Below are positions 1 to 64,000 of a DNA stretch of 64,000 nt, piece after piece (positions within the stretch are counted from its first letter, which is position 1; every line of letters starts with the position of its first letter). Source of the DNA: an uncultured Desulfobacteraceae bacterium (GTDB taxonomy: Bacteria; Desulfobacterota; Desulfobacteria; Desulfobacterales; Desulfatirhabdiaceae); the NCBI GenBank assembly GCA_903953895.1, contig CAJBLH010000070.1, positions 1 to 64,000 on the forward strand. The letters are read 5' to 3'. The notes below the pieces were generated by a model, which searched no databases, was not told the origin of the DNA, and worked only from the letters and a program-made list of their open reading frames with translations. The position numbers and the translations under genes are program-made.

Positions 1-275
1 ATTGAATATAATTCATTATTAATTGTGATATTCATTAATATTTGGTGCGAAATGTAAGTTGTAAGCTTGACTTAACCAATTTTCACGAGGATTTTCTCGA
101 AATGCTACTGGATGTAGTCTGCTATGCAGCCTGAGCTCCCTCAATTTGTACAAAGTCGAGATTATAAAATGGTACCCCATTCAACTGAGCCAGTGCCTAT
201 TTCGCAGTTCAACATATTTTAACAGCAATCAAAATTCAATGAGAATTTTTCAGATGACTCATGTGGAGGTGCATC
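1..275. other. AT-rich non-coding leader at window start
   Basis: This stretch before the first gene is AT-rich for about its first 60 bases and then of average composition. I see no convincing gene, tRNA or terminator. A Shine-Dalgarno GGAGG lies at 265-269, just before the ATG at 276. Any promoter for the following gene should be here, but I cannot assign -35/-10 boxes with confidence. Confidence 0.4.
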
Positions 276-3200
276 ATGACTGTTCTTCGAAAGCTTGCTC
301 CTTTCACCGTCATCTATCTGACGGCTGCCTGCTGTTGTCTGATCTGTTTCGCCATTGCGGTGGTTCCGGCAAGCGACTTGCCGCCGGTGGAGATTCCGCC
401 GGAACTCTTCCGGTGGAAACCGTGGGTACTCTACGGCATGGAAGAAAAGTTCTGCCCGACCCTCTGTAACGATGCGGAAACGTCCGCATGCATCTGGCCT
501 TCCCGGCTGAAATTGACCATTGATGACACCGTGGGGCATTTTGAACAGCAATGGCTGATTTTCCGGGATGTGTGGGCCGTACTGCCTGGAAGTCGGGATG
601 TTTATCCGGATAGCGTCAATCTCAATGGTAAGCGGGTTCCTGTTCTACCTAGGGACGCTGGCCCATCCATCCGGCTTTCCAAGGGCGAACACCGGGTCAG
701 CGGCGACTTTTCCTGGAAGGAAATCCCGGAAACAATGATGATCCCCGTGGAATCCGGCGTTGTAACGTTGATGGTGAAGGGTCAGGTGGTTGAACAACCG
801 GTTATCGACAATACCGGAAGACTCTGGATCCGGAAACGCGATGCCGGGCCGGCTCTGGAAAACCGAATGGAAATTCGGGTGTTCAGACGCATCCGAGACG
901 ATATGCCCATGACCGTTCTGAATCATCTTCGCATGAACATTTCCGGACAGGTCCGAGAAATCCGACTGAATGATATTCTCCTGAAAGATGCCGTTCCACT
1001 TCGGTTGTCGTCCTCCCTTCCGGCCAGAATCGGAGCAGAGGGAGAAGTGATGGTCCAGGCCCGACCCGGCAATTGGCTGCTGGAAATCGAAACCCGGTTC
1101 GAGCATCCCATGGATCAAATTTCGGCAGGTACATGTCCTTATGGTGAAGAAACTTGGTCGTTCGAGTCCCGGAATCATCTGCGGATGGTGAGTATTTCCG
1201 GGGCCCCGGGAATCGATCCCGGCCAGACTGAGATTCCGCCAGCCTGGAAAGAATTTCCCGCTTATCTGATCCAGCCCAACACTGTTTTGCGGTTTCAAAC
1301 GCTTCGACGGGGAGACAGTGATCCGGCGCCGGATCAACTGAGCATTCATCACACCTGGTGGCTGGATTTCGACGGACAGGGCTACACGCAGAAGGACAAA
1401 ATCACGGGAACCCTCAGCCGGCAGTGGTATCTGGCCATGAATCCGCCCGGAATCCTGGGAAAAGTGGCTGTTGACGGAACCGATCAGCTCATCACGGCCC
1501 ATGGCGTGGAAGGTAAGGCCGGCGTCGAGCTTCGGCAGGGGCAGTTGCAACTCGATGCGGACTCACGGATCGATGCGCCGCTTCGCCGGTTACCAGCAGG
1601 CGGCTGGGATCACGGATTTCAAGCCGCTTCCGGCGAGTTGAATCTTCCTCCCGGGTGGCAACTTTTTGCCGCCGCCGGTGTGGAGGTGGCACCAGCTTCC
1701 TGGCTGGAACGGTGGTCTCTACTGGATTTTTTTCTGGTTCTGCTGACGGCCATAGCGGTCTGCCGACTTAATTCCTATGTCTGGGGTGCTGTGGCCCTGG
1801 CAACACTGACCTTGACCTTCCAGGAGCCTGGCGCCCCGCAGACCATCTGGCTCTGTCTTCTGGCCGCATCAGCCCTGATCCGGGTATTGCCGGATGGAAA
1901 GATGAAGCAGACCGCCGTTCTGTGTCGTGCCTGCAGCGCTGTTGTTCTGCTGACCATCATTATTCCATTCTCGATTCAGGCCATACGACAGGGATTATAC
2001 CCGCAACTGGAAAAAATTCTGATCCGTCCGCATCACGCAGTCATACCCTCTCAGAATTTCATGTCCACGACACCGCCGGCGGAATTACAGAAACAGGAAC
2101 GCCGACTGAAAGCATCTGCCACGCTGCCACCCTCTTCTGGAAAAATGCTGTATGAGTCAGTAAGCCGCCGTCCATCCCAGGCTCAGGACCCCCAAGCCCT
2201 GATCCAGACCGGTCCGGGCCTTCCTACATGGAAATGGCGGTACTTTACCCTGCAGTGGAATGGACCTGTGGGCAAGGATCAAACCTTCCGTCTCTGGCTG
2301 ATCCCACCCTGGGTCAATCTTCTTCTGGCCATTATCCGGGTCTTTCTTTTGGCTGTATTGACGACAGGACTCTGCAGTTTCACGAATTGGCGAGACAGGA
2401 TTCATTTAACGCATTCTATCATGGCCGCATCCCTATTGCTTCTGGCAATTACGGGTTCTTTCGCAAACGCTCAGGACGAAGCTCCACCGGCGGCCTATCC
2501 GCCCGCAGCAATCCTCGAAGCGCTTCAGCAACGGCTGCTGAAAAAAACAGATTGCTTTCCGATCTGCGCCGATATTCCCCGCATGGAAATCCAGATGGAC
2601 GATACCGTTCTCCATATGGATATCGATGTCCAGGCAGCCGTTGAAACAGCCGTTCCCCTGCCTGGAGATACGGAAAGCTGGCGGCCGGATACTGTCACGA
2701 TGAATCAACAGCCCATGAAAGGTCTCATGAAGGACAGGGACGGTCGCATCTGGGCGCTGGTTCCGGAAGGCATCCACCATATCCGGATCAGTGGAAAAAC
2801 CGCCCGCTTGAATGCTGTTCAGATCGCACTTCCCATCAAACCGCGACAGGTTACGGCCGTTGCCAAGGGGTGGTCGATTCAGGGCATTGGTCCCGACGGA
2901 AAAGTGTCCGCCGGCATTCAATTGCAACGGATCGAAAAACAGGAAACCTTCGAAGCTCCAGTCGGAACTGGCGCACTGTCTCCATTTTTTCACGTGGAAC
3001 GTGAGATTGTTCTCGGCTTGACCTGGGAGATTCGCACCCGGATTACACGACTGACGCCTCCGGGTGCCCCGCTATCCCTTCAACTGCCACTTTTGGCAGG
3101 GGAGTCCGTGACAACGGCGGGGATTCATGTGGAAATGGGAAAGGCCATGATCAATTTTGATCCGGACAGTCTGGAAATGAGCCTTATTTCTCACCTGAAC

Positions 3201-4355
3201 ATATTGGAAATCCTTCACCTGAGCGCACCGGAATCCGTTCCCTGGACAGAGTCCTGGATTCTGGATGCAGGCAGCGTATGGCACTGCGAGTTTTCCGGAA
3301 TTCCCGTGATTCATCAACAGGATGCCGAGGGAAAATGGCGGCCCGAGTGGCGACCCTGGCCGGGAGAAAGTATCGATATCCGCATTACTCGGCCCGCGGT
3401 GATCCCCGGTCCGATCATCACGATGGACAGCGCCGCAGTGAAGTGGACGCCCGGAGAGCATCTGGAGAAGGCGGAGCTGACGATAACGGTCCGCACCAGC
3501 CGAGGCGGCCGGCACCAACTGGAACTGCCGCAACATGCCGCACTTCAGAACGTCTCCATTCAGGGCAGATCACAGCCGATTCGGCAGGAAGGCCGCAACG
3601 TGGTTCTGCCGCTGGTTCCCGGAACGCAGGTCATCGTTCTGGAATGGCAGCAGCCGACATCCGGGTTGTGGCGTTATCATCCATCCCAGGTATCCATAGG
3701 AAACCCGGCAGTAAATGCCTCGGTGTCTTTTCACCTCCCAGAACACCGATGGATTCTCTGGACGTCCGGGCCCCGACTCGGGCCTGGCGTCCTGTTCTGG
3801 GGATATCTGCTGATCACCGTTCTAATTTCAATAGGTCTGGGGAAAACCGCCCTGGCGCCGCTGAAAACCCATCACTGGGTGCTGTTGACCATGGGGCTTA
3901 CACAGATTCCTCCCTGGATGGCGTTGATTGTTGTGGGTTGGTTGCTGATACTCGGCGTTCGCAACACGGTCATTCCCCGCGGCGGCTGGGCGTCTTACAA
4001 TTTCACGCAGTTGATTCTGGCGGGCTGGACAGCAGCGGCATTGTCCGGTCTGTATATGGCGGTGGAAAACGGACTGTTGGGGATACCCGACATGCAAATC
4101 GCCGGAAACCAGTCCACCAGCCGGATTCTGAACTGGACGCAGGACAGAATCGGCGGTTTTATGCCGGAGCCATCGGTGATCAGCCTGCCGGAATGGGTGT
4201 TCCGTGTGCTGATGCTGCTCTGGTCTCTGTGGCTGGTGTTTTCGCTGCTGAGCTGGCTGAAATGGGGATGGGGGTGTTTCAGCCGGGGTGGGGCATGGAA
4301 AAAAATGGAGATTCGGCGAAAAGTTGATACAAAAAATACTGGAACATCCAACTGA
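276..4355 (+). CDS. Large inner-membrane protein of two duplicated halves, function unknown
   Basis: 1359 residues. The ATG at 276 was chosen over 261 because GGAGG lies six bases before it. A hydrophobic N-terminal segment is followed by a long, probably periplasmic, beta-rich region, then several membrane segments (about 1710-1990). A second signal-like hydrophobic stretch near 2420-2475 ends in ANAQDEAP, and a second extracytoplasmic region and more membrane segments follow (about 3790-4270). The halves resemble each other. Each opens with a Cys-rich motif (FCPTLCND at 450; DCFPIC at 2550), then I.DDTV, then an IW motif about 120 residues on. Each later has LP..W.L....G....P just before its membrane segments, followed by a Q.P-containing hydrophobic stretch. 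I do not recognise the family. It converges on the sigma/anti-sigma operon. Confidence 0.8.
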   Translation: MTVLRKLAPFTVIYLTAACCCLICFAIAVVPASDLPPVEIPPELFRWKPWVLYGMEEKFCPTLCNDAETSACIWPSRLKLTIDDTVGHFEQQWLIFRDVWAVLPGSRDVYPDSVNLNGKRVPVLPRDAGPSIRLSKGEHRVSGDFSWKEIPETMMIPVESGVVTLMVKGQVVEQPVIDNTGRLWIRKRDAGPALENRMEIRVFRRIRDDMPMTVLNHLRMNISGQVREIRLNDILLKDAVPLRLSSSLPARIGAEGEVMVQARPGNWLLEIETRFEHPMDQISAGTCPYGEETWSFESRNHLRMVSISGAPGIDPGQTEIPPAWKEFPAYLIQPNTVLRFQTLRRGDSDPAPDQLSIHHTWWLDFDGQGYTQKDKITGTLSRQWYLAMNPPGILGKVAVDGTDQLITAHGVEGKAGVELRQGQLQLDADSRIDAPLRRLPAGGWDHGFQAASGELNLPPGWQLFAAAGVEVAPASWLERWSLLDFFLVLLTAIAVCRLNSYVWGAVALATLTLTFQEPGAPQTIWLCLLAASALIRVLPDGKMKQTAVLCRACSAVVLLTIIIPFSIQAIRQGLYPQLEKILIRPHHAVIPSQNFMSTTPPAELQKQERRLKASATLPPSSGKMLYESVSRRPSQAQDPQALIQTGPGLPTWKWRYFTLQWNGPVGKDQTFRLWLIPPWVNLLLAIIRVFLLAVLTTGLCSFTNWRDRIHLTHSIMAASLLLLAITGSFANAQDEAPPAAYPPAAILEALQQRLLKKTDCFPICADIPRMEIQMDDTVLHMDIDVQAAVETAVPLPGDTESWRPDTVTMNQQPMKGLMKDRDGRIWALVPEGIHHIRISGKTARLNAVQIALPIKPRQVTAVAKGWSIQGIGPDGKVSAGIQLQRIEKQETFEAPVGTGALSPFFHVEREIVLGLTWEIRTRITRLTPPGAPLSLQLPLLAGESVTTAGIHVEMGKAMINFDPDSLEMSLISHLNILEILHLSAPESVPWTESWILDAGSVWHCEFSGIPVIHQQDAEGKWRPEWRPWPGESIDIRITRPAVIPGPIITMDSAAVKWTPGEHLEKAELTITVRTSRGGRHQLELPQHAALQNVSIQGRSQPIRQEGRNVVLPLVPGTQVIVLEWQQPTSGLWRYHPSQVSIGNPAVNASVSFHLPEHRWILWTSGPRLGPGVLFWGYLLITVLISIGLGKTALAPLKTHHWVLLTMGLTQIPPWMALIVVGWLLILGVRNTVIPRGGWASYNFTQLILAGWTAAALSGLYMAVENGLLGIPDMQIAGNQSTSRILNWTQDRIGGFMPEPSVISLPEWVFRVLMLLWSLWLVFSLLSWLKWGWGCFSRGGAWKKMEIRRKVDTKNTGTSN

Positions 4356-4413
4356 GCGTTTGTTCAGGAATTATAGAAATATTTTACAGGCTGGTCGGTA
4401 TATAAAAAGATCA

Positions 4414-4689
4414 TCAGAGGTCTCTTTTCTGGCCGGAGAGTTTTTGAATCAGCGATTTCAGGTGGTTCGAAAAAGCTGTCGGTACCGGTATTTCGTTCGG
4501 CGTCAGTGATCTGCAGAAACAGATGGTCTGGCGAAAGGTTTCCATGCAGGCTTTGCAGGGGATACACGCTCTGGCATGGTTTTCGATGTCTTTGCAGGTC
4601 AGATCGTCCAGTTCATTGTCGATGTAATCGGACAATTTGGCGAACATTGCCAGACAGTCTTTTCGGTTGTGATCATGCACCATGGTCAT
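4414..4689 (-). CDS. Zinc-finger anti-sigma factor (zf-HC2 type)
   Basis: 91 residues. The segment HARACIPCKAC carries the HxxxCxxC signature of ZAS-type anti-sigma factors, in the expected place after an N-terminal stretch containing an LSDYIDNELDD helix. That motif binds zinc and clamps the partner sigma factor. There is no membrane segment, so this is a soluble, probably redox- or metal-responsive version. The start overlaps the end of the upstream sigma gene by 17 bases (ATG at 4689; 4683 is an alternative), indicating translational coupling. Known for the family: such pairs autoregulate. The signal is unknown. Confidence 0.85.
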   Translation of the reverse strand: MTMVHDHNRKDCLAMFAKLSDYIDNELDDLTCKDIENHARACIPCKACMETFRQTICFCRSLTPNEIPVPTAFSNHLKSLIQKLSGQKRDL

Positions 4690-5287
4690 AATAGGTTTTG
4701 AGCTTTTCTCTGAGGAAAAGACGTGCCCGATGGAGTCTTACCTTGATATTTTCAGTTGTTAAGCCCATCACCTGTGCAGTTTCCGCAGTGCTGAATCCTT
4801 CCATGTCCCGCAGGACCAAGACCAGGCGGTATTTTTCCGGAAGCGCTGCAATGCCCTCTCTGATGATGGATAAGAGCTCTTCATTCAGGAGCTGGTCCAG
4901 CGGGAGGGTGGCCCACCCCGGCACCTGCACCGGAAGCTCTGCATTTTCATCGGGAATGAATTCATCCAGAGACAGCTCTCTTTCCGGTGCGTATTTGGAT
5001 TTTCGCTTTTTCTTCAGGCAGGTGCTGGTGGCAACGCGGTAGAGCCAGTTCCTGAATTTGGTTTCATAACGAAAATCCTTCAGATACTTGAAGACATTGA
5101 TGAACGTGTCCTGAACCATGTCTTCGGTATCTTGCACATTACGGCACATCCGCATGCCGAAATTGTAAAGTTTCCGCTCATAGCGAAAGACCAGTTCCGG
5201 AAACAGGTCAGTCTGTCCGGCATTGATCGCCTGAATCAATTCAAAATCATCATCCGTTTTGGTCTTTGGACTGGGGAATATCGGCAT
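4673..5287 (-). CDS. ECF RNA polymerase sigma factor (RpoE-like)
   Basis: 204 residues, the usual length of an ECF sigma factor. Region 2 is seen at about residues 25-95 (YERKLYNFGMRMCRN, then DTEDMVQDTFINVFKYL, then FRNWLYRVATSTCL). Region 4 is at about 140-198 (LPEKYRLVLVLRDMEGFSTAETA, then a helix-turn-helix ending VRLHRARLFLREKL). A 30-residue linker between them is Pro/Glu rich. The gene sits 37 bases after a 29-residue membrane peptide and overlaps the anti-sigma gene. The target regulon is not evident from the window. Confidence 0.92.
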   Translation of the reverse strand: MPIFPSPKTKTDDDFELIQAINAGQTDLFPELVFRYERKLYNFGMRMCRNVQDTEDMVQDTFINVFKYLKDFRYETKFRNWLYRVATSTCLKKKRKSKYAPERELSLDEFIPDENAELPVQVPGWATLPLDQLLNEELLSIIREGIAALPEKYRLVLVLRDMEGFSTAETAQVMGLTTENIKVRLHRARLFLREKLKTYYDHGA

Positions 5288-5324
5288 TGGCTTTTTTGCC
5301 CGTCACCTGACAGGCGTTTTTCAT

Positions 5325-5414
5325 TCATGTGGAAATACCAAATTTAGGCAGAATGTACGCCTGAAGGACAAACCATCCCACCACAACCGCCAACAATATC
5401 AATGCTTCTTTCAT
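5325..5414 (-). CDS. 29-residue single-pass membrane peptide upstream of sigma factor
   Basis: Short ORF with ATG at 5414 and TGA at 5325. It is preceded by a strong Shine-Dalgarno AAAGGAG with ordinary spacing; the nearer-upstream ATG at 5419 leads straight to a stop. The peptide starts MKEALILLAVVV and ends LPKFGIST, with one hydrophobic run at residues 4-22, so it should sit in the membrane as a single helix. It lies 37 bases before the sigma factor gene, on the same strand, and is likely co-transcribed with it. I do not recognise it. Its position suggests it could feed a membrane or envelope signal to the sigma/anti-sigma pair, but that is inference. Confidence 0.6.
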   Translation of the reverse strand: MKEALILLAVVVGWFVLQAYILPKFGIST

Positions 5415-5534
5415 ATCATAACTCCTTTAAGTTAAACAAACAGATTATAGAAATCATTCTGTATATGATGAACCTGAAAAAAGGATAGGGTTACAGGAAA
5501 TGATAAAGAAAGGAACAGGCCAGTTTGAAACCGA

Positions 5535-5737
5535 TCAATGATTCTCGGTGCACAGACTGAACCCGAGGATCGATGCCGCATAAGGGGATAGGAAGAGCCC
5601 GATCCGGGCAAGCCCGAAATACCAGAGATAAAGCTGAATGATTAGGGGAAACCCTCTGAAAATCAGCAGTATGCTGACGCCCAGTCCCTGCAACAGGGAC
5701 AGCAGTACCGTATATTGATATAGATCAGGTCTTTCAT
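5535..5737 (-). pseudogene. Remnant of second amino-acid ABC permease (HisM/GlnP type)
   Basis: From about 5708 to the stop at 5535, one minus-strand frame reads VLLSLLQGLGVS, then IFRGFPLIIQLYLWYFGLARI, then LSPYAASILGFSL. This is the conserved RGxPLxxQ(L/F)...YFGL...LSP..A block of polar amino-acid permeases. The ATG at 5737 overlaps the end of the ATPase gene but is in another frame. The region joining the first helix to the RG.PL block is missing (about 30-40 residues), and everything after the second conserved block is lost to a TGA. Only about 55 of roughly 220 residues remain. The expected operon position (after the ATPase) supports the reading. Confidence 0.7.
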
Positions 5738-6161
5738 GATGCGGTAGCTGTCAGGTCGGTGATGCTGAAGCAAAATTCGCGAGTTCGCCAGCAGCAGGCG
5801 TTATTTAAAATGACATCCGGTGTTCCCTGTTCCACGATTTTACCGGCTTCCATGAAAATCATCTCTGTTGCCAGAAATGATCAAAGAGGTTGAAGTCCTG
5901 AAAAATCATTCCTACCTGCTGACGATAGGCACACAGTGCTTTTTTATCAGTTCCGTCGATCAGGCGGCCTTCCAGTAATATGCGGCCGCTGTCCGGGGAA
6001 ACCAGGTAGTTGATGCTTTGCAGCAGCGTGCTTTTTCCGGCGCCTGAAGGGCCGATCAGTACCTTGATCTCTCCGGCATCGATCGACAGAGACACATCCT
6101 CCAAAACAAGACGATCTGCGAACCGTTTGGATAGATTTTCAACCGATAAAATGGAGTTCAT
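5734..6161 (-). pseudogene. Amino-acid ABC transporter ATPase (GlnQ/HisP type), internally deleted
   Basis: The first 95 residues are a normal GlnQ-type start: Walker A GPSGAGKST and the Q-loop region VGMIFQDFNLFDH. The frame stops at 5859. In a second minus frame immediately after, a normal GlnQ C-terminus follows: EMIFMEAGKIVEQGTPDVI, then RTREFCFSITDLTA, ending at TGA 5734. The middle (about 95-100 residues, including the LSGGQ signature, Walker B and H-loop) is missing, and the join is out of frame. It cannot encode a working ATPase. The start lies ten bases after the true-frame stop of the permease gene. Confidence 0.88.
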
Positions 6162-6171
6162 GTGGCTTTCT

Positions 6172-6748
6172 TCAGTGTGTGTATCCGGGGATTTTCAGTC
6201 GCTTTTGCAGTGCTGCCAGGCCCCGGGTTCCCAGATAAGTTAGAATCATGAACATGAAACCAGCCAGCAGATATATATGCAGGTGCTGGTAGGTTCTGGA
6301 AGCGACATGGTTGGCCCGGGACATGAGCTCCGAAACGCCGAGCGCATAGGTTACCGCGGAATCCTTCAGAAGAACGGAATACTCGTTGGACCAGCCCGGA
6401 ATGGATATGCGGAGGGCCTCTCAGAATCTGTGACTGGTAGGCCGAACTGATAAGTCCCAGCACGATAACTGCCACTGAAAACGCCGAAAGATTAATGTTC
6501 AGAAAAGAGGCCAGTCCGAAATAAAAGAGAAACAGAAATACCAGAAGGGGAATACCGCGAAAAAACCACGCATAGATACTGATCATTATGCGGGTCGCTT
6601 TTCCGGAGTAAATCTGACCCAAGGCCAGTGGAAGCCCCAGTAAAAAACCAAAGAGCATGGCGCCGATTACCACGACGACATTGACCCATGCTCCTTTGAG
6701 AAGATAAAAAAAGCCTTCCTGAATCGCGGTGAAGCCGTCAGATGCCAT
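6172..6748 (-). pseudogene. Amino-acid ABC transporter permease 1, frameshifted
   Basis: Residues 1-110 are a good HisM/GlnP-family permease (LLKGAWVNVVVVIG, then FFRGIPLLVFLFLFYFGL, then SSAYQSQILRG). Near 6415-6421 the frame is lost. In another frame the sequence goes on as EALRISIPGWSNEYSVLLKD, then AVTYALGVSELMSRA, then a last membrane helix and the end GYTH at TGA 6172. This is the conserved EAA-like loop and C-terminus of the same family. One frameshift therefore splits an otherwise full-length gene of about 192 residues. Either a real mutation or a sequencing error would explain this gene alone, but its two operon neighbours are also broken. Confidence 0.85.
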
Positions 6749-6811
6749 GTGGGGCCGGAGAAGAGAATGATGATGTCGTTATGGTATCCAACGACTGCTC
6801 TTTCAAAATGG

Positions 6812-6839
6812 AAGACTTCGGGATTGCTCCCGAAGTCTT
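6812..6839 (-). promoter_or_regulatory. Perfect 12-bp hairpin between binding-protein and permease genes
   Basis: A 12-base arm at 6812-6823 and its exact complement at 6828-6839 enclose a four-base loop. On the minus strand it follows the binding-protein gene and precedes the permease gene, with no T-run after it. Such hairpins between a periplasmic binding protein gene and downstream transporter genes usually protect the upstream mRNA and lower expression of the rest. That role here is inferred. Confidence 0.7.
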
Positions 6840-6873
6840 GTGAGACTGCATTTCAGGCAAGGCGTATCAGCAA

Positions 6874-7635
6874 TTATCTGACGCCGTATTCTTTCTTCAA
6901 CTCGGTCCAGGCAATGCTGGCCATCAGGCGTTTGAGACCTTCGTTCAACTTGGTTAGCAGCTCAGTGTCGTCTTTTCGACAAGCATATGCTGTTTCATCA
7001 TCTGGCTGCCCATAACTTCCCAGAATCTTTATGGCCATTCCTTTGTCCATGAACTCTTCGGCGGCACTCTGAGACACCGCGGCAACATCAATTCGGCCGT
7101 TCACAACGTCCTCCATGGCCAGCGGCGCAGAATCATACTGCTGTAGCTTGAATTTCTTTTCTTTGTCTGTTATCAGCTTATCCACAATCCAATTGGCTTC
7201 AGAAGTGCCGCGCTGGACGCCCCATTTCATATCCGGCTCCATGGTTTTGTCCGGCATGATGGAGTTGTCTTTTTTGGCGACCAGAATCATCACAGTTTTA
7301 AAGTAACACGTGGAGAAATTGACCTGCTGTTTGCGCGGTTCGTCAACGCTCATTCCGGAAGCGATCAAGTCGATCTTACCGGCTTTCAGGCTGGGAATGA
7401 CGGCCTCCCACTGGGTCGGCTGATGCTGAACCTTGAATCCCATTTCCTTGGCAATCCAGTTGATGGCCTTGATATCCAGCCCGTCGGGTTCGCCTTTGCT
7501 GTTGATAAAGCTGAACGGCGGATAATTGGCGTCTATGCCGTTAATATACACTTTTTCTTCAGCAGCGGTGACGCCGCTGAACACCAGACCGATCAGAGCC
7601 AGTATAAAAAGACTTTTGAATATCGATTTTTTCAT
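6874..7635 (-). CDS. Polar amino-acid ABC transporter periplasmic binding protein
   Basis: 253 residues; the start at 7635 follows GGAGGAA. A Sec signal peptide (residues 1-25, ending VTAAEE) precedes an SBP_bac_3 fold: INGIDANYPPFSFIN, GLDIKAINWIAKEMGF, WEAVIPSLKAGKIDLIASGMS, then a C-terminal lobe with GSYGQPDDETAYACRK. In family members the first and third of these segments bind the amino group and carboxylate of the ligand. The gene looks intact although the permease and ATPase genes after it are broken, so the protein either works with another transporter or is on its way out. Confidence 0.9.
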   Translation of the reverse strand: MKKSIFKSLFILALIGLVFSGVTAAEEKVYINGIDANYPPFSFINSKGEPDGLDIKAINWIAKEMGFKVQHQPTQWEAVIPSLKAGKIDLIASGMSVDEPRKQQVNFSTCYFKTVMILVAKKDNSIMPDKTMEPDMKWGVQRGTSEANWIVDKLITDKEKKFKLQQYDSAPLAMEDVVNGRIDVAAVSQSAAEEFMDKGMAIKILGSYGQPDDETAYACRKDDTELLTKLNEGLKRLMASIAWTELKKEYGVR

Positions 7636-7815
7636 TTGGTTCCTCCAACTTTAATAGCCTTTGAATGTCCGTTTTTATACCCTTACTTCAATTCATGCCG
7701 TCCAAACAGGGTTTGCCGTTACGGTCTTGCCGGTGATTTTCCATGACATCGGCACTATGCTACATATGATGTTAATTTTGGCCTAAAATCCTATCGATTG
7801 TCAATATTAAAACAT

Positions 7816-9834
7816 TTATGGCTTTTCCTTGGACTTCAAGCGTCGAATCGCCGGCGCCATGATTTCTCCGATGAGGGTCCGGTAATCCATTCCGGCTGCC
7901 TCTCCGATTATGCACAAATCAGACCATCCGGGGGTCAAGCCTGGCAGTGGATTGCATTCGATAAAATGGATGCGGCTTGTATGATCCAGCCTGAGATCCA
8001 CCCGCGCCACATCCCGGCACCCCAGTGCCATGAATGCATACTTGGCCACTTGCTCCAGATTTTTTTGTAGAGATCGATCGATATTCGCTGGCGCCTGGTA
8101 AGAAATGGATGCATTGATGTCCAGTTTATGCTCGAATGCATACACCGGAAAGCGATCTTTTTTATCGTTAAAGATAATTTCCATGGGTGGCAACACCTTA
8201 GGCCGGTTTTCGCCCAAGAGTCCGACGGTGAACTCTCTTCCGCTAAGGTATGCTTCAACCAGAACCGGTTGGTGATATTTTGAAAGCAGTTCTCGAGAAA
8301 TCCGCCTGAAATCCACCTCATCCTGTACCACATTCAAGCCCATGACCCCTTTGGAGCTGCCTTCGGCAATGGGTTTGATGATCACCGGAAATTGAAGATT
8401 TCTGGGAAGCCGCTCCTTTCCCGTGCGCATGATGATAAAATCCGCCGTAAAGATGCCGGCCTGACGCACCATTTTTTTTGCCAGAACCTTGTCCAGGCAG
8501 ATGGACAAGGCAGCCGGATCTGATCCGACATAGGGAATGTTCAGAAGTTCCAGAATGGCCGGTACCTGAGATTCACGATTCCGGCCGTGAAGGCCTTCTG
8601 CAATGTTAAACACAATATCCAGGGGCATGGAACCAATAATGGACGGCAGCTCGGGCGTGGCTTCGATTTCCACCACATCATGGCCGTAGGAGGAAATGGC
8701 GCCGGTGATAGCATCGATCGTAGTCCGGCTGTCAAATTCCGCCTCGCTGTCATCATCATTGGCATCCAGGGGCTTGATGCGCTTCAGGTTAAACGTAACC
8801 CCGATTTTCAGCGATTTTCGCCGATTTCGCGAGCGAGCGACCATCTGAATGCCGTAGCGGGTCACAGCACTATTTATTACGGCAGCCAGAACTGCTTCCA
8901 GGGTGGATAGGCCTGCAAGTGCGGCGGATGCATGGATCATGGCGCCTTGTTCCAGGCTGGGAAGGGTGTTGGCCTCGATAAAATACACCTGACCGTTATC
9001 TGCCAACCGGTAATCCAGCCGAGCCAGATCGCGAATGTCGAGAACCTTACAGATCGTTTGAGACAAGCTCAGAAGATGTTTGGCAGTTTTTGAAGGAAGC
9101 GCTGCCGGCATCTGGACGGAAACGGACTCAGGGTTTTGTTTCAGGCTGTAATCATAAATGATATGCTTACAGCCTGAAACCACGGATGGGTCGAAACAAT
9201 ATTCACCGGGCGCAAGGACTCCCCCGGTTTTTCGGGAAGCACTTTCCAGAAAAGGAACAACCACATCCTTTCCTGCGATAAACTCTTCAATCAAGACCCC
9301 CGCCGGATATCGCAGCAACAGCCTTGCCACCTGTTTCAGAAGCATATCCGGGGTTTCCACGATGGATTGTTGTTCGATGACCTTGGAACTGCATTCATAA
9401 TTGGGTTTGATAATTACCGGATAGTTCAGCGCCGGATGGTTCCAGCTATGGACGCTGCTCACAAATAACCAACCGGGCGTCGGTACGCCGCTTTCGGCAA
9501 CCAGCATTTTGGTCAGACGTTTGTCTGTGGTCAGGGTACAGGCATAAGAATCGGAGCCGGTATATGGGATGCCAAGATGTTCAAACAGCCCTGGATAAAA
9601 GGCTTCACGATTTTTTCCCCCTTTTCCGACAGCCGAGTTGAAAATCAGATCCGGACTCAAGCATTCAAGCCTGGCCACCAGTCGTGACGCCGGCCCCGAA
9701 ACATCGATCCGGTCCACTTGATGGCCCAGGGCAGTCAATGCTCCGAAAATCGCCTCAATTGTTTCCGGCCTGTCAAACGCCGCATCCTCTTCGCTGTTGG
9801 TCATCTGTAAATTGTATGTATAGGCGATTTTCAT
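7816..9834 (-). CDS. Tandem double ATP-grasp ligase (two D-Ala-D-Ala ligase-like halves)
   Basis: 672 residues, about twice the length of a Ddl. ATG 9834 is preferred to the in-frame TTG at 9837. Each half starts with a Ddl-like N-domain (KIAYTYNLQ; KIGVTFNLK), then PDLIFN or LDIVFN, then a GIPYTGSD or NIPYVGSD segment, then an ATP-grasp. The C-terminal half keeps a near-canonical ATP site (FPVIIKPIAEGSSKGV) and acidic metal site (FIECNPLPGLTPG). The N-terminal half is altered in the same places (IIKPNYECSSKV; FIEANTLPSLEQG) but keeps its Lys and Glu. It joins two carboxylate/amine substrates at ATP expense; the true substrates are unknown. It follows the TPR gene with a nine-base gap. Confidence 0.82.
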   Translation of the reverse strand: MKIAYTYNLQMTNSEEDAAFDRPETIEAIFGALTALGHQVDRIDVSGPASRLVARLECLSPDLIFNSAVGKGGKNREAFYPGLFEHLGIPYTGSDSYACTLTTDKRLTKMLVAESGVPTPGWLFVSSVHSWNHPALNYPVIIKPNYECSSKVIEQQSIVETPDMLLKQVARLLLRYPAGVLIEEFIAGKDVVVPFLESASRKTGGVLAPGEYCFDPSVVSGCKHIIYDYSLKQNPESVSVQMPAALPSKTAKHLLSLSQTICKVLDIRDLARLDYRLADNGQVYFIEANTLPSLEQGAMIHASAALAGLSTLEAVLAAVINSAVTRYGIQMVARSRNRRKSLKIGVTFNLKRIKPLDANDDDSEAEFDSRTTIDAITGAISSYGHDVVEIEATPELPSIIGSMPLDIVFNIAEGLHGRNRESQVPAILELLNIPYVGSDPAALSICLDKVLAKKMVRQAGIFTADFIIMRTGKERLPRNLQFPVIIKPIAEGSSKGVMGLNVVQDEVDFRRISRELLSKYHQPVLVEAYLSGREFTVGLLGENRPKVLPPMEIIFNDKKDRFPVYAFEHKLDINASISYQAPANIDRSLQKNLEQVAKYAFMALGCRDVARVDLRLDHTSRIHFIECNPLPGLTPGWSDLCIIGEAAGMDYRTLIGEIMAPAIRRLKSKEKP

Positions 9835-9843
9835 CAATACCGA

Positions 9844-10527
9844 TCAGCTAAGGCTTTTTTCTCTGGCGATATCAATATAAATGGAGTTGGGAAAATCCGC
9901 TGCAATTCGGGAGAACGTGGCCTTACTTTTTTCCTTGTTTCCCATTTTATCATACACGGAAGCCAGATTGTAGAGGCTGAGATCTTTTAAAGAAGCATCG
10001 GCGGAAGTGGTCAGCATTTCAAAATATTTGACAGCGGATTCATAGTCTTTTTTGCCTTCGTAGGCATAGCCGATACTGCTTAGCAATAAATTTTTATAAA
10101 ACGGGGTGTTGCTGAATTCTTCCAGAGCGGTTTTGTACAGGGAAATTGCTTTGTCAAACTCGCCTGCACGAAAACAAATATTGGCGAATTCGATTCCGGC
10201 AATCTTGCCCATGTTCCTGGAAGAATAGCCATCCAGAATCAGGGAAAACGTTTTTTCGACGGATTGATACGCCTTTACCGGATCATTGGCTTTCAAGGCA
10301 ATCTGGTATTGGGCCAGACCCTCTGTCAGAAGAGCGGATGCCTTGTTTTCGGCGTGGTGTAAATAGGCTTGAAAGCCTGCAGCTGCAAGAAGCAGCGCAA
10401 ACACGCCAGCGGCAGCAAAGAGTGCCTGCTGTTTATAGGTGGTGAGCCATTGAATCAATTTTCCGGAAAAAGTAATGAATTCATCTGGCTCTTTAAGAAG
10501 CTGTTTGCGGGTCAGTTTTTGTGCCAT
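9844..10527 (-). CDS. Membrane-anchored TPR protein (YfgM-like)
   Basis: 227 residues. A short basic cytoplasmic N-terminus is followed by one membrane helix (about residues 35-57, QQALFAAAGVFALLLAAAGF). A periplasmic region of helical TPR-type repeats follows, including AGEFDKAISLYKTALEEF, GKKDYESAVKYFEML and MGNKEKSKATFSRIAADFPN. The start has GGAG upstream. YfgM-like proteins act with the SecYEG translocon and periplasmic chaperones; assignment to that role is only by architecture. It lies in line with the double ATP-grasp gene and may be co-transcribed. Confidence 0.75.
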   Translation of the reverse strand: MAQKLTRKQLLKEPDEFITFSGKLIQWLTTYKQQALFAAAGVFALLLAAAGFQAYLHHAENKASALLTEGLAQYQIALKANDPVKAYQSVEKTFSLILDGYSSRNMGKIAGIEFANICFRAGEFDKAISLYKTALEEFSNTPFYKNLLLSSIGYAYEGKKDYESAVKYFEMLTTSADASLKDLSLYNLASVYDKMGNKEKSKATFSRIAADFPNSIYIDIAREKSLS

Positions 10528-10566
10528 GATATCTCCAAATAAAAGGTCAGGTTATAATCCAAAATA

Positions 10567-10634
10567 ATTTCACTGCAAAGGTTGCAAATATTCAATCGAT
10601 AATTCATGAGATGCTCTTTGCGCCTTTGCTGTGA
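10567..10634. repeat. Intergenic inverted-repeat element (copy of the 47.7 kb element)
   Basis: The left arm reads TTCACTGCAAAGGTTGCAAA and the right arm CTTTGCGCCTTTGCTGTGAA, an imperfect inverted repeat with a short AT-rich loop. The same arms, better preserved, occur at 47733-47808. This is a dispersed non-coding repeat of the CGCAAAGG(C)GCAAAG kind found in many environmental genomes, and may fold into a long hairpin between the genes on either side. Confidence 0.65.
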
Positions 10635-10676
10635 ATACGCTCACTATTCAAAGCTGTACATTCGGTTGAGGACGGT

Positions 10677-11648
10677 CTATTTCAGAAGCTTTCGTATTCT
10701 ATCCCACCCGGCGTGGGGGATGCCAGCACCGACAACCTGGCAAACTTCATATCCGCAGGCCGATGCCAACTGGCCGCATTTTTCCAAATCGTAGCTGTTG
10801 ACCAGGCCAAACAGGAATCCCGATGCCCACAGGTCTCCCGCGCCGGTCGTGTCGAGGGCGCTACCGTCTCCGAGAGGCTCTACCTTGAGGGTCTTTCCCT
10901 GATGCGAAACATAGCTTCCGCGGTTTCCAATCTTCAGAACAGCAATATCCGCCCGTGAGGAAAGGCTTTCGATCATGCGTTCTTCGTCGGTATGGCCCGT
11001 AAACGCCCGAGCCTCGTCTTCGTTGGCGATCAGGATATCGACAAATTCATCTACGATCTGATCCAACAGCAATTTGTTGGATTCAACGACCGTAAAGCTG
11101 GCCAGATCCAGCGATATCCGTGCGCCGGATCTTTTTGCCAGCGATAGGGCCTGCAGCATCAGTGTCGGATTGAACAGCAGATACCCCTCGATATGAACCA
11201 CAGCCGCGCCTTCAAAACAGGTTTCAGCGATTTCTTCGGGCTGAATTTCGGAAGATGCCCCCAGATACGTGAGCATGGACCGCTGGGCATCCGGCGTGAT
11301 GATGGACAGCACCCTGCCGGTACGGGTCGGCGAGTGCAGCAAATGGGGTTCTACTCCGTTTTCAAGCAGTCCGGTTTCAAAAAAAGCACCCATGGGTCCG
11401 ACGCCGCGCTTTCCGACAAAACGCGAGATGCCGCCGAGTCTGGCGATGCCGATCATCGTATTGCAGGCAGACCCGCCCGGAACAACACGGGGAGAGGATT
11501 TCAAGCCCGTAAGTACATTTTCGATAGCGGCATTGTCAACCAGCGTCATGCCGCCTTTGACTGCTCCGGATCGATGTAGAAAATCATCTGTTTCATGGGC
11601 AAGGATATCTACCAGAGCGGAACCGATACCGACAATCACTTTTTTCAT
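10677..11648 (-). CDS. PfkB-family sugar/nucleoside kinase
   Basis: 323 residues. ATG 11648 was chosen because AAGGAAA precedes it and homology begins there; the longer frame overlaps the SH3 gene. The two PfkB signatures are present: GGSACNTMIGIARLGG near residue 55 and DTTGAGDLWASGFLFG near 270, the latter holding the catalytic Asp and the anion hole. It phosphorylates a sugar or nucleoside with ATP. The protein resembles the adenosine-kinase-like branch found in many Desulfobacterota, but the substrate cannot be read from sequence. The SH3 gene ends 16 bases upstream, so the two are probably one transcript. Confidence 0.88.
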   Translation of the reverse strand: MKKVIVGIGSALVDILAHETDDFLHRSGAVKGGMTLVDNAAIENVLTGLKSSPRVVPGGSACNTMIGIARLGGISRFVGKRGVGPMGAFFETGLLENGVEPHLLHSPTRTGRVLSIITPDAQRSMLTYLGASSEIQPEEIAETCFEGAAVVHIEGYLLFNPTLMLQALSLAKRSGARISLDLASFTVVESNKLLLDQIVDEFVDILIANEDEARAFTGHTDEERMIESLSSRADIAVLKIGNRGSYVSHQGKTLKVEPLGDGSALDTTGAGDLWASGFLFGLVNSYDLEKCGQLASACGYEVCQVVGAGIPHAGWDRIRKLLK

Positions 11649-11664
11649 ATCTTTTTCCTTATTA

Positions 11665-12105
11665 TTACCAGACCGTGGATTCGTGAATCCAACCCTTGTC
11701 GCCGTCGGCATGTTCCACCAGAATCCATTTGTTGTTGCGCTTGATGACTTTAAACGGAATGCCCTGCCCGACCGTAAACAGAACTTTGGCTTCCGGTTTG
11801 GGTTCGGATCGGAGGCTGTTCTTATCTTTTGCGGTGATGATCGAGGGAGTGTTTGCGACCTGGGACTGATGCACCCAGCCTTCATCTCCTTGAAAGTCTT
11901 TTATCTGATACCATTCCCCGACTTTTTTAAGCACACTGAGGGGGAAGTATTTTTCGGATTTCCAGAGTATGTCGAAATTATTGCCAGCGCCGGATCGAAT
12001 TTTGGCTTCCGTTCCAGAAACCGATACACGCTGCTCGGCGATGGCCGTGCCGCAAAGCCAAAGAAAAACCATGATTCCGAATATCCACGAGGATTTGATT
12101 TTCAT
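11665..12105 (-). CDS. Exported protein with two bacterial SH3 domains
   Basis: 146 residues. ATG 12105 was chosen because GAGGA lies just before it and a signal peptide follows (MKIKSSWIFGIMVFLWLC, cleaved after GTAIA). Two SH3b repeats can be seen: residues about 25-80 (AKIRSGAGNNFDILWKS, ending DEGWVHQSQV) and 88-146 (NSLRSEPKPEAKVLF, ending DKGWIHESTVW). Such domains usually bind cell-wall peptides. There is no catalytic domain, so a binding or targeting role is likely. Confidence 0.85.
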   Translation of the reverse strand: MKIKSSWIFGIMVFLWLCGTAIAEQRVSVSGTEAKIRSGAGNNFDILWKSEKYFPLSVLKKVGEWYQIKDFQGDEGWVHQSQVANTPSIITAKDKNSLRSEPKPEAKVLFTVGQGIPFKVIKRNNKWILVEHADGDKGWIHESTVW

Positions 12106-12379
12106 AGCAGTCCTCACATGCCAAGGTTCAACAGTTTCCTCATCTGAAAGACCGGAAAAGCCATGATCCATGCAAGAGATGTGTTGTGTCTGATGCAGAA
12201 AAACATCCATTTCCAGGATCGCAGTTCTCTGCGAATGGCATCCATCGTAGCAAGACAGGGCAAATAGCGCAACACAAATACCCCGCATGGAAATGGCGGA
12301 AAGCGGGGTCATGCCTGAAGACTGCAGCACAGTCCGCAACGATTTGGAAGCGATTTTCAATTGCGGGGACGTCGTCAGA

Positions 12380-12619
12380 TCATCGGGGACCGGGAATGTC
12401 ATATGTGGTGCAGGAACCACTGGAGCAACTGCGGGTTTGGGTGGAAGTACCCGTGCCGCCGTTTCCGCTGCTTACGGAGAAATTGGCGCTGCTGAGAATG
12501 CGCTCGATCTCCAGTGCGTTGCATTTGCTGCATTTCATCTCTGCCGTATCTTGTGCGCTGGTAAAAAGAATCTCAAAACATTCATTGCATTTCAAACACT
12601 TAAACTCATATATCGGCAT
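12380..12619 (-). CDS. FmdB-family zinc-ribbon protein
   Basis: 79 residues. It starts MPIYEFKCLKCNECFE and has a second CSKC pair 20-odd residues later, the four-cysteine zinc ribbon of the FmdB family of putative regulatory proteins. The C-terminal tail is Gly/Ser/Cys rich (SGNGGTG, then CSSGSC), as is common in this family. Role unknown. The stretch 12106-12379 downstream shows no gene I would defend. Confidence 0.88.
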   Translation of the reverse strand: MPIYEFKCLKCNECFEILFTSAQDTAEMKCSKCNALEIERILSSANFSVSSGNGGTGTSTQTRSCSSGSCTTYDIPGPR

Positions 12620-12644
12620 AATGAACCTCCATAAATTTTTCCGT

Positions 12645-14831
12645 CTACAGATTAATGGGTAATTTTACCACAAACCGGGCGCCTTTCCCATGAGATTTTT
12701 CAAGAGTGAGGATGCCGCCATGTCTTTCAACGATGCCATGACAGATATAGAGCCCCAATCCGGTTCCCTGGCCGACCGTTTTGGTGGTGAAAAAAGGTTT
12801 AAAGATATCCTGACGGATGGCATCGGCAATTCCAGGTCCCGTATCTTCACACTTGAAAATAACCTGATGATGGTCTTTGTCAACATGGGTTTTCAGAAAA
12901 ATGGTTCCGGAAGATGGCGCCGTTGCCTGAATGGCATTTTTAATGATATTCAAGGCGACCTGACCCAAACCGGCAAAATTTCCATAAACGAGTGGCAGGT
13001 CATCAGCATACAGCTTGATGATAGCAACTTTGTGATTTTTATAAAGGTTTTTTAGTATCTGCAGTGCATCCTCGATGACGGCGTTCATATCGATGTCTTC
13101 GGTAAATGTCTGTGTCTGCCGAGACAGACCCAGAAGGCTGCTGACAATGGCTTTTGCCCGCGCCAGTTCATTTCCGGCAAAAACCAGATCATCTACGAAT
13201 GGTGAATTCAGCAGTGAATCGTTCTCTAATAAAGAAATATCCTCGATGGTTGACTGGATCAGGCTGATGGCGCTGGCAAGCGGATTGTTCAATTCATGGG
13301 CCGTGCCGGCAACCAGTGTGCCGATGGCAGCCAGACTCTCGGATCGAACCAACAACTCGATGGCTTTTTCTTTTTCAGTGAGAGCGGTTTGGAGTTCAAG
13401 GGTTCGTTCGACTACTTTTTCTTCGAGATGTTTGTTCAGCTCCTCAATTTTCTGATAGGATCTGGCATTCTCGATGGAAAGCGAGCTTTGGTTGGCCAGA
13501 GTTTCCAGCAGATCCATATCTTCAGCTACGAAGAGATCTCCGGATTTTTTGTCCCCGATGGTCAGAAAGCCGTTGATGGTATTTTCAAATATCAAGGGAA
13601 AAACTACGGCGGACTGGATGCGTTCCAGATCGGCATATACCTGACGGAGAAACACATCTTTGGACTGCTGCATCAGCGGGTCTTTCTGTAATGGCTGGCG
13701 GTGGCGTCTCATCCACGTAACCAGGGCGGAATCTTCGGAAATGCCATCCGGCATCTGGAACGAGGCGCAATTGTCGCCGCTGCGTATGAAAGTGGGCGGG
13801 CTGGAATCATCCAATAAATACATACTACAGAGACCGACCTGCATGGAATTGGAAATCGTTTCAATCAGCAGCGCTGCGATCTGTCTCAGATCCATTACCG
13901 CGGTAATTGTTTGGCTCAACTGCTTGATGGTTTTTCTGTAATCATATTTGCCCTTTAAAAAATATTGGTCCACCAGCATCTGAATCCGTGTTTTCACCGG
14001 GCCAATGATAACCGACACAACAATAAAAAAAACCAACGGAAAATAAACCGAATCCGCCGCATTGATATCCGTCGCGGTCATGTTGATGCCTGTTACGACC
14101 AGTGCATACAGTAAGGTGAGTGTTATGGTCAGCAGCGAATAAATCATGCTTTTTCGAATCAGGATTCCCATATCCAGCAGATCGTATCGAAACAGCCCTA
14201 CGGCAAAAATGGTAAGGGGGATAAAACTGAAATTCCCAAGTGGGTATACCGCATATCCGAGCAGTGGAAGCGTGTTCATGCCGATCAGAAGTCCGAGAAC
14301 ACCGAATCCGCAAAAAATGTATTTCAGCCGGTTTTTCACAATGCTCTGGGTTTCTTTTATAATGGCTGAACGTAGCAACGTCAGTACATAGGCAGTGGCA
14401 AATACGGTGCCGATTCCCACCAGAATATACAGAGGGCCGCCTATGCCGAAATAACCGAAAGCATGCAGCCGCATATCTGCAATCAGCCACGGTGTGGGGG
14501 TTAAACACATCAGTATGAAGGAAAAAAGATAGGCGGATCGGATTATCCAGATACGGCCCGGGATATTCAGATATACATGAAAAAAATGAATGTAGAGGGG
14601 GATGAAATAAGGGATGAAAATGTGATCCAGCCGACTGACAAACAGGGCCGTCTCAGGGGACTTGCAATTGAAAATCACGAGAATATCAGTGTATAGAAAG
14701 ACGCCGAAGATACAGATCACGGTAAAGATGCGGTTGATCCGATTTTTTCGGACATGTAAGACAGACAGATAGGCGAGAAAGGCAAAACAGCACAGCGATA
14801 GAAATGGCGGAATATTGTATAAAAGCCTCAT
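12645..14831 (-). CDS. Sensor histidine kinase, 7TM-like N-terminus, GAF and HisKA/HATPase
   Basis: 728 residues. The first roughly 285 contain eight or so membrane helices (from FLSLCCFAFLAYLSVL to FPLVFFIVVSVIIG), resembling the histidine-kinase N-terminal 7TM region seen in PrsK-type kinases. A GAF domain follows (about 310-460, with VFPLIFENTINGFLTIGDK), then a coiled coil, then the catalytic core: H-box AGTAHELNNPLASA with the phospho-His, N-box NIIKNAIQAT, DTGPGIAD and GQGTGLGL. Its start overlaps the recN stop by four bases (ATGA), so it is translated with recN. No response regulator is adjacent. Confidence 0.9.
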   Translation of the reverse strand: MRLLYNIPPFLSLCCFAFLAYLSVLHVRKNRINRIFTVICIFGVFLYTDILVIFNCKSPETALFVSRLDHIFIPYFIPLYIHFFHVYLNIPGRIWIIRSAYLFSFILMCLTPTPWLIADMRLHAFGYFGIGGPLYILVGIGTVFATAYVLTLLRSAIIKETQSIVKNRLKYIFCGFGVLGLLIGMNTLPLLGYAVYPLGNFSFIPLTIFAVGLFRYDLLDMGILIRKSMIYSLLTITLTLLYALVVTGINMTATDINAADSVYFPLVFFIVVSVIIGPVKTRIQMLVDQYFLKGKYDYRKTIKQLSQTITAVMDLRQIAALLIETISNSMQVGLCSMYLLDDSSPPTFIRSGDNCASFQMPDGISEDSALVTWMRRHRQPLQKDPLMQQSKDVFLRQVYADLERIQSAVVFPLIFENTINGFLTIGDKKSGDLFVAEDMDLLETLANQSSLSIENARSYQKIEELNKHLEEKVVERTLELQTALTEKEKAIELLVRSESLAAIGTLVAGTAHELNNPLASAISLIQSTIEDISLLENDSLLNSPFVDDLVFAGNELARAKAIVSSLLGLSRQTQTFTEDIDMNAVIEDALQILKNLYKNHKVAIIKLYADDLPLVYGNFAGLGQVALNIIKNAIQATAPSSGTIFLKTHVDKDHHQVIFKCEDTGPGIADAIRQDIFKPFFTTKTVGQGTGLGLYICHGIVERHGGILTLEKSHGKGARFVVKLPINL

Positions 14832-16528
14832 GAGGATTCAAGCAGCTCGCGGGCATGTTCCCAGGCGGCAGGGGTCAGTGTTTCGCCGCCGAGCATGCGC
14901 GCCAGTTCGTGAATTCTTTCCTCCGGATTGAGCGCCTGAATGGTTGTGGATGTCCGTCCGTCATGTACATGCTTGATGATTCTGAAATGGTGGTTTCCGA
15001 ACCTGGCAATCTGAGGCAGATGGGTGATGCAGATGACCTGGTGATGTCCGGAAATATCTCGGAGCTTTTTTCCGACGACTTCCGCCACGCCGCCGCCGAT
15101 CCCGGAATCCACTTCATCGAAAATGACGGTTTCCACGGCGTCGTTATGTGAAAGAATGGCTTTTAAGGCCAGAACCACCCGGGAAAGCTCTCCGCCCGAG
15201 GCAATCTGAGAAAGGGGCTTCAAGGCTTCACCTGGATTCGGAGCGATCAGGAAAACAGCCCGATCCAGTCCGTATTCAGATAGGACTTTTCCGTCACAGA
15301 TCCAATACGGATTATCGCCGTTACTGGCCGGAGTGTTGCGAAGGGCGATCTGAAAGCGGGTATGGGGCATTTTCAGTGCGCCAAGCTCTGTCTCAACGCG
15401 CTGAGCCAATGCTTCAGCCGACAGGATGCGCTGAGCCGACAGAGCAATGGATATCTGACACAAACGAGCATGTTGGCGGCTTAAGGTTTTCTGGGTCTCT
15501 TCCAGTGTGTCGGAAAGATGTTCGATGTCGAACAGTTCTTTTTCAATTTCGGTCAGCCTGGTCAATATCGCGTCCGGAGATCCTCCATACTTTCGCTTGA
15601 GTTTATGAAGAAAATCAATTCTGGTTTCGACCGCCTCCAGCCGTCCTTCATCGGTTTCGATGGCGTGAAGATAAGCGCTGAGTCCTTCGACAATATCTTC
15701 GATACGGTATCCCGCTTCTTCCAGTGATGCAGAGAAAGAGGCCAGGCCCGGATCGATCTGAGCTGCCTTGTCCATTGTTTTCCGAATGGTTGAAAGACGT
15801 TCTGTAACGGCCCCGCTTCCCACATACAGACTCTCGATGCTGCTCTGAACCGCCTCATAGAGCATTCCGGCGTGTTTGAGCCGGTTCCGGTCCTGCTCAA
15901 GTTCAATATCTTCTCCCGCCTGGATGCTGGCATCCAAAATCTCTTTTTTTTGAAAGGTAAGCAGATCGATTCGTTCCTGTTGATGAAGGGCGTCTTTCTG
16001 AAGGCGTTGAAAATTCTGAATCAAAGGCGCCATGGCGTGATATCCGGCGTTGACTTCATTTCGAAGGGTAACCAGTCCCCCGAACTGATCCAGAATCAGC
16101 AGGTGCAGATCTTCCTTTAACAGCCCCTGGTGGGCATGCTGTCCGGAGATGGACGCCAGACTTTCTGTGATGGCGGCCAGAACCTGAATGGTCGCCAGTC
16201 GTCCGTTGATGTAAATGCGGTGACGCTCGGCTGCAGAAATGATCCGTCGGATCAATAGCCCTTCGGTGGGATTGTATCCATGGGATGACATCACAGCGGC
16301 CGTGCGGCTTTCGGGTGAAACGAAAAACAAGGCTTCCAGTTCCGCGGCTTCTGCACCCGATCGAACCATAGCCATACCGGCCCGGCTGCCCAGCAGGAGA
16401 TTGACGGCCTGAAGAATGATGGATTTGCCAGCGCCTGTCTCGCCGCTCAGGACGGTCAATCCTTCGGAAAATGAGATCCGAAGGTCATCGATAATGGCAA
16501 AATTTTTTATGGAAAGTTCTTGCAGCAT
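14828..16528 (-). CDS. recN: DNA repair protein RecN
   Basis: 566 residues, the normal length. SMC-like ATPase with Walker A GETGAGKSIIL near residue 30, a long central coiled-coil region, the ABC signature ASGGELSRVVLALKAIL near 445 and Walker B VIFDEVDSGIGG near 475. RecN binds DNA ends and acts with RecA in double-strand-break repair. The start at 16528 gives MLQELSIKNFAIIDD, the expected N-terminus. It is followed by a histidine kinase gene in four-base overlap and preceded at 35 bases by a small unknown gene. Confidence 0.96.
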   Translation of the reverse strand: MLQELSIKNFAIIDDLRISFSEGLTVLSGETGAGKSIILQAVNLLLGSRAGMAMVRSGAEAAELEALFFVSPESRTAAVMSSHGYNPTEGLLIRRIISAAERHRIYINGRLATIQVLAAITESLASISGQHAHQGLLKEDLHLLILDQFGGLVTLRNEVNAGYHAMAPLIQNFQRLQKDALHQQERIDLLTFQKKEILDASIQAGEDIELEQDRNRLKHAGMLYEAVQSSIESLYVGSGAVTERLSTIRKTMDKAAQIDPGLASFSASLEEAGYRIEDIVEGLSAYLHAIETDEGRLEAVETRIDFLHKLKRKYGGSPDAILTRLTEIEKELFDIEHLSDTLEETQKTLSRQHARLCQISIALSAQRILSAEALAQRVETELGALKMPHTRFQIALRNTPASNGDNPYWICDGKVLSEYGLDRAVFLIAPNPGEALKPLSQIASGGELSRVVLALKAILSHNDAVETVIFDEVDSGIGGGVAEVVGKKLRDISGHHQVICITHLPQIARFGNHHFRIIKHVHDGRTSTTIQALNPEERIHELARMLGGETLTPAAWEHARELLESS

Positions 16529-16563
16529 AAGGAATTGAAAAAATCATAACGGATGATAAAGGA

Positions 16564-16977
16564 TTATCGCAACCCCATTTGTTCTATAGCTTCCTCGATC
16601 TGACGTATTGGATAACCCAAGATAGAGCAAACCGACCCGGAATATTCAAGAACGGTAAACAGGCTGCCTTTGATGCGATATTCGGAATCCCACACGATTG
16701 CGTGATCCTGAGATGTCTCGTTGATGGTAAAAGCCTGTTTTTCGCCGTCGCGGCTCAGACATTTTGCAAGCCCTTTGTCCGTATCGAGTATCCACGCATC
16801 TCCGGTTTTCGTAGAAAAGAAAATCAGTTTTCCCAGAGTCGTCAACCGCGCTTCTCGATGCTGAGACAACTGGACGATGGTATTGACTTCCTGACTGAAA
16901 TGCAGATACTTCGGATTCTGGCTGATGGGTTTCGATAGCGGAATTTTCGTCTTGAACGGCTTTTTTCGCTTTCCCAT
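16564..16977 (-). CDS. Conserved-looking small protein of unknown function
   Basis: 137 residues with a basic N-terminus (MGKRKKPFKTKIPL). The rest is soluble and mixed alpha/beta: TLGKLIFFSTKTGDAWILD and IVWDSEYRIKGSLFTVLEY look like beta hairpins, and the end EEAIEQMGLR is helical. There is no signal peptide or cysteine cluster. It ends 35 bases before recN on the same strand, so it may belong to the recN-kinase transcript. I do not recognise the family. Confidence 0.7.
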   Translation of the reverse strand: MGKRKKPFKTKIPLSKPISQNPKYLHFSQEVNTIVQLSQHREARLTTLGKLIFFSTKTGDAWILDTDKGLAKCLSRDGEKQAFTINETSQDHAIVWDSEYRIKGSLFTVLEYSGSVCSILGYPIRQIEEAIEQMGLR

Positions 16978-17081
16978 TTTCCCTCCCGTACAATGTGAGC
17001 ACAGAATCGATATGAATTTCTCGGTTCAATATTTCACAATATGCATTGTAATGCAATCGGTTGTTTAACGTCAAAGAATAA

Positions 17082-18719
17082 TCACGATTCGCTCCGCCGC
17101 TTTTCCTCATCCCGGATTTCACGCCGCAGGAGTTTACCGACTTTGGATTTGGGCAGCATATCCCGAAATTCGATGTACTGGGGGACTTTGTAGCTGACCA
17201 GGGACTGTCGGCACCATGTGATCAGGTCATACCCGGTAATTCCCTTGATATCCTCCTTTAACACCACATAGGCCTTGATGCGCTCACCCACTTTTTCATC
17301 CGGAATGCCGACAACGCAGGTACTGACAACCGCCGGATGTTCCTGAAGCACTGCTTCGATCTCCGAAGCCGACACCCGGTACCCTTTATGCTTGATGGTA
17401 TCCATGGTGCGATCTACGAAATAAAGATTGCTATCCGCATCCATGCTCATGATATCGGCGGTGCGGTACCAGAGGCGGCCATCCAGTTTGACGAATGCAC
17501 TGGCGGTTTCTTCGGGTTTGTTGATATAGGCGCTGGCCATGTACTGCGAAGATACGATGAGTTCTCCGGGTTCACCCGGAGGAACCGGCTCCAGAAATGC
17601 CGGATTGACAATGCGGACTGTTTTGGAGGCTACCACCCGCCCCACGCTTTTGGGTGGATTTTCAATGTCGGTGGGGCACATGGCAACCCCGCCACAGGTC
17701 TCGGTGGCGCCGTATCCTTGAAAAATCGGCGTTCCGAACCGCTCTTTCCAGCGCCGGCTCACTTCCACCGGCAGTACGTCGCCGGCGCTGTACCAGTATT
17801 TTACGGAGCTGAGGTCGTACTGATCCAGTCGGTCATGCTCCAGCATCATGCGATAGAGGGTGGGCACGCCGATCATGGAACGCACCTGAAACCGGTAAAT
17901 GGCATCAAAGTTTGCATCCAGGTTGATTTTGGGTTGAACCAGAAGGGCGCCTCCGACCAGCAGGGTGGCCAGGCTGCACGTCTGTCCCAGAATGTGAAAC
18001 AGGGGGGCGTTGCCGAGAATCACGTTTTCCTCCACGGGAATGAGAGGCTCGCTGGTACGAATTTGCTCCAGGGCGGAGGTGAGGAATAGATCGTGGCTCA
18101 GCGGAACCCCCTTGGGATGCCGGGTGGTGCCGCCGGTGTAGAGAATTTCAGCCAGGGCTTGCCCGTCCGGCGAAATATCGGGCAGGGTGCTGTGGATGTG
18201 TTTGTTCAGAAGCTGTTTTATGGGAAACACATCCTTGCCGGTCGCTGTTTTTCCCTTGGGAATAATGTCAAAGAGATGTCCGAACCCGCGCTTCCACCAG
18301 GGCAGCAGATCAGCCATTCTGGCAACGATGACCTGTTTGATCCCGGTCTCGGTCAGCACCCGTTTCACATAACCGAAATTGGTATCCGCGCAGATAATGG
18401 TGGTGCATTCGCTGTCACGGGCGATGTAGCTTAAATCGCTGGGCGTGTAAATGGGGGTGATGGGAACGCAGACCGCACCTGTCCGTTGAATGCCCAGCCA
18501 GGAGATGATCCACTGGATGGAATTGGGCAGATAGATCATCACCCGACCGCCGGGCGTAACGCCCAGATCCAGGAGCGCTGCAGCAAATTGGCAGGCCATT
18601 TCCCGGACAGTGCGATAGCTGTAACGTGTTCCCAGATAAATAACGGCCGTATGGTCGCCGCGACGTTCGGCGACAGCTTCAAATGTTTGATAAACAGTGT
18701 GAAATGATATGTTTGGCAT
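17082..18719 (-). CDS. AMP-forming acyl-CoA ligase
   Basis: 545 residues of the ANL family. Motifs in order: P-loop YTGGTTRHPKGV (the usual Gly is Arg here), GYGATETCG, the RTADI and DRTMDTIKHKGYRVS hinge, and PKSKVGKLLRRE with the catalytic C-terminal Lys. It activates a carboxylic acid to acyl-AMP and then acyl-CoA. It starts three bases after livF ends and is clearly the last gene of the livKHMGF operon. The substrate imported by the transporter may thus be a carboxylate that is activated on entry (fatty, aromatic or branched). The substrate is inferred, not seen. Confidence 0.9.
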   Translation of the reverse strand: MPNISFHTVYQTFEAVAERRGDHTAVIYLGTRYSYRTVREMACQFAAALLDLGVTPGGRVMIYLPNSIQWIISWLGIQRTGAVCVPITPIYTPSDLSYIARDSECTTIICADTNFGYVKRVLTETGIKQVIVARMADLLPWWKRGFGHLFDIIPKGKTATGKDVFPIKQLLNKHIHSTLPDISPDGQALAEILYTGGTTRHPKGVPLSHDLFLTSALEQIRTSEPLIPVEENVILGNAPLFHILGQTCSLATLLVGGALLVQPKINLDANFDAIYRFQVRSMIGVPTLYRMMLEHDRLDQYDLSSVKYWYSAGDVLPVEVSRRWKERFGTPIFQGYGATETCGGVAMCPTDIENPPKSVGRVVASKTVRIVNPAFLEPVPPGEPGELIVSSQYMASAYINKPEETASAFVKLDGRLWYRTADIMSMDADSNLYFVDRTMDTIKHKGYRVSASEIEAVLQEHPAVVSTCVVGIPDEKVGERIKAYVVLKEDIKGITGYDLITWCRQSLVSYKVPQYIEFRDMLPKSKVGKLLRREIRDEEKRRSES

Positions 18720-18722
18720 TTG

Positions 18723-19469
18723 TTAGACCCCGAAGTAGGCGGCTTTGATTTCCGGATTGTTCATCAGCTCTTTCCCGGTTCCGGTGAGCGTGAGCATGCC
18801 GTTTTCCACCACGTATCCCCGGTTGATGACGGGCAGGACCGGGCGGGCGAACTGCTCGCTCAGGATTACCGTGATCCCTTCTGTTTTGTTGAGATCCAGG
18901 ATGGCGTCCATCACGGCTTTCTGCATCAGGGGGCTCAGGCCCAATAGCGGTTCATCCAGGAGCAACAACTCTGGCTTGACCACCAGCGCCATGCCGATGG
19001 CCAGCATCTGCTGCTCTCCGCCGCTTAAAAAACCGGCCTTGCGTTTGCGGAGACTTTCCAGGGTCGGAAACAGGGAATAGACATATTTCTTGACCTGAAT
19101 GATTTCGTGCCTTTTGCGCAGATATCCGGCAATCAGGAAGTTTTCTGCAACACTGCTTTCCGGAAAGATGGGATGGCGCTCCCGGGACAGCACAATGCCC
19201 ATTTTCACCCGCTGGTCGGGCGGACAATCGGAAATATCCTTTCCCTTGTACAGGACTCGGCCGTAAACAGTGATCCGCTCTCCGCCTTTTCGTTTCTCCT
19301 TGATCCGCATATCGATAATGAGCCCGGATAGGGTATTCATCAGGGTGGTCTTGCCGGCGCTGTTGGATCCGATCACACCGATGATTTCACCCGGCTTCAC
19401 CTGCATGCTGAACCCGTTCAGTGCCAGGGCGTTTTCAAAAAAAACCATCAAGTTTTCTGCTTCCAGCAT
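18723..19469 (-). CDS. livF: Branched-chain amino-acid-type ABC transporter ATPase LivF
   Basis: 248 residues. Walker A GSNSAGKTT near residue 37, signature FLSGGEQQMLAIGMAL near 143 and Walker B PELLLLDEPLLGLSP near 163. The short LivF-type C-terminus is present (VLPVINRGYVVENGMLTLTGTGKEL). It forms the ATPase pair with LivG, three bases upstream. The inserted segment MRIKEKRKGGERITVYG after the first helix is a little longer than usual. Confidence 0.93.
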   Translation of the reverse strand: MLEAENLMVFFENALALNGFSMQVKPGEIIGVIGSNSAGKTTLMNTLSGLIIDMRIKEKRKGGERITVYGRVLYKGKDISDCPPDQRVKMGIVLSRERHPIFPESSVAENFLIAGYLRKRHEIIQVKKYVYSLFPTLESLRKRKAGFLSGGEQQMLAIGMALVVKPELLLLDEPLLGLSPLMQKAVMDAILDLNKTEGITVILSEQFARPVLPVINRGYVVENGMLTLTGTGKELMNNPEIKAAYFGV

Positions 19470-19472
19470 ATG

Positions 19473-20237
19473 TCAGTCTCCTGAATCCGTTTCGCTGCCA
19501 AGATAAGCGCATTTGACCGCGTCATCTTCCATGACCGCGTCTGGGGGGCCGTCCGCGATCTTGCTGCCGTAGTTCATGACAATCACCCGGTCAGCGATCC
19601 GGAAAAGCTCCCTGAGGCGATGCTCGATCATGATGATGGTTTTTCCCTGTATCCGCATTTTCTCGATGATTGGCACGATGCTGGCCACCTCTGCCAGGCT
19701 GAGGCCCGAAAACAGCTCATCCAGAATCACCAGATCCGGTTGAAGCGCAATGGCTTTTGCCAGTTCCAGCCGTTTCAGATACCCCTGAGGCAGGGCGCCG
19801 GCGGGTTTGTAGGCGACAAACGAATCCCGCTCAAACCCCACCTCCTCCAGAAGGTCCAGGGCCATGGCGTCCCGGTCCCCGTATCGGCCGCCCACCAGGC
19901 CCTTGGCCCGCGGCGAATAAAGCGGAATGATCATGTTTTTAAAGGCCGGTAATTGATAAAACGGGCGGACCATCTGAAATGTTCTGGCAATGCCGAGCCG
20001 GACAATCTGGTGCGGGGGCAGGTGGTGGATGGGGCTGCCTTTGTACAGGACTTTTCCGGAAGTGGGTTTGACAAACCGGGTGATCAGATTCACCAGGGTG
20101 GTCTTGCCCGAACCGTTCGGGCCGATCACGCCCAGGAGTTCCCCCGGCATAATGGCGAAAGACACATTCAGCAGGGCCTGTACGCCGCCGAATGCTTTGG
20201 AGAGACGGACGGTTTCTAGAAGGGGTTCTGTACTCAT
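19473..20237 (-). CDS. livG: Branched-chain amino-acid-type ABC transporter ATPase LivG
   Basis: 254 residues. ATG 20237 was chosen because GAGGTGG precedes it and it overlaps the livM stop as ATGA; the longer upstream frame runs into livM. Walker A GPNGSGKTT, signature LPQGYLKRLELAKAIAL (LPQG in place of LSGG) and Walker B PDLVILDELFSGLS, with Leu where Pro is usual after DE. The C-terminus has the LivG-type IADGPPDAVMEDDAVKCAYLG. Confidence 0.92.
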   Translation of the reverse strand: MSTEPLLETVRLSKAFGGVQALLNVSFAIMPGELLGVIGPNGSGKTTLVNLITRFVKPTSGKVLYKGSPIHHLPPHQIVRLGIARTFQMVRPFYQLPAFKNMIIPLYSPRAKGLVGGRYGDRDAMALDLLEEVGFERDSFVAYKPAGALPQGYLKRLELAKAIALQPDLVILDELFSGLSLAEVASIVPIIEKMRIQGKTIIMIEHRLRELFRIADRVIVMNYGSKIADGPPDAVMEDDAVKCAYLGSETDSGD

Positions 20238-21238
20238 TTTTCCACCTCGACCCAGCGTTCGAACTGATGATATTTTCGCTCCATATAGTGAAAAACGCCT
20301 TCTGGCAGAGCGACGATGCATACCACCAGAAAAACCCCGTAGAATACGATCCGAAGTCCGCCGATACCCCGCAGCAATTCGGAAAGTGGCACCAGAATGA
20401 ATGCGCCCATCGCGGCGCCGGCCAGGGTTCCCGGCCCCCCCACCACAGCGGCGGCAATGGGAAGGATGGAGTAATCCAGCGCAAAGACCGGCATGCCGAC
20501 AAACATGTAAACATGGGTCATGAAAGCGCCGGCGAACGCGCCGATGCTGGCGGCGATAAACAGGGCCTGGGCCTTGAACCAGTAGATATTGATGCCGGCA
20601 TTGATCACCGAGCGGTCATTGTCGCTGATGCCCTTTAACACCAGACCGTAGTCCGAGTCCATGAGGCGCCGGAACCCAAACAACACCGCCAGAAAGACAA
20701 TGACGATCAGATACACCTCGAACCCGGCGGATGGCAGCGGGTCCATGCCGCTTAAGCCTTCCGTGCCGCCGAATATTTTCGTGGCCTCGATCACCCGCAC
20801 CAGCATCAGGGGGATAATCAGGGTCACCATGGAAAAATAAACTCCCCGCAGTCTCAGGACGGGCAGCAGCAGTACCGTGCTGATCAGCCCGCCAAAGAGC
20901 GCGGCCAGCGGCAGGGTGATCAACGGAGAAAATCCCCAGTAATGGTTCATGATCCCCGCACAGTACGCGCCGGTTCCGAAAAACAGGGCCTGACCCAGAG
21001 AAATCATGCCGCTTTGGGACAGGATATCCCAGGAGATGGCCAGCAAGGCGAATACGGCCACGGATATCAGCACTTTCTGCCAGTAAACACTCAAGACAAG
21101 GGGAAGAGCCAGGCACACGACGACCGGCAGCAGGCGGGGCCCGGCCAGATAAAGCATTTCCCGCCAGGAACAGAGGACAAAAATATCCTGAGACCTTGCC
21201 TTGATACCCCGATCGATCCGCTCTTTGCGCGTTTTCAC
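20234..21238 (-). CDS. livM: Branched-chain amino-acid-type ABC permease LivM
   Basis: 334 residues, GTG start at 21238. A cytoplasmic basic N-terminus is followed by about ten hydrophobic helices. The LivM hallmark SQSGMISLGQALFFGTGAYCAG lies near residue 90, and GGPGTLAGAAMGAFILVPLSELLR near 275. It pairs with LivH to form the channel. Overlap with livG and the five-base gap to livH mark a single transcript. Confidence 0.93.
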   Translation of the reverse strand: MKTRKERIDRGIKARSQDIFVLCSWREMLYLAGPRLLPVVVCLALPLVLSVYWQKVLISVAVFALLAISWDILSQSGMISLGQALFFGTGAYCAGIMNHYWGFSPLITLPLAALFGGLISTVLLLPVLRLRGVYFSMVTLIIPLMLVRVIEATKIFGGTEGLSGMDPLPSAGFEVYLIVIVFLAVLFGFRRLMDSDYGLVLKGISDNDRSVINAGINIYWFKAQALFIAASIGAFAGAFMTHVYMFVGMPVFALDYSILPIAAAVVGGPGTLAGAAMGAFILVPLSELLRGIGGLRIVFYGVFLVVCIVALPEGVFHYMERKYHQFERWVEVEK

Positions 21239-21242
21239 AGTC

Positions 21243-22121
21243 TTAAATCCTTTCTTCCAGTTCTTTCTGTTTGCCGAAAATTCCGGACGGTTTGATGACC
21301 AGAACCAGGAGAAGCGCTGCCAGGCTGACGATCATGGTCCAGTGCGAGCCGATATAGGAATCGGTAAAGCGTTCCGCAAAACCGATCACAACGCTTGCGA
21401 TGATAACGCCCCCGCTGCTGCCAAGACCGCCGATGATGCATACGGCCAATGCCTTTATCAATACATCATAGCCTTCCTCCGGCGAGATGCTGCCCAGGGG
21501 AACGATCACAGTGGCGGCAATGGCGGCAAGCCCCGCCCCGAAAGAAACCGCCATTCTGGCGATGCGATCCGGGTCCATGCCGAATGTCAGGGAGGTGCGC
21601 TCATCCTGCGCAATTCCTCTGAAAGCCAGCCCCAGGTGGGTGTAATGGGTGAACAGCCACAGAGCGATGATCAGCACCACGGCGAACGCCACGATCAGCA
21701 GTCGCTGGGCATCCACGTAAGCATCGCCGATCAAGAAGCTTTTATCTACGAAGACGGGCAGCGTGTATTCAAATCCGACAAAACCGAAATACCGGAACAG
21801 CTCCAGCACGGACAGGCCGATACCGAAGGTGGCGATGACCTCAGAAAGCGTCTGGCCCTTGATGCGAATGATCACAAAGCGGTACATCAGTGCGCCCGCA
21901 AGGGTGGTCAGGCTGATGGAAATCAGCACTGCCAGGGGATAGGGCAGGTGGGCCATATGGATGAGCATCCAGACTCCGTAAGCCGCCATCACATAAAAGG
22001 CGCCGTAGGCAAAGTTGGCCACGCCGCTGATCCCGAAAGTCAGATTGAAACCAATGGCGGTGAGCGCAAGAATTGCGCTGTTGATGATGGCGTAAAGGAT
22101 GGTTCCGGTCAGCATCGTCAT
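21243..22121 (-). CDS. livH: Branched-chain amino-acid-type ABC permease LivH
   Basis: 292 residues with eight or so membrane helices. Family motifs: LTAIGFNLTFGISGVANFAYGAFYVMAAY near the N-terminus and IGGLGSSGGVIIASVVIGFAE near residue 235. It partners LivM. The gene follows the livK binding-protein gene by eight bases. Confidence 0.93.
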   Translation of the reverse strand: MTMLTGTILYAIINSAILALTAIGFNLTFGISGVANFAYGAFYVMAAYGVWMLIHMAHLPYPLAVLISISLTTLAGALMYRFVIIRIKGQTLSEVIATFGIGLSVLELFRYFGFVGFEYTLPVFVDKSFLIGDAYVDAQRLLIVAFAVVLIIALWLFTHYTHLGLAFRGIAQDERTSLTFGMDPDRIARMAVSFGAGLAAIAATVIVPLGSISPEEGYDVLIKALAVCIIGGLGSSGGVIIASVVIGFAERFTDSYIGSHWTMIVSLAALLLVLVIKPSGIFGKQKELEERI

Positions 22122-22129
22122 TTCTCCGA

Positions 22130-23413
22130 TTATTTGGCTGACGTTAATCCAGCCGGCAGTTGAATTTTCCCCTCAGCCAGACTTGTGGGAAACACAATCT
22201 GGCGCTTGCCTTCGGTGGTCCACTGAAAGATGGCGGCTACCGCGGATTCTTCCGGATTCATGTCGTAAATCACCTGATGACCCGCATCAAATTTTACCCG
22301 GCCGAGTACCCCCTGGCGGTCGGTTTTGATCAATTCCGCCACAATGGCGTCCGCGTCGGTGCTGCCTGCCCGCCCAATGGCATCGGCCAGAATATAGACC
22401 GAGTCATATGCCGGCCCCGGCCCGTGTCCGGCCTCGATTGGAGATCCAAACTGTTTGGCATACGCTTCTTGAAATGCCATGGATTTTGGAACTTTAGGAG
22501 AGCCGATGGCGCTGCCCAGTTCGAAAATGCAGTTGATAGCTCCGGCGATTTTTCCGTCAAAAGTTTTCCAGGCTCCCGGTCCGGCCAGGGGCGAAATGAA
22601 ACCAGCCATCAGACACGGCACCTTCATGGTATTCCATTGTTTCACCAGGATGCCGCTTTGGGGCATGTCAAAGATCGGAAGAATCACCTGGGCTCCCGAG
22701 GCTTTGGCCTTCATCAGGGTGGATGAAAAATCAGCGGTTCCGGTGGGATAGCTCTCCTGTCCGACAATGGTCCAGCCGGCTTTCTCGAAATATGTCTGAC
22801 TGATGATTTCTGCGGTCTTGCGCGCCCAGTCGACATCCTGGTTCATGATATAAACCTTGGTGAAACCGTATTCCGCATTGATAAAGCCCATGGTGCCGGC
22901 AAGGTATTTCACCAGGTATTTGGCATTCAGAGCCAGGCGGAAGATGTATTTATACTTTTCAGGGTCCTGCTTCACCTTTTCTTCCGAAGCCGGCGTCATG
23001 GCAATGGCGCCCAAAAGTGGCACTTTATATTTGGCAATGATGTCCATGCCGGCCATCAGCGCTTCGGAACGGAAAGGGCCCACCAGCAGGGCGGCCGGTT
23101 TTTTTTCCAGGATAAGCTTTTCGATTCCCAACAGAGCCTCTGGTACCGGCACCCCCGGCGCTGCATCGCGGATGTCGATAGATTCGACTTTAAATGGTCG
23201 TTTTTCCGAACCGACGGTCACGCCGCCTGCGCTGTTGATTTCCGTTACAGCCAGTTCCACGGCTTTAAGCGCTTCCTTGCCTTCCAGAAATCCGGTGGAT
23301 GTAGGCACGCCGATGACGATGGGCTCAGCCGCCAGGGCAGCTCCCGGGCCGATCAGGAACAAACATAACAGCACTGGAACCCAGCAAAAAAACAGATATT
23401 GTTTTCTTTTCAT
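22130..23413 (-). CDS. livK: Periplasmic ligand-binding protein LivK type
   Basis: 427 residues. ATG 23413 was chosen because GGGAGG is upstream and a signal peptide follows (MKRKQYLFFCWVPVLLCLF, ending ALAAEP). Type I periplasmic-binding fold: IVIGVPTSTGFLEGKEAL, AVTEINSAGGV, KLILEKKPAALLVGPFRSEA, then the second lobe with AYDSVYILADAIGRAGSTDADAIV. Many family members bind branched amino acids, but relatives bind amides, urea or aromatic and aliphatic carboxylates. The acyl-CoA ligase at the end of the operon favours a carboxylate here. Confidence 0.9.
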   Translation of the reverse strand: MKRKQYLFFCWVPVLLCLFLIGPGAALAAEPIVIGVPTSTGFLEGKEALKAVELAVTEINSAGGVTVGSEKRPFKVESIDIRDAAPGVPVPEALLGIEKLILEKKPAALLVGPFRSEALMAGMDIIAKYKVPLLGAIAMTPASEEKVKQDPEKYKYIFRLALNAKYLVKYLAGTMGFINAEYGFTKVYIMNQDVDWARKTAEIISQTYFEKAGWTIVGQESYPTGTADFSSTLMKAKASGAQVILPIFDMPQSGILVKQWNTMKVPCLMAGFISPLAGPGAWKTFDGKIAGAINCIFELGSAIGSPKVPKSMAFQEAYAKQFGSPIEAGHGPGPAYDSVYILADAIGRAGSTDADAIVAELIKTDRQGVLGRVKFDAGHQVIYDMNPEESAVAAIFQWTTEGKRQIVFPTSLAEGKIQLPAGLTSAK

Positions 23414-24089
23414 GTGATAACCTCCCCCGTTTATTGATGCTTGTTTTGACGAAAAAGTTTGCCTCGGATTAAAAAAGTGGAACATGATTCTCCAATATAG
23501 ATAAAACGCTGATGATTCCTTGTGTGATTGGTTGTGCAACGGTTGTGTTGATGCGTAATTTTTTATTCAACTATATGTTAATAAAGATAATATCAACGAT
23601 TGATTGGTATTTTATATATATGGATATGTTACATTAATCAATAGAATTCAATTCATTTATTGATCAAAATTAATCAATTGGTGCTGAATATATCTGAATT
23701 TCAGGAGATTCGAAGCCTGTTTCGAAGCGAAACACGCTGTGGGGTTATCTAAGGACAAATTTGGCGGATAAGGAATCAACGATCCTTATCTATTGGCGAA
23801 GCTTGCCGGAGGTGGTATGGATAATGAATCCAGCAAATTGTCGAAATAATACGAGAGGCGGCAACATATGTATACTGCAAGTTGTTTCAAACTGCGCTTT
23901 TATACCCCAACCCCAACCCTCCCCCGCTGGGGGAGGGAGTTTTTATTGCTTTTTCAAGTGGAGAAGTCACATATTGCTCCTCCCCCCAGCGGGGGGAGGC
24001 TGGGAGGGGGGCCAGAACGATGATCAAGGCCAAAAAATTGATCAATACCACACTTCATGAGATTATCAATGTTACAGGAATCTGAGAAA
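23414..24089. other. Long intergenic region between livK and a broken restriction gene
   Basis: About 676 bases. The first 290 are very AT-rich and should hold the livK promoter on the minus strand, though I cannot fix its boxes. A small dyad GATAAGGA/TCCTTATC lies at 23767-23789. The region 23903-24013 holds a G/C-palindromic repeat, annotated separately. No convincing gene is seen; the open frames here are short and low-complexity. Confidence 0.6.
23903..24013. repeat. Paired G/C-rich palindromes (MITE-like element)
   Basis: Two perfect nine-base hairpins face each other. One is at 23917-23937 (CCCTCCCCC, loop gct, GGGGGAGGG). The other is at 23979-23999 (CCTCCCCCC, loop agc, GGGGGGAGG). 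They are separated by 41 bases of ordinary sequence, with further runs of C outside the left one and G outside the right one. The two ends are thus rough inverted copies, as in a small non-autonomous insertion or an extragenic palindrome. It lies just upstream of a decayed restriction gene. Confidence 0.65.
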
Positions 24090-24628
24090 ATGAATAAAGA
24101 AATTGACCGAGCAGTGTCTCATTACTGGATGACGCGCCACTCTCAACGGGAAAAACAGAAAAAGAGAGGTGTAGATGATGCTGGTCTAAGAAGTGCTGTG
24201 ACCGGTGGGGCCCAAATGGACGGGTTTATAAATCTCTTTACCAATTTGATAAATGAAGCCGTATCGGAGAGAAATACATTTTTCATAAAAAACACTTGGA
24301 ACTCCCTGGCTTTTTACGTCTCACCAAAGAATGGGATTTGCTTGTGGTAAAGAATGGTCAGTTGATAGCAGCCTTAGAGGCAAAATCTCAAGTTGGGCCA
24401 TCTTTTGGAAACATTTTCAATAGTAGAACCGAAGAAGCAATGGGAACGGCACTCGACCCCTGGACCGCTTTCAGAGAGGGAGCCTTCAATGGAGGACGTC
24501 AACCTTACCTTGGATATTTCTTTATGCTTGAAGATTGTGAGGCATCAAAACCACCCGATATCAGTAAGCATAAGACAGCCATGTACCGATTTTTTTCATC
24601 TGCCATGGATTCGGGTTTAAAATCTTGA
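24090..24628 (+). pseudogene. Broken type II restriction endonuclease, XhoI/PaeR7I family
   Basis: Frame one, from ATG 24090, reads EIDRAVSHYWMTRHSQREKQ, then RSAVTGGAQMDGFINLF. After the A-run near 24290 a second frame takes over as LELPGFLRLTKEWDLLVV, then LIAALEAKSQVGPSFGNIF and GYFFMLEDCEASK. This is the order and wording of PaeR7I/XhoI enzymes (known to cut CTCGAG), including the PD-(D/E)XK catalytic core EWDLLVV...EAKSQ. One frameshift splits it, and it stops after about 180 residues where family members run to about 245, so the C-terminus is also gone. No cognate DNA methyltransferase lies nearby. Confidence 0.88.
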
Positions 24629-24652
24629 TTTAAAATGTTATGAATCAAGATT
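24621..24652. terminator. Stem-loop at the end of the restriction-gene remnant
   Basis: A perfect ten-base inverted repeat, AATCTTGATT at 24621-24630 and AATCAAGATT at 24643-24652, with a 12-base AT-rich loop. It overlaps the stop codon of the remnant. There is no T-run after it, so it is a weak terminator at best. The outer flanks (GGATTCG on both sides, inverted) extend the symmetry with a bulge, which could also mark a deletion or insertion junction. Confidence 0.4.
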
Positions 24653-24776
24653 CGAATCCGGGAAAGGCATGCTATCTATGGGATGTCATCCTTTATTTTC
24701 GATCATTTGTAAGATAACAAAACACAGGGGAGATCGCAGCAGGAGATCTTCGCCTTGACCGACAGGAAGTGCGCCA

Positions 24777-25274
24777 ATGAGCAGACTTGACAGTTTTATT
24801 CGGCGGATGCTTGCCCAGCGGGCATGTCTGAACTGGGCTGCCGAAGCGGTTGCCGATATTGCCGGACCGGTACTGGAACTGGGCCTTGGTAATGGACGTA
24901 CATATGACCATCTGCGGGAAATCCTGCCGGAAAGAGATATCTACGTTTTTGAGCGGGAAATCCGGGCCCATGCATTGTCTCTTCCGCCGGAGCGATATCT
25001 GATTCTTGGAGACATCGCAGATACCTTGATTTCTGCGGTTTCACTGCTGCCTGCAAAGGCGGCTCTGGCTCATGTTGACCTGGGTACCAGCGATGCCGGG
25101 GCTTATGAAGCACTTGCCTTGCGAATCGGATGGCTCTTGAAGCCGCTGATGAAACCCGACGGCATCATCGTTTCCAATGTCTGCCTTCGGGTTTCGGAAC
25201 TGATATCCCTCGACACGCCATCTGGCGTGAAACCTGGCAGGTATTACATTTACCGGGTTTCCGCAGCCCGTTGA
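24777..25274 (+). CDS. Small SAM-dependent methyltransferase (Methyltransf_17-like)
   Basis: 165 residues. Class I methyltransferase core: motif I GPVLELGLGNGRTYDHLRE near residue 30 for SAM binding, acidic end of strand 2 DIYVFEREIRAH, and a later strand KAALAHVDLGTSD. Length and wording fit the small PF12692-type S-adenosylmethionine methyltransferases found in proteobacteria, whose substrate is unknown. It is followed 34 bases on by the spermidine-synthase-like gene and may be co-transcribed. Confidence 0.78.
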   Translation: MSRLDSFIRRMLAQRACLNWAAEAVADIAGPVLELGLGNGRTYDHLREILPERDIYVFEREIRAHALSLPPERYLILGDIADTLISAVSLLPAKAALAHVDLGTSDAGAYEALALRIGWLLKPLMKPDGIIVSNVCLRVSELISLDTPSGVKPGRYYIYRVSAAR

Positions 25275-25308
25275 TTCGCCACACTTCAAAAAAACTGGAA
25301 AAGCGCAT

Positions 25309-26781
25309 ATGCTGGAATTAGCTGTTTTTCTCTGCGGGGCAGTGGTGATGGTCATTGAATTGACCGGATCACGGATATTGGCGCCATATCTCGGTACATC
25401 TCTGGTGGTGTGGACGAGCTTGATCGGCATCATTTTGGCATCGCTTAGTATCGGTTACTGGTGGGGAGGCCGACTGGCGGATCGGCGGCCCGAAGCACGG
25501 GTGCTTGCCGGTATCATACTGATGGCGGCCGTTGCCACAGCGCTGGTGACCTTGATTAAAACCGGCGTTCTAGGGGCGCTTCAGGCCCGAACCAGTGGGC
25601 TGCATTCTGCTGCAGTATCGGCTACCATGTTGCTGTTTGCACCGCCATCCATACTGATCGGCATGGTTTCGCCTTTTGCCGTCAGACTCAAGCTGAAAGA
25701 TACCCGGTCAAGCGGCCGAACGGCCGGAGAACTCTATGCCATTTCCACTGTCGGGAGCATCTCCGGAACGTTTCTGGCCGGGTTTGTACTCATCCCAGTA
25801 TTGGGAAGCACCAATATCCTTCTGCTGATGGCGGCGGTTCTGGCAATCGCCTCGCTGCTGGTGGAGCGCAGCCATGTCTGGATGAAAGCGGCGATCTGTG
25901 TGATTTTTCTGATTTTGCTTTTTCTGGTGCTGGATCACGACAAGCGGATGGCTGCCGCGGGTTTTGTGGACGTGGATACGCCTTACAACCGGGTGCTTGT
26001 TTTTAATGGAATGGACCACAACACCGGCCGGGCTATGCGATTGATGTCTACAGGGCCTCACGCCTTTCAGTCGGCCATGTATCCGGATGAGCCTTCCGAA
26101 CTGGCCCTGCCTTATACCCGCTTCTATCGACTGGCCGAGCATTTTTCACCCAAGATGCGGCGAATGCTGGTATTGGGAGGCGGCGGGTTCTCTTTCCCCA
26201 AATATGTACTGGAAAACTATGAGAAAGTATCAGTGGATGTGGTGGAGCTGGATCCGGGTATGACAGCCTTATCCCGAGACCATTTCGGGCTTCGTGATCA
26301 TCCCCGACTGAAAATCATCGAGGAAGACGCCAGGAATTTTCTCAATCGCAATGAGGAAAAATATAACGTTATTCTCTGCGACACATTCAATTCTCATTAT
26401 ACCATTCCGTTTCATCTGACCACACTTGAAACGATGCGTCGCATCAAGTCGTCGATGGCCCAAGACGGCGTCGTCCTGATCAACCTTCTGTCGGCGATTG
26501 AAGGTGAGCGGGGCCGTTTTTTCCGCGCCTTTTACACAACCTGCGCAAACACCTTTCCCAGCGTCATGGCTTTTGCCGTGGACAATCCAGATGACGCTTC
26601 CGGCTGGCAGAATATCATTATTGCGGCGCGTGTTTCTGATGTCGTCCCCCCTGCCCTGAACTCGGACAGCGAAATCGCATCCATGATTGCCAAAAGGATC
26701 AGAACACCGTTGGCACTTGATCTACCGATTCTGACCGATGATTTCGCACCAGTGGAACGGTATGTGTCTTCTGCCTGGTAG
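25309..26781 (+). CDS. Membrane protein with spermidine-synthase-like domain
   Basis: 490 residues. The first 215 or so carry seven or eight membrane helices (MLELAVFLCGAVVMVIELTG at the start). The soluble C-terminal half has a spermidine-synthase-type Rossmann fold: MLVLGGGGFSFPKYVLENY, then VVELDPGMTALSRDHFGL, then IIEEDARNFLNRN and VILCDTFNSHYTIPFHLTT. True spermidine synthases have D(A/S)(S/T)DP in the last segment; here it is DTFNS, so the aminopropyl-acceptor site is altered. Fused forms of this sort are widespread and of unproven function. Confidence 0.83.
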   Translation: MLELAVFLCGAVVMVIELTGSRILAPYLGTSLVVWTSLIGIILASLSIGYWWGGRLADRRPEARVLAGIILMAAVATALVTLIKTGVLGALQARTSGLHSAAVSATMLLFAPPSILIGMVSPFAVRLKLKDTRSSGRTAGELYAISTVGSISGTFLAGFVLIPVLGSTNILLLMAAVLAIASLLVERSHVWMKAAICVIFLILLFLVLDHDKRMAAAGFVDVDTPYNRVLVFNGMDHNTGRAMRLMSTGPHAFQSAMYPDEPSELALPYTRFYRLAEHFSPKMRRMLVLGGGGFSFPKYVLENYEKVSVDVVELDPGMTALSRDHFGLRDHPRLKIIEEDARNFLNRNEEKYNVILCDTFNSHYTIPFHLTTLETMRRIKSSMAQDGVVLINLLSAIEGERGRFFRAFYTTCANTFPSVMAFAVDNPDDASGWQNIIIAARVSDVVPPALNSDSEIASMIAKRIRTPLALDLPILTDDFAPVERYVSSAW

Positions 26782-26823
26782 GGTGATCAACAGGATATTT
26801 TCCAATCAGTAAAGGAGTGTTTG

Positions 26824-27216
26824 ATGAAAAAATTGCTGGTGTCTTTTGCAGCAGGTTGTGTCGGGGCTCTGGCAAGCTGTTTAACTATGTGGTTTTTCGG
26901 TCGGCAGGGAATCCCCCGTATGATCGGTGTCTTCATGTCGCCGGCGTTAAGTCCGGACTGGCTGTATCCACGGATTGTGTGGGGTGGGTTGTGGGGAGTG
27001 CTCTTTGTTCTGCCGATGTTCGGTTCACGGTTCTTGATAAAAGGCAGTGTTTTAAGCCTGTTTCCAACAGCAGTTCAACTCTTTATCATCTTTCCGTTTG
27101 TTTCCCATAAAGGTATTGCAGGAATCAAACTCGGTATCTATACACCGGTATGTATTTTGTTTTTCAATTGGGTATGGGGCGTGGTTACCGCGGTGACAAT
27201 CCGATTGGCCAAATAG
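26824..27216 (+). CDS. Small membrane protein of unknown function
   Basis: 130 residues. ATG 26824 was preferred to the in-frame TTG at 26821 because AAAGGAG precedes it. Four hydrophobic helices: LLVSFAAGCVGALASCLTMW, IVWGGLWGVLFVLPMF, VLSLFPTAVQLFIIFPFV and PVCILFFNWVWGVVTAVTI. The pattern looks like a small uncharacterised membrane-protein family. It ends before a bidirectional terminator. Confidence 0.7.
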   Translation: MKKLLVSFAAGCVGALASCLTMWFFGRQGIPRMIGVFMSPALSPDWLYPRIVWGGLWGVLFVLPMFGSRFLIKGSVLSLFPTAVQLFIIFPFVSHKGIAGIKLGIYTPVCILFFNWVWGVVTAVTIRLAK

Positions 27217-27263
27217 CCCTGATTCAATAGTCACTTGATTAGATGCGATTCCCCTTTTTGAGA

Positions 27264-27302
27264 GCGGGGATTTTCAGGCGTGTATGCACGAAAAATCCCC
27301 GC
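27264..27302. terminator. Bidirectional terminator between convergent genes
   Basis: GCGGGGATTTTC at 27264-27275 pairs with GAAAAATCCCCGC at 27290-27302 across a 14-base loop. It lies between the ends of a plus-strand gene (27216) and a minus-strand gene (27311). The A/T stretches within the arms could serve as the U-rich part in either direction. Confidence 0.65.
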
Positions 27303-27310
27303 CTATCTGT

Positions 27311-27517
27311 CTACTGTTTCAGTTCTTGATATTTTCCATGCCAGGCGCATTGATTGCAGAAAGTTTCTGTATCGGCATCGATCAGCGGTGCTAGAGAAGC
27401 ATCAACATCCGGATCGAAACAGATCGATCCATCTCTGCAACGGAAGGCATATGTTTCGTATGCATCTTCCACGTCCTTGATAAAAAAATGCTCAGAGCGG
27501 CAAAGAGGGCATTTCAT
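27311..27517 (-). CDS. Small four-cysteine (zinc-ribbon-like) protein
   Basis: 68 residues from ATG 27517. It has an N-terminal MKCPLCRSEHFFIKD and a C-terminal FCNQCAWHGKYQ, the two CxxC pairs of a zinc ribbon, with a Cys pair CRDGSIC between. It starts 17 bases after the rubrerythrin stop. There is no strong Shine-Dalgarno, so it is likely translated by coupling. It may be a redox-stress accessory protein by context. Confidence 0.62.
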   Translation of the reverse strand: MKCPLCRSEHFFIKDVEDAYETYAFRCRDGSICFDPDVDASLAPLIDADTETFCNQCAWHGKYQELKQ

Positions 27518-27534
27518 ATGAGTCACCGTATCAT

Positions 27535-28029
27535 TTAATCCACCTTGGCAAATGCCTTGGCTTTCGCCTTGCAGACAGGGCAAGTGTCGGGGGGTTCGTT
27601 TTCACAGGTGTATCCGCATACGGAACAGACATAATAATCCACCATCTCCTGATTACTCAGGTTATCGAGTGCTTTCTGGTAGAGGGCTGCATGAATTTTT
27701 TCCACTTCATTGGCATAGGTAAAAGATCGAACCGCATTTTTATCTCCTTCTGCCTCCGCGATTTTGATCATTTCAGGATACATGGACGTAAACTCGTGGG
27801 TTTCACCGGCCAGGGCGGCTTTCAGATTTTCTGCCGTGGTATTGACGCCTCCCACCGTTTTGAGGTGGCTGTGGGCATGGATGGTTTCCGCATCGGCTGC
27901 GGCCCTGAAGAGTCTGGCTGCACGGGGAAATCCTTCTTTGTCGGCCTGTTTGGCGAATGCAAGGTATTTTCTGTTGGCTTGGGACTCTCCTGCAAAAGCG
28001 TCCATCAAATTTTTTTCTGTTTGACTCAT
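27535..28029 (-). CDS. Rubrerythrin
   Basis: 164 residues; ATG 28029 with AAGGAGAT upstream. An N-terminal ferritin-like four-helix domain carries the di-iron ligands (FAGESQANRKYL, ETIHAHSH, GETHEF, EVEKIH). A C-terminal rubredoxin-like [Fe(SCys)4] domain follows (YYVCSVCGYTCENEPPDTCPVCKA). It reduces hydrogen peroxide with electrons from rubredoxin/NADH, protecting anaerobes from oxygen. It sits directly after a PerR-type regulator. Confidence 0.95.
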   Translation of the reverse strand: MSQTEKNLMDAFAGESQANRKYLAFAKQADKEGFPRAARLFRAAADAETIHAHSHLKTVGGVNTTAENLKAALAGETHEFTSMYPEMIKIAEAEGDKNAVRSFTYANEVEKIHAALYQKALDNLSNQEMVDYYVCSVCGYTCENEPPDTCPVCKAKAKAFAKVD

Positions 28030-28061
28030 GACATCTCCTTTTAAAGTGTGTTGTAATTCAG

Positions 28062-28514
28062 TTAATGTGAATGCTCCGACGTTTTCTGACATTTCGGGCA
28101 TATTCCAAAAAAATCAAGACGATGGGAGAGGATTTGATAGCCCGTCTCTTCAGCAAGCTCCCAAGACAAGGCGGTGAGCGAGGAAAGATCCGGATCGGTA
28201 ATCGATTTGCATTTTACGCACATGATATGCGGGTGGGGATGGGGATTTTTTCCATCGTAGCGGTTCGTTTCATCTCCGAAGCCTATCTCCATGACCTCTC
28301 CAAGCTCTTTCAACAATGAAACCGTCTTGTAAACCGTGGCCAGGCTCGTTGTGGAAAAACGTTTGGTGACTTCGCAATGGATTTGTTCCACGCCGGGGTG
28401 GTCACAACTGTTTGCCAGTATCTCGACAATGGCGATCCGCTGCGGGGTGAGCCTGAAGCCTTTATCTTTCAACACATCAACCATATGTTCGAGCCTGGTC
28501 TCGCCTGTATTCAT
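28062..28514 (-). CDS. Fur-family regulator, probably PerR
   Basis: 150 residues. Winged-helix N-domain: LKDKGFRLTPQRIAIVEIL with the recognition region SLATVYKTVSLL. The C-domain has the metal-binding HPHPHIMCVKCK and the second structural CPKC pair near the end. Being 33 bases ahead of rubrerythrin on the same strand points to the peroxide-sensing PerR subtype rather than iron-sensing Fur. That choice is inferred from context. Confidence 0.85.
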   Translation of the reverse strand: MNTGETRLEHMVDVLKDKGFRLTPQRIAIVEILANSCDHPGVEQIHCEVTKRFSTTSLATVYKTVSLLKELGEVMEIGFGDETNRYDGKNPHPHPHIMCVKCKSITDPDLSSLTALSWELAEETGYQILSHRLDFFGICPKCQKTSEHSH

Positions 28515-28539
28515 AATTTGACTCCCGAAGTTTTCCGGA

Positions 28540-28896
28540 TCAATTCATCAGTTCGTTTTGAAGCCACTCTTTCACCGGACCCTCTATGGCATAGACACCT
28601 TTATTGAATGCCACGGATTTTTGAAAAATCTCCCTGATCTTGTCGGGAAGCTCAAATTCGGCCAGTTCAACCGCTTCTTCCGAATTTCTGCGGATCAGAT
28701 AAACAATAGGGGCTTTTCCCCAGTTGTTGACCACGAAATAATGACTGACATCATTTTTTGAACGGATGAGATTGACGCCGTGAGCCCAGTTATTTCCCCA
28801 TTCAAGGTATAAAACAACCGCCTCTTCCGGTGTCATCTGCCAGTCGATGGCATTCATCAATTTTAAATCCTGGCGGATATCGTTCAGTTTCATCAT
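28540..28896 (-). CDS. Small protein like the DVU0772 group of sulfate reducers
   Basis: 118 residues; the first ATG at 28896 has AAGGAGG eight bases upstream. The protein opens MMKLNDIRQDLKLMNAIDWQMTPEEAV, then LEWGNNWAHG, and ends in a helical region with LPDKIREIFQKSVAFNKGVY. I recall similar proteins annotated as the DVU0772 family in sulfate reducers; this is from memory, with moderate confidence. No motif reveals a function. It lies just upstream of, and probably with, the PerR-rubrerythrin genes. Confidence 0.62.
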   Translation of the reverse strand: MMKLNDIRQDLKLMNAIDWQMTPEEAVVLYLEWGNNWAHGVNLIRSKNDVSHYFVVNNWGKAPIVYLIRRNSEEAVELAEFELPDKIREIFQKSVAFNKGVYAIEGPVKEWLQNELMN

Positions 28897-29198
28897 ATAG
28901 GCTTCCTCCTTAAAAAAGGTTTCAGACGGATCAGATACACATACCCCAAATTCGATGAAACTTTATAAAATATGTCAGTTGCTTTGTCAATAGATTATTA
29001 TATGATAATTGTTATTTAATAATAAATAAAATTCTCATTATTGAGGATTGATGTCACCCCCACATGTGAAAATGAAGGGCAGGCCCAGCCCCCTCCATCC
29101 CCAATGATGATCATTCACCTTTTTTCTTTGACACTGGACCGAGCAGGTCTTAAGGTGAAAATCAAAGAAATAGCCGAGCCGAGAACAGAGGGGGCAGC
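28897..29198. other. Divergent AT-rich promoter region
   Basis: 302 bases between the minus-strand PerR/rubrerythrin unit and the plus-strand HD-GYP gene. It is very AT-rich at 28960-29040 and holds the dyad described separately. No gene is seen. Confidence 0.5.
28994..29023. promoter_or_regulatory. AT-rich dyad resembling a Fur/PerR operator
   Basis: ATTATTA at 28994-29000 and TAATAAT at 29017-29023 flank TGATAATTGTTATT. The block resembles the A/T-rich inverted repeats bound by Fur and PerR. It lies about 100 bases upstream of the operon containing the PerR-like gene. Assigned by resemblance and position only. Confidence 0.4.
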
Positions 29199-30281
29199 AT
29201 GAATCCAAATTCCGTAGGGAAAACTCCGTGTATTCTGATTGTGGATGATGAACCGGATATCCGAAACATATTCCAGAAAGGCATTCAGAATGTCAGTTAT
29301 ACCTGCCTTACGGCCAATGGCGCCGATGAGGCACTGGAAATTCTTCAGATGCAACATGTCGATGTGGTGGTTTCGGATATCAACATGCCGGAAATGAACG
29401 GTCTTGAGCTGATCAAGGTCATCAAGGAGCGGCATGACTCAGATGTCATCATCATGACAGGCTACATCGAGGATTTTACTTATGAAGAGATTATCGGACG
29501 TGGCGCCAGCGATTTCATTCAGAAACCAGTCCGGATTTCGGAATTCATCGCCCGGCTGAAACGGGTGATCTTCGAACGGGAGACATTGGCCCAGCGGGAC
29601 AAGGCTGCAGAGAGCCTGAGACTGAACCTGGAGAAATTCCAGCGCGCCATGGATGGCATCATTCACGCGATTTCACTTACCGTGGAGTTGCGTGATCCTT
29701 ATACTGCCGGTCATCAGCAGCGGGTGTCCGATCTGGCTGCCGCCATTGCCATGGATATGGGTCTTGCAGCGGACCGCGTTTACGGACTGCGCATGGCCAG
29801 CAGCATTCACGATCTCGGAAAGATCACCATCCCTTCCGAAATTCTCTGCAAACCCGGTCCCCTCGGCCGTCTGGAATACGAATTGATCAAGAATCATGTT
29901 CAGGCCGGCTACGATATCCTCAAAAAAATCGAATTTCCATGGCCTCTGGCCGAGATTATTCTTCAGCACCACGAACGCATGGACGGCTCCGGATACCCGC
30001 ACGCACTCAAAGGTGAAAGGATTCTTCTGGAAGCCCGGATTCTGGCCGTATCGGATGTGTTCGAGACCATGTCTTCACATCGGCCTTACCGGCCGGCTCT
30101 GGGGCTGAACCGGGCCATCGAAGAGCTTGTCCATAACAAGGGAAGGCTGTACGATACGGCGGTGGCGGAAACCTGCCTGAAATTGATTGTTGAAAAGGGG
30201 TTCCGTTTTGGGGATAATCGGGGCAGTTTCGAGGAACCTAACGGCCAACTCAGCCTCGAACAGCGGCTGTTTCCGGATTAG
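29199..30281 (+). CDS. Response regulator with HD-GYP phosphodiesterase domain
   Basis: 360 residues. REC domain 1-125 (CILIVDDEPD, phospho-Asp in VVVSDINMPEMNG, Thr in VIIMTGY, Lys in DFIQKPV). A coiled linker is followed by an HD-GYP domain at about 150-330: TAGHQQRVSDLA, SSIHDLGKITIP (HD), HHERMDGSGYPHAL (with GYP). HD-GYP proteins hydrolyse cyclic-di-GMP. The partner histidine kinase is not adjacent. Confidence 0.93.
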   Translation: MNPNSVGKTPCILIVDDEPDIRNIFQKGIQNVSYTCLTANGADEALEILQMQHVDVVVSDINMPEMNGLELIKVIKERHDSDVIIMTGYIEDFTYEEIIGRGASDFIQKPVRISEFIARLKRVIFERETLAQRDKAAESLRLNLEKFQRAMDGIIHAISLTVELRDPYTAGHQQRVSDLAAAIAMDMGLAADRVYGLRMASSIHDLGKITIPSEILCKPGPLGRLEYELIKNHVQAGYDILKKIEFPWPLAEIILQHHERMDGSGYPHALKGERILLEARILAVSDVFETMSSHRPYRPALGLNRAIEELVHNKGRLYDTAVAETCLKLIVEKGFRFGDNRGSFEEPNGQLSLEQRLFPD

Positions 30282-30296
30282 GTGATTTTTCGGAAA

Positions 30297-32939
30297 TCAT
30301 TCCATTTCCCCTTTTTGCATTTCAGTCTGCCGATCTGCACTTTCCTGCATCAGGGTATCGATATCTTTTCTGATTTTATTACCATAATAATTCACCGATC
30401 CGGCATTGGCCATGATCATGTCCAACTGGCGAGTGTGAAGGGTCAGATATCCGAGGATTTCCATCTGTTTTTTCATGTGGGCCATATCGTGGTTTTCAAG
30501 CCGGGAGGCCAGGTGATCTTCCTTGATTTGAACCCGAAAACCCAGCTCTTCCAGAATGTCCTTGATGAAACGAACGCGCCCCAGCCTGCGGGAGGTGTCG
30601 GCAGCCCCGCCTTTGAATTGAAAACTGATGTAATTTTCCCGGGGCCTTTCGCTGATCAGCGCTTCGATTGTTGAAAAATGATAGCCGAGCCTGGAACTCA
30701 GGCTGCAATAATGCTTTGAAATCATAAAATAATTTCGCTCAGCATACGCAGATCGCACGCCGGGCGTCAAGGCCGTATTTGTGGTGGATTGGTACATCAC
30801 CGACAGCATCCCCTTTCTGTCCATGGCCGGCGGCCCGTCCCAGGGAATGGCGATAAAGCCCTTCCAGAAAGCTTGCATGGGAATGGAGTCGATGTTGTCC
30901 AGGGTCACATATTTTCCCGGTACCTCTTCCTTGAAGCCGTCATCCAGATTCAGCACCCACCATTGCATGGGAACCCGGTAATGGAGCTGTTTGCTGGATC
31001 GTTCTGAAAAATTGTGATCTTTTCCAAAATCAAACATTTCGGTGACGGATTTTTCATGAATGAAGCGGGTGATATCGTGAAACGTGATGCAGTTGGCAGG
31101 CTTGAACTCGCGGGAATCCGGGTCTAATAAGTGAAGTGGAATGATGTGGCTGCCGATATGCTTCAGTATCTCATGCACCGGGCTGCCTTCCATGAGGTGG
31201 GTACGACTGGCCCCTGACCTGGAGAGAAGATCGGGGATCAGCCCGTCATAGACCGCTTGGCAGGAGGCATCCACGGTGATCACCTGGCCCTGCTTGAAAA
31301 TATTTGAGGCATCCGGTATGCCAAACAATGCCGGTACTCCGAATTCTCTGGCCACATTGGCCAGATGCCCGGCAAATCCGCCCTGTTCTGTAATCACGGC
31401 GGCGGCTCGGTTTAAAAGAGACGCCCACCGGGGAAGGGCCTGGCGTGCAACCAGGACTGCGCCTTCCGGAAAGGCCAGCACGTCAACACCCCGGTCTCCG
31501 AGGTAGACAGGTCCGCTGCCTGCGCCGGGGCTTGCCGTGATGCCGCCGCCTGCAATCAGGCGCTGTCGGAGTTCAGGGTCGGATGCTGCTGTTTCAGCTT
31601 CCCCCGTTTGAATCTGTTTCAGCGGACGACATTGCAGAATAAGAATCGCCCCGCTTCCGGCGATGGCCCATTCGATGTCTTGGGGCATACCGTAGTGATT
31701 TTCAATGCGAATAGCGATCTCAGCGAGTTGCCGGGCCTGATCATCCGTCAGGCAGGGAAGAAGGCTCTCTGCTTCTGTCAGGTCCATACGACAGACGCCT
31801 TCCTGAGGATAGCAGACAAATTTTCGCTCTTTGAGGCTGATCATCCTCTGCTCGATCGACATGGGAGTTTGCCTGGAGACCACAAAAAGGTCGCAGGCCA
31901 CGCTGCCGTCCACCACCGATTTGGGAAGCCCCCACACAGCATTGATAAAAACGCGATCATCCCGATGGGTGACCGGGCTCCGGGAATAGATAACCCCGCC
32001 GGAGACCGCATCCACCATGACCAGACACCCGACGCACATCAGGATGTCTTCGTCCCGAAATCCCTTGTTGATGCGGTAAGTAATGGCCTGAAGACTGTAT
32101 TTGCTGGCAACCACTTCCTTGTAGGCCTGAAAAACGTGCTCGTAACTAACATTCAGCTCCGATCGGTACTGGCCGGCAAAAGAGCTGCCTTCTGCGTCTT
32201 CTCCGAGTGCGCTGCTGCGAAGCGCCACCGTAATCTTACCGCCGTTTTCAGCCTCCAGGTCTTCCCATGCGCCGCGAATGGCTTCTTCGAGATCATCTGG
32301 AATTCGGGAGCGGATCACCAGTTGCTGAATTTCGGCGCTGAACGAGTAGAGATCCTCGATGTCGTCGGAATCGATGGATTGAAGCTTGCGGTCTATTTCC
32401 ACCTGAAGACTGTTGTAGTCCATAAAACGCTTGAAGGCCGAAGACGTTATCACGAAACCCGCAGGAACTTTCAGATGAATGCGGTTCTTGACTTCGCCGA
32501 GATTGGCCATTTTGTTGCCCGCAACTTCGGCACTCTCCTTATCCAGGGCATTCAGGGGCAGAATCATCCGACTGGTCGGCAGTGCTCTGGTTTGCTTGAG
32601 GATGGCATTCACGGTTTTTTCGATGGCATTGAATCGGGTGTTGAGTTCCGCATATTTGCCGGGCGCCAGATGATGAAGGCTCTGGATCATGCGAAACACG
32701 TTTACGGAAACGGATGTGGCGTTGGACCGGATGAAGGACATGTCATAGGGTCGATCTCCGCGAAGGGCCTGTTCCAAATCAGCCATGACTTCGAGGGAGC
32801 GGTTGTTGGCGCTTAACAGGAGCTTGAAATTGTGATACCGCTCTTTGAAAGCGACGCGAAGTTCTTCAATATTTTCGGGGTCTTCGGGCTGAGTGTCGGA
32901 AGAAAACAGATTCTTGAAGAAATGACGGATTTTTTTCAT
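30297..32939 (-). CDS. PEP-synthase/PPDK-like enzyme with extra C-terminal region
   Basis: 880 residues from ATG 32939. The earlier ATG gives a non-homologous stretch; no strong Shine-Dalgarno precedes either. Residues about 130-460 are a PPDK_N ATP-grasp domain (ALDKESAEVAGNKMANLGEV, then TVALRSSALGEDAEGSSFAGQY, then QDIEWAIAGSGAILILQCRPLK). A PEP-utiliser swivelling domain follows with the phospho-His: TEQGGFAGHLANVAREFGVPALFG. The catalytic barrel of true PEP synthase is absent; instead about 270 residues of unfamiliar sequence follow (YYGNKIRKDIDTLMQE at the end). ATP/His phosphotransfer seems possible; the product is unknown. It closes the TauE operon. Confidence 0.78.
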   Translation of the reverse strand: MKKIRHFFKNLFSSDTQPEDPENIEELRVAFKERYHNFKLLLSANNRSLEVMADLEQALRGDRPYDMSFIRSNATSVSVNVFRMIQSLHHLAPGKYAELNTRFNAIEKTVNAILKQTRALPTSRMILPLNALDKESAEVAGNKMANLGEVKNRIHLKVPAGFVITSSAFKRFMDYNSLQVEIDRKLQSIDSDDIEDLYSFSAEIQQLVIRSRIPDDLEEAIRGAWEDLEAENGGKITVALRSSALGEDAEGSSFAGQYRSELNVSYEHVFQAYKEVVASKYSLQAITYRINKGFRDEDILMCVGCLVMVDAVSGGVIYSRSPVTHRDDRVFINAVWGLPKSVVDGSVACDLFVVSRQTPMSIEQRMISLKERKFVCYPQEGVCRMDLTEAESLLPCLTDDQARQLAEIAIRIENHYGMPQDIEWAIAGSGAILILQCRPLKQIQTGEAETAASDPELRQRLIAGGGITASPGAGSGPVYLGDRGVDVLAFPEGAVLVARQALPRWASLLNRAAAVITEQGGFAGHLANVAREFGVPALFGIPDASNIFKQGQVITVDASCQAVYDGLIPDLLSRSGASRTHLMEGSPVHEILKHIGSHIIPLHLLDPDSREFKPANCITFHDITRFIHEKSVTEMFDFGKDHNFSERSSKQLHYRVPMQWWVLNLDDGFKEEVPGKYVTLDNIDSIPMQAFWKGFIAIPWDGPPAMDRKGMLSVMYQSTTNTALTPGVRSAYAERNYFMISKHYCSLSSRLGYHFSTIEALISERPRENYISFQFKGGAADTSRRLGRVRFIKDILEELGFRVQIKEDHLASRLENHDMAHMKKQMEILGYLTLHTRQLDMIMANAGSVNYYGNKIRKDIDTLMQESADRQTEMQKGEME

Positions 32940-33070
32940 GTATGGGATGTTTCGCAGAGAATGTTCAACCGGTTCAGAAAAGAAATTTCGGGGGGATTTC
33001 AATCGGTTGCAGAAATCCCCCCTGGCCGCCATTTAAAATGGGGGCGTTTGGGTTGACGATGAAAATGAAA

Positions 33071-33757
33071 TCAGTGTTCCAGCTTCAGTCCCCATCCTTC
33101 AAACATGAACAGGATGGAATAGCCGTACCACATAGTGTAAACAACATAAAAAGCCAGTGAAAACACAACGATGCCCCATTTATCCCCAATATTCTGAGGA
33201 TCGACACCGTAGTAGTTATAGGCGCATTCCACCGCTCTTTTGTTGATATCGCCGATAAACTTGGTTTCCGCGAACTTTTTCTGCTTGTTCAGATCCTTGG
33301 TCAGGGCTTTGAGCGCCATCCACCAATTGTATAGGGACAGTCGTTCATCCATGGCGTACTTGGCTTTTACGCCATCGCCTTTATTGTTGAACATCTGATC
33401 CGCGTCATCCAGGCAGTTGGTCAGAATGCTGCCGAGATCCCCACTGACCTTGATTTCCGATCCGGTCACATTAACCAGTGCTCCGGATTTCATGAACAGC
33501 GGAGCGGTTTCCTTGGCCTGTTTCTCATCCTTCATCACCACCGAAGCGGTGATGGCATTTCCAGAAAGTTTGGCGGATTTCTTTTTCAGATCCGGGATGT
33601 AATACGCAGAACCCTTTGAAATGGAATTGTAGAGACCATCGAGATAATTCAGGCCGTTCTGGCCGCCGAAAACAGGTGAGAACAAGATGGCAAGTACTAC
33701 CAGAAAAGCGACCATCAGTCCCACGCCGCTGAAGAATTCTTTTTTGTTATGTAACAT
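33071..33757 (-). CDS. Membrane protein partner of TauE/SafE, unknown family
   Basis: 228 residues. ATG 33757 overlaps the TauE stop as TGATG and has GGGGGAGG upstream, so the two are translationally coupled. One membrane helix near the start (FFSGVGLMVAFLVVLAILF) precedes an extracytoplasmic region of about 160 residues with no recognised motif. A second helix lies near the C-terminus (WGIVVFSLAFYVVYTMWYGY). There are two conserved-looking Cys (ILTNCLDDADQMF; AVECAYNYY). The topology suggests a periplasmic domain held by two helices, a likely subunit of the exporter. Confidence 0.72.
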   Translation of the reverse strand: MLHNKKEFFSGVGLMVAFLVVLAILFSPVFGGQNGLNYLDGLYNSISKGSAYYIPDLKKKSAKLSGNAITASVVMKDEKQAKETAPLFMKSGALVNVTGSEIKVSGDLGSILTNCLDDADQMFNNKGDGVKAKYAMDERLSLYNWWMALKALTKDLNKQKKFAETKFIGDINKRAVECAYNYYGVDPQNIGDKWGIVVFSLAFYVVYTMWYGYSILFMFEGWGLKLEH

Positions 33758-35037
33758 CAGGCCACCTCCCCCTTCAGTTTTTTGATGTTCAACAGAAATG
33801 TGCCGATCACCCACACGGCGAATATTCCGATCACGATGAAAAAGGCGTAGATTCCGATCTTATCCAGAATGCTGGCTGTGTCCTTGGACAGGGTAATGAA
33901 TTCCAGGTCCGCCAGTTTTTTGGGAAGGGCGAAAAATCGGTTGACGAATCCGGCCAGAACCGACATGGCATAGAATCCCCGGATCGTGATTCCCGGCACT
34001 ACCTTGGTTACCAGCGCGCCGATCTGAATTCCCAGAAGTGATCCGAGCAGCATGCCCATGGCCAGGGTGTAGAAGATAAAGCCGTAGATGGCGTACTGGG
34101 AGATTCCGGCATAGCCGGCGGTGAAAATGATCTGAAAAATGTCGGTGCCTACGGTCGTCAGGGAGGAGACGCCCAGGACGTAAACAAAGATCGGAAAGGT
34201 CAGAAATCCGCCGCCTACACCCATGATGGCGGCAGCCAGCCCAACGAGTGCGCCGCTCAGGATCAGAAACACGCAGGATATCTGGCGGCCGCCGGGGATG
34301 ATGCCTTCATCAAAGGTGATCATGGGGGGGATCTTGATGGCCTGAAGTTTTCTGGGAAGGCCGCCGAGATCCGCACCTTCCGATTTCCCGCCATGCGCTC
34401 CGCCCGAGTCTCCGGATTTTCTGGCATTCAAAAAATCCATCAGGGCGTAAATCCCGAGGCCACCCAGCATAATCACGTAAATGGTGGTGATGAATGCATC
34501 GCTTAAAACCGGATTGATTTCATACAGCCACCGGTTGATGACCCCGCCCGTGGTGGCGCCGACCATGGCGCCGATCAGGAAAATCAGGGCCAGCGGCACG
34601 GAGATGTTTCCAAGTTTTTTATGAATCACGCTTCCCATGATGGCTTTGGCGAAAATATGAAACAAGTCGGTGCCGACCGCCAGAATACCCTTGATGCCTG
34701 CGCTCATCAGCGCGGGGGCGATCACGAAGCCACCGCCGGCACCGATGCAGCCGGTGATCAGGCCGGCGCAGATACCGATCAGAATGGAAGCGATAAAAAT
34801 TCCGTTTGAATAAAAGGCCGGACTGTATGCGGTTTTGTCGCCAATGACACTTGGCAGGGAACTGGCAATCTGATCGGCAAAGGCAAATCCGCCCAGAATG
34901 ATTGGAATCGTTAACAGGCCGAGTATGGCGAGTCGTCTTCGGTCGCCGAGAATCGTTCTGGATATCTCGATCTCCCATGATGCATGAGCTCTGGCGCCCG
35001 CCATCATGAAATATCCCCATTGTTTGAAAAAGTTCAT
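33757..35037 (-). CDS. TauE/SafE-family anion transporter
   Basis: 426 residues. An N-terminal extension of about 65 residues contains one extra helix, then two TauE repeats. Repeat 1 includes GLITGCIGAGGGFVIAPALM and the second AAAIMGVGGGFLTFPIFVYVLG, the paired GxGGG motifs of this family. They are separated by a Ser/Gly/Ala-rich soluble loop of about 50 residues (KSGDSGGAHGGKSEGADL). Family members export sulfite, sulfoacetate or other C2/S anions. In a sulfate reducer a sulfur oxyanion is a reasonable guess, but not shown. Confidence 0.87.
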   Translation of the reverse strand: MNFFKQWGYFMMAGARAHASWEIEISRTILGDRRRLAILGLLTIPIILGGFAFADQIASSLPSVIGDKTAYSPAFYSNGIFIASILIGICAGLITGCIGAGGGFVIAPALMSAGIKGILAVGTDLFHIFAKAIMGSVIHKKLGNISVPLALIFLIGAMVGATTGGVINRWLYEINPVLSDAFITTIYVIMLGGLGIYALMDFLNARKSGDSGGAHGGKSEGADLGGLPRKLQAIKIPPMITFDEGIIPGGRQISCVFLILSGALVGLAAAIMGVGGGFLTFPIFVYVLGVSSLTTVGTDIFQIIFTAGYAGISQYAIYGFIFYTLAMGMLLGSLLGIQIGALVTKVVPGITIRGFYAMSVLAGFVNRFFALPKKLADLEFITLSKDTASILDKIGIYAFFIVIGIFAVWVIGTFLLNIKKLKGEVA

Positions 35038-35087
35038 ATCGATGCTGCTCCTATTTGTTGATAGATAATAGATGTGGTGAAAAAAAG

Positions 35088-35528
35088 TTAATCGCCGGAC
35101 TGGGGCAGTTTACTGGAAATCATCACCTCCTCGAGATGTTTTATTTTTTCCAACTGAATAGATTTTTTCTTGAATGCGTCCTGAAGCTTGTATAACAACT
35201 CATCGATATTGATGGGTTTCATCAAATAATCAAAAGCGCCGACCTCCATGCCTTCCCGGGCGATTTCCAGACAGGCATGTCCGGTCAGCATGATGACTTC
35301 CAGCAGAGGATTGGTTTTTTTGATTTTTCTCAGTGTTTCAATACCGTCCATTCCGGGCATACGTACGTCCAGCACCACGATATCCACTTCATGGTCTTTC
35401 AGGTAGGCCAGCGCTTCCTCCCCGCTGTTGACGCCGAATGCATTGAGTTGCCGCTTTTTCATCCGCTTGAGCAGGGTTTCCAGAAAATCAACTTCGTCGT
35501 CTACAAAAAGCACACTGAATGGTTCCAC
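35088..35528 (-). CDS. Stand-alone response regulator (REC only)
   Basis: 146 residues with one receiver domain: VLFVDDEVDFLETLLKRM, phospho-Asp in IVVLDVRMPGMDG, Thr in VIMLTGHAC and Lys in DYLMKPINIDELL. A short helical tail follows with no output domain. The wording is of the NtrC/AtoC receiver type. It is 50 bases upstream of the TauE gene on the same strand and resembles the next REC gene. Confidence 0.9.
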   Translation of the reverse strand: MEPFSVLFVDDEVDFLETLLKRMKKRQLNAFGVNSGEEALAYLKDHEVDIVVLDVRMPGMDGIETLRKIKKTNPLLEVIMLTGHACLEIAREGMEVGAFDYLMKPINIDELLYKLQDAFKKKSIQLEKIKHLEEVMISSKLPQSGD

Positions 35529-35624
35529 CTGTAACCTCCTTCGGGAAACAGTCCCTGAATCTTGTCGATCATCATATTAAAATCAAAGGGCCTGTTTTGA
35601 TAATCCGTTGTCCACCCGGACAGG

Positions 35625-36056
35625 TTAAGCCTGCCAGGATTTAATTTCTTTCATCCGGGCCTGGATGATTTTATCTTCATGCGTCCGCCGCCGCTGAACA
35701 GCGGATTCAACCTTGGAAATCAGTTGTTCCATATCACAAGGTTTCATCAGATAATCGAAAGCGCCAAGCTTCATACCCTCGATGGCGGACTCGACGGTAG
35801 CGTGTCCGGTCAGCATGATGACCTCGGTGATGGGGAATCTGTGCTTTATTTCCTCCAGCGTCTGGATGCCGTCCATTCCCGACATTTTGACATCCAGAAT
35901 CACTACATCGATTTTGCTGTGTCTGGAAAGCATATCCAGGGCGTCCAGCCCGGTATAAGCCGACAGAATCTCAAATCCGCGCCTGTTCAGGCGTTTGGTC
36001 ATGGTTTCCACAAACGGCACTTCATCATCGACTAAAAGGATATTCGCCAAGCGCAT
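35625..36056 (-). CDS. Stand-alone response regulator (REC only)
   Basis: 143 residues: ILLVDDEVPFVETMTKRL, phospho-Asp in VVILDVKMSGMDG, Thr in VIMLTGHATVE and Lys in DYLMKPCDMEQL. It is a close relative of the neighbouring REC protein, probably by duplication, and also lacks an output domain. Gap to the next gene is 96 bases. Confidence 0.9.
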   Translation of the reverse strand: MRLANILLVDDEVPFVETMTKRLNRRGFEILSAYTGLDALDMLSRHSKIDVVILDVKMSGMDGIQTLEEIKHRFPITEVIMLTGHATVESAIEGMKLGAFDYLMKPCDMEQLISKVESAVQRRRTHEDKIIQARMKEIKSWQA

Positions 36057-36075
36057 ACTTTTTCTCCTCCGCGTA

Positions 36076-36450
36076 TCAGCCCATAGTTAGTATGTCTTTG
36101 ACGGCCTGTTTCAAATGATCGACACTGCTTCCTTTTTTCTCAATTAAAAGAACCGATTGTTTCACGTTCAATTGATGAATCATATCGGTCTGCAGTGTAT
36201 GGATGACGACCGGCAAATCCGGAGCGAGCTGGTGTATCTGATGGACAAGGGACAGATCATTGGCGTCTGGAAGGTCTGGATCCAGTATCACCATGTCTGG
36301 CAGCGTGTCGGGATTGTGAATGTGGTCGATGAGCTCCTGACCGCTTTTGACCAGCCGGATATGGTAGCCTTCGGCCATCATCTCACGCTTTAAAAATTCC
36401 CGAACATGGGGATTTCGATCTGCAATCAGCAGGGTTAGCGGTTTATTCAC
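36076..36450 (-). CDS. Divergent receiver-domain protein
   Basis: 124 residues, first gene of the block. It keeps an acidic LLIADRNPHVREFL start and the phospho-Asp in MVILDPDLPDAND, but the Thr region is VVIHTLQT and the Lys lies in LLIEKKGSS, so the receiver is more degenerate than its two neighbours. It may be a sensor of a different input or a phosphate sink. It ends 19 bases before the next REC gene. Confidence 0.78.
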   Translation of the reverse strand: MNKPLTLLIADRNPHVREFLKREMMAEGYHIRLVKSGQELIDHIHNPDTLPDMVILDPDLPDANDLSLVHQIHQLAPDLPVVIHTLQTDMIHQLNVKQSVLLIEKKGSSVDHLKQAVKDILTMG

Positions 36451-36668
36451 GAATTACCCTCGGTGGTTTCGCAACAAGTCGAGTACCAGCGTTGAACTTC
36501 AGTCGTTGCGATGCGATTAACTATCGATAGACATACGTGATTTCTCACGGATTGCTGATTTCTAACGAAAACATTCCAGTTATGTCTTAAAATGGTTGTT
36601 AACTCAGCCTCTCTTTTTTGACCGCTGTCTGCTTAAGCAATTCACATACCAAAGATTGATGCAAAAAT

Positions 36669-36683
36669 ATAACAGACTGTTAT
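36669..36683. promoter_or_regulatory. Perfect 15-bp palindrome, candidate operator
   Basis: Seven-base arms ATAACAG and CTGTTAT around a single A. It sits about 220 bases upstream of the REC-TauE operon start and 400 upstream of the divergent gene. Its perfect symmetry suggests a dimeric regulator site; which protein binds is unknown. Confidence 0.4.
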
Positions 36684-36788
36684 TATGATATAAGCGCTGT
36701 CATATCTGAAATCATGAAGATTCATCGGACCATGATGATGTCGGTATTTTTTACAGCATGGAAAATTGAGGCTGGATGCGGCGGCAAT

Positions 36789-36807
36789 TGTCAATCTGTT
36801 ATTGACA
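36789..36807. promoter_or_regulatory. TGTCAAT-ctgtt-ATTGACA dyad, candidate operator
   Basis: Perfect seven-base inverted repeat with a five-base spacer, about 280 bases upstream of the gene at 37085. The sequence resembles no operator I can name. It could serve either divergent gene. Confidence 0.35.
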
Positions 36808-37084
36808 GAATTCATTGAGTTCGCATATTATCGCGCAGTAGATGATTACAGATGCTGCTGTTTCAATCCCAAACCCACGCCAAGATGTTGTTTTTTGTCT
36901 TCGTTTTTAAAATGTTCCGACACTTTTGGGGAAGCTTCATTGCACCGTTTTCTCGGAAAAGCCGTTTCCAGTGGCCGCCTGTACCCGTATAAATTTTGGA
37001 TACTGCATTTCTTTTTCGTGTGATCCATTCTAATAAAAACCGATGAGTTGACTAAACCTATTCCTGCCCAAAGGAGCCCTCTTG

Positions 37085-37711
37085 ATGGATGATTTTCTTC
37101 ATAATTTGCGAACCGGAAAAAATAAACCCTTCGATAGAAACCGGAAACAATTCGATAGCAACGGATATAAAAACCCCGACAGGCAAGGAACCAACGACAA
37201 CCGTCGCAAAGATGCGTTTCAAAGACCGCCTTCGGTAGACCATTTTCCCGCCATCAAAATACTTCTTGGCGATATTTCAGATGGTCAGCGTCGCCTTGCC
37301 GACATTTACGAGCGCCGGGCCACCGCCGAAGAACGCATCGCATCGGCATTAGAGAGAATCGCATCCGGTTTTTCCGATAATAATCCGCCACTCCAGCCTG
37401 CAGTATCCGAACTTAAAATCGAACAGGAATCAAGGGTCGTTTCGGAAACCGACGAGCCGGCGCTGGTTTTGCAACCTGAAATAACGACAACTCTTTTTCA
37501 GACCGAAAAAACGGATGATTCCATCGAGCTCGAATTGGATCGGAATCGTGTTCTTGAAATAATCGGCGACATGCGCAAAGAACAGATGAGTTATGAAAAG
37601 ATCGCTCGGACCCTGGAAGTACAGGGTATCCCGACATTTTCTGGAAAGGGCGCCTGGCACAGCCAGACCGTTTCAAAGCTCTGTCATCAGTTTTACCCAT
37701 CTCTGAGCTGA
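37085..37711 (+). CDS. Protein with recombinase-like helix-turn-helix C-terminus
   Basis: 208 residues; ATG 37085 was preferred to TTG 37082 because AAAGGAG is suitably spaced. The N-terminus is very polar and probably disordered (residues 1-50, rich in Asn, Arg, Lys). A coiled-coil-like stretch follows (DGQRRLADIYERRATAEERI). The C-terminal 55 residues (MRKEQMSYEKIARTLEVQGI, then TFSGKGAWHSQTVSKL) match the Recombinase-domain HTH of large serine resolvases, but the catalytic resolvase domain is absent. Probably a DNA-binding protein of unknown target. Confidence 0.6.
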   Translation: MDDFLHNLRTGKNKPFDRNRKQFDSNGYKNPDRQGTNDNRRKDAFQRPPSVDHFPAIKILLGDISDGQRRLADIYERRATAEERIASALERIASGFSDNNPPLQPAVSELKIEQESRVVSETDEPALVLQPEITTTLFQTEKTDDSIELELDRNRVLEIIGDMRKEQMSYEKIARTLEVQGIPTFSGKGAWHSQTVSKLCHQFYPSLS

Positions 37712-37829
37712 CCAATCCTAAACGACATGCGGGCTGTATCCGTTCCCCTGACTCTCTGTATCCAAAAAAAGGGGGGGGGAGCTGAATAAAAACCATATAG
37801 ACCCAGGCCATCGGAGGAGAAAAATCAGA

Positions 37830-38756
37830 ATGAATACAGAATCTCCGCTCATCAGCCGAAGACAGTTCATCCGCTTTGCAGGCAGTACCGTTCTTTTCAG
37901 CCTGCTCCCAACTCCTTTTCCCGGAATCGCCGCCGAAGCGGGAACCGGTTTTATCGCTGAGGCGTCTTGCGGGAAGACCCCCTGTGACATCAGGGCTCTT
38001 ACGCGGAAACTCTTTGAATCCGTGGGCGGCATGCCCCGGTTCATTTCCAAGGGCGATGTCGTGGTGATCAAGCCCAACCTTTCCTGGGCCAGGTCCCCTG
38101 AACTAGGCGCCACCACCCATCCGGATGTGCTTGAAACCGTCATTTTACTCTGCTATGAAGCAGGGGCCAAAAAAGTTCGCATCGCCGACAACACCATTCA
38201 TGAGGCCAGAAACTGCTTTGCGGTTACCGGCGCTGATCTGGTGGCGAAAAAAACCGGCGCCGATCTGGTGTATCCCTTGTCCAACCTCATGCGCGACATG
38301 AACCTGCAGGGCCATCGCCTGACTGTCTGGCCGGTGTTCACGCCTTTTAAGGAAGCCGATAAAATCATCAACCTGCCGGTTGCCAAGGTACACGGCCTCA
38401 GCGGAATCACCCTGGGCTTGAAAAGCTGGATCGGCGCGGTCGGCGGCAGGCGAAATGCGCTGCATCAAGACATTCACCAAAGTATCGTGGATCTGGCTCA
38501 GTTTTTCAAACCCACGATCACCCTGATCGACGCCATCCGCATCATGACGGCAAATGGCCCATCCGGCGGCAGTGCATCCGATGTTGCGGTCGCCAACCGC
38601 CTGATTTTAAGCGATGATCCGGTTGCAGCCGATGCTTTGGCCTGTGGCTTGTTTCAGGTACAGCCGTCTGCGATCGCCCATATTCAACTGGCGCAGAAAT
38701 GGGGACTGGGAACGATGGATTTCAGCAGGCTGAAACACTCCCAAGTCATGTTATGA
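37830..38756 (+). CDS. Tat-exported DUF362 protein
   Basis: 308 residues; the start has GGAGGAG upstream. A twin-arginine signal ISRRQFIRFAGSTVLFSLL spans the first 40 residues, so the protein is exported folded. The DUF362 fold follows: KGDVVVIKPNLSWARSPELG near residue 75, NTIHEARNCF, INLPVAKVHGLSGITLGLKS and VLTDDPVAAD-like ILSDDPVAADALACG. DUF362 proteins often sit beside iron-sulfur proteins. This one has no [4Fe-4S] motif of its own. Next gene is a multi-ferredoxin membrane protein. Confidence 0.88.
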   Translation: MNTESPLISRRQFIRFAGSTVLFSLLPTPFPGIAAEAGTGFIAEASCGKTPCDIRALTRKLFESVGGMPRFISKGDVVVIKPNLSWARSPELGATTHPDVLETVILLCYEAGAKKVRIADNTIHEARNCFAVTGADLVAKKTGADLVYPLSNLMRDMNLQGHRLTVWPVFTPFKEADKIINLPVAKVHGLSGITLGLKSWIGAVGGRRNALHQDIHQSIVDLAQFFKPTITLIDAIRIMTANGPSGGSASDVAVANRLILSDDPVAADALACGLFQVQPSAIAHIQLAQKWGLGTMDFSRLKHSQVML

Positions 38757-38802
38757 AACGCACCCAGCTTTTAGTTTAGTTTATTAAAAAGACCACATTA
38801 AC

Positions 38803-38836
38803 CACGAAACACACGAAACACACGAAACACACGAAA
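38803..38836 (+). repeat. Short tandem repeat of a nine-base unit
   Basis: CACGAAACA occurs three times and then a partial fourth, in the gap before the multi-ferredoxin gene. This is a simple tandem repeat of a kind common between genes in environmental deltaproteobacterial genomes. It has no spacers, so it is not a CRISPR array. Confidence 0.8.
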
Positions 38837-38880
38837 AAGAAAGACGATTCACATTTTCGTGCGAGAAGCCATATCCATTC

Positions 38881-40518
38881 ATGGGGGCGATCAATCTGAT
38901 CATGAGTGTTTATTTTAGAAGAATATCCCAGGTGCTGTTTCTGTCGCTATTCCTGTTTCTGTTGGTGCAAACCCGGCTTCCCGGCGATGTTGTATTGGAC
39001 TATTCCCAGGAAATTGCCGGCCCCAAAGATATCCGCCTGACATATCCGGTCATGTTTTTCTTCGACATGGATCCGCTGATATGGTTGTCCACAACAATTT
39101 CCTCTCATAAATGGCTGTCCGGCGCCGGGTGGGCGCTGGGGGTTGTCATGCTCACCGTTTTTCTGGGTCGATTTTTCTGCAGCTTTATCTGCCCTTTCGG
39201 CACCCTCCATCACGCAGTTGGCGCCTTTCATCCTCCGGTCAAGGGAAAACAGGCAGCATCCCGAAATGAAAAAATACCGGCTCAGCAGCTCAAATATGCA
39301 TTGCTTCTGATGGTGCTGATATCCTCCTTGTTGGGCTTGAACCTGGCGGGTTTTCTGGATCCGATGGCGATGCTGTTTCGCTCTCTTGCCGTTTCCATTC
39401 TGCCGGCCATAAACATCGGCATCAAGGGGGTATTCGATGCCATGGCGGCCGGCGACATCAAAATCCTGAATCTGATCAGCTATGGCGCGGAAGTTATCGT
39501 ATCGCCCATCTTTGGTTTTGGATATCCGGTATTTCAAACCGGTTTTGCGATCGGCCTGATCGTTATCGTCCTTTTGTTCCTGAACCGGATCCGTCCCCGG
39601 TTCTGGTGCCGCTTTCTGTGTCCGCTGGGCGCCCTGCTGGGAGTCTTGTCTTTTAAAAGCAGGCTGCGTCTTGAAAAAGATGAAAGCCGGTGTACGGGCT
39701 GCAACAAATGCATGACGGCCTGCCAGGGCGCGGCGTCTCCCAAGCCCGGACTGAAATGGGAATCCGCAGAGTGTGTCCGCTGTTTTAACTGCCAGAATAT
39801 CTGTCCGGAGGATGCCCTGTCTTTTCGGTTCATGGGCAGAGAAACCGGAAAGCAGAGTCCGGATATGGGACGGCGTGCGGTGCTGACCGGGCTTACGGCC
39901 GGTGTTGCGTTTCCGCTGCTTACCCGACTGGATGGCCAGATTCAACAGGCATCCGATCCCCTTCTGATCCGCCCCCCGGGGTCATTGACGGAAAAGCGGT
40001 TTCTGGAACAGTGCCAGCGCTGTGGCCTGTGCATGAAGGTCTGCCCGACAAACGTCATTCAGCCGGCTCTCGGGCAGGCCGGCATTGGCGGCATCTGGAC
40101 ACCGGTGCTGAACATGTCGATCGGCTACTGTGAATATTCCTGCACCCTTTGCAGCAGTGTGTGCCCGACGGGCGCCATTCAACTGATTACGGGAAAGGAA
40201 AAAATCGCCGGTCCCATCCGCATCGGATCGGCATTCCTCGATCGCGGCAGGTGCCTGCCCTGGACGGAAAACGGTCCGTGCATTGTCTGTGAGGAAGTCT
40301 GTCCCACATCCCCCAAGGCTGTTATTTTTCGTGAAGTAGATGCAGCCGGCTTTGGAACCGAGCGGCTTCGCCTGAAACAGCCTTATGTGAATCTGAAACG
40401 GTGCGTGGGATGCGGCAGTTGTCAAAACAAATGTCCGATCAAGGGAACACCGGCCATCCGGGTGATCGCAGCAGGCGAAACCCGTTCTCCCCAAAACCAG
40501 ATATTACTGATTTCATAA
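38881..40518 (+). CDS. NapH/NosR-like membrane protein with six ferredoxin-type motifs
   Basis: 545 residues (ATG 38881; 38902 is an alternative start). About five membrane helices with the NapH-type motifs CSFICPFGTLHH near residue 100 and CRFLCPLGALLG near 245. The cytoplasmic part carries cysteine clusters CTGCNKCMTAC, CVRCFNCQNICP, CQRCGLCMKVCP, CTLCSSVCP, CIVCEEVCP and CVGCGSCQNKCP, enough for four or more [4Fe-4S] centres. A twin-Arg-like GRRAVLTGLTAGVAFPLL lies in the middle. It should move electrons between the membrane quinone pool and a partner, by context the exported DUF362 protein. Confidence 0.9.
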   Translation: MGAINLIMSVYFRRISQVLFLSLFLFLLVQTRLPGDVVLDYSQEIAGPKDIRLTYPVMFFFDMDPLIWLSTTISSHKWLSGAGWALGVVMLTVFLGRFFCSFICPFGTLHHAVGAFHPPVKGKQAASRNEKIPAQQLKYALLLMVLISSLLGLNLAGFLDPMAMLFRSLAVSILPAINIGIKGVFDAMAAGDIKILNLISYGAEVIVSPIFGFGYPVFQTGFAIGLIVIVLLFLNRIRPRFWCRFLCPLGALLGVLSFKSRLRLEKDESRCTGCNKCMTACQGAASPKPGLKWESAECVRCFNCQNICPEDALSFRFMGRETGKQSPDMGRRAVLTGLTAGVAFPLLTRLDGQIQQASDPLLIRPPGSLTEKRFLEQCQRCGLCMKVCPTNVIQPALGQAGIGGIWTPVLNMSIGYCEYSCTLCSSVCPTGAIQLITGKEKIAGPIRIGSAFLDRGRCLPWTENGPCIVCEEVCPTSPKAVIFREVDAAGFGTERLRLKQPYVNLKRCVGCGSCQNKCPIKGTPAIRVIAAGETRSPQNQILLIS

Positions 40519-40592
40519 AAAGTACCGTTACAATCATCGAATCAGGTTTTTATGGGTTACAACAAAACCATTTTTCTGGAAGGAAAACGAAA

Positions 40593-41348
40593 ATGAAAAC
40601 GCGTCCAAGGATAAACACCGCATTTGCTGTGGTGGGTCTGGCCATGGCTGCCGGCATTCTGGCAGCCACCGGCATTTGCGCATACGGTGCCGAAGAATCA
40701 CCGTCCGAGCTTGCCCGAATGACATCGAACATCCACTGGCTGGGTCATGACAGCTTCCGGATAGATGGCGACGGTCAGGTGATCTATATCGATCCTTACA
40801 AAACCGCCGGTGGCGCCAAAGCCGATCTGATCCTGATCACCCATGATCACGCGGATCATGCCTCTCCGGAAGATGTCGCCACAATTCGGCGCAGCGATAC
40901 GATCATTGTTGCGCCTTCGGCTGCGGCGGCTAAATTTTCGGATCAGGTACAGATCGTTAAACCTGGTGACAAACTGGATATCCGGGGGATTTCCATCGAA
41001 GCGGTTCCTGCATATAACGTCAACAAGTTTCGCAGTCCCGGCGTACCGTTTCACCCCCGGGACTCCGGTCATGTCGGCTACATCGTCACCGTCAAGGGAA
41101 CCCGGATCTACCACGCCGGCGATACGGATGCCATTCCGGAGATGCAATCCGTTCACTGTGATGTGGCGCTGCTTCCGGTCAGCGGTATCTATGTCATGAC
41201 AGCCGAGGAAGCGGCGAGCGCCGCCGCGATGATTCACACCCGGGTCGTTATTCCCATGCATGTCGGCAAAGGCATCGGCAGCCTGAAAGATGCCGAGCGG
41301 TTCAAGACGCTGTCAACGGTTCCGACCGTCATTTTGAAGGTGGAATAA
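40593..41348 (+). CDS. Exported metallo-beta-lactamase-fold hydrolase (UlaG-like)
   Basis: 251 residues. ATG 40593 was chosen because AAGGAAA precedes it and a signal peptide follows (FAVVGLAMAAGILAATGICA, ending YGAEES). The metal site is LITHDHADH near residue 88, with RIYHAGDTD near 175 and a last His in VVIPMHVG. This is the single-domain, L-ascorbate-6-phosphate-lactonase-like branch (often annotated MBL fold). The substrate is unknown. It follows the NapH-like gene. Confidence 0.86.
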   Translation: MKTRPRINTAFAVVGLAMAAGILAATGICAYGAEESPSELARMTSNIHWLGHDSFRIDGDGQVIYIDPYKTAGGAKADLILITHDHADHASPEDVATIRRSDTIIVAPSAAAAKFSDQVQIVKPGDKLDIRGISIEAVPAYNVNKFRSPGVPFHPRDSGHVGYIVTVKGTRIYHAGDTDAIPEMQSVHCDVALLPVSGIYVMTAEEAASAAAMIHTRVVIPMHVGKGIGSLKDAERFKTLSTVPTVILKVE

Positions 41349-41408
41349 AGCCGTCGTGTAATATTTGATAAAACCATAGGTTTCACCGAATCCACATGAC
41401 GGCTTTTT
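41346..41408. terminator. Possible terminator stem in a convergent gene end
   Basis: AAAGCCGTCGTG at 41346-41357 pairs, with one mismatch, with CATGACGGCTTT near 41395-41406, which is followed by more T residues. The loop is long (about 37 bases), and the right arm lies inside the end of the Hsp70-like gene. It could end transcripts of the plus-strand gene. Weak call. Confidence 0.35.
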
Positions 41409-43356
41409 CAACTTGTTCTTCCAGAGCCTCCTTGAGTTTGCGTAAAATGTCTTCCGCCAATTTCTTTCTCCAGCCGGAGTCGGACGACATCTGCTCCATG
41501 ACGGCTTTGCGGAATTTTGACCGCTGTTCAGACAGAATATGCTCCAGTTTGGTGTCCGGAAGCACCCATTTGCGGGAAAAACCCGGCAAGTCCCGATCCT
41601 TGATGACTTCAGTCACGGTATCGATCCCGAAACCCGTTATGATCGCACCGAGTACGGCTGCAATCACCTGCCCGGTTATCGGAAGGTGAAAGAGCGCTAT
41701 TCCAGTGCCGCCCGAAGCCATGCCGACGATGATTCCCGCCAGCATGCTTGTGATGACGACAATTTCATCGCTTCGAATGAGCCTGTCCACGTTAAAAGGC
41801 GGATGAACGATCGAACCGACCCCTGCTGCGATATCCCGGTGTCTCAGATCCAGCACGCTGCGCGGAATATCGAACTGACGGCAGACAGGGTCCGTAAAAT
41901 CTGCAAGAATCGGAAGCAGCGTGTTGTTCAGCCAGGCATCCAGTTTTTTTCCCGCATCTTCCCCGCGTATCCGACCCAGTAGATTTTGTTTGCGGCTTTC
42001 GATATCCGGCCGAATATCGTTCAGTGTCCTCAGTCGGCCATCCCGCCACAATTCCAGCGATGGACGAACGGCATGATCGATCAGTTCGTCGGCAAGGGGT
42101 TCCGCCAGGCTGTCGATCAGGCCGGGAATACGCTGCTCTACAAGCGTGATCAATTCCATGGAGTCGCTGATGGCTTCAATGGCCCGTTTCAATCCGTTCG
42201 TGAGGATATCTGTTCGACCGATTCTGGCCAATCCTCTGGCGATGGTATATTCCGGCTCCAGCCCTCGGATAATCTTCTCTGCCGATGCAAACACCTGCGT
42301 GCAAAGCGACATCACCACATCCATCCGGGAAGCGCCGCCGGTGAGAACCACCAGGTCGGGCCCGGATTTTTCCATCTTGCTTTTGGCATGCTCAAGTGCC
42401 GCGCGAAACGCATTTTTCCAGCTTTGGCCGTTTAACGCTGTCATGGGAAGGGATAGTATCGTTTCCATTTCATCCCGGTAGATGCACGGCTCAAATTCGA
42501 TTGGCGGTTTCAGTGTTCTGAATTTGATGCTGCAATCCACAGATATGTCTGCCGACACATAGAGTTCCGGAATGGAAAAGAATTTTTCCTTGCCTTCGCG
42601 GCAGGCAATGAGGCATTGGCGTTTAAAATGCGGGAAATTTTGAAACATCTCCTCGAGCCGAAGCAGGTCATCGGGTTTTTTTCGTTTCATGTGAAGGAGC
42701 GTTCTTTCAAATATCACCTCCTCGATCAACCCGGCGCCCAGACTGAGACCGAAGTCCTCGACAGGGCAGGCTTCCATGCGATTTACGATCGTAAAATCCG
42801 TTGAAGAAGAACCGATATCGATGATCAGCACATGTTGCATCAACTGCTCGGTATTCACTTCGGATGTTCTGGACTCTTTCAGATGCAGAAAAGCGGCCCG
42901 CGATTCTTTTTCGACAGAGATGCTCCGCATGCCCGCCTGTTGCAGAATCTCCGCATAGGTCTGGCGTTCGGCAGCGGACCAACCGGATGGCGATCCCACC
43001 ACAAAAAGGGTGCGGTCGCATTCGGTGATTTGACCGCTCTGTTTGAGGATACCCAGATATTTTCGGATAAATCGTTTGACAATTTGCTGGTGATCGAGGG
43101 AATTCAGATTGTGGCGCATGGGTTTGAATCCGATATGAAGCTCCGTAATACCTGTTGTCTTCAATGCCTGATCGCCGACCAAATCCCCGCTTTCGGGTTT
43201 GAAAGCCAGGGCCGTTACCTGGCTTTTTCGAGCCAGGATTTCAAGCATTTCGGGTTCCGAATCATTGGCCATGGAAGACACCTTGGCCAGTGCGGTTTCA
43301 CCATGCCCGAAATCGAACCCGATAATATCCAAGTTCTCCACATGAATGTTTTCCAT
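41383..43356 (-). CDS. Membrane-anchored Hsp70-like ATPase
   Basis: 657 residues; ATG 43356 was chosen because GAGGG precedes it. The N-terminal 380 residues are an Hsp70/actin-type nucleotide-binding domain: phosphate-1 IIGFDFGHGETALAKV, phosphate-2 VLIIDIGSSSTDFTIV, adenosine motif VVLTGGASRMDVV. In place of a peptide-binding domain there is a helical region and then a hydrophobic, glycine-rich hairpin near residues 535-585 (VITSMLAGIIVGMASGGTGIA, then VIAAVLGAIITGFGI). An amphipathic tail follows. Canonical chaperone motifs (EEVD, GrpE-binding loop) are absent. It lies 82 bases after a membrane-protein gene. Confidence 0.8.
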   Translation of the reverse strand: MENIHVENLDIIGFDFGHGETALAKVSSMANDSEPEMLEILARKSQVTALAFKPESGDLVGDQALKTTGITELHIGFKPMRHNLNSLDHQQIVKRFIRKYLGILKQSGQITECDRTLFVVGSPSGWSAAERQTYAEILQQAGMRSISVEKESRAAFLHLKESRTSEVNTEQLMQHVLIIDIGSSSTDFTIVNRMEACPVEDFGLSLGAGLIEEVIFERTLLHMKRKKPDDLLRLEEMFQNFPHFKRQCLIACREGKEKFFSIPELYVSADISVDCSIKFRTLKPPIEFEPCIYRDEMETILSLPMTALNGQSWKNAFRAALEHAKSKMEKSGPDLVVLTGGASRMDVVMSLCTQVFASAEKIIRGLEPEYTIARGLARIGRTDILTNGLKRAIEAISDSMELITLVEQRIPGLIDSLAEPLADELIDHAVRPSLELWRDGRLRTLNDIRPDIESRKQNLLGRIRGEDAGKKLDAWLNNTLLPILADFTDPVCRQFDIPRSVLDLRHRDIAAGVGSIVHPPFNVDRLIRSDEIVVITSMLAGIIVGMASGGTGIALFHLPITGQVIAAVLGAIITGFGIDTVTEVIKDRDLPGFSRKWVLPDTKLEHILSEQRSKFRKAVMEQMSSDSGWRKKLAEDILRKLKEALEEQVEKAVMWIR

Positions 43357-43438
43357 AAGAACCCTCACTTCATCCCGTACCTACCGGGAGAAGCAGTTAA
43401 AGGAAATCGCAGTTCGAGACAACTTAACTTATCGATTT

Positions 43439-44368
43439 TCATGGGTGCTGTAACCCTTTTGCAGGTTGTTGCGCCGGAGAAAAAGGCTCGGCGACTTGGC
43501 CGCGAAGCACAACGCGATCGTTTTTCAAAAATGCTGGCCGGATGGTTACATACTGGGTGATTGACGGGTCCGCACCTGGCTCGATATCAAACGATGCGAT
43601 ATCGGTTGCATCCGATGGATCAAATTCTTTCACGGCAATTCCCTGTTCCCATAAAATCGCCTGGATATGAGTCACCTTTTTTAATGCCCATTCGCCGTCA
43701 TGAAAAGCCCTGGCCTCGAACAAGTCTTGAAACAGTTTCAGAATCTGCGGGTCTTTTTCAAGAAAGCTCCCGCCTTTCTCCGATGCCGGGTCGATCAACG
43801 CCTTATCGGCATAGGACAGGGCGTCGGCGATGCAATTCATAAAGGTATGAACCCGACTGATTTTAAGTTGAGCATCGATTTGTGGCTTTTCATCCGGCAG
43901 AATACAAGTGGCGGCCCGTTTCGACAAGGCCCTGGTTCTCCATGCAAAGACGTGCCGATAGATTTCCGTTCCCAGAAGAACGATCACCAGCAGCACCGGC
44001 ATCCAGGGAATTGGATCGATTGAAAGCAGTACCGCCAGCAGCGCAAGGATCAGGGCGGACGGAATGGTTTTTTCAAAAACAGGTAAACGTTTTGAGACCG
44101 GCCCCCCCAATGTTTCCCATGGCCGGAGATCTGCCATGAGGATATTTTTGTCGACTGCAGTCAGCGTCCGGATCGCATACCTAATAATTTCAAGCATATA
44201 GCCTGCCTGACGGGATTTTTGAAGAGACAGTACCTCTGTCATGTCCCTGTGAAGCCGGGTCAAATATCGATCTGTTAATTTTACCACATCTTCAATCGAC
44301 GGTGCCGCAGCGATCCGTTTGGAGAGATCGTCTTTTTCACTGTCAAAATTGCCGAGAAGATTTGTCAT
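43439..44368 (-). CDS. Membrane partner of the Hsp70-like ATPase, unknown family
   Basis: 309 residues from ATG 44368 (GGGGAA upstream). A helical N-terminal region precedes two adjoining membrane helices near residues 97-140 (IPSALILALLAVLLSI; PVLLVIVLLGTEIY). A C-terminal soluble region follows (DPQILKLFQDLFEARAFHDGE and a beta-rich end). No known domain is seen. It is the first gene of a two-gene unit with the Hsp70-like ATPase, so the two probably form one membrane complex. Confidence 0.7.
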   Translation of the reverse strand: MTNLLGNFDSEKDDLSKRIAAAPSIEDVVKLTDRYLTRLHRDMTEVLSLQKSRQAGYMLEIIRYAIRTLTAVDKNILMADLRPWETLGGPVSKRLPVFEKTIPSALILALLAVLLSIDPIPWMPVLLVIVLLGTEIYRHVFAWRTRALSKRAATCILPDEKPQIDAQLKISRVHTFMNCIADALSYADKALIDPASEKGGSFLEKDPQILKLFQDLFEARAFHDGEWALKKVTHIQAILWEQGIAVKEFDPSDATDIASFDIEPGADPSITQYVTIRPAFLKNDRVVLRGQVAEPFSPAQQPAKGLQHP

Positions 44369-44644
44369 GGTGTTCCCCGCTGAATACAGAATGTCCGGCT
44401 TTATCATCCCACCGATCGAGTTGTGTGCGAACGCTTAAACACCCACCACACTGACATCCTGTTTAGATGTTTTTTCATAAATCAGCAAGAACAAGCGTGA
44501 TGGAATGCAAATGTGTTGTTGATACCCGGATTTTTTCTGATTTTTGACTTGATTCCCACGAAAAAGGCTGTTACGGAAAGGCCCGTAATGCTGGGTTTTC
44601 TACCACCTGTTTTCCATCCTTCTCTATGTTTGAAAGGTGTGATG

Positions 44645-45037
44645 ATGTCACAGAAAAAGAAAGCGGCGGATGCCGACAAAATGGATCGGATCATTGCCGA
44701 AGCCAGGGCAAGCCGGGAAGTGCGGGAAAAGACTTATCGGGAACGGGCGCTCAAGCTGTTTCCATGGGTTTGTGCCCGATGCTCTCGCGAATTTGAAGGA
44801 AAAAAGCTTCGGGAATTGACGGTTCATCATAAAGATCACAATCACGACAACAACCCGCCAGACGGCGGCAACTGGGAGCTGCTTTGTCTCTACTGTCATG
44901 AAAACGAACACTCCCGGTATCTGGATGCGGAATGGTATGGCAGTGAACTTCCGGGCGGCGATGCGGCGGATACGGGTTCTGGAAACAGACCGTTTGCAGC
45001 CCTCGAGGCGTTGCTTAACAACAAGGAAAAAGGGTGA
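44645..45037 (+). CDS. yajD: HNH nuclease, YajD family
   Basis: 130 residues. ATG 44645 was preferred to 44642 for its spacing from AAAGG. The HNH core is CARCSREFEGKKLRELTVHHKDHNHDNN, then WELLCLYCHENEHS, with four cysteines for zinc and the His-Asp-His metal site. YajD-type proteins are common and of unknown target. It starts ten bases before sucB, as if co-transcribed. Confidence 0.87.
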   Translation: MSQKKKAADADKMDRIIAEARASREVREKTYRERALKLFPWVCARCSREFEGKKLRELTVHHKDHNHDNNPPDGGNWELLCLYCHENEHSRYLDAEWYGSELPGGDAADTGSGNRPFAALEALLNNKEKG

Positions 45038-45047
45038 TGGAGGCGGC

Positions 45048-46295
45048 ATGATCATTGAAATCAGAATCCCCGGCGTGGGGGAATCGGTCCGGGAAGCGGT
45101 TCTTGCCCAGTGGCTCAAGAACGACGGGGATGCGGTAAAAAAAGATGAAACCCTCCTGGTGATTGAAACCGACAAGGTATCGCTGGAAATTGCGGCAGAA
45201 GCAGACGGCGTGCTGCACATCCTGGTTCCGGCCGGAACCACCGTACCCATCGGAACGCTTGCAGGCACCCTGTCTGTGGGTGAAATCGCAGTGGAAGTGG
45301 CTCCCACACCCCTGTCCACTGCACCACAGCATTTCCTGTCTTCGGAAATTCAGACCCCGGAGCCGCTGCCGGATGCAGTCGTTGACAAATCGATGCACCT
45401 GCCGCCATCCGTCCGTCGCCTCATTCATGAAAAAGGGGTCGATATGGCTCTGATCGCAGGAACCGGACCCGGCGGCAGAATCACCAAGGGGGATGTTCTG
45501 CTGTATCTGGAAGCGTTGCCGGTCAAACCTGTTGATACTGCACCCGCCGCCCCTCAGGCAGCAGTCACGGAGGCGCCCCCTCATACGGCGGTGGATGCGC
45601 TTACGGTACGTAAACCCCTGACCCCGATCCGCCGGCGGATTGCCGAAAGGCTGCTGCAGGCCAAGCAGCAGACGGCCATGCTCACGACATTCAACGAAAT
45701 CGACATGAGCCGGGTCATAGCACTCAGAGATCGGCACAAAGAATCCTTCAAGCGCAGACACGGGGTGTCTCTGGGCTTCATGGGCTTTTTTATCAAGGCC
45801 AGTATCGCTGCACTCAAGGATTTTCCGGAAATCAATGCATTCATCGATGCTACCGACATCCTCTATCACCAGTATTACCATATCGGTATTGCAGTCGGCA
45901 GCGAGCGGGGACTGGTGGTTCCGGTTCTGCGTCATGCGGATCGTATGGGGTTTGCGGATCTGGAAAAAGCCATTGCTTCGGCTGTAGAGAAAATCACTTC
46001 CGGAAAACTCGGATTAAGTGAACTGGAAGGCGGCACATTTACCATCAGCAATGGCGGTGTTTACGGCTCCTTATTGAGTACGCCCATATTAAATTCTCCG
46101 CAAAGCGGTATTCTGGGCATGCACAAGATCGAAAAACGGCCGGTGGTGGTTGATGACACCATCGTCATTCGACCCATGATGTATGTGGCGCTCAGCTACG
46201 ATCACCGCATTGTGGATGGCAGGGGCGCGGTCTCCTTCCTGAAACGGATCAAGGAAATCATCGAAGAACCCGAACGACTCATGATGGAGATTTGA
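45048..46295 (+). CDS. sucB: Dihydrolipoyllysine succinyltransferase (2-oxoglutarate dehydrogenase E2)
   Basis: 415 residues; ATG 45048 was chosen because GGAGG precedes it, while the longer frame runs into yajD. Lipoyl domain 1-78 with the modified Lys in ETDKVSLE. An E1/E3-binding domain lies at about 115-150 (LPPSVRRLIHEKGVDMALIAGTGPGGRITKGDV). The catalytic domain starts at about 180, with NSPQSGILGMHKIEKR and the active-site LSYDHRIVDGRG. It transfers succinyl from lipoate to CoA. It is followed two bases on by lpd. No E1 (sucA) lies beside it. Confidence 0.94.
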   Translation: MIIEIRIPGVGESVREAVLAQWLKNDGDAVKKDETLLVIETDKVSLEIAAEADGVLHILVPAGTTVPIGTLAGTLSVGEIAVEVAPTPLSTAPQHFLSSEIQTPEPLPDAVVDKSMHLPPSVRRLIHEKGVDMALIAGTGPGGRITKGDVLLYLEALPVKPVDTAPAAPQAAVTEAPPHTAVDALTVRKPLTPIRRRIAERLLQAKQQTAMLTTFNEIDMSRVIALRDRHKESFKRRHGVSLGFMGFFIKASIAALKDFPEINAFIDATDILYHQYYHIGIAVGSERGLVVPVLRHADRMGFADLEKAIASAVEKITSGKLGLSELEGGTFTISNGGVYGSLLSTPILNSPQSGILGMHKIEKRPVVVDDTIVIRPMMYVALSYDHRIVDGRGAVSFLKRIKEIIEEPERLMMEI

Positions 46296-46297
46296 TC

Positions 46298-47704
46298 ATG
46301 TCAGCAGAAAATATGTATGATCTCGTGGTCATCGGCAGCGGTCCTGGCGGCTACCCGGCGGCAGTCAGGGCTTCCGGGCTGGGGATGACGGTGGCCTGTG
46401 TGGAGAAATCGCTGCGGCCAGGAGGGGTGTGCCTGAATGTGGGATGTATTCCCAGCAAGGCGCTTCTGGATTCCAGTGAAATTTTCGAGACAACGAAGAA
46501 TGGATTATCGGTTCACGGCATTCAGGTGACGGATGTATCGCTGGATCTGCCCGTCCTGATAGCCCGAAAAAATCAGGTGGTGGAAAGTCTGACCGGTCAG
46601 GTGAAGAAACTGTTGGAATCCGCACGGGTGTCGCTCATTCAGGGAACGGCAAGAGTTTTAGACGGCCATCATGTTGAACTGACCGATCGTGACGGTGGAA
46701 TCCGCATCCTTGAGGCCAAATTCATTCTTCTGGCAACCGGCAGCATCCCGGTCGCCATTCCCGGCATGGAATGCGATGAAGACCGGATTGTCAGCTCTAC
46801 CGGCGCACTGAATTTCTCTGAAGTTCCCCGGACGCTGGCAGTTATCGGGGGAGGATATATCGGCCTGGAGCTGGGCTCTGTCTGGCAGCGTCTGGGAGCA
46901 GCGGTTACGGTGATCGAAATGACGCCGCTGATCGCTCCAAACCTGGACGGACAGATCAGCCGGACATTGAAACGATTGCTCGACAAACAGAGCATGGCAT
47001 TTCGACTCAACACCACCGTCACCCATGCCGATGTCGGCCAGGATGGTGTCAAACTGTTCCTTGAATCCAAGGGCAAGACAGAGAACATGGATTTTGAGCG
47101 CGTACTGGTCGCCGTCGGCCGAAAACCGTTGACCGCAGGGCTCGGGCTTGAATCCGTCGGTGTCTCCCTGGATGAAAAAACCGGGCAGGTCTATATCAAC
47201 TCCAATTATCAAACCAGCGTTTCATCGATTTATGCGGTGGGCGATATGGTCGCCGGTCCCATGCTGGCGCATAAGGCATCTGCCGAGGGAATCGCTGCAG
47301 TTTCATCCATGGCCGGACATTTTGTCGAGGTCAATTATGACACCCTGCCATCGGTCATCTATACCCGGCCGGAAGTAGCCGGCGTGGGGCTGACCGAAGA
47401 GCAGATCAAGGCGCGGGGAATCCCTTATGTTTCCGGCGCCTATCCGTTTTCCGGAAACGGACGCGCCCGATGCACCGGGGAAACCGAGGGGCTCGTCAAA
47501 ATCCTGGTTCATGCCCGAACAGACCGGATTCTTGGTATCCACATGATTGGGCCGCAGGTTTCCGAGATGATTGCCGAAGCGGTTCTGGCCATGGAAATGG
47601 GGGCTTCATCCGAGGATATCGCCCGAACCGTTCACAGTCACCCCACGTTTTCGGAAACCCTGATGGAGGCAGCAGGCGCGGTTCAGCGGCAATTGAAAAA
47701 ATAG
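46298..47704 (+). CDS. lpd: Dihydrolipoyl dehydrogenase
   Basis: 468 residues, ATG 46298 with GGAG upstream. FAD site VVIGSGPGGYPAAV, redox-active disulfide GGVCLNVGCIPSKALL, NAD site AVIGGGYIGLELG and the active-site HSHPTFSET. It re-oxidises lipoyl groups of 2-oxo-acid dehydrogenases and, in many organisms, glycine cleavage. It is coupled to sucB. Confidence 0.96.
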   Translation: MSAENMYDLVVIGSGPGGYPAAVRASGLGMTVACVEKSLRPGGVCLNVGCIPSKALLDSSEIFETTKNGLSVHGIQVTDVSLDLPVLIARKNQVVESLTGQVKKLLESARVSLIQGTARVLDGHHVELTDRDGGIRILEAKFILLATGSIPVAIPGMECDEDRIVSSTGALNFSEVPRTLAVIGGGYIGLELGSVWQRLGAAVTVIEMTPLIAPNLDGQISRTLKRLLDKQSMAFRLNTTVTHADVGQDGVKLFLESKGKTENMDFERVLVAVGRKPLTAGLGLESVGVSLDEKTGQVYINSNYQTSVSSIYAVGDMVAGPMLAHKASAEGIAAVSSMAGHFVEVNYDTLPSVIYTRPEVAGVGLTEEQIKARGIPYVSGAYPFSGNGRARCTGETEGLVKILVHARTDRILGIHMIGPQVSEMIAEAVLAMEMGASSEDIARTVHSHPTFSETLMEAAGAVQRQLKK

Positions 47705-47732
47705 GGGGATTGTTATCCCAACCTTTATTAAT

Positions 47733-47808
47733 TCACCGCAAAGGCGCAAAGGGCGCAAAGATAACGGCCGTTAAATTCCCTTTGCGATCTTTGCGCCTTT
47801 GCTGTGAA
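47733..47808. repeat. Inverted-repeat element (long hairpin)
   Basis: The left arm at 47733-47760 (TCACCGCAAAGGCGCAAAGG, then GCGCAAAG) is the reverse complement, with a few changes, of the right arm at 47779-47808, which ends GCCTTTGCTGTGAA. The loop is about 18 bases. A second, more diverged copy lies at 10567-10634. It lies after lpd and may also end transcription. Confidence 0.75.
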
Positions 47809-47861
47809 GATATTTTTGTCTTTAAATACACTCTAAATAACATCAAAAAAAGGAGAAAAAA

Positions 47862-48446
47862 ATGATTCGAACCGGATTGAAAATGGTGATTGCAGTACTC
47901 CTGATTGTCGGTTTTTGTTCCATGGTCTGGGCCGAGACACCCGCACCCAAGGATGAAAGAAAACACACCACCTTGGGAAAATATGCTACATCCATCGAAG
48001 CCTACGAGATGTGGAAGGCCAATCCGACAAAAGTCAAAATCATCGACTGCCGGATTCCCGAAGAATATGCCTATGTGGGGCACGCTCCGATGGCCATAAA
48101 CATTCCTTCCATGGTCTGGACCGGGAAGTGGAATGCCGAGAAAAATGACTATGCGCTTGATCCCAATACGGAATTCGAGGCCCTGGTGAAGCAAAAAGCC
48201 GCTCTTGACGACACGATTCTGATCATGTGCCGGTCCGGGCATCGCAGTTCGGCTTCGGTCAACCGATTGGCTAAGGTCGGATTTACAAACGTATACAATA
48301 TCGTGGATGGCTTTGAAGGGGATATGGTCACGGATGAAGACAGTTACTTCAAAGGCAAACGGGGTAAAAACGGCTGGAAGAATTCTTCGGCTCCCTGGAC
48401 ATACCAGCTTGACCCTGCTTTGATCTATAGACATGCAGAAAAATAA
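47862..48446 (+). CDS. Exported rhodanese-like protein
   Basis: 194 residues, AAAGGAG upstream. A signal peptide (MVIAVLLIVGFCSMVWA, cut before ETPAP) precedes a rhodanese fold: KVKIIDCRIPEEYAYVGHAP, then the active-site loop MCRSGHRSS, then GFTNVYNIVDGFEGD. The catalytic Cys is present. Rhodaneses move sulfane sulfur; here it would act in the periplasm. A roughly 30-residue insertion lies before the active site (YALDPNTEFEAL). Confidence 0.88.
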   Translation: MIRTGLKMVIAVLLIVGFCSMVWAETPAPKDERKHTTLGKYATSIEAYEMWKANPTKVKIIDCRIPEEYAYVGHAPMAINIPSMVWTGKWNAEKNDYALDPNTEFEALVKQKAALDDTILIMCRSGHRSSASVNRLAKVGFTNVYNIVDGFEGDMVTDEDSYFKGKRGKNGWKNSSAPWTYQLDPALIYRHAEK

Positions 48447-48531
48447 TTTCACTGCGTTATCGCGGGCGAAAATGGCCGAAAAAGGCCTATTCCATTGCAG
48501 CGGCAAAAAACGATGATTCATGCCAAAAGTC

Positions 48532-49281
48532 TTATCTGAAACGCATATAAAATCCAACAGCCACCGCCCGTATCAGAATGCCAGCGGTGGCAAGCACGAT
48601 CACGCCGGCAACCAGACGGTGCAGCCTGTTCTCTTCGGATTTTTCCCGGTACCCCAGCAGTACAGCACAGACCACACCACAGATCAGTCCGCCGCCATGC
48701 CCCCAGTTGTTGATTCCGGGAACCACAAGGCCAAATATCACGATACCCAGAATCCAGCTTTTCATCTGCTGAAAAACCGCCTGCCCGTACATACCGCCGC
48801 GGCTTTTGCCGTAGTACAGGGCTGCACCCATCAGACCGCACAAGGCTGCGGAAGCACCGATGGTCAGTGGAATGCGGGCAATATAGGATAGCCAGAAGCC
48901 GGCCATTCCGCTCAGGGTATAAATGATGATCATCCGGGAGCCGCCGTACAGATTCAGGATGACCGGTGCAATCTGACGGAACGCCATCATGTTGAAAAAA
49001 ATGTGCAGCACGCTGCCGTGAAGATAATTGGCAGAGATCAGCGTCCACCACCTTCCGAACCGATGGATCGGAATCACGCCGGTGGCTCCCATCAGAATCA
49101 GACTGCCGTTATCCGGAGACAGAAATGTCAGCGGGTTCAGAGAAAGCCCTGTTTTCAGAGGGTGAATCAGCAGAGACAGCACAAACATGCCGACATTGGC
49201 ATAGAGTACGCCGGGGATGACCCACGATTCCAGTCTTGATTCTCGGATGATCGATTTCAACAGCAGGAACCACCCCCGCAT
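48532..49281 (-). CDS. Rhomboid-family intramembrane protease-like protein
   Basis: 249 residues from ATG 49281, overlapping the hgcB end by 25 bases. About six helices. The family motif HIFFNMMAF (HxxxN) lies near residue 100. The catalytic serine lies in TIGASAALCGLMGA, where the usual GxSG reads GASA, and the catalytic histidine in NNWGHGGGLICG. It thus has the Ser-His pair but an Ala where Gly is usual. Cleaves membrane proteins if active. Its place at the end of arsR-hgcAB is unusual. Confidence 0.83.
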   Translation of the reverse strand: MRGWFLLLKSIIRESRLESWVIPGVLYANVGMFVLSLLIHPLKTGLSLNPLTFLSPDNGSLILMGATGVIPIHRFGRWWTLISANYLHGSVLHIFFNMMAFRQIAPVILNLYGGSRMIIIYTLSGMAGFWLSYIARIPLTIGASAALCGLMGAALYYGKSRGGMYGQAVFQQMKSWILGIVIFGLVVPGINNWGHGGGLICGVVCAVLLGYREKSEENRLHRLVAGVIVLATAGILIRAVAVGFYMRFR

Positions 49282-49547
49282 GTGGCGGCTTCTTTTCCCT
49301 TGATCCATGTCTGAATGATATAGCTGGCGCAGCCCACACCCGGAGTGACGGTGATGGCATGAACCGGGCAGTTGGTAGCACAGGCGCCGCACTCCATGCA
49401 TCCATCGGGATCGATGATGGCGGCTTTTTTGTGGTCGATTTTCAGCACGCCGTGAGGACAGACCGTTTCACACATACCGCAGCCAACACAGGTAGTATCG
49501 TCCAAAGACAGGGTGGCGACTCCTGGCAGATATCGAAATGTCTTCAT
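49257..49547 (-). CDS. hgcB: Mercury-methylation ferredoxin HgcB
   Basis: 96 residues. Two CxxCxxCxxxCP motifs (CVGCGMCETVCPHG; CMECGACATNCPVHA) bind two [4Fe-4S] clusters. A further conserved Cys follows in GVGCASY, and the C-terminal vicinal pair GGGSCC is a hallmark of HgcB. HgcB supplies electrons to the HgcA corrinoid and is thought to bind Hg(II). It starts 13 bases after hgcA. Confidence 0.96.
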   Translation of the reverse strand: MKTFRYLPGVATLSLDDTTCVGCGMCETVCPHGVLKIDHKKAAIIDPDGCMECGACATNCPVHAITVTPGVGCASYIIQTWIKGKEAATCGGGSCC

Positions 49548-49560
49548 GAATACATCCTTT

Positions 49561-50751
49561 TCATACGAATGCGGCCAGTATCCACAGCACTGAGGCGGCC
49601 AGCATGGCGACAGCCTGCAGGGGAATGGCCAGACGCATTTCTTTTTCCACGCCGGACGGCGATGTAAACGGTGTACACCCGGTAAAATTCATGGCAAGGT
49701 ATGAGCTGACAGCCATGACCACCAGCATCAGCGCCGAAAATGCGGTTCCGGAAAGTCCTCTGGGCAGCAGGACGGCACAGATCAGGCCGGTAGTGGCGCC
49801 TTTCAGGGAAAAAGACAGGCCCGGTATCCAGGGCAGGAGAATCGGCATGACGACAGCACCAGAAAAAATGCCAAGCACAAAGGCGGCGGCGGCGTAAAGC
49901 CCTCGGCTCCAGGCCGCGTGAAACGAAAACAGCCCCGGGCCGAAGCCGGAAATCAAAAAGACGGCTGCCAGAACCCGGACCAGTGGTTTTGCGAGCAGAT
50001 ACAGCTCGACCGGGGTCAAAACCAGCCGTTCGGTCGTTGAAAACGTAACCCGGCGCATGGTTTCATCCGCAGTCATGCCGTTTTTCAGAAACCGGGTGAT
50101 ATCCTCAGCCCGGATCGGCCCCCATACCACTTCAAATCCACAGAGTTGTTTCACTTTCTGAGCAGACACTCCGGTTGCAGATAGCTGCGGCAGAACAAGC
50201 TGGCGGTGACGAACGAGCTGGGTCAGGTTGCAGCGGACAGCGCGATCGGCTACTTCCTGGCTGGAGAACGTTTTTTTGCCGGCAGCGCACCACACATTGA
50301 TTCCCCGGGTGTCGCAGACCATGATCCATGCATCGACCGATCCCAACTGCCGGCGAAGGGTGTCGAAACTGAGTTTGTAATTGGCTGTCACCAGAACCGG
50401 CGAATCCGGACCCGGAGAGCCGGCGCCGTAGATCCCCGGAGCGACCTGATAGGCATCACGGAAAATTCCCAGCCTGACTCGGAAGGCGCCCAGCCAATCC
50501 CGGCCGGTCAGCCGGGTGTCGATTATCGGAACCCGGCCCGTTGGTGTTTCCGTAAAATTTCGAACAAATTGGCAGATGGTGTATCCCGGCATTTCATGAG
50601 GGCCGGCAGGCTTTGTAATCGGAGAACCACAGCAGGGAATGTCTTTCGGTGCGGCAGCCGGCAGAGGAACAAACGGGCTCGATATTTTTTCACAGCCTGC
50701 GGGTGCGCCTTGTGTGCAGCAGTCCGGGCGGCAGGAGCAGGGATTTGTCAT
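49561..50751 (-). CDS. hgcA: Mercury-methylation corrinoid protein HgcA
   Basis: 396 residues; GGGAG precedes the start. The N-terminus is Cys-rich (MTNPCSCRPDCC). The corrinoid-binding domain carries the HgcA cap-helix signature NVWCAAGK at residues 152-159, whose Cys155 (codon 50287-50289) is the cobalt ligand in characterised HgcA. Five membrane helices fill the C-terminal third, from VLAAVFLISGFGPGLF to AVAMLAASVLWILAAF. HgcA transfers a methyl group from a corrinoid to Hg(II), giving methylmercury. It follows arsR by 77 bases and is followed by hgcB. Confidence 0.97.
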   Translation of the reverse strand: MTNPCSCRPDCCTQGAPAGCEKISSPFVPLPAAAPKDIPCCGSPITKPAGPHEMPGYTICQFVRNFTETPTGRVPIIDTRLTGRDWLGAFRVRLGIFRDAYQVAPGIYGAGSPGPDSPVLVTANYKLSFDTLRRQLGSVDAWIMVCDTRGINVWCAAGKKTFSSQEVADRAVRCNLTQLVRHRQLVLPQLSATGVSAQKVKQLCGFEVVWGPIRAEDITRFLKNGMTADETMRRVTFSTTERLVLTPVELYLLAKPLVRVLAAVFLISGFGPGLFSFHAAWSRGLYAAAAFVLGIFSGAVVMPILLPWIPGLSFSLKGATTGLICAVLLPRGLSGTAFSALMLVVMAVSSYLAMNFTGCTPFTSPSGVEKEMRLAIPLQAVAMLAASVLWILAAFV

Positions 50752-50828
50752 GTTCTTTTCTCCCGAATCATCTTGTTTTTGGGATTCAGCGGTGATGAAA
50801 GTATCGGCAATGAGGTGTTGTCAATCGA

Positions 50829-51152
50829 TTATACGGTCAATTCGTCGATACCCTGCCGGAATCGTTCCAGCACATCCTTGTTCAGACAGTAACAGGTTCG
50901 GGGGCCGTCCACATTGCCCTGTATCAATCCGGCATTTTTCAAACACTTCAGATGCTGGCTGACCGTCGACTGGGCCAGCGGCAGCATCTCCACAATATTG
51001 CCGCAGATACAGCCGTCCATCGATCGGAGGTGCTGGATAATCCGGACCCGCGCCGGATGTCCCAGTGCCTTGCAAATCCGAGCAAAATCAACTATATTCA
51101 AGTTGTTGGACCCGGAAAAGGCTTTTTCCGGATGCGGAGAAACCTGTATCAT
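50829..51152 (-). CDS. ArsR/SmtB-family regulator of the hgcAB unit
   Basis: 107 residues with a winged-helix core: ARICKALGHPARVRIIQHLR, CICGNIVEML, recognition helix LAQSTVSQHLKCLKNAGLI and the wing GPRTCYCLN. Cys pairs (GCICG and TCYC) could bind a metal or metalloid. An ArsR-like gene co-transcribed with hgcAB is known from studied mercury methylators. Upstream lies a strong palindrome, so it probably represses itself and hgcAB until its ligand releases it. Confidence 0.9.
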   Translation of the reverse strand: MIQVSPHPEKAFSGSNNLNIVDFARICKALGHPARVRIIQHLRSMDGCICGNIVEMLPLAQSTVSQHLKCLKNAGLIQGNVDGPRTCYCLNKDVLERFRQGIDELTV

Positions 51153-51159
51153 ATCGACT

Positions 51160-51196
51160 CCTTTTTATCGTATTTTTACGATATACGATAAAAAGG
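51160..51196. promoter_or_regulatory. ArsR operator palindrome upstream of arsR-hgcAB
   Basis: Perfect 14-base inverted repeat, CCTTTTTATCGTAT at 51160-51173 and ATACGATAAAAAGG at 51183-51196, with a nine-base spacer. A second nested pair, ATCGTA/TACGAT, overlaps it. It ends at the Shine-Dalgarno of arsR, so a bound dimer would block both promoter and translation start. Half-site ATCGTA or TACGAT is repeated four times. ArsR dimers typically bind such symmetric sites. Confidence 0.7.
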
Positions 51197-51388
51197 CTGG
51201 CGTCAATGGAGAAAACAGCGTGAAACGCCTGTCTTTGCATTGGTGGATCACAGTGACCAGGGTGGCTATTCTGTCGATCGGAATTGACACCCGAATTCAT
51301 TTGGCCTACTATAAAACAGATGCAGGGAACGGCCCTGCCATTTACGAATTGATACCATGCCATTAAAACAGGAGATAAGTGAATTCCG

Positions 51389-52402
51389 TTGGAATATGCA
51401 GCTAAAATTACCGGAACAGGCTCGGCCTTTCCCCAGAACCGGGTCTCAAATATAGATATTTCTGAAAAACTGGCGCTATCCGGAATCGAAACAAACGATT
51501 CGTGGATACGGGAACGAACCGGGATTGCCGAAAGACGCATGTCCATGCCCGGAAATTCGGAAGAACACAACTCGTCTTTAGGGCTTGCCGCTGCCTGGAA
51601 CGCCTTGAAGATGGCAGAAAAAACCCCTCTGGATATCGATCAGATCATCTATTCCACCTGTACACCAGATACCATCCTGCCGTCAACCGCCTGCTGGCTG
51701 CAGCACAAGCTGGGAGCCGCCAAAGCCTGGGGAATGGATTTGAATGCCGCCTGCTCAGGCTTTATCTATGGTCTGAGCATTGCCGATCAGTTCATCTGTT
51801 CCGGCAAGGCCAAAACCACATTGGTGATCGGCGCCGAAGTCCTGAGCTCCATCATCAACTGGAGCGACCGCTCCTCTTGCATTCTGTTCGGAGACGGGGC
51901 CGGGGCAGCCGTTGTCGAGCGCACTCAGGCGACCTCGGATCAGCGCATTCTTTCCACCCATCTGCTCTCCGACGGCGCTCTCTGGGAAATGCTGCATGTT
52001 CCTGCAGGCGGATCGGCCCTGCCGGCCACACCCGAGATAGCTTTGCAGCATCTTAATAAAATCCAGATGAATGGTCGGGAAATATTCAAGGTTGCCGTTC
52101 GAACCCTCAGTAGTTTTGCACTGAAGGCTTTGAAAAAAAACCAGATGACGGTGGATATGCTGGACTGGTTCATTCCCCATCAGGCCAATTTTCGAATTAT
52201 CGAAGCGGTGGCCAAACGGCTGAATCTGCCCATGGAAAAAGTCCTGATCAATGTGGACCGCTATGGAAACACATCCTCTGCGACTGTACCGACCATGCTG
52301 GATGAGGCGGTTCGGGACGGCCGGATCCAAAAAGGTCAGACCGTTCTTCTGGATGCTTTCGGCGCCGGTCTCACCTACGGGTCCGTGCTTCTGAGATGGT
52401 AA
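51389..52402 (+). CDS. fabH: 3-oxoacyl-ACP synthase III (FabH)
   Basis: 337 residues. No ATG is available near the start; TTG 51389 is the likely start (AGGAG 14 bases upstream), with ATT 51383 possible at better spacing. The catalytic triad is present: Cys in NAACSGFIYG, His in IPHQANFR, Asn in RYGNTSSAT. It joins an acyl-CoA to malonyl-ACP to begin fatty-acid synthesis, or a related condensation. It ends 10 bases before ubiB. Confidence 0.93.
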   Translation: MEYAAKITGTGSAFPQNRVSNIDISEKLALSGIETNDSWIRERTGIAERRMSMPGNSEEHNSSLGLAAAWNALKMAEKTPLDIDQIIYSTCTPDTILPSTACWLQHKLGAAKAWGMDLNAACSGFIYGLSIADQFICSGKAKTTLVIGAEVLSSIINWSDRSSCILFGDGAGAAVVERTQATSDQRILSTHLLSDGALWEMLHVPAGGSALPATPEIALQHLNKIQMNGREIFKVAVRTLSSFALKALKKNQMTVDMLDWFIPHQANFRIIEAVAKRLNLPMEKVLINVDRYGNTSSATVPTMLDEAVRDGRIQKGQTVLLDAFGAGLTYGSVLLRW

Positions 52403-52412
52403 TTTCACATCT

Positions 52413-54110
52413 ATGCTGAGCATCCGGAAAATCGGCGTTCTGGGAAGAACCTACCGTCACCTGAACCGGTATCGCCAGATTCTGGCAATCCTGTTCAGCT
52501 ACGGATTCGGCGAAGTCATCGAACTTCTCAGAATCGATCAGTATCTGGATATCGGTCTGCAGATGATTTCGAAAAACCGTGGAGAGCGCGTGGAAAAACT
52601 CTCCCGCGCCGAAAGAATCCGAATGGCCATCGAAGAGCTTGGGCCGACGTACATCAAGCTGGGCCAAGTGCTTTCCACCCGCCCGGATCTGATTCCGGCC
52701 GAGTTCATCCTGGAGCTGTCCCGGCTTCAAGACAATGTTCCGCCCTTTGGTTTCTGTGAAACCGAAAAAATCATTCAATCCGAATTTGGCGTACCCATCG
52801 ATGAGATATTTGATTTTCCGGATAAAACACCGGTGGCGTCGGCATCCATTGCCCAGGTTTATCGGACCGTATCCCGGGACGGGGAACTGCTGGCCGTCAA
52901 GGTTCAGCGGCCGGGCATCCGGCGGATAATCGAGGTCGATCTGGAAATCATGCTTCATCTGGCCATGCTGATGGAGCGCCATATCGAAGAATTCGCTTTG
53001 CACCGCCCGGTTCGCATCGTGGAAGAATTCGCCAAAGTGCTTGAAAACGAAATCGATTTTACGCTCGAAGCAGCCAGCATGGAGCGGATCGCCGCGATGT
53101 TTCTGAATGATCCGGCAGTGTATGTTCCCAAAGTGTATCGCGACAAATCCTGTGCAGTGGTGCTGACCATGGAAATGGTTGAAGGCATTAAAATCACCCA
53201 CATCGAAGCTATTGAAAAGGCCGGACTGGATCGAAAACTGTTGACGGTAAGGGGGGCGGATGTCTGTTTGAAACAAATTTTCCAATACGGATTTTTTCAT
53301 GCCGATCCCCATCCCGGCAATATCTATGCGCTGGCGGGGAATGTGATCTGTCTGCTGGATTTCGGAATGGTCGGCACCGTAGACCAAAGAACCCGCGAAG
53401 ATATCGTCGAGCTGGTGGACAGTATCGTCCACCATCACCCGGCCCGGGCCGCCCAGGTGCTTCTGAGAATTACCGAATGGGATAAGGAGCCCGATTTGAG
53501 ATCGTTTGAAAAAGATGTGTCTGAATTCATGGGGATGCATCTTTTCAAGCCTCTCCGGGATATCAAAATCGGCAGGCTGCTTCAGCATCTTCTGGAGATT
53601 TCAGCGGAACATCGCCTGCGGATTCCGGCGGACATCTTTCTGATGTTGAAGGCCCTGGGAACGGTGGAAGGGATTGCCATGGTGCTGGATCCGGAATTTG
53701 ACATGATATCACACGCCACCCCGTATATTCAAAAAGTCAAACTGGCCCGCCTGCATCCAGAAAGAATCGCCGGGGATGCGATGCAGTTGGCGTCTCAATT
53801 CATGGATTTTCTGGGCCAGTTTCCGCAGGACGTTCTGGAGATTGCCCGGCTCCTTCGCCAGCAGAAGCTGACAGTGAAAATTGAACAGACAGGGCTCTCA
53901 ACACTTCTTGCCACCCAGGATCAGATCAGCAACCGGATCGCCTTTTCCATCGTCATCGCATCGCTGATTATCGGCTCGGCCCTCATCGTCATTTCCGAAA
54001 CACCGCCGCTGGTTTACGGGATATCTTTCATCGGCTTCATCGGTTTTATCGCAGCCGCCCTGATGGGAATATGGCTTCTGGTTGCCATCATCCGAAAAGG
54101 AAAACTATAG
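52413..54110 (+). CDS. ubiB: UbiB/ABC1-family atypical kinase
   Basis: 565 residues. The KxGQ-type motif YIKLGQVLSTRPDL near residue 80 and the Ala-rich nucleotide loop VASASIAQVYR near 145 are followed by DGELLAVKVQRPG and the metal-binding HADPHPGNI and LLDFGMVG of the family. Two C-terminal membrane helices (IVIASLIIGSALIVI; FIGFIGFIAAALMGIWLL). UbiB-like proteins act in isoprenoid-quinone synthesis or lipid handling; in an anaerobe menaquinone would be the quinone. Confidence 0.9.
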   Translation: MLSIRKIGVLGRTYRHLNRYRQILAILFSYGFGEVIELLRIDQYLDIGLQMISKNRGERVEKLSRAERIRMAIEELGPTYIKLGQVLSTRPDLIPAEFILELSRLQDNVPPFGFCETEKIIQSEFGVPIDEIFDFPDKTPVASASIAQVYRTVSRDGELLAVKVQRPGIRRIIEVDLEIMLHLAMLMERHIEEFALHRPVRIVEEFAKVLENEIDFTLEAASMERIAAMFLNDPAVYVPKVYRDKSCAVVLTMEMVEGIKITHIEAIEKAGLDRKLLTVRGADVCLKQIFQYGFFHADPHPGNIYALAGNVICLLDFGMVGTVDQRTREDIVELVDSIVHHHPARAAQVLLRITEWDKEPDLRSFEKDVSEFMGMHLFKPLRDIKIGRLLQHLLEISAEHRLRIPADIFLMLKALGTVEGIAMVLDPEFDMISHATPYIQKVKLARLHPERIAGDAMQLASQFMDFLGQFPQDVLEIARLLRQQKLTVKIEQTGLSTLLATQDQISNRIAFSIVIASLIIGSALIVISETPPLVYGISFIGFIGFIAAALMGIWLLVAIIRKGKL

Positions 54111-54120
54111 CTTTTCCATA

Positions 54121-56361
54121 TCACTCGGTTTCATCTGGCGGGCGGTTTAAAATCCGGTTGATCCGGGCAACAAGCCGTTTGGGATTGACCGGTTTGGTCA
54201 GATAATCATCAGCGCCGGCGTTGATGACTGCAACTTCGGCATCCACTTCATCCTTTGACGTCAGCATAATGATGGGAATAAAGCGGGTGGTCAGTTGGGA
54301 CTTGAGTTTGGTAATCAACTCCATGCCGTCCATTTCCGGCATCAGGTAATCGGTGATGATGAGATCCGGCTTTTCCTGAACGGCGATCTTCAGGGCATCG
54401 TTGCCGTTATGGGCGGATACGGTCAGATAATTCTGGGATTCAAGAATATTTTTTAAAATCTTTAAAATAACCGGGTTGTCATCCACGACCAGTATTTTTT
54501 CCGGATGAATGCTGGCAATGGAGGAATGCGAATCGGGTTGCTGAGATTGGCCTTTCTCGTATGTTGAAACCGGTTCCTGGCTCTCCACGGCTTTGTCCAA
54601 ATATTCCTGTGCCGCATCATCATACTCCGGAGGCGCCACGCGGAATACCTCCTCGATCGTTGTCAAGCCCATGAATGCCTTGCTGATGCCATCCATGCTC
54701 AATGCCATAAATCCATCCTTTTCCGCCGCTTTTTTGATGGCGACTGCGGAAATGTTTCTGGAAAGGATTTCCCTGATGGCAGGCGTGATCAGCAGGATTT
54801 CAAATATCCCAAGTCTGCCGGTGTATCCGGAATACTGACAGAGCTCACAACCGGAACCCTTCCAGAATTTTTTGGTGCGGTCCGGTTTGATGATGGATTC
54901 CAGTTGCTCAAAAACCTGAGGGGTCATCGGGTCGGGTATCTTGCATTTCGTGCATATCCCCCGGACCAGGCGTTGCCCGATCACAGCGATCAGGGAATCC
55001 GCGATGACAAAGGAATCAACGCCCATATCCAGAAGTCGGCTGATTGCCGAGGGCGAATCATTGGTATGAAGGGTGGAAAGTACGAGGTGACCTGTTTGAG
55101 CCGCCTGAAATGCAATCTTGGCCGTTTCACCGTCCCGGATTTCCCCAACCATGACGATATCCGGATCTTGCCTTAAAATCGATCTGAGACCATCGGCAAA
55201 GGTGATTCCCGCCTTCGGGTTGATCTGCACCTGATTGATTCCGGGAATATCGAATTCCACGGGATCTTCAACCGTTACGATGTTGACCCTGGAAGAATTC
55301 AGGTGCTTCAATGCCGTGTACAAGGTCGAGGATTTGCCACTGCCGGTCGGGCCCGTTACCAGAATGATCCCCTGGGGTCTGACAATGGCCTCCATAAAAT
55401 GCCGCAGATCATTTTCCGAGAACCCCAATTGGGCGATTTCCAAACCGGCGGCACTGGGATTTAAAATACGGATGGTCACTTTTTCTCCGTAGGAAGCCGG
55501 AAGGGTGGAAATCCGAAGATCATAGCGGGTATCGGCCATCTTGACCTGGGCCCTTCCATCCTGAGGCTTTCGGCGAATGGATATATCCATGTTGGAGATA
55601 ATCTTGATCCGGGAAACCAGCGACAAATGAATTTGTTTGTCGATCTGCATGATTTCCCGCATGATGCCGTCTATCCGGTACCGGATGACCACGTTGTCTT
55701 TTTGTGGTTCAATGTGAATGTCACTGGCTTTCATTTTGATGGCATCGGCCAGGACCGTATTGGTAAAACGCACCACCGGCGGCAGTTTGGTTAAATTCAG
55801 CAGATCCTGCACATTGTGTTCTTTTTCCTTGACATGGCCGATAATCTCGAAGTTATCGATAATCCCCATATCTGACTTCAGCGCATTCTCAAGGTTTCGT
55901 TTGGGATAGAATTTCTGGATTGCGAACAGGATGTCGCTCTGGGGGGCGATCGTGGTGAAAATATCCATCTGGGTGATAAACCGCAGATCGTCGAGTGCAT
56001 AAAATTCCAGCGGATTCGCCATGACAATGATCAGTTGCTTTTTGACCACCTTGATCGGAAGCAGCAGATAATTTTCAGCCATATCATGCGGTATGAGATC
56101 GATCACATCCTTCGGTATGTCGATGTCGTTCAGTCGCAGAAAGGGGATTTTAAGCTGGCTGGCCAGAGCTTTGGCGATCTTTTCATCATCGGTAACCCCC
56201 ATATCTATGAGAATCTGACCAATTTTCTTTTTTTGGGTTTTTTGGATTTCCAGGGCGTTTTCCAGCGTTTTCTGATCGATCAGATTGGCCTGAAGCAACA
56301 GTTCTCCCAGTTTTTTACGTCTTTCTGGGGCGTTGGGTGGATTTTCCGGCGGTGTGTTCAT
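54121..56361 (-). CDS. Type IV pilus/type II secretion ATPase fused to a C-terminal receiver domain
   Basis: 746 residues; ATG 56361 was chosen because GCGAGGA lies before it, over 56391. N-terminal GspE_N-like domain (KKLGELLLQANLIDQKTLENAL), then the PilB/GspE ATPase core with Walker A GPTGSGKSS, Asp box TVEDPVEF, Walker B DPDIVMVGEIRDGETA and His box TLHTND. A CTKC/CELC tetracysteine binds zinc. Residues about 625-740 are a full REC domain (ILVVDDNPV, phospho-Asp IITDYLMPEMDG, Thr IIMLTSKD, Lys DDYLTKPV). This suggests direct phospho-control of a pilus motor. An HPt gene lies just upstream. Confidence 0.9.
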   Translation of the reverse strand: MNTPPENPPNAPERRKKLGELLLQANLIDQKTLENALEIQKTQKKKIGQILIDMGVTDDEKIAKALASQLKIPFLRLNDIDIPKDVIDLIPHDMAENYLLLPIKVVKKQLIIVMANPLEFYALDDLRFITQMDIFTTIAPQSDILFAIQKFYPKRNLENALKSDMGIIDNFEIIGHVKEKEHNVQDLLNLTKLPPVVRFTNTVLADAIKMKASDIHIEPQKDNVVIRYRIDGIMREIMQIDKQIHLSLVSRIKIISNMDISIRRKPQDGRAQVKMADTRYDLRISTLPASYGEKVTIRILNPSAAGLEIAQLGFSENDLRHFMEAIVRPQGIILVTGPTGSGKSSTLYTALKHLNSSRVNIVTVEDPVEFDIPGINQVQINPKAGITFADGLRSILRQDPDIVMVGEIRDGETAKIAFQAAQTGHLVLSTLHTNDSPSAISRLLDMGVDSFVIADSLIAVIGQRLVRGICTKCKIPDPMTPQVFEQLESIIKPDRTKKFWKGSGCELCQYSGYTGRLGIFEILLITPAIREILSRNISAVAIKKAAEKDGFMALSMDGISKAFMGLTTIEEVFRVAPPEYDDAAQEYLDKAVESQEPVSTYEKGQSQQPDSHSSIASIHPEKILVVDDNPVILKILKNILESQNYLTVSAHNGNDALKIAVQEKPDLIITDYLMPEMDGMELITKLKSQLTTRFIPIIMLTSKDEVDAEVAVINAGADDYLTKPVNPKRLVARINRILNRPPDETE

Positions 56362-56477
56362 GGGGTCCTCGCTAACAGCCAGGTTGCGCATGGGTTAATC
56401 GATAGCGTGAGGAATTGACCGACACTTTTCTATACCCTTTTGCCGTCGATAGTGCAAGGAGTTCCACGGTGGTGATG

Positions 56478-56810
56478 TTACCTGTTTTTAAGGACTTCCT
56501 CAAGTTCTGAAAGCAACGCCTGCATTTGTTTCTGGAATGAGAGAACCGTCCGGGTCAGATCTTCTATTTTATTTTCACGGGACTGCTGCATGATCAGTTG
56601 AGCATAGTTGGAAATGTCCATGAATCCCAAGGTGCCGGTAGACCCTTTCAGGGAGTGGGCAGCCGCTCCGACCTGCGTCATGTCCTGTCTGTCGAATGCC
56701 GCCATCATCGATATGAGATCGGAAGGCGCAGTCTGGATAAAGAGCTCCAGAACACTGTAGATATCGTCTTCTTCCAGCCCAAGTTGTGAAGCCACCTGTT
56801 TAACGTTCAT
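56478..56810 (-). CDS. Histidine phosphotransfer (HPt) protein
   Basis: 110 residues, a single HPt helical bundle. The phospho-accepting His lies in AAHSLKGSTGTLGF near residue 52. HPt proteins pass phosphate between hybrid kinases and receivers. It lies upstream of the pilus ATPase that carries a receiver domain (116 bases to its start), so the two may form a relay. Confidence 0.9.
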   Translation of the reverse strand: MNVKQVASQLGLEEDDIYSVLELFIQTAPSDLISMMAAFDRQDMTQVGAAAHSLKGSTGTLGFMDISNYAQLIMQQSRENKIEDLTRTVLSFQKQMQALLSELEEVLKNR

Positions 56811-56854
56811 GATTTCCTCATATGTTTTAAATCATTCGGCTTTGTTCATTTTTT

Positions 56855-57499
56855 TCAGGCACCGGCGTTTTCTACGGCGGAGGGGCACAGATGCGGGAGC
56901 GGACATGACGGGCATCCGGGTTTTCTGGCCCGGCAAATTTCTCTGCCGAAATAAATCAGCCGCTGACAAAATGCATTCCATGATCTTTCAGGGATAAGCA
57001 CCATTAGATCCAACTCGATTTTTTCCGGGTTCTGGTTTTGGGTCAGCCCCAGGCGTCTGGATATCCTGATTACATGGGTATCCACGACAATTCCGGGTTT
57101 TCCAAAGGCAGCGCCCAAAACCACATTGGCTGTTTTTCGCCCGACACCGGGCAATTGAACGAGTTCCTCGATTGTATCCGGCACCCTGCCTTGAAACCGG
57201 TTGATCAGCATTTCGGAACAGCGTTTAATGTTTCTGGCCTTGTTGTGATAGAACCCAGTAGAATGAATCAGGTTTTCGATGGTTTCGGTATCGGCCCGGG
57301 CAAAATCCTGCGGGCTGGACAGCCGATCAAAAAGAACCGGCGTTACCTGGTTCACCTGTTTATCCGTACACTGGGCTGATAACTGGGTGGCGACCAGCAA
57401 CTGGAAAGGGCTCCTGAAATCCAGTTGAGTCTTGACATCGGGATAGGCGGTACTTAGTATCTGACGAATTTTGCCGGCTTTTTCTTTCAGTGTCATCAT
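56855..57499 (-). CDS. nth: Endonuclease III
   Basis: 214 residues from ATG 57499 (or 57496). Helix-hairpin-helix LPGVGRKTANVVLGAAF with catalytic Lys, catalytic Asp in GIVVDTHVIRISRRLG, and the [4Fe-4S] loop C-x6-C-x2-C-x5-C at the C-terminus (CRARKPGCPSCPLPHLC). Removes oxidised pyrimidines. It is divergent from the next gene with 41 bases between. Confidence 0.95.
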   Translation of the reverse strand: MMTLKEKAGKIRQILSTAYPDVKTQLDFRSPFQLLVATQLSAQCTDKQVNQVTPVLFDRLSSPQDFARADTETIENLIHSTGFYHNKARNIKRCSEMLINRFQGRVPDTIEELVQLPGVGRKTANVVLGAAFGKPGIVVDTHVIRISRRLGLTQNQNPEKIELDLMVLIPERSWNAFCQRLIYFGREICRARKPGCPSCPLPHLCPSAVENAGA

Positions 57500-57540
57500 C
57501 TTTGAACTCGCTAAAATTAAACTTATGAAAAAACCATACC

Positions 57541-58539
57541 ATGAATCACCATGAAAATAAAGTCCGGGCATTGGGGCTGTGTTCCGGTGGACTGGACAGC
57601 ATTCTGGCGGCCGTCGTTCTCAGAAATCAGGGGATTGCCGTCGAGTGGATCACCTTTGAAACTCCGTTTTTCTCCGCAGAAAAGGCCCGCCGAGCTTCGG
57701 AACGGTTTCATATTCCGCTGATCGTTGAAAACATCACCCGGCCCTACCTGGAGATGCTGCGCGATCCGCCGTGCGGGTACGGCCAGCACATGAACCCCTG
57801 TATGGATTGTCATGCCCTCATGTTTCGACTGGCCGGCCGGGTGTTGGAAGACAGGGGGATGGATTTTTTGTTCAGCGGCGAAGTCCTGGGACAGCGGCCC
57901 ATGTCACAGACCCGTTCATCACTCCGCTATGTCGAAAAACATTCCGGATGCCGCCAGGTGATTGTCCGTCCGCTGAGTGCAAGGCTTCTTGAGGAGACCC
58001 TTCCGGAGAAAAACGGGCTTGTGAACCGGGGGCTGCTGCTGGGGCTGTCCGGCAGATCGCGGAAACCGCAAATTTCCATGGCCCGGGCGTGGGGGATTGT
58101 CGATTATCCGGCGCCTGCAGGCGGTTGTCTTCTGACGGAAAAGGTTTACAGCCTCCGTTTGAAAGATCTTTTCGACCACCGGACGGACTGCACGGAAAAT
58201 GCGCTTCATCTGCTCAAATACGGCCGACATATCCGCCTGAGCGCGGATGTGAAGATCATTGTGGGCCGGACCCTGCAGGACAATACCGCCATCCTGAGCC
58301 ACCGGGATCCGTTACAGGATATGGTATTGAAAACAGTAAATATCCCAGGCCCTGTCGTTTTGATTCCATCTGAGGCGGGAAACGACGATATCCGGCTAGC
58401 GGCATCCATCTGCGCTGGCTATACCAAGGCTCTGGATGATGTGCCGGTGGCTGTCGATGCGGTATCACCGGAAGATGTCAGCTCCTTTCAGGTTATCCCA
58501 ATACGTCCTGAATCCGTTCAGTCCATGCTGATCGGCTGA
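57541..58539 (+). CDS. PP-loop tRNA-thiolation-like protein with C-terminal NFACT-R-like region
   Basis: 332 residues. PP-loop ATPase motif GLCSGGLDSILAAVVL at residues 12-27 and a CxxC region HMNPCMDCHALMF near 82-94, as in MnmA/ThiI-like enzymes. The C-terminal part (LKYGRHIRLSADVKIIVGRT, then DNTAILSH) resembles an NFACT-R RNA-binding region. It probably adenylates and thiolates a tRNA uridine. Database entries of this kind are often named ThiI, but the classical THUMP domain is absent. Confidence 0.75.
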   Translation: MNHHENKVRALGLCSGGLDSILAAVVLRNQGIAVEWITFETPFFSAEKARRASERFHIPLIVENITRPYLEMLRDPPCGYGQHMNPCMDCHALMFRLAGRVLEDRGMDFLFSGEVLGQRPMSQTRSSLRYVEKHSGCRQVIVRPLSARLLEETLPEKNGLVNRGLLLGLSGRSRKPQISMARAWGIVDYPAPAGGCLLTEKVYSLRLKDLFDHRTDCTENALHLLKYGRHIRLSADVKIIVGRTLQDNTAILSHRDPLQDMVLKTVNIPGPVVLIPSEAGNDDIRLAASICAGYTKALDDVPVAVDAVSPEDVSSFQVIPIRPESVQSMLIG

Positions 58540-58661
58540 TCGAGATTTCTGTTTGATTCCCCACAGCGATCATGATAAACATCACATGTTGTGTGGGGCA
58601 AAAAATAAAACAAAGCCCATGAGATCGGTCTGAACCGACTCAAAGGATAACCTTTCTGTCT

Positions 58662-59900
58662 ATGCTTTTCGATTTCATCATATTGAGTTTTCTGCTGTGT
58701 TTATCTGCTTTTTTTTCAGCAGCCGAAACCGCCTTTTTTACCCTCAGCCGCACCAAGGCAAGGCACCTGGCCAAAGATAACGAGCAGCCCTATGTACTGA
58801 TTCATCAGTTGAAAGAAAACCCTCACCGGCTGCTGACCACCCTTCTGATCGGAAACAATGCGGCCAATATCGGTGCATCCGCTCTTGCCACATCTGTCGC
58901 CCTGCAGGTATTTCCCGATTACGCACTCGGCGTTGCAACCGGAATCATGACGCTGCTCATTCTGGTTTTCGGTGAGGTGTTCCCCAAGTCGCTGGCCACC
59001 CGAAACAATGTGGCCGTTGCCGGATTCACAGTGTATCCGGTTTACTGGTGCTCCATCCTGTTCTTTCCTTTTTCGACATTCCTGAACTTCATCCCGCTGC
59101 TGACCGGAAAAGCCAAAAAAACATCCATTGTCACCGAAGAAGAGCTGATGACAATCGTTGAGGTGGTCGAGGAAGAAGGGGAAATCAAGGAAGAAGAACG
59201 GGAACTGATTCACAATATCTTTGAATTCGACAATACCAATGCCTCTGAAATCATGACTCCCCGGGCAGACATGTTCGTTGTGGATGCTGGTCAGCCCCTG
59301 GACCTGCAAGCAGTCGCCAACTCCGGATTTACCCGGATTCCGGTGATTGAAGCCGATATCGATCATGTGATCGGCATTGTCAACATCAAGGATATATTCG
59401 TTCAGCAATCCATTCCGAATCCGTCCATCGATATTCGACATATCATGCGGTTGCCCTACTTCGTTCCGGAAAATAAGAAGCTGGATTCACTTCTCCGCCA
59501 GTTCAAGAAGCGAAAAAATCATATTGCTATCGTGGTGGATGAACACGGCGGGGTTTCCGGCCTGATCACCCTTGAGGATGTACTCGAAGAACTCGTGGGG
59601 GAGATCAGCGATGAAACCGATATGGAAGAACCTCATATCATCAAGGTTCAGAATGACGAATGGATCGTGCCTGGAAAATCCGATATCGATGAAGTCAATG
59701 AACTCATTCCCATGAACATTCCGGATTCCAAGGAATTCGACACGTTTTCCGGATATGTTCTGGATCAGACCGGTAGAATCCCCAAGGTGAACGAGGAAAT
59801 TCCCATCGGCGATTTTCTGGTGATCGTTCAGGAAATGGATGGCAACCGCGTGAAGCAATACCGGATCAAACTCCTTTCTCCTCCCGCTTCTCCAAGCTGA
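58662..59900 (+). CDS. CNNM/CorC (hemolysin C-like) magnesium/metal-efflux family protein
   Basis: 412 residues. A DUF21/CNNM domain with about four helices (SAFFSAAETAFFTLSRTKAR near the start; LLTTLLIGNNAANIGASALA) takes up the first 170. Two CBS domains follow (MTPRADMFVVDAGQPL; IRHIMRLPYFVPENKKLDSL), then VVDEHGGVSGLITLEDVLEELVG, and a CorC/HlyC domain ends the protein. Family members bind Mg-ATP in the CBS pair and control magnesium or other divalent cation flux. It lies 12 bases before priA. Confidence 0.92.
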   Translation: MLFDFIILSFLLCLSAFFSAAETAFFTLSRTKARHLAKDNEQPYVLIHQLKENPHRLLTTLLIGNNAANIGASALATSVALQVFPDYALGVATGIMTLLILVFGEVFPKSLATRNNVAVAGFTVYPVYWCSILFFPFSTFLNFIPLLTGKAKKTSIVTEEELMTIVEVVEEEGEIKEEERELIHNIFEFDNTNASEIMTPRADMFVVDAGQPLDLQAVANSGFTRIPVIEADIDHVIGIVNIKDIFVQQSIPNPSIDIRHIMRLPYFVPENKKLDSLLRQFKKRKNHIAIVVDEHGGVSGLITLEDVLEELVGEISDETDMEEPHIIKVQNDEWIVPGKSDIDEVNELIPMNIPDSKEFDTFSGYVLDQTGRIPKVNEEIPIGDFLVIVQEMDGNRVKQYRIKLLSPPASPS

Positions 59901-59912
59901 CGTAACGACGGT

Positions 59913-62342
59913 ATGACAGGGCATCTTGTCAAAATCGCCGTAGCGCTTCCAGTTGCCGGAACGTTTACATACCGGATTCCGGATCACCTGTCTTTTTTGG
60001 CTGCGCCGGGGATGCGCGTGCTGGTGCCTTTCGGCCAGCGCCGGGTTACCGGATATCTTCTCGGCGAAAGTGCGGAAATGGCGGGGGATGCCGTGAAGTT
60101 CATCCTGGATATCCTGGATGAATCGCCGCTGTTTCCGGCTGCCATGATCCCGTTTTTTGAATGGATTGCCGATTATTATTTTTACCCCCTGGGCCAGGTG
60201 ATCCAGTCCGCCCTGCCCGGCGGATTGACCCGAAAGGATGTCACCCGCTATGCCGTAACCCCGGCCGGTACAAGCCATCTAACCGATGTTTCTCTGCCGG
60301 CCCTGCAACGGGATGTGTTGGCACTTCTTACAGATAAGCCGCGAAGCGGCAAGGACATTTCCGGAGCTGCCGGAACCCGCGTGCCGCCATCGCTCTTGCT
60401 GTCCATGGAAAAAACCGGATGGATCGAAAAAGTCCGGCAGATCAAAACCGAAACCACCCGGCACTTACAGGAACTCTATGTGACACCTGCTGATGAAATC
60501 GGCACGGTGTCTCTTTCCCGGTCACAGAAACGCATTCTGGAGACTGTTCGGTCTTATGGCGGTATGCCGGTCCGGGAACTGAACCGCCGCATCCCGTCTG
60601 CATCCCGAAAACTTCCCGCCATGAAAGAGGCCGGTTGGATTCATGTCCGCACCCGGACCCTGTATCGGGACCCTTTTGGGGAGACGGTTCGACCGGATCA
60701 GCCGCCGGAGTTGACATCAGAGCAGCAGGACGTGGTTATCGCGGTGGAAGAGGCCATGGGAAAGGGGTACAAGCCTTTTTTGCTGAAAGGGGTCACGGCC
60801 AGCGGCAAAACAGAGGTGTATCTGCAGCTTGCGGACCGGATGATTCAGAAAAACCGCTCGGTTCTGGTGCTGGTTCCCGAAATTGCCTTGATTTCCCAGA
60901 TCGAGCGCTGTTTTCGGGCCCGGTTCGGAGAATGTGTGGCGATTCTTCACAGCGGGCTTTCCGCCGGCGAACGACTCGATCAGTGGGATCGCATCCTGCG
61001 GCGTCTGACGCCCATCGTCATCGGCACCCGTTCGGCGATTTTTGCACCCGTTCAGGGCTTGGGGCTCATCGTGGTGGATGAGGAGCATGATACCTCATAC
61101 AAACAGGACAGCGGTCTTCACTACCATGCGCGGGACCTGGCGCTGGTCCGGGCAAAAATGGACGGTGCTGTGGCCCTTCTGGGGTCTGCAACGCCTTCCA
61201 TCCAGTCCTACCATCATGTGCTGACCCAAAAATTTTACGGATTGACCCTGCTGCGGCGCATCGAAGATCGCCCGCTTCCCGAAACCGTTGTCGTGGATCT
61301 GCGCGGGCTTCGGGACCAGCGGGGTATCTGGAAGCTCATCACGCCGCAACTGCATGAAGCGATGAAAGCAACACTGGCCAGAGGCGAGCAGGTGCTGCTG
61401 TTTCTCAATCGCCGGGGATTTGCCAGTTTTCCGGTATGTGCTGCCTGCGGCGAGGTGATCCGGTGTAAAAACTGCTCCATATCCCTGACCCTGCACCAGA
61501 AAGATCAGGCATACCGATGTCATTACTGCGGGTTTTCCAGACCGTCGGTAACGTGCTGTGGAGCTTGCGGCTCTTCCCGGATCAAGCTTCTGGGAATGGG
61601 AACCGAAAAAATCGAAGCCGCCATCACATCGCTGTTTCCGGAGGCGGCAGTGGCCCGGATGGATCGTGATACAGTGGGTCCCAAAGGGGCGCTTCTGAAA
61701 ATGCTCAAGGACCTGAGAAACCGGACAACGGATATTTTGATCGGAACGCAGATGGTGGCAAAAGGCCATGATTTTCCTTACATCACCCTGGTGGGAATCA
61801 TCTGCGCTGATTTGTCCTTCAATTTTCCGGATTTCAGGTCAAGCGAGCGCATGTTTCAGTTGCTGCTTCAGGTTTCCGGACGCGCCGGCAGAGGGGAGTC
61901 TCCCGGACAGGTCATTCTCCAGACCTACAATCCGGAACATTTTGTCATTGCCGCCGCCACCCGGCAGGACTATGCCTCTTTTTACGAAAAAGAGATCCAG
62001 TTTCGTGAAAAACTGAAATATCCCCCGTTTTCCCGGCTGATCCAGATCAAAATCTCCGGAAAAGATGCGGAGAAAACCCGCATTCATGCGCTGAAACTCG
62101 GCGAACTCTGCCGCGGCCTGAAAAACGCTGATCCGTCCTTTCACCCTGTTGAAACACTCGGGCCCATCGAATCCTATCTTCCCAGAATCGCCCGCTATTA
62201 CCGCTGGCAGATCCTTCTGAAAAGCCCCCGGACCGCACCCCTTCGCCGGATGGCCCGTGAATTGATCACCACTTACCGAAAAGAGATATACCACCCGCAG
62301 GTATCGGTGGTCTTTGATGTTGATCCGGTATCCATGCTGTGA
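59913..62342 (+). CDS. priA: Primosomal helicase PriA
   Basis: 809 residues. An N-terminal 3'-DNA-binding domain (FTYRIPDHLSFLAAPGMRVLV) precedes the helicase core with Walker A GVTASGKTEVYLQL, DEEH box IVVDEEHDTSYKQ, and motifs in LLGSATPSIQSYH and GTQMVAKGHDFP. The zinc-binding cysteines lie at CAACGEVIRCKNC and CHYCGFSRPSVTCCGAC. PriA restarts stalled replication forks. Confidence 0.96.
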   Translation: MTGHLVKIAVALPVAGTFTYRIPDHLSFLAAPGMRVLVPFGQRRVTGYLLGESAEMAGDAVKFILDILDESPLFPAAMIPFFEWIADYYFYPLGQVIQSALPGGLTRKDVTRYAVTPAGTSHLTDVSLPALQRDVLALLTDKPRSGKDISGAAGTRVPPSLLLSMEKTGWIEKVRQIKTETTRHLQELYVTPADEIGTVSLSRSQKRILETVRSYGGMPVRELNRRIPSASRKLPAMKEAGWIHVRTRTLYRDPFGETVRPDQPPELTSEQQDVVIAVEEAMGKGYKPFLLKGVTASGKTEVYLQLADRMIQKNRSVLVLVPEIALISQIERCFRARFGECVAILHSGLSAGERLDQWDRILRRLTPIVIGTRSAIFAPVQGLGLIVVDEEHDTSYKQDSGLHYHARDLALVRAKMDGAVALLGSATPSIQSYHHVLTQKFYGLTLLRRIEDRPLPETVVVDLRGLRDQRGIWKLITPQLHEAMKATLARGEQVLLFLNRRGFASFPVCAACGEVIRCKNCSISLTLHQKDQAYRCHYCGFSRPSVTCCGACGSSRIKLLGMGTEKIEAAITSLFPEAAVARMDRDTVGPKGALLKMLKDLRNRTTDILIGTQMVAKGHDFPYITLVGIICADLSFNFPDFRSSERMFQLLLQVSGRAGRGESPGQVILQTYNPEHFVIAAATRQDYASFYEKEIQFREKLKYPPFSRLIQIKISGKDAEKTRIHALKLGELCRGLKNADPSFHPVETLGPIESYLPRIARYYRWQILLKSPRTAPLRRMARELITTYRKEIYHPQVSVVFDVDPVSML

Positions 62343-62411
62343 TAGTTGTATACAGACTTTTCAAATTCCGGAACACATAAAAAAGCAGGTGAAATAATGG
62401 AGGGTTTGAAC

Positions 62412-62954
62412 ATGACCGATTTTATGACGATTCTCAAGGAAAGAAGAAGCGTTCGGAAATATGAGGAAAAAGAGGTACCGCAGGAGGTTCTCGACCAGAT
62501 TCTGGAAGCCGTGCGGTGGTCTCCTTCCTGGGCCAACACCCAGTGCTGGGAAGTGGTGGTCGTTACAGATCCGGCGGTCAAGGTAAGGCTTCAGGAAACC
62601 CTGTCGGCCAAAAACCCCGCCACCAAGGCAGTGGTAAACGCACCGGTTCTGTTGGCCCTTTGCGGCAAAAAGAACAGTTCAGGCTATTACGGCGGACAGG
62701 TCACCACAAAATTCGGCGACTGGTTCCTGTTCGACCTGGGGATCGCCACCCAGAGTATCTGTCTGGCCGCGCACCATTTCGGGCTGGGTACCGTGATCGT
62801 TGGTCTTTTCGATCATGATCGCGCCAAAACGGTTCTGAATGTTCCCGCCGAATATGAATTGGTGGCTCTGATTCCGCTCGGATATCCGGCTAAAATTTCA
62901 TCTCCACCGGCACGAAGGGAAATTCAGGAGTTTACCCACCTGAATATGTTTTGA
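62412..62954 (+). CDS. Nitroreductase-family flavoprotein
   Basis: 180 residues from ATG 62412, chosen for the GGAGGG seven bases upstream; ATG 62397 (five residues longer) is possible. Typical start ILKERRSVRKYEEKEVP, then AVRWSPSWANTQCWEVVVV, and the later GLGTVIVGLFDHDRAKTVL with LIPLGYPAK. It binds FMN and reduces nitro compounds or quinones with NAD(P)H; the physiological substrate is unknown. Confidence 0.9.
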   Translation: MTDFMTILKERRSVRKYEEKEVPQEVLDQILEAVRWSPSWANTQCWEVVVVTDPAVKVRLQETLSAKNPATKAVVNAPVLLALCGKKNSSGYYGGQVTTKFGDWFLFDLGIATQSICLAAHHFGLGTVIVGLFDHDRAKTVLNVPAEYELVALIPLGYPAKISSPPARREIQEFTHLNMF

Positions 62955-63009
62955 TGAAAGGTGCCGGCAGATCGGCGATAAGATCGGCCAAGGAGATAGG
63001 ATTGTCGAT

Positions 63010-64000
63010 ATGAAAAGCCCCTCTGACCCCACTGTTTCAAATTCCAGCGGGAAACGCGAAGTCCGGATGCGGATTACGGCAATCTCCCTGTCCTTGGTGG
63101 TGGGCGCTCTGCTCATGGCCGCCAAATTCTACATTTACCACATCACATTATCCACAGCCATCCTCTCCGATGCGCTGGAGTCCATCATCAACGTGGTGGC
63201 CAGCGCATTTGCCCTGGGAAGCATTCTGCTGGCGGCCGTTCCTCCAGACGATAACCATCCCTACGGCCATGGCAAAATCGAGTATTTTTCGGCGGGGTTC
63301 GAAGGTGCGCTCATCATTCTGGCGGCAATCGGGATATTTAAAACCGGCTGGCCCCGGATTTTTGAACCCGCGCCCCTGCCCAATCTTCAGCAAGGTCTCT
63401 GGCTGCTGCTGGGGGCAAGTCTGGTCAACCTGATTCTGGGCATGGGGCTGATTCGAGCGGGCCGGAAAACCCGGTCTCTGACGCTTGTTGCAGACGGCAG
63501 GCACATTCTGACCGATGTCTATACGTCCGCCGGGGTCATCCTGGGGCTGTTTCTGGTCAACCTGACCGGGTGGTTCTGGATGGACGGGGCTGTTGCCTGT
63601 CTGGTGGGGGCCAATATTCTCTATACCGGAGGGCTGCTACTGCACCAGTCTTTTGCTGGCCTGATGGATGCCTCGGACCCGAAACTCCTTCAGGAAATCT
63701 GCAATCTTCTGGATAACAACCGGAAAGAGGCCTGGATCGATATTCATCAACTGCGCGCCTGGACGTCGGGCAATCTTGTTCACATCGATTTTCATCTGAT
63801 TCTGCCCCGCAGCTTTTCTCTGGAAGATGCCCACATAGAGGCCAAGGCGCTTGAAAGCATTCTGCTCTGTCATTTTAAGGAGAATGCCGGGGTACTGATC
63901 CACCTGGATCCCTGCATCGAACCGAACTGTCCGATATGCGCCAGATATCTGTGTGGGGAGCGGGTTCTGCCACTGGCGGAAAAGACGGTCTGGACCGTTG
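63010..64000 (+). CDS. Cation diffusion facilitator, truncated by window end
   Basis: Open from ATG 63010 (AAGGAG about 14 bases upstream) to the last base; at least 330 residues, C-terminus outside the window. Membrane helices include TAISLSLVVGALLMAAKFY and LIILAAIGIFKTGW. Metal-site motifs: ILSDALESIINV, HPYGHGKIEYF and ADGRHILTDVYTSAGVILG. A cytoplasmic domain follows with a Cys-rich stretch (CIEPNCPICARYLC). CDF proteins export Zn, Fe, Mn or similar divalent metals in exchange for protons. The Cys cluster is beyond the usual CDF domain. Confidence 0.88.
   Translation, partial: MKSPSDPTVSNSSGKREVRMRITAISLSLVVGALLMAAKFYIYHITLSTAILSDALESIINVVASAFALGSILLAAVPPDDNHPYGHGKIEYFSAGFEGALIILAAIGIFKTGWPRIFEPAPLPNLQQGLWLLLGASLVNLILGMGLIRAGRKTRSLTLVADGRHILTDVYTSAGVILGLFLVNLTGWFWMDGAVACLVGANILYTGGLLLHQSFAGLMDASDPKLLQEICNLLDNNRKEAWIDIHQLRAWTSGNLVHIDFHLILPRSFSLEDAHIEAKALESILLCHFKENAGVLIHLDPCIEPNCPICARYLCGERVLPLAEKTVWTV

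Follow-up and report, generated by a model that had tools for sequence, protein, structure and literature searches.

The gene pair hgcAB is a marker of methylmercury producers. Among the closest described systems is the arsR-hgcA-hgcB operon of Pseudodesulfovibrio mercurii ND132, in which, according to the papers that cite the original study, an ArsR-type gene precedes hgcA and hgcB in the same orientation and the operon is under ArsR control and responds to arsenic (Gionfriddo et al., 2023, cited in PMC10349881 and PMC13362967). Work on ND132 also identified SAM as the methyl donor. Within the ArsR family SahR and SamR regulate the SAM cycle, and a palindromic ATC-10 nt-GAT sequence is the site consensus common to SamR and gamma-proteobacterial SahR (PMC4239095). 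Concerning the proteins, selenocysteine motifs have been listed for HgcA ('CU') and HgcB ('GVGU') (PMC13188914), and the large subunit of the corrinoid protein CFeSP (CdhD/AcsC; PDB 2h9a) contains a cobalamin-binding domain that is related to HgcA.

Here an arsR-hgcA-hgcB locus is described that is encoded in the window, the whole stretch of 64,000 nucleotides analyzed, from an uncultured bacterium of the Desulfobacterota. The genes of this locus are ordinary for the host's group, and both their arrangement and ArsR control in ND132 are already published. The additions to this known system are evidence for the operator across the order, a family that seems to be regulated in trans, the cysteine/selenocysteine context of HgcA and the relic of a decayed operon.

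Organization of the Locus

Three genes on the minus strand make up the locus:

50829-51152, minus strand: arsR, 107 aa, ArsR/SmtB-type winged-helix repressor (NF033788 and PF01022, fold, conservation of cysteines)
49561-50751, minus strand: hgcA, 396 aa, mercury-methylation corrinoid protein (NF040863, tree, residues, hydrophobic segments)
49257-49547, minus strand: hgcB, 96 aa, ferredoxin partner with two [4Fe-4S] motifs (NF040864, positions of cysteines)

The first-pass annotation had called arsR-hgcA-hgcB from the letters of the DNA and had proposed profile models and an HgcA tree as checks. Curated models, invariant residues, gene order and the tree all bear this call out. Both methylation proteins exceed the curated NCBI equivalog cut-offs, HgcA with 416 bits against NF040863 (cut-off 275; alignment extending to model position 324 of 325) and HgcB with 124.6 bits against NF040864 (cut-off 99). 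The upstream gene is likewise of the ArsR type, as proposed: its product passes the metalloregulator model NF033788 with 71.4 bits (cut-off 55) and also matches PF01022, and its structure, predicted from an alignment with 34 homologues at a mean pLDDT of 81, shows the fold of the ArsR/SmtB family, whose regulators are also its best structural matches. In the same alignment C48, C50 and C89 are invariant and C87 is usual.

The genes are separated by 77 nt (arsR and hgcA) and 13 nt (hgcA and hgcB), and no terminator-like site was found on the coding strand of either gap. From a dsrA in the genome that scores above the cut-off of its profile model, the host can be regarded as a probable sulfate reducer of the Desulfobacterota; an SSU rRNA (16S) gene was not found in the assembly. 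Taken as a whole, the locus is very probably a complete mercury-methylation operon that is repressed by ArsR at one promoter and released by an effector, and from the published genetics of other strains production of methylmercury would be predicted for this organism.

Operator, Promoter and Proposed Regulation

Upstream of arsR an inverted repeat overlaps a promoter:

51160-51196, no strand: operator, perfect 14-nt inverted repeat with arms at 51160-51173 and 51183-51196
51178-51206, minus strand: sigma-70-type promoter, TTGACG-N17-TATCGT, with the -10 hexamer inside the operator

The first-pass annotation mentioned an operator in its title only; comparison across the order now backs it on the level of sequence. 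The repeat did not arise in any of 100 shuffled versions of the window, its core common to the order comprises positions 51167-51189, and related arsR genes are preceded by the same arrangement of promoter and operator. Since the operator covers the -10 hexamer, binding of the repressor would keep RNA polymerase away. The inner palindrome ATC-GTAAAAATAC-GAT at 51167-51182 fits the ATC-10 nt-GAT consensus of SamR and SahR, from whose sites the operator differs by an additional 5' half-site, ATCGT. It also differs in its target, as a search of the 5.47-Mb genome with up to three mismatches allowed gave a single site, at hgcAB, and no second one, for example at genes of the SAM cycle. A literature search that did not include the primary ND132 paper returned nothing relevant on an hgcAB operator, and earlier publication is possible.

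For this organism the following sequence of events can be envisioned. A dimer of ArsR without inducer would occupy the operator with the -10 hexamer in it and block RNA polymerase at the single promoter, keeping arsR and the presumably co-transcribed hgcAB genes switched off. An effector would then free ArsR; arsenic is the candidate by analogy with ND132, and SAH or thiol-binding metals could be further ones. Once synthesized, HgcA would accept a methyl group, with SAM as donor as in the ND132 work, on a cobalamin held by the cap-helix residue C155 and would hand it to Hg(II) bound to thiols of HgcB and perhaps to the N-terminal cysteine pair of HgcA itself, with HgcB as supplier of electrons. 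The hgcAB regulator of ND132 reportedly responds to SAH as well as to arsenic, and a repressor responsive to SAH would in effect detect a product of the HgcAB reaction.

What is the native task of such an operon? It is quite possible, if short of probable, that HgcAB serves another methyl or metalloid transfer, that methylation of mercury is incidental and that ArsR reports arsenic or the SAM/SAH balance. The regulator is nearer to arsenic- or SAH-responsive ArsR proteins than to MerR, its operator contains an inner palindrome with ATC-N10-GAT spacing, mer genes were not seen adjoining the operon, and an arsenic response is published for ND132, as relayed by the citing papers. Such a role is, however, compatible with a repressed mercury-methylation operon, as it concerns what the proteins are for and not what they are.

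Distribution of the Operator

For a survey of the order the pattern ATCGTnTATCGTn6ACGAT was derived from about ten related loci. In 389 genomes it has 42 exact sites, distributed over 41 genomes; the loci from which it was derived count among the 42, most of which were independent of the derivation. Next to hgcA lie 39 of these sites, and the remaining three adjoin an arsR of the hgcAB type on contigs that stop short of the expected position of hgcA. A phylum-wide sample contained six sites, two of them from the order itself, and the four from outside it are likewise accompanied by arsR and hgcA.

It is very improbable that the repeat represents an RNA element or has arisen as a palindrome by chance, instead of serving as a protein-binding operator, although 10 of 33 arsR-hgcA loci lack a close match to it. 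The same pattern read backwards has no site in the 389 genomes, as compared to 42 sites that are each found beside hgcA or an hgcAB-type arsR. Moreover, as the repeat contains the -10 hexamer, a large part of it is located ahead of any transcript; the window has no match to an Rfam family, and the site also precedes a distal arsR as well as hgcA genes without an arsR.

For a comparison of loci with and without arsR, 83 hgcA loci were sampled from the order. An adjacent arsR is not universal among hgcA carriers, being present at 33 of these loci; with up to one mismatch allowed, the operator was found at 23 of the 33 and at 4 of the 50 loci without adjacent arsR. Three of these four belong to a single family (f29), in which the operator stands directly before hgcA. 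Genomes of this family also encode a distal arsR of the same type (50-53% identical), the promoter of which carries a variant operator; the arrangement fits repression in trans. In canonical As(III)-sensing ArsR proteins the ligands are a CxC close to the recognition helix and a third cysteine. The motifs C48-x-C50 and C87-x-C89 are kept in hgcA-linked arsR genes and partly lost in the distal copies of this family (L166, L167 and L168), where they are in part replaced by CITG or CICG and by TCYQ or TCYR. The replacement suggests a changed or metal-independent signal for the distal regulators.

An ArsR-controlled operon of this kind could form a regulon with one target. We propose, tentatively, an ArsR/SahR-like repressor dedicated to hgcAB that acts through a single operator at the -10 hexamer in many families, in at least one of them in trans. 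Provided that such a repressor has no other target, its releasing ligand would point to the native substrate of HgcAB or to a by-product, possibly SAH formed in the SAM-dependent reaction. As it is almost exclusive to hgcAB, the operator provides a searchable DNA signature that predicts which genomes have these genes under ArsR control, and its conservation points to identification of the ligand that frees the repressor.

HgcA, HgcB and Probable Selenocysteine Variants

Two short elements of hgcA are of particular relevance for function:

50275-50298, minus strand: cap helix NVWCAAGK of HgcA, residues 152-159 with C155, from sequence
50629-50634, minus strand: C40-C41 of HgcA, cysteine form of the N-terminal Cys-Sec motif, by comparison with L006, L036-L040 and L114

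The residues highlighted by the first-pass annotation withstood closer inspection. The cysteine of the cap helix was correctly numbered as 155. The five C-terminal helices correspond to five hydrophobic segments in the hydropathy profile (approximately residues 250-396), and the cysteine-rich start is non-random, as CCGPPxGP...ERPGY is found again in relatives; compared to ND132, HgcA of the window (396 aa) bears this start as a cysteine-rich N-terminal extension. In HgcB two CxxCxxCxxxCP motifs account for the proposed two [4Fe-4S] sites, the extra cysteine is C73 within GVGC, and the C-terminal pair is C95-C96. Altogether HgcB has cysteines at positions 20, 23, 26, 30, 50, 53, 56, 60, 73, 90, 95 and 96, with the same numbering through C73 in HgcB of ND132, which likewise has a terminal cysteine pair.

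In a tree of 104 proteins the nearest partner of the window's protein is HgcA from a genome of the same genus, and all HgcA sequences split from the CFeSP of the order itself with a support of 100, which places the protein among HgcA and outside CdhD/CFeSP. That this protein would be a CdhD/CFeSP-type component of the acetyl-CoA pathway and not a mercury methylator is practically untenable and is ruled out by model scores and tree, for despite a match to the corrinoid domain PF03599 and a closer similarity to CFeSP (related region, residues 84-224 of HgcA) than to any other solved structure, it scores above the HgcA equivalog cut-off, forms part of a separate clade, has a membrane domain and the cap-helix cysteine, adjoins hgcB, and shares its genome with a distinct CFeSP encoded elsewhere.

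The N-terminal cysteine pair of HgcA varies in the order. At seven loci (L006, L036-L040 and L114) an in-frame TGA takes the place of the second cysteine, and conserved sequence continues beyond it; in a second HgcA clade C-TGA occupies a comparable N-terminal position. An in-frame TGA at this pair was also seen at L092-L096, L102 and L147-L151. HgcA with the in-frame TGA is probably a selenoprotein, judged from the reading frames, and common in the order. Selenocysteine in HgcA was considered as a new finding and dropped, as the motif is already listed (PMC13188914). The Cys-Cys of the window is, by sequence, the cysteine counterpart of the known Cys-Sec motif: the listed selenoproteins share their motifs with the window at matching places, whereas the window has the cysteine form at both variable sites, C40-C41 in HgcA and GVGC73 in HgcB. 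Exchange of cysteine for selenocysteine suggests a reactive thiol or selenol at the N terminus of HgcA, which perhaps acts as a mercury ligand.

Evolution and Neighboring Genes

HgcA scores above the cut-off in 162 of the 389 genomes of the order and in 2 of the 7 genomes compared from the window's genus. In a sister genome of this genus (G002) what remains in the interval between fabH and a rhomboid gene is a 3' portion of arsR and a 5' portion of hgcA (L178, G002:C232, 2242-2726). The operator has been lost, as have most of hgcA and almost the whole of hgcB; in another genome (G003) the same interval has no detectable remnants of the hgcAB operon. The simplest reading of this history is vertical inheritance with repeated loss. 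The decayed operon of the sister genome and the Cys/Sec exchange at the N terminus of HgcA constitute useful natural variants.

Downstream of hgcB two further genes follow:

48532-49281, minus strand: rhomboid-family protease gene, with an overlap of about 25 nt between its likely start and the end of hgcB
47862-48446, plus strand: gene for a rhodanese-domain protein, oriented convergently to the rhomboid and hgcAB genes

The rhomboid gene was considered as an operon partner of hgcB and rejected: 193 of the 389 genomes of the order have it, in most cases at a large distance from hgcA. In seven genomes from five families, that of the window included, it lies no more than about 6 kb away from hgcA. 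A shared ancestral position suffices to explain its proximity to hgcB, because G002 and G003 have fabH and the rhomboid gene together without hgcAB.

Two genomes of the survey carry two copies of hgcA each, G044 (L005 and L097) and G250 (L125 and L126), and in either genome only one hgcA of the pair is accompanied by a neighboring arsR in the same orientation.
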